From positions 1 to 8,064 of the forward strand of contig CAJWSE010000047.1 of NCBI GenBank assembly GCA_913046275.1: a DNA stretch of 8,064 nt, written 5' to 3'. Below, piece after piece: positions 1-8,064 of this stretch. A program made the position numbers and the translations under genes. The number at the start of each line of letters is the position of its first letter. Position 1 is the first letter of the stretch. The DNA comes from an uncultured Phycisphaerae bacterium (GTDB taxonomy: Bacteria; Planctomycetota; Phycisphaerae; Phycisphaerales; SM1A02). The notes beneath the pieces are model-generated. The model was not told the origin of the DNA. It saw only the letters and a program-made list of their open reading frames with translations, and made no database searches.

Positions 1-225
1 ATTCAAAAAAATATGAAGAAGCCCGTCGTGGCTTTTATTGCGGGTAAAACAGCTCCAAAAGGCAAGCGGATGGGTCATGCTGGTGCAATTATTGGCGGTG
101 CCGATGACACTGCTCAAGCTAAAATGGAGGCCCTTTCAGCAAGCGGCGTGGTGGTTTGTGAAAGCCCCGCTGGTATTGGTGTGGCAATGGCAGAGGCACT
201 CGGTGTATGTGCAATGTCCAATTAA
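1..225 (+). CDS. sucD: Succinyl-CoA synthetase (ADP/GDP-forming) subunit alpha, C-terminal part
   Basis: This is the C-terminal end of the alpha subunit of succinyl-CoA ligase, the cytoplasmic TCA-cycle enzyme that interconverts succinyl-CoA and succinate with nucleotide phosphorylation. The frame is open from base 1, so the gene begins upstream of the window; the ATG at 13 is an internal methionine. About 74 residues are visible. They include the family signature [19 protein letters not shown], whose His (codon 76-78) matches the phosphorylated active-site histidine (His246 in E. coli). The tail with [14 protein letters not shown] is also typical of the alpha subunit. The stop is TAA at 223-225. 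The beta subunit gene (sucC) would be expected upstream but cannot be seen. yggS follows after 41 bases in the same direction and may be co-transcribed. Confidence 0.95.
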
Positions 226-250
226 ACGGTATGCTGTAATTACGCAACCC

Positions 251-257
251 AAGGAGG
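251..257 (+). promoter_or_regulatory. Strong Shine-Dalgarno site of yggS
   Basis: AAGGAGG lies 9 nt before the GTG at 267. This is the strongest ribosome binding site in the window and it decides the GTG start. It contrasts with the operon-heading genes rex, metF and deoC, which have no such site. Confidence 0.8.
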
Positions 258-266
258 GGTATATAC

Positions 267-1010
267 GTGACAACAATTAAGGAACGATATGAAACCGTAA
301 ACAAACGAATTGAAGCTGCTGCGCTTCGCTCGGGTAGAACAGCGGATGATATACATCTTGTTGCTGTAACAAAATATGCTTCTGTCGATGATGTTCGACA
401 ACTCGTAGATCTCGGTCACCTAGACTTTGGTGAGAGTAGACTTCAACACTTTACACAAATTGCAGCACAAATTGACGAGTATATTGAACGTCGCCGAGAG
501 CTTGGTGAACCAGAACTTACTAGCCCAATTCGTTGGCACTTTATTGGGCACTTACAACGGAATAAATGTCGCCGTGTGGTTCCACTAACTCGAATGGTTC
601 ATTCTGTTGATTCTCTTAGGCTTGCGGAAGAAATTCAAGAGTCTGCCAGCAAAAAGAACCTAGTCGTTGAGGTTTTGCTCCAATCTAATATTTCAAGAGA
701 ACGCCAAAAAACCGGCATTGCTCCAGCCGCTGTTGGTTATCTTCTTGAGCAACTTGAAACAATGCCCAATGTAATTCCGCGCGGTATGATGTGCATGGCA
801 GAAGCCTCTGAAAACCCAGAAGATTCCCGAGCCGTATTTGAACGTTGTGCTGAATTGTTCAAAGAAATGCAAAAGACACCTCATTGCGGCGAAGCGTTTA
901 ATGTCTTGTCGATGGGCATGTCTAATGATTTTGAAGTGGCGATTGAAAGTGGAGCAAATGTCGTTCGGGTTGGATCTGCACTTTTTGGCCAAGCAGTCGT
1001 TTCGGATTGA
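267..1010 (+). CDS. yggS: YggS/PLPBP-family pyridoxal-5'-phosphate homeostasis protein
   Basis: The predicted cytoplasmic protein has 247 residues and belongs to the YggS/PROSC (PLPBP) family. These proteins have a fold-type III TIM barrel that binds PLP, and they buffer the vitamin B6 and amino-acid pools without a known catalytic activity. The PLP lysine is K36 in LVAVTKYAS, the same position as in E. coli YggS. Other family blocks are FGESRLQ (usually FGENxxQ), RWHFIGHLQRNK near residue 90-100, HSVDS, and the C-terminal LSMGMSNDFEVAIESGANVV block with RVGSALFG, which binds the PLP phosphate. The start is GTG with a strong AAGGAGG. The Asn-to-Ser change in FGESR is unusual against proteobacterial members. 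The gene follows sucD and ends 5 bases before the convergent rex stop, leaving no room for a terminator. Confidence 0.93.
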   Translation: MTTIKERYETVNKRIEAAALRSGRTADDIHLVAVTKYASVDDVRQLVDLGHLDFGESRLQHFTQIAAQIDEYIERRRELGEPELTSPIRWHFIGHLQRNKCRRVVPLTRMVHSVDSLRLAEEIQESASKKNLVVEVLLQSNISRERQKTGIAPAAVGYLLEQLETMPNVIPRGMMCMAEASENPEDSRAVFERCAELFKEMQKTPHCGEAFNVLSMGMSNDFEVAIESGANVVRVGSALFGQAVVSD

Positions 1011-1015
1011 CCACC

Positions 1016-1651
1016 TCAACAAAAGTCAACTGAAATTTCAAGCGCTAATTGTTCAAGTGAACGAGAGAAATCTACACTTGAAACAGCGACATTATCAGGT
1101 ACACTTAAGCGTGTAGGTGCAAAGTTTAAAATGCCCGTTATTCCCGCATCAACTAATTGGTCCGAAAGATTTTGTGCGACACCAACAGGCACAGCAAGAA
1201 TAGCAATGCGAATGTTTCGAGTTGAGATAATATTCATTATTTCAGAGATTGATCGAACGTTGTGTTTGGCAACAGTTGTACCAATAATATTGGGGTCGTT
1301 ATCAAAAACAGCACTAATGTTAAAACCTCGGTTAATTAAACGAGGATAAGACGCAATCGCTTGTCCAATTTTCCCAGCCCCAACCACAGCAACATCCCAA
1401 GTGTTATTTGTACCCATAATTTCTCGAATTTTTTCGCAAAGATGCGTAATGGAATAACCCACCCCGGGGCGTCCGAATGTGCCGAAGGTTGTAAAATCCT
1501 TGCGTACCTGCGCGCCAGTTAAACCAAGAGCTTTGCCAAGTTGAGTCGAATTTATCGACGTCAAGTTTGTTTCTCGGAGTGCTTCAAGTTCCCGCAAATA
1601 TAGGCTTAATCGACGAGCTGTTGGCTTTGGAATGCGCAATCGTTCATTCAT
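1016..1651 (-). CDS. rex: Redox-sensing transcriptional repressor Rex
   Basis: The 211-residue protein is of normal length for Rex, a homodimeric repressor that senses the NADH/NAD+ ratio and leaves DNA when NADH rises. Residues 1-80 form the winged-helix DNA-binding domain, with the block from IPKPTARRLSLYLREL, then SSTQLGKALGLT-like text (here INSTQLGKALGLTGAQVRKD) and FGRPGVGY at 60-66. Residues 85-200 form the Rossmann NADH domain: VVGAGKIG carries the GxGxxG loop (G91, G93, G96), FDNDP (116-120) follows strand 2, and ILAVP and ILNFAPTRLSVP are Rex signatures. The C-terminal helix (190-211) is the domain-swap region of the dimer. A TATACT hexamer ends 8 nt before the ATG and no ribosome site is visible. 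The gene diverges from metF, and a near-palindrome at 1670-1687 lies in its promoter, consistent with autoregulation. Confidence 0.95.
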   Translation of the reverse strand: MNERLRIPKPTARRLSLYLRELEALRETNLTSINSTQLGKALGLTGAQVRKDFTTFGTFGRPGVGYSITHLCEKIREIMGTNNTWDVAVVGAGKIGQAIASYPRLINRGFNISAVFDNDPNIIGTTVAKHNVRSISEIMNIISTRNIRIAILAVPVGVAQNLSDQLVDAGITGILNFAPTRLSVPDNVAVSSVDFSRSLEQLALEISVDFC

Positions 1652-1659
1652 ACAATATA

Positions 1660-1665
1660 AGTATA
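1660..1665 (-). promoter_or_regulatory. Putative -10 element of rex (leaderless)
   Basis: On the minus strand this reads TATACT, five of six to TATAAT. It ends 8 nt before the ATG, so transcription would begin at or next to the start codon. The -35 is weak (TGTATT at 1683-1688, 17-nt spacer). Confidence 0.45.
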
Positions 1666-1669
1666 AAGC

Positions 1670-1687
1670 GTATTGAATATTAAATAC
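1670..1687. promoter_or_regulatory. 18-bp near-palindrome, candidate Rex operator
   Basis: The sequence GTATTGAATATTAAATAC reads the same on both strands except for one symmetric pair of positions. It lies in the rex promoter spacer and 5 bp upstream of the metF -35-like element, so a bound repressor could affect both divergent promoters. Its length equals the 18-bp Rex operators described in other bacteria. Against the clostridial-type consensus TTGTTAA-N4-TTAACAA it matches 8 of 14 defined positions, so the assignment is inference from position and symmetry rather than a consensus match. Confidence 0.4.
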
Positions 1688-1692
1688 AGTGG

Positions 1693-1719
1693 TTGATATC
1701 CTCTTCTCCCCGTTATGCT
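1693..1719 (+). promoter_or_regulatory. Putative metF promoter (leaderless)
   Basis: TTGATA (1693-1698) and TATGCT (1714-1719) are separated by a short 15-nt spacer. The -10 ends 7 nt before the metF ATG, so the transcript would start at the start codon. No Shine-Dalgarno lies between them. Confidence 0.45.
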
Positions 1720-1726
1720 ATAAACG

Positions 1727-2617
1727 ATGCATGTAAATGAAATTTTGAAACGCGATAAGACTATAGTTAGTTTTGAGTTTTTCCCACCCAAAACCGATTC
1801 AGCATGGGATTCTTTTACTAGCCGTATAGGCGCTTTTGAAGCCCTTGAACCATCATTCGTTTCAGTAACATACGGTGCCGGCGGTGCATCAAGGTCAAAG
1901 ACAAATAAACTTGTTTGTAAACTCGCACAAGAAACCTTACTCGACCCTATTCCACACTTAACATGTGTTGGTCATAAGAAAGACGAAATTAATGCCATTC
2001 TGAATGAATATGCACAGGCTGGTGTCGACAATGTGCTTGCATTACGTGGCGACGCCCCAACAGCTGGATGCGACAATGGAGATTACGCGTACGCGGTAGA
2101 ACTAGTGCGCGCTATACACGATTTTCCAAGTAAATCTTTTGGTGTTGGTGTGGCGGGCTTTCCGGAGGGCCATCCAGAAACACCAAACCGCCTGAAACAG
2201 CTTGACCATTTGAAGGCAAAAGTCGACGCTGGAATTGATTGGATATGCACTCAGCTTTTTTTTGATAATAATGCATTTTTTGATTGGTCCCAACAATGTG
2301 AGATTCGTGGTATTTATGCACCTATATTCGCCGGCATTATGCCAATCACATCGATCTCCAGCATGCGTAGGATGGCAGAACTTGCAGGAGGTGCGAATTT
2401 TCCAGCTGCGTTGCAAAAAAGGTTATATCGATTTCAAGACGATCCAGAAGCGGTGCGTAACATAGGAATTAACTGGGCATCGCAACAGTGCGCGGAATTA
2501 CTTGACAAGGGTGTTCGTGGCATCCATTTTTTCACAATGAATCAATCAAAAGCCACCAAAGAAATTTACCAATCTCTTGGTTCAACAAGTGGTTTACAAC
2601 TACGCAATTCGCACTAA
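1727..2617 (+). CDS. metF: 5,10-methylenetetrahydrofolate reductase
   Basis: The 296-residue protein is a MetF-type FAD-dependent TIM-barrel enzyme. It reduces 5,10-methylene-THF to 5-methyl-THF with NAD(P)H, supplying the methyl group for methionine synthesis. Blocks in order are SFEFFPPKT (15-23, including the conserved catalytic-region Glu), SVTYGAGG (46-53), HLTCVGH (77-83), LALRGDAP (104-111, FAD binding), GVAGFPEGHP (141-150), TQLFFD (175-180), AGIMPI (202-207) and the C-terminal GVRGIHFFTMN. All regions are intact and the length equals that of bacterial MetF. The start lies 7 nt after a -10-like TATGCT with no ribosome site. The gene diverges from rex and shares a 75-bp regulatory region with it, so control by NADH status is possible. 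A gene for three small membrane proteins follows after 26 bases. Confidence 0.96.
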   Translation: MHVNEILKRDKTIVSFEFFPPKTDSAWDSFTSRIGAFEALEPSFVSVTYGAGGASRSKTNKLVCKLAQETLLDPIPHLTCVGHKKDEINAILNEYAQAGVDNVLALRGDAPTAGCDNGDYAYAVELVRAIHDFPSKSFGVGVAGFPEGHPETPNRLKQLDHLKAKVDAGIDWICTQLFFDNNAFFDWSQQCEIRGIYAPIFAGIMPITSISSMRRMAELAGGANFPAALQKRLYRFQDDPEAVRNIGINWASQQCAELLDKGVRGIHFFTMNQSKATKEIYQSLGSTSGLQLRNSH

Positions 2618-2631
2618 CAACTTAATTACTG

Positions 2632-2637
2632 TATCCT
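2632..2637 (+). promoter_or_regulatory. Putative -10 element of the small membrane-protein operon
   Basis: TATCCT ends 6 nt before the ATG at 2644, with no Shine-Dalgarno and only a poor -35 (TTCGCA at 2608-2613, overlapping the metF end). It fits the leaderless pattern of other operon heads here. Confidence 0.35.
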
Positions 2638-2643
2638 TTGGCA

Positions 2644-2847
2644 ATGCAACGCTTACTTAATCTGTTATTTATGGTTTTCTGTGTCGTTTTATGCAACGCT
2701 ACGGTTTTGGCCGTGGCAACTACACCACCAGACCCAAACCTTCGTAAAACCCCTATGGCTTGGGTAGGAATATTATTAATGTTCCTCTTTTTTGCTATTG
2801 TCATTGGCATTAGTCTGATGTCATCCAAACGCGGGCACCAAGACTAG
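2644..2847 (+). CDS. Small two-segment membrane protein, function unknown
   Basis: The protein has 67 residues from the ATG at 2644; a TTG at 2638 would add two residues but falls directly on the end of the -10-like hexamer. Residues 3-25 form a hydrophobic signal-like segment with a possible signal peptidase I site after AVA in VLAVATTPP. A short polar loop with PPDPNLRKTP follows, then a second membrane helix at about 39-58. The tail SSKRGHQD is positively charged and should face the cytoplasm. The tail resembles small planctomycete membrane proteins from memory, but no function is known to me. It heads a tight cluster with the next two small genes, with only 2 bases before the next start. 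It is in a different direction of need from metF and deoC, and shows no enzyme motif. Confidence 0.75.
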   Translation: MQRLLNLLFMVFCVVLCNATVLAVATTPPDPNLRKTPMAWVGILLMFLFFAIVIGISLMSSKRGHQD

Positions 2848-2849
2848 AC

Positions 2850-3155
2850 ATGTCAATAGATATCACACCTCGGTCGAGTTTACTTTCACTTAATTTGGTA
2901 CTATTAGTAATTCTTGCAGCGGTTTTGTTCATTCCAGAACCAGAAGTTATCGCAGACCCCTACAAGTCGAACAGTTCAAAGTTTATGGCTGTGCCCAGTT
3001 CTGCGAACGGTTTACCTTCAGGAGTGGTGTTCCTTCTTGACACATACCAAGGTGAACTTGTAGCTGTTGCATACAACCATAATCTCGGAAAAATTATGCC
3101 GCTTGGGTATCGCAATACGGTTTTTGATGCAAGTACAATTAAGGGGACTGAATGA
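2850..3155 (+). CDS. Small membrane-anchored protein, function unknown (paralogue of the next gene)
   Basis: The 101-residue protein has one hydrophobic segment at 11-28 (LLSLNLVLLVILAAVLF) that should act as an uncleaved anchor, followed by a small exported domain at about 44-95. That domain contains FMAVPS, then VVFLLDT and ELVAVAYN, which read as paired beta strands, and IMPLGYR. The pattern of 'hydrophobic strand, LLD, hydrophobic strand, PL' recurs in the next gene, so the two look like an ancient tandem duplication. The blades resemble a fragment of a beta-propeller-like repeat, but one copy is too short to form a propeller. The start lies 2 bases after the previous stop and has no clear ribosome site, so it probably depends on coupling. 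The stop overlaps the next start. Confidence 0.75.
   Translation: MSIDITPRSSLLSLNLVLLVILAAVLFIPEPEVIADPYKSNSSKFMAVPSSANGLPSGVVFLLDTYQGELVAVAYNHNLGKIMPLGYRNTVFDASTIKGTE
3141..3146 (+). promoter_or_regulatory. Shine-Dalgarno site of the third small membrane gene
   Basis: AAGGGG lies 5 nt before the ATG at 3152 and 8 nt before the ATG at 3155. The spacing favours 3155, giving a TGATG stop-start overlap like that of the ALDH pair. Confidence 0.5.
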
Positions 3156-3448
3156 TGCATAAAGCTTCACATAATTCATTATTTGCGTCTTCTATTTTAC
3201 TCTTTGCAATGATTCTCTTTGCCGCGAGCCGGCGAAGTCCAGTGGCGTTAGCTGAAGCCTCAAACACATATAGTGGATATACCATGGTGACAACTCCGGG
3301 TGGTCAGGGGACAGACTTGCTCTACCTTATAGATGATCAACACGCAGTTTTAATGGTTTATGACGTACCCAATCCTCAAAGTGAATCGGTTATTCGCCCT
3401 CTCGCATCTTGGTCGTTATCAGAGCTATTTTCTACTGTCAGAAAATAA
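3152..3448 (+). CDS. Small membrane-anchored protein, function unknown (paralogue of the previous gene)
   Basis: The protein has 98 residues from 3152, or 97 from the second ATG at 3155, which has better spacing to AAGGGG. A hydrophobic segment at 9-25 is followed by RRSP, which would tend to hold this side in the cytoplasm, so topology is uncertain; a signal peptide ending near ALAEA (31-36) is the alternative. The domain at 42-94 contains YTMVTTPGG, DLLYLIDD, AVLMVYDV and VIRPLASW. It aligns by eye with residues 45-94 of the preceding protein: Met, the strand pair around LxD, and I-x-P-L match. The start overlaps the previous stop (ATGA), which implies translational coupling and joint dosage. 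deoC follows 24 bases later behind its own promoter-like sequence. Confidence 0.75.
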   Translation: MMHKASHNSLFASSILLFAMILFAASRRSPVALAEASNTYSGYTMVTTPGGQGTDLLYLIDDQHAVLMVYDVPNPQSESVIRPLASWSLSELFSTVRK

Positions 3449-3464
3449 TGACGCACTGTACACT
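3435..3464 (+). promoter_or_regulatory. Putative deoC promoter with tandem CACTGTA repeat
   Basis: CTGTCA (3435-3440) and TACACT (3459-3464) are separated by 18 nt. The -10 ends 8 nt before the deoC ATG, and no ribosome site is seen. Two perfect head-to-tail copies of CACTGTA (3454-3460 and 3461-3467) overlap the -10, and a GTCA-N8-TGAC inverted pair lies at its upstream side (3437-3452). Either could be a regulator site, but both are short. The -35 lies inside the end of the preceding gene. Confidence 0.4.
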
Positions 3465-3472
3465 GTAGACAT

Positions 3473-4384
3473 ATGCGAAAATCGGTTGATACAGTTATGG
3501 TGAACCAGCGCGCAAGTTCATTTATGCGCCGTTCTATTAAAACAGAATCTAAAAAACAAGGTTTACGGCTTGCTTTGTCAATGATTGATTTGACAACACT
3601 CGAGGGAAAGGATTCGCCGGAAAAAGTACGCTCGCTTTGCTCAAAAGCGATTGTTCCATGGGAAGGCCAAATAGAACCGCCACTGCCTTCGGTTGCAGCG
3701 GTTTGTGTTTATCCGAGCTTGGTAAGGGTCGCAAAAAACGCACTGAAGGGTTCCACGGTGAATATCGCTTCCGTGGCGACGGGCTTTCCATCTGGCCAAT
3801 ATCCACTTGATGTTCGTCTTAATGATGTCACAGAAGCAGTAAGCGCCGGTGCAGATGAAATAGATATGGTAATTAATCGAGGCGCCTTCCTTTCTGGGGA
3901 ATTTGATGAAGTTGCTGATGAGATAACTTGCGTACGTAAAGCGTGTGGCAAGGCGCATTTGAAAATCATCCTGGAAACGGGCGAGCTTGAGACACTTGAA
4001 AATGTACGTCATGCATCTGATTTATCTATTAAAGCGGCGGCATCAGCGGGTCCAATTCAAGATGGCGAAGTGTTTATAAAAACATCAACCGGTAAAGTGT
4101 CACCTGCTGCGACAATGCCGGTTACTCTTGTGATGCTTGAATCTATTCGTGACTACTACGAAGAAACGGGTGTTCGAATTGGGATGAAACCAGCTGGCGG
4201 TATTAAAACAGCAAAACAGTCTCTGCAATATCTTGTTATGGTGAAAGAAACACTTGGAGACGCGTGGCTCTCAAAACATTTGTTTCGGTTTGGTGCATCA
4301 AGCCTAACTAATGACGTTCTCAGGCAACTTATTCGACAAGATACCGGCCGGTACACAGCAAAATATGATTTTAGTGAGGCATAA
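3473..4384 (+). CDS. deoC: Deoxyribose-phosphate aldolase
   Basis: The 303-residue protein is a class I aldolase that cleaves 2-deoxy-D-ribose 5-phosphate to glyceraldehyde 3-phosphate and acetaldehyde. The Schiff-base lysine is K203 in FIKTSTGK (K167 in E. coli). The proton-relay pair is D131 in ADEIDMVIN and K239 in GMKPAGGI (D102 and K201 in E. coli). Other blocks are VCVYPSLV (77-84), ATGFPSG (102-108) and KIILETGEL (164-172). It is longer than the 220-260 residues of the short bacterial form, with an extra N-terminal helix (about 1-33) and an extended C-terminus, closer to the animal DERA type. The first ATG is 9 nt past a -10-like hexamer and seems leaderless; ATGs at 3497 and 3524 are alternatives. 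It is followed after 3 bases by an aldehyde dehydrogenase that can use its acetaldehyde product. Confidence 0.95.
   Translation: MRKSVDTVMVNQRASSFMRRSIKTESKKQGLRLALSMIDLTTLEGKDSPEKVRSLCSKAIVPWEGQIEPPLPSVAAVCVYPSLVRVAKNALKGSTVNIASVATGFPSGQYPLDVRLNDVTEAVSAGADEIDMVINRGAFLSGEFDEVADEITCVRKACGKAHLKIILETGELETLENVRHASDLSIKAAASAGPIQDGEVFIKTSTGKVSPAATMPVTLVMLESIRDYYEETGVRIGMKPAGGIKTAKQSLQYLVMVKETLGDAWLSKHLFRFGASSLTNDVLRQLIRQDTGRYTAKYDFSEA
4374..4379 (+). promoter_or_regulatory. Shine-Dalgarno site of the ALDH gene
   Basis: GTGAGG inside the last deoC codons lies 8 nt before the ATG at 4388. It favours 4388 over the ATG at 4384, whose frame stops after four codons. Confidence 0.5.
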
Positions 4385-4387
4385 TGG

Positions 4388-5866
4388 ATGACTATTAAAA
4401 CGGATCAAATTGGGGGTTGGGAGTATAGTCCAGCGCTTGAGACAACTCAAATAGCCATTGAACCCAAAAACAAGTTATTTATTAATGGTAAGTTTGTTTC
4501 GCCAAAATCTCGTTCTTGGTTTTCAACAACAAACCCATCAACGCAAGAAAAAATCGCAGACATAGCATCAGCGGGCAGAGCAGATATCAATACAGCGGTA
4601 CTGGCTGCTAAAAAAGCACTTCCTAAGTGGTCAAAACTTGCCGGATCTGTACGTGCAAAATACTTATACCGAATCGCACGTAGAATTCAAGAGCGCTCGC
4701 GCGAGCTGGCTATCCTTGAAACGATGGATGGTGGAAAGCCAATTAAAGAATCTCGCGACGTGGATTTGCCCCTTGCTGCGCAACATTTTTTCTATTACGC
4801 CGGTTGGGCGGATAAGCTTGAATATGCATTTCCCGGTGTTGAGGCAAAACCAGTCGGTGTTTGTGCACAGATTATTCCATGGAACTTTCCATTATTAATG
4901 GCAGCATGGAAACTTGCACCAGCTCTTGCTTGTGGAAACACGTGTGTGTTAAAGCCTGCGGAAACAACCTCATTAACAGCGCTTCGTTTAGCAGAGATTC
5001 TTCAAGAGGTTGGCCTTCCACCAGGTGTCGTTAACATTGTGACTGGCGCTGGTGATACAGGGCACCACCTTGTTCAGCATAAGTCAGTTCAAAAAGTTGC
5101 ATTTACAGGTTCAACTGAAGTGGGTAAATTGCTGCTGAGACAGACTGCGGGTTCTGGGAAAAAACTTACGCTTGAGCTGGGTGGTAAAAGTGCAAATATA
5201 ATTTTTGCTGATGCGGCGATCGATCAGGCCGTCGAAGGTATTGTGTCGGGTATTTATTTCAACCAGGGGCACGTTTGTTGTGCGGGTTCAAGGCTTTTCG
5301 TTGAAGAATCTATTCTTGATGAGGTTGTGCAAAAGCTTTCTTACCGCTTAAAATCTCTAAGAGTTGGTGATCCACTCGATAAAAACACCGATCTCGGCGC
5401 AATTAATTCAAAGGCTCAACTTGAAACAATTGAACGATATATTCGTCAAGGCACAAGTGAGGGCGCGCAGCTTCATGAGGTGGACACAAACCCACTTCCA
5501 GCAAACGGCTATTGGTGTAACCCTTGTTTCTTTACGGACGTGCAACCAAGTCATACTATTGCACGTGAGGAAATTTTCGGCCCCGTCCTTTCCGTAATGA
5601 CATTTAGAACGCCTAAAGAAGCAATTGCTCGAGCGAACAATTCTCCGTATGGTTTGGCAGCGGGTATTTGGACTGATAAGGGGTCAAAGATTTTTGAAAT
5701 AGCTAAACAATTAGATGCGGGTGTTATCTGGTGTAACAGTTATAACAAGTTCGACGCGGCGTCTCCATTCGGGGGTTTTAAAGAATCAGGTTTTGGGCGA
5801 GAGGGTGGATTGCAAGGGCTTCGACCATACGTAAACTTCTTTAATAAATCAGGAAGGAAAATGTGA
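4388..5866 (+). CDS. NAD-dependent aldehyde dehydrogenase (ALDH16-type catalytic half)
   Basis: The 492-residue protein is a complete ALDH-superfamily enzyme that oxidises an aldehyde to its carboxylic acid with NAD+. Its key residues are all present: PWNFP (164-168) with oxyanion N166, KPAE (189-192) with the NAD-ribose lysine, FTGSTEVG (239-246), general-base E263 in LELGGK, catalytic C297 in the GHVCCAGSR block (Cys302 of ALDH2), and EEIFGPV (394-400) with E395 contacting NAD. The acetaldehyde made by DeoC is the likely substrate. Spacing to deoC is 3 bases. The next gene encodes a second ALDH-like protein starting inside this stop codon; in ALDH16 proteins such a pair forms one chain. The first 20 or so residues (IGGWEYSPALETT) extend beyond a typical ALDH start. 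A plain ALDH that only happens to neighbour the partner gene is the alternative. Confidence 0.93.
   Translation: MTIKTDQIGGWEYSPALETTQIAIEPKNKLFINGKFVSPKSRSWFSTTNPSTQEKIADIASAGRADINTAVLAAKKALPKWSKLAGSVRAKYLYRIARRIQERSRELAILETMDGGKPIKESRDVDLPLAAQHFFYYAGWADKLEYAFPGVEAKPVGVCAQIIPWNFPLLMAAWKLAPALACGNTCVLKPAETTSLTALRLAEILQEVGLPPGVVNIVTGAGDTGHHLVQHKSVQKVAFTGSTEVGKLLLRQTAGSGKKLTLELGGKSANIIFADAAIDQAVEGIVSGIYFNQGHVCCAGSRLFVEESILDEVVQKLSYRLKSLRVGDPLDKNTDLGAINSKAQLETIERYIRQGTSEGAQLHEVDTNPLPANGYWCNPCFFTDVQPSHTIAREEIFGPVLSVMTFRTPKEAIARANNSPYGLAAGIWTDKGSKIFEIAKQLDAGVIWCNSYNKFDAASPFGGFKESGFGREGGLQGLRPYVNFFNKSGRKM
5851..5858 (+). promoter_or_regulatory. Shine-Dalgarno site of the ALDH-like gene
   Basis: AGGAAGGA lies 7 nt before the ATG at 5866, which itself overlaps the upstream TGA as TGATG. 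It supports that ATG over the GTG at 5863 and shows that the two halves are translated separately but coupled. Confidence 0.65.
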
Positions 5867-6738
5867 TGTCTAGATTGACAGTTTCTAAAACATACAAACT
5901 GTATATTGATGGTCAATTTGCAAGGACGGAATCAGGTCGTTCTTTAGCTATAGAAAATCAGTTTGGCGAAGTAGAGGCACACATTTGTCATGCGTCTCGT
6001 AAGGATTTAAGAGAAGCCGTTGATGCTGCCACTGGGGCTTTTTCTTCTTGGTCTGGTATCACCGGTTACTTGCGAGGGCAAATTTTGTACCGACTAGCAG
6101 AAATGCTTGAAGGCAGAAGAGAAGAATTTGCTGCAGCAATTCAAATAACACAATCAGTCACCATTGCCGTTGCACGTAAAGAGGTTGATGCTGCGGTAGA
6201 TCGACTTGTTTGTTTTGCTGGGTGGACAGATAAACTACAGCAGGTGATTGGTTGTGCGAATCCAGTTGCTGGAAGCTACTACAACTTTACAGTACCTCAA
6301 GCGCAAGGTGTTGTTGTTATCGTTGCACCAAGCAAGCCCTCGCTTCTTGGCCTGGTGTCTCTCATTGGCGCTCCACTTTCGGCAGGAAACACGGTGATTG
6401 CTCTTGGTTCAGATCAACACCCCATGGCAACAGCTATATTTGGTGAGGTTTGTCAAACATCTGATGTGCCCCCCGGTGTTATCAATCTTCTGACCGGTCC
6501 ACATAAAGAGTTGGTTCCTCATGTGGCAACTCACCGCCAAGTTGCAAGTGTTTATTGTGCGAATCCATCTAAAAAAATGCGAGTTATTCTTGAAGAGGGT
6601 GCGTCTGAGAATATGAAGCGTACTCATTGCATTTCTATTGATGACGATACTTGGTACAACAACCATGAGGTTGCCTCTCCATGGCAAATAGAACCATTTG
6701 TAGAGATGAAAACAATATGGCACCCTTCGGCGTGCTAG
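5866..6738 (+). CDS. Non-catalytic ALDH-like protein (ALDH16-type pseudo-domain)
   Basis: The protein has 290 residues from the ATG at 5866, against about 490 for a working ALDH. It aligns with the first half of its neighbour: KLYIDGQFARTESG (11-24) matches KLFINGKFVSPKSR, CFAGWTDKLQ matches YYAGWADKLE, and VPPGVINLLTG (201-211) matches LPPGVVNIVTG. Active-site residues are lost: PWNFP is replaced by APSKP (154-158), the KPAE lysine region by LGSDQ, no LELGGK glutamate is present, and the Cys-containing catalytic domain and EEIFGPV are absent. The chain ends in WHPSAC. The frame is clean, with good ribosome site and TGATG overlap, so it is not a decayed gene. In ALDH16 proteins, a similar truncated pseudo-ALDH domain of about this size is fused to a catalytic ALDH and serves oligomerisation. 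I infer that this is that domain encoded separately. The stop overlaps the convergent lipoprotein stop within CTAG. Confidence 0.85.
   Translation: MSRLTVSKTYKLYIDGQFARTESGRSLAIENQFGEVEAHICHASRKDLREAVDAATGAFSSWSGITGYLRGQILYRLAEMLEGRREEFAAAIQITQSVTIAVARKEVDAAVDRLVCFAGWTDKLQQVIGCANPVAGSYYNFTVPQAQGVVVIVAPSKPSLLGLVSLIGAPLSAGNTVIALGSDQHPMATAIFGEVCQTSDVPPGVINLLTGPHKELVPHVATHRQVASVYCANPSKKMRVILEEGASENMKRTHCISIDDDTWYNNHEVASPWQIEPFVEMKTIWHPSAC
6735..6738. other. CTAG shared by two convergent stop codons
   Basis: The plus-strand ALDH-like gene stops with TAG at 6736-6738 and the minus-strand lipoprotein gene stops with TAG at 6737-6735. The palindrome CTAG serves both, so the two coding regions overlap tail to tail by 4 bases and no terminator can lie between them. 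Confidence 0.85.
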
Positions 6739-7244
6739 CGATAGTTTTGTATTTTATATTTTTTACTACGAATAGTTTTTCCGTCATTTGATATAAACGA
6801 TGCCCTGACAACAACATTTTTCATTGTGTCGGAAACATTGTTAAAATGAACACGATAGGTTCGTGTGACAGGGTCAAAACGCTGTCTATTTATTTCGGGG
6901 TTGTTGAGCGGAACTATTTCCATTGCGCTAGCACCCTCACCGGGCTCATCAATACTAACTTTTAATGAGCCAACCCCCCTGCATGAAAATCCATCGCCAT
7001 CGAGTAATTCAAGGTGAATAACAATCATGGCCTCATCATCACTGTTTTTTGGCAAATCAAACCGACTTAGTGGATGAATATTCATTGTTGCCGGCGCGTA
7101 CGCCCAGCGCCCCAGCTCAATAGTTGGTCCTGTTTGCTTAGATTGAGTTGCGCAGGAATAGCACAATATCACAGTAAGTATTGTTACAGCATGCTTAAGT
7201 ATTTTTTTTTGATTCAAGTAAATGTTAGATTTATACGACGTCAT
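6735..7244 (-). CDS. Probable lipoprotein, function unknown
   Basis: The protein has 169 residues from the ATG at 7244. A hydrophobic segment (15-27, ILKHAVTILTVIL) ends in CYSC, a loose lipobox with the lipidated Cys at 31, so the mature protein is probably anchored in a membrane on the outside of the cytoplasm. The rest has alternating hydrophobic residues and looks all-beta: IHPLSRFDLP, MIVIHLELLDGDG, GSLKVSIDEP, and a conserved-looking FDPVTRTYRVHF near 130-140. It resembles from memory Phycisphaerae lipoproteins with 'hPLTR ... ELLD ... DpvTRTYR' blocks; I know no function. The start overlaps the flgM end by 14 bases with no clear ribosome site, so it is likely translated by coupling. 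A TTG at 7217 would give a shorter, more typical signal peptide but also lacks a ribosome site. The stop is shared with the ALDH-like gene in CTAG. Confidence 0.75.
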   Translation of the reverse strand: MTSYKSNIYLNQKKILKHAVTILTVILCYSCATQSKQTGPTIELGRWAYAPATMNIHPLSRFDLPKNSDDEAMIVIHLELLDGDGFSCRGVGSLKVSIDEPGEGASAMEIVPLNNPEINRQRFDPVTRTYRVHFNNVSDTMKNVVVRASFISNDGKTIRSKKYKIQNYR

Positions 7245-7527
7245 CAATCATGCGCATGATTGCTAAATCTAATTTATCATTGGTTAAATAACTATTTGAT
7301 TCAATGGCTTCTTTTATAGCGTCTACACGCTCTTGGCGAACATCTGGTAATTGGTGAATTTTTTCAAGCATTTGAGCTTGTTCTGAAAATTCGACGCGAT
7401 CTATTGCGACAGCGTCCGAGGTTTCATTTGTTGGAGCCATAACTTCAACAGAGTTCGTTGGAGCTGTAGGCGTAGCCGCTCGTACATTTCCCACCATTGC
7501 ATTTCCGATTACTGATACGTCAGTCAT
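7231..7527 (-). CDS. flgM: FlgM-like anti-sigma-28 factor
   Basis: The 98-residue protein matches FlgM in length and order. FlgM binds the flagellar sigma factor FliA (sigma-28) and holds late flagellar genes off until it is exported through the finished hook-basal body. Residues 1-42 are polar and rich in Ala, Thr and Pro, as in the flexible export part. Residues 43-98 hold the sigma-binding helices: DRVEFSEQAQ (43-52), LPDVRQERVDAIKEAIESNSY (60-80) and LTNDKLDLAIMRMIDDV (81-97), matching the family pattern 'VRxexVxxIKxAIxxGxYxxd.ekla..li'. The RVEFSE block and acidic tail are like planctomycete members from memory. A modest AAAGG site precedes the ATG. No flagellar neighbours are visible; instead the gene overlaps a lipoprotein gene. 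A non-flagellar anti-sigma role is the alternative. Confidence 0.8.
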   Translation of the reverse strand: MTDVSVIGNAMVGNVRAATPTAPTNSVEVMAPTNETSDAVAIDRVEFSEQAQMLEKIHQLPDVRQERVDAIKEAIESNSYLTNDKLDLAIMRMIDDVV

Positions 7528-7537
7528 TTTTACTATA

Positions 7538-7570
7538 CCTTTACTATGTCGCCCAGCGACAATTCCTCAA
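7538..7570 (-). promoter_or_regulatory. Putative flgM promoter, operator-like hairpin and ribosome site
   Basis: On the minus strand, TTGAGG (7565-7570) and CATAGT (7543-7548) are 16 nt apart, followed by AAAGG (7538-7542), 10 nt before the ATG. A perfect inverted repeat, GTCGC-CCA-GCGAC (7548-7560), sits in the -35/-10 spacer. It could bind a regulator; it would not be in the transcript if this promoter is right. No clear sigma-28 or sigma-54 consensus is seen. Confidence 0.35.
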
Positions 7571-7779
7571 AGTCCCAAACACTTCTCAAACCCGATTCAT
7601 ACGTGATGTGGAAAGTCAAAGCCACCAAGCTTGTATTGACTCGCACACTTTTTTATCGTACAGATGTTCCTTTTTTCTTTAGTTTTATAAGAAAATAGGA
7701 AGTTTTCATAAAGTCCGATATCAGAGTCGATTAAAACATAAAAAAGGGGGGTTTTTCTCTTCGGGACAAACACCTATCA

Positions 7780-7785
7780 TATACT
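7780..7785 (+). promoter_or_regulatory. Putative -10 element of the 7791 lipoprotein gene (leaderless)
   Basis: TATACT ends 5 nt before the ATG at 7791. No ribosome site and no convincing -35 are seen. It follows the same arrangement as rex, metF and deoC. Confidence 0.4.
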
Positions 7786-7790
7786 TCTAC

Positions 7791-8064
7791 ATGAGGGCAT
7801 TAACTTTACTTCTTGGCATTCTTTTAGGTGTGGCCGCTTTGTATTCTTGCACACCCGAAACAACGACACCAACTATTCCCGAGGCGCGTGAGGATGTTGA
7901 CATTATGGATCTATCCACTTGGGATTTTGGTGAGGTAGATCTTAGCCAGGTTCGCAGTGCAGAGCAAAGTCACGAAAAAATAAGCAATCAAGCACAATAT
8001 GCAATTGTTATTGGAACGTTCACGGGTGAAGAACACGCTCGAGCAGCGGCAACATCCCGCCAGC
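7791..8064 (+). CDS. Lipoprotein with probable SPOR domain, N-terminal part
   Basis: The frame is open from the ATG at 7791 to the window end, so the gene is cut off after 91 residues. Residues 2-17 are hydrophobic (RALTLLLGILLGVAAL) and lead into LYSC, a lipobox-like site with C20 the likely lipidated residue. A Thr/Pro-rich and acidic linker follows (TPETTTPTIPEAREDVD). From about residue 68, QYAIVIGTFTGEEHARAAA matches the opening strand and helix of SPOR domains, which bind peptidoglycan denuded of stem peptides at division sites; this assignment rests on about 23 residues. The start has a -10-like TATACT 5 nt upstream and no ribosome site. The gene diverges from flgM across 263 bases. 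The Y-S-C lipobox resembles that of the lipoprotein at 6735-7244. Confidence 0.7.
   Translation, partial: MRALTLLLGILLGVAALYSCTPETTTPTIPEAREDVDIMDLSTWDFGEVDLSQVRSAEQSHEKISNQAQYAIVIGTFTGEEHARAAATSRQ

Follow-up and report, generated by a model that had tools for sequence, protein, structure and literature searches.

What does a complete aldehyde dehydrogenase (ALDH) have to do with a second, shorter ALDH-like protein that is encoded by the very next gene and has lost the catalytic motifs? The question is raised by a locus of an uncultured Phycisphaerae bacterium, in a stretch of 8,064 nucleotides that was analysed as a whole and is here called the window. An earlier note on this DNA had described a complete 492-residue ALDH with catalytic motifs, a TGATG overlap and then a 290-residue ALDH-like protein, and both the open reading frames and the motifs agree with this description. 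The note had proposed that the pair is ALDH16 split into two genes, possibly in its ancestral state, with the pseudo-subunit binding the catalytic one.

The presumed operon starts with deoC (3473..4384, + strand), which encodes a deoxyribose-phosphate aldolase of 303 aa recognised by PF01791 and by the equivalog model TIGR00126 (169.5 bits, above the cut-off of 117.3). Three bases separate its stop from the start of the gene for the catalytic subunit of split ALDH16 (4388..5866, +; 492 aa), assigned from its match to LsALDH16, its motifs and its tail. The gene for the pseudo-ALDH subunit (5866..6738, +; 290 aa) is assigned from its match to LsALDH16, its structural model and Foldseek; it starts at ATG 5866, with GTG 5863 as the alternative. 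At the TGATG stop-start overlap (5864..5868, +) the TGA of the first gene (5864-5866) and the ATG of the second (5866-5868) have one base in common, and a ribosome-binding-site-like AGGAAGG, read from the sequence inside the end of the ALDH gene (5851..5857, +), lies 8 nt ahead of this ATG. Since the two overlapping frames do not encode one polypeptide, the window has a split variant and not a standard ALDH16. The next gene 3' is convergent, so pseudo-ALDH closes the presumed operon.

Elsewhere in the window, positions 1-224 hold the C-terminal end of an open frame whose motif suggests a putative succinyl-CoA ligase alpha subunit (sucD). It is followed by a YggS-type PLP protein (TIGR00044; 267-1010, +), a Rex redox-sensing repressor (1016-1651, -; NF003995 at 248 bits against 126), which is close to the operon of an NAD-dependent ALDH, and a methylenetetrahydrofolate reductase (TIGR00676; 1727-2617, +). 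Immediately 5' of deoC are two small overlapping frames (2850-3155 and 3152-3448, +) of 101 and 98 aa with hydrophobic starts, for which a search of Pfam and NCBIfam gave no match. A FlgM-like anti-sigma factor is found at 7231-7527 (-), with 42.1 bits to PF04316 and 37.1 bits to TIGR03824, slightly below the cut-off of 40.75.

The identity of the two chains was assessed against known structures. Structures of LsALDH16, a Loktanella protein (PDB entries 6MVR, 6MVS, 6MVT and 6MVU), were reportedly described by Liu and Tanner in 2019 and are cited here through two reviews (PMC8160307, PMC10650815). Among all solved structures, the 290-aa protein matches residues 500-764 of LsALDH16 best (136.8 bits, 34-36% identity to the pseudo-module), compared to 88.6 bits for the best other ALDH and 37.6 bits for the LsALDH16 catalytic domain, i.e., it sides with the ALDH16 C-terminal domain and not with unrelated ALDH families. 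The 492-aa protein matches residues 35-475 of LsALDH16 at 525 bits, with the next ALDH at 418. Each chain thus has its top match in the right domain, and both group with fused ALDH16 in trees, which bears out the proposal of a split ALDH16. Pfam and NCBIfam give generic ALDH matches only, with PF00171 at 542.2 bits for the 492-aa protein and 122.9 bits for the 290-aa protein (profile positions 15-233 of 461), while NCBIfam equivalog models match the catalytic chain below their cut-offs.

In the alignment, the catalytic chain has PWNFP, KPAE, LELGGK, HVCCAG and EIFGPV, and with these ALDH residues present it is predicted to carry out NAD-dependent aldehyde oxidation. The 290-aa protein has PSKPS in place of PWNFP and LGSD in place of KPAE, shows no relation in the LELGGK columns and is gapped throughout the Cys and EIFGPV blocks; the same motifs are lost in the pseudo-module of LsALDH16. 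The earlier note was right about the loss of PWNFP, KPAE, LELGGK and the Cys domain, but the protein is not simply truncated: besides its N-terminal and Rossmann-like part, it has a C-terminal ALDH-like strand, EMKTIW, behind the deleted catalytic domain. Its model (pLDDT 89.5) has strands at 139-146, 149-153 and 279-286, and Foldseek ranks 6mvs/6mvr first. Structural alignment covers ordinary ALDHs from end to end (e.g., 5-289 on 13-494 of 4qf6), which is expected if the middle has been deleted. Among the matches listed, the nearest named relatives of the 290-aa protein are from Phycisphaerae/Phycisphaerales (76% identity), and the catalytic chain clusters with Planctomycetota loci in the tree. 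Judged by its sequence, the 290-aa protein corresponds to the pseudo-domain of ALDH16 made as a protein of its own; its pairing with the catalytic chain and the homology of both chains to their respective ALDH16 domains are close to certain.

The split form proposed for this locus is also the largest class when split and fused forms are surveyed across bacteria. We searched 1039 genomes of five phyla with a pseudo-domain profile (A3), scoring the first 7 to 16 candidates per genome; true pseudo-domains reach at least 235 bits and ordinary ALDHs at most 178, and five Planctomycetota rows at 167-178 bits were discarded as ordinary ALDHs. Positive genomes number 149, distributed as Planctomycetota 20/199, Pseudomonadota 27/299, Actinomycetota 45/198, Bacteroidota 42/198 and Verrucomicrobiota 15/145; each count includes a survey centre picked as a gene carrier, so prevalence is slightly inflated. 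After leaving out four Actinomycetota loci at or near contig ends (G603, G655, G684, G687), 145 loci were classified as 99 split, 38 fused and 8 alone. The split form predominates in Actinomycetota (39 split, 2 alone), Bacteroidota (37 split, 2 fused, 3 alone) and Verrucomicrobiota (14 split, 1 alone), the fused form in Pseudomonadota (26 fused; the single split locus is the survey centre), and both occur in Planctomycetota (8 split, 10 fused, 2 alone). A separate, query-biased set outside these loci comprises 80 loci, of which 73 are split, 7 alone and none fused. From catalytic stop to pseudo-domain start there are at most 60 bases in 73 of the 99 split loci, at most 300 in 89 and more than 1000 in 6. 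The relatives search with the 290-aa protein scored 8000 candidates and gave 7866 matches, the bulk of them necessarily ordinary ALDHs. A fused ALDH16 gene broken by frameshift, fission under decay or assembly error would fit the summed length, which is near that of fused ALDH16, and certain database entries that pass for 'fused' or 'split' do seem to contain frameshifts (P0121, P0131), but this explanation is hardly credible for the window, where the pseudo gene has its own start and ribosome-binding-site-like motif, and is refuted at the lineage level by the split loci of five phyla, by uniform lengths (259-308 aa in all 120 relatives listed) and by a split clade in both trees. The two-gene form is a lineage and not a local frameshift.

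The two halves also occur together. When the catalytic chain was searched in 595 genomes of Actinomycetota, Bacteroidota and Planctomycetota, with the line drawn at 500 bits, 106 genomes had both halves, 487 had neither, and one genome each had the catalytic or the pseudo half alone. In the catalytic-only genome (G641) the catalytic gene runs off the contig, and the pseudo-only genome (G799) has a fused gene whose frame is broken and whose damaged catalytic part scores 398 bits. Ten genomes were picked for having no partner beside the pseudo gene, and eight of them have a split-type catalytic gene at another site, which scores 665-729 bits against 353 or less for their other ALDHs. The genome search for a split-type catalytic partner found none in the remaining two (G1008, locus L280; G1047, locus L069), which are either incomplete assemblies or real orphans.

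The oligomerisation domain of ALDHs consists of a hairpin ahead of PWNFP and a C-terminal strand. In ordinary ALDHs this domain is described as arm-like in one review (PMC8160307). We compared tails in 98 split loci, window included, and 37 fused loci (n = 135; three survey loci without the tail landmark are omitted). The C-terminal strand motif is found in none of the 135 catalytic tails, split or fused, and in 131 of the 135 pseudo C-termini, the other four having KTAW or RTVW. All 16 of the nearest single-domain ALDHs have the motif, compared to one of nine measured distant ALDHs (12 more lack the landmark); as it is rare in distant ALDHs, the motif marks this ALDH branch and not ALDHs in general. 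The hairpin region spans 14 residues in split and 12 in fused catalytic chains, 22-28 in single-domain ALDHs (n = 16), and 25 and 22 in pseudo-chains. A second measure gives 26-27 residues in the 99 split loci, 24 in the 38 fused loci and, for the single-domain ALDHs, 34-46 (9 of the 16 were measurable). The catalytic chain of the window follows this pattern, with the C-terminal oligomerisation strand absent and the hairpin region shortened. By these alignments the loss is complementary: catalytic chains are without oligomerisation strands and pseudo-chains without the cysteine domain.

The ALDH fold would then be divided between two chains, with the active site in the catalytic chain and the oligomerisation strands in the pseudo-chain. 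The pseudo-chain would lend its three strands to its catalytic partner, and two catalytic and two pseudo-chains could build the equivalent of a normal ALDH tetramer. A physical complex of both chains is likely, and its stoichiometry is probably alpha2beta2. Support also comes from a natural actinobacterial fusion within the split clade: both modules of its model can be superposed on 6mvs, with 725 residues matched at 1.7 A. Binding of the pseudo-subunit to the catalytic one, as the earlier note had it, is therefore well supported but indirectly, by co-occurrence, complementary strand loss and this fusion modelled like LsALDH16. The pseudo-ALDH might instead have no structural role and act on its own, as a regulator or binding protein whose gene happens to lie in this operon. 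It is a separate chain, 8 of the 145 loci are without an adjoining partner, and the human pseudoenzyme ALDH16A1 is proposed to work by protein binding in one review (PMC10650815). However, in 38 of the 145 loci, and again inside Actinomycetota, one chain carries the pseudo-domain together with the same catalytic module, the oligomerisation strand loss is complementary and the halves co-occur, which makes a mere regulator quite improbable.

The neighbour gene most suggestive of function is deoC, which the earlier note had overlooked. As in the window, it lies on the same strand within 1.5 kb upstream in 97/99 split and 34/38 fused loci, and farther upstream in two more split loci and one more fused locus. 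No deoC was found in three fused stretches, two of which span less than 1.8 kb upstream. Only the pseudo-domain served as query for these loci, which means that deoC played no part in their selection, and none of the 16 nearest single-domain ALDHs has deoC in the 1.5 kb flanks searched. A fused example is found on a Sinorhizobium medicae plasmid, where a DeoR regulator, deoC and a 794-aa ALDH follow in order. DeoC cleaves deoxyribose 5-phosphate, and its products are given as acetaldehyde and glyceraldehyde 3-phosphate in one paper (PMC6365646), which makes acetaldehyde the obvious substrate for ALDH16. The pair would oxidise this acetaldehyde to acetate with NAD, and we regard this role as a good working hypothesis. 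Alternatively, the two-subunit ALDH16 might act on another aldehyde, with deoC kept for the use of glyceraldehyde 3-phosphate or for a DeoC side reaction. The sequence reveals no substrate, and the sub-cut-off equivalog scores of the catalytic chain leave room for this. On the other hand, deoC is conserved beside split and fused forms in five phyla, and the acetaldehyde that DeoC makes in this pathway (PMC6365646) is a simple ALDH substrate; another aldehyde is therefore unlikely. We consider it quite likely that the window encodes an obligate heteromer behind deoC, in which the fold is shared between chains and which would oxidise the acetaldehyde of DeoC.

Whether the split form came first is less clear. 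The catalytic-module tree was rooted on 16 near single-domain ALDHs. The catalytic modules of ALDH16 fall together and apart from this outgroup (support 99), and among them are a fused clade of 24 rows (support 100) and a split clade of 49 rows (support 99). The pseudo-domain tree has identical fused and split sets. The split clade includes four actinobacterial fusions (P0134/P0138, P0122/P0125), which supports a later fusion in Actinomycetota. P0134 and P0138 (815-859 aa) belong with the split clade by both modules; unlike the window proteins, they are secondarily fused, by an extended linker that is modelled with low confidence (488-526). A fused protein from an Elusimicrobiota MAG, P0163, lies outside both main clades and is the key to the fusion-or-fission question. 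When it is constrained to the fused clade, the AU test does not reject the tree (p-AU 0.733); its support with the split clade is 29, and with a more distant outgroup (supports 87, 96, 99) it joins the split clade at 94. As P0163 is placeable with either clade, basal fusion and basal fission are both possible. Two observations favour a split ancestor whose genes later fused over a fused ancestor that underwent fission: the split form is spread more widely among the phyla surveyed, and one or more later fusions occurred within the split clade. However, the two clades are sisters at present resolution, P0163 is unplaced and a fused root is equally parsimonious, and we rate the ancestral split suggested in the earlier note at slightly below an even chance.

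Compared to known systems, the window differs from LsALDH16 in being two genes instead of one chain and in belonging to the split clade, whereas LsALDH16 belongs to the fused clade judged by its relatives (P0175-P0240). Each window protein nevertheless aligns best to the matching module, and the fused catalytic modules examined are also without oligomerisation strands. The nearest single-domain ALDHs (L320-L335) are 45-53% identical to the catalytic chain and have the same active-site motifs, but they keep the C-terminal strand (16/16) and the flanks covered by the analysis contain no pseudo gene or deoC. Animal ALDH16A1 is comparable by description: reviews give it the same architecture of catalytic-type and pseudo-ALDH domains, but the human protein is fused and described as lacking catalytic residues (PMC10650815). 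A tie of ALDH16A1 to the animal DeoC homologue is speculation.

In the reviews consulted (PMC8160307, PMC10650815), ALDH16 stands out as an outlier, and its human member is presented as an inactive pseudoenzyme with a role that is not clear. The open-access papers searched contain no report of a split ALDH16 or its deoC link, nor was the reciprocal strand loss found in them, though the primary structure paper may describe the strand arrangement of the fused form. ALDH16 itself has been described before; the predominance of a two-gene form in several phyla, the deoC link and the reciprocal strand loss appear to be new. We lean slightly towards the view that ALDH16 is fundamentally the enzyme that oxidises acetaldehyde when deoxynucleosides are broken down, and that it always needs two modules, one keeping catalysis without the oligomerisation arm and the other the arm without catalysis. 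It would then be a two-gene heteromer in much of Actinomycetota, Bacteroidota, Verrucomicrobiota and Phycisphaerales, and would have been fused or split at least twice. The deoC link would give the ALDH16 family a concrete, testable pathway, and in the two-gene form, unlike the fused one, the pseudo-module could be removed, re-added or mutated independently of the enzyme. The complementary loss of oligomerisation strands would be a clear example of how a pseudoenzyme becomes indispensable.
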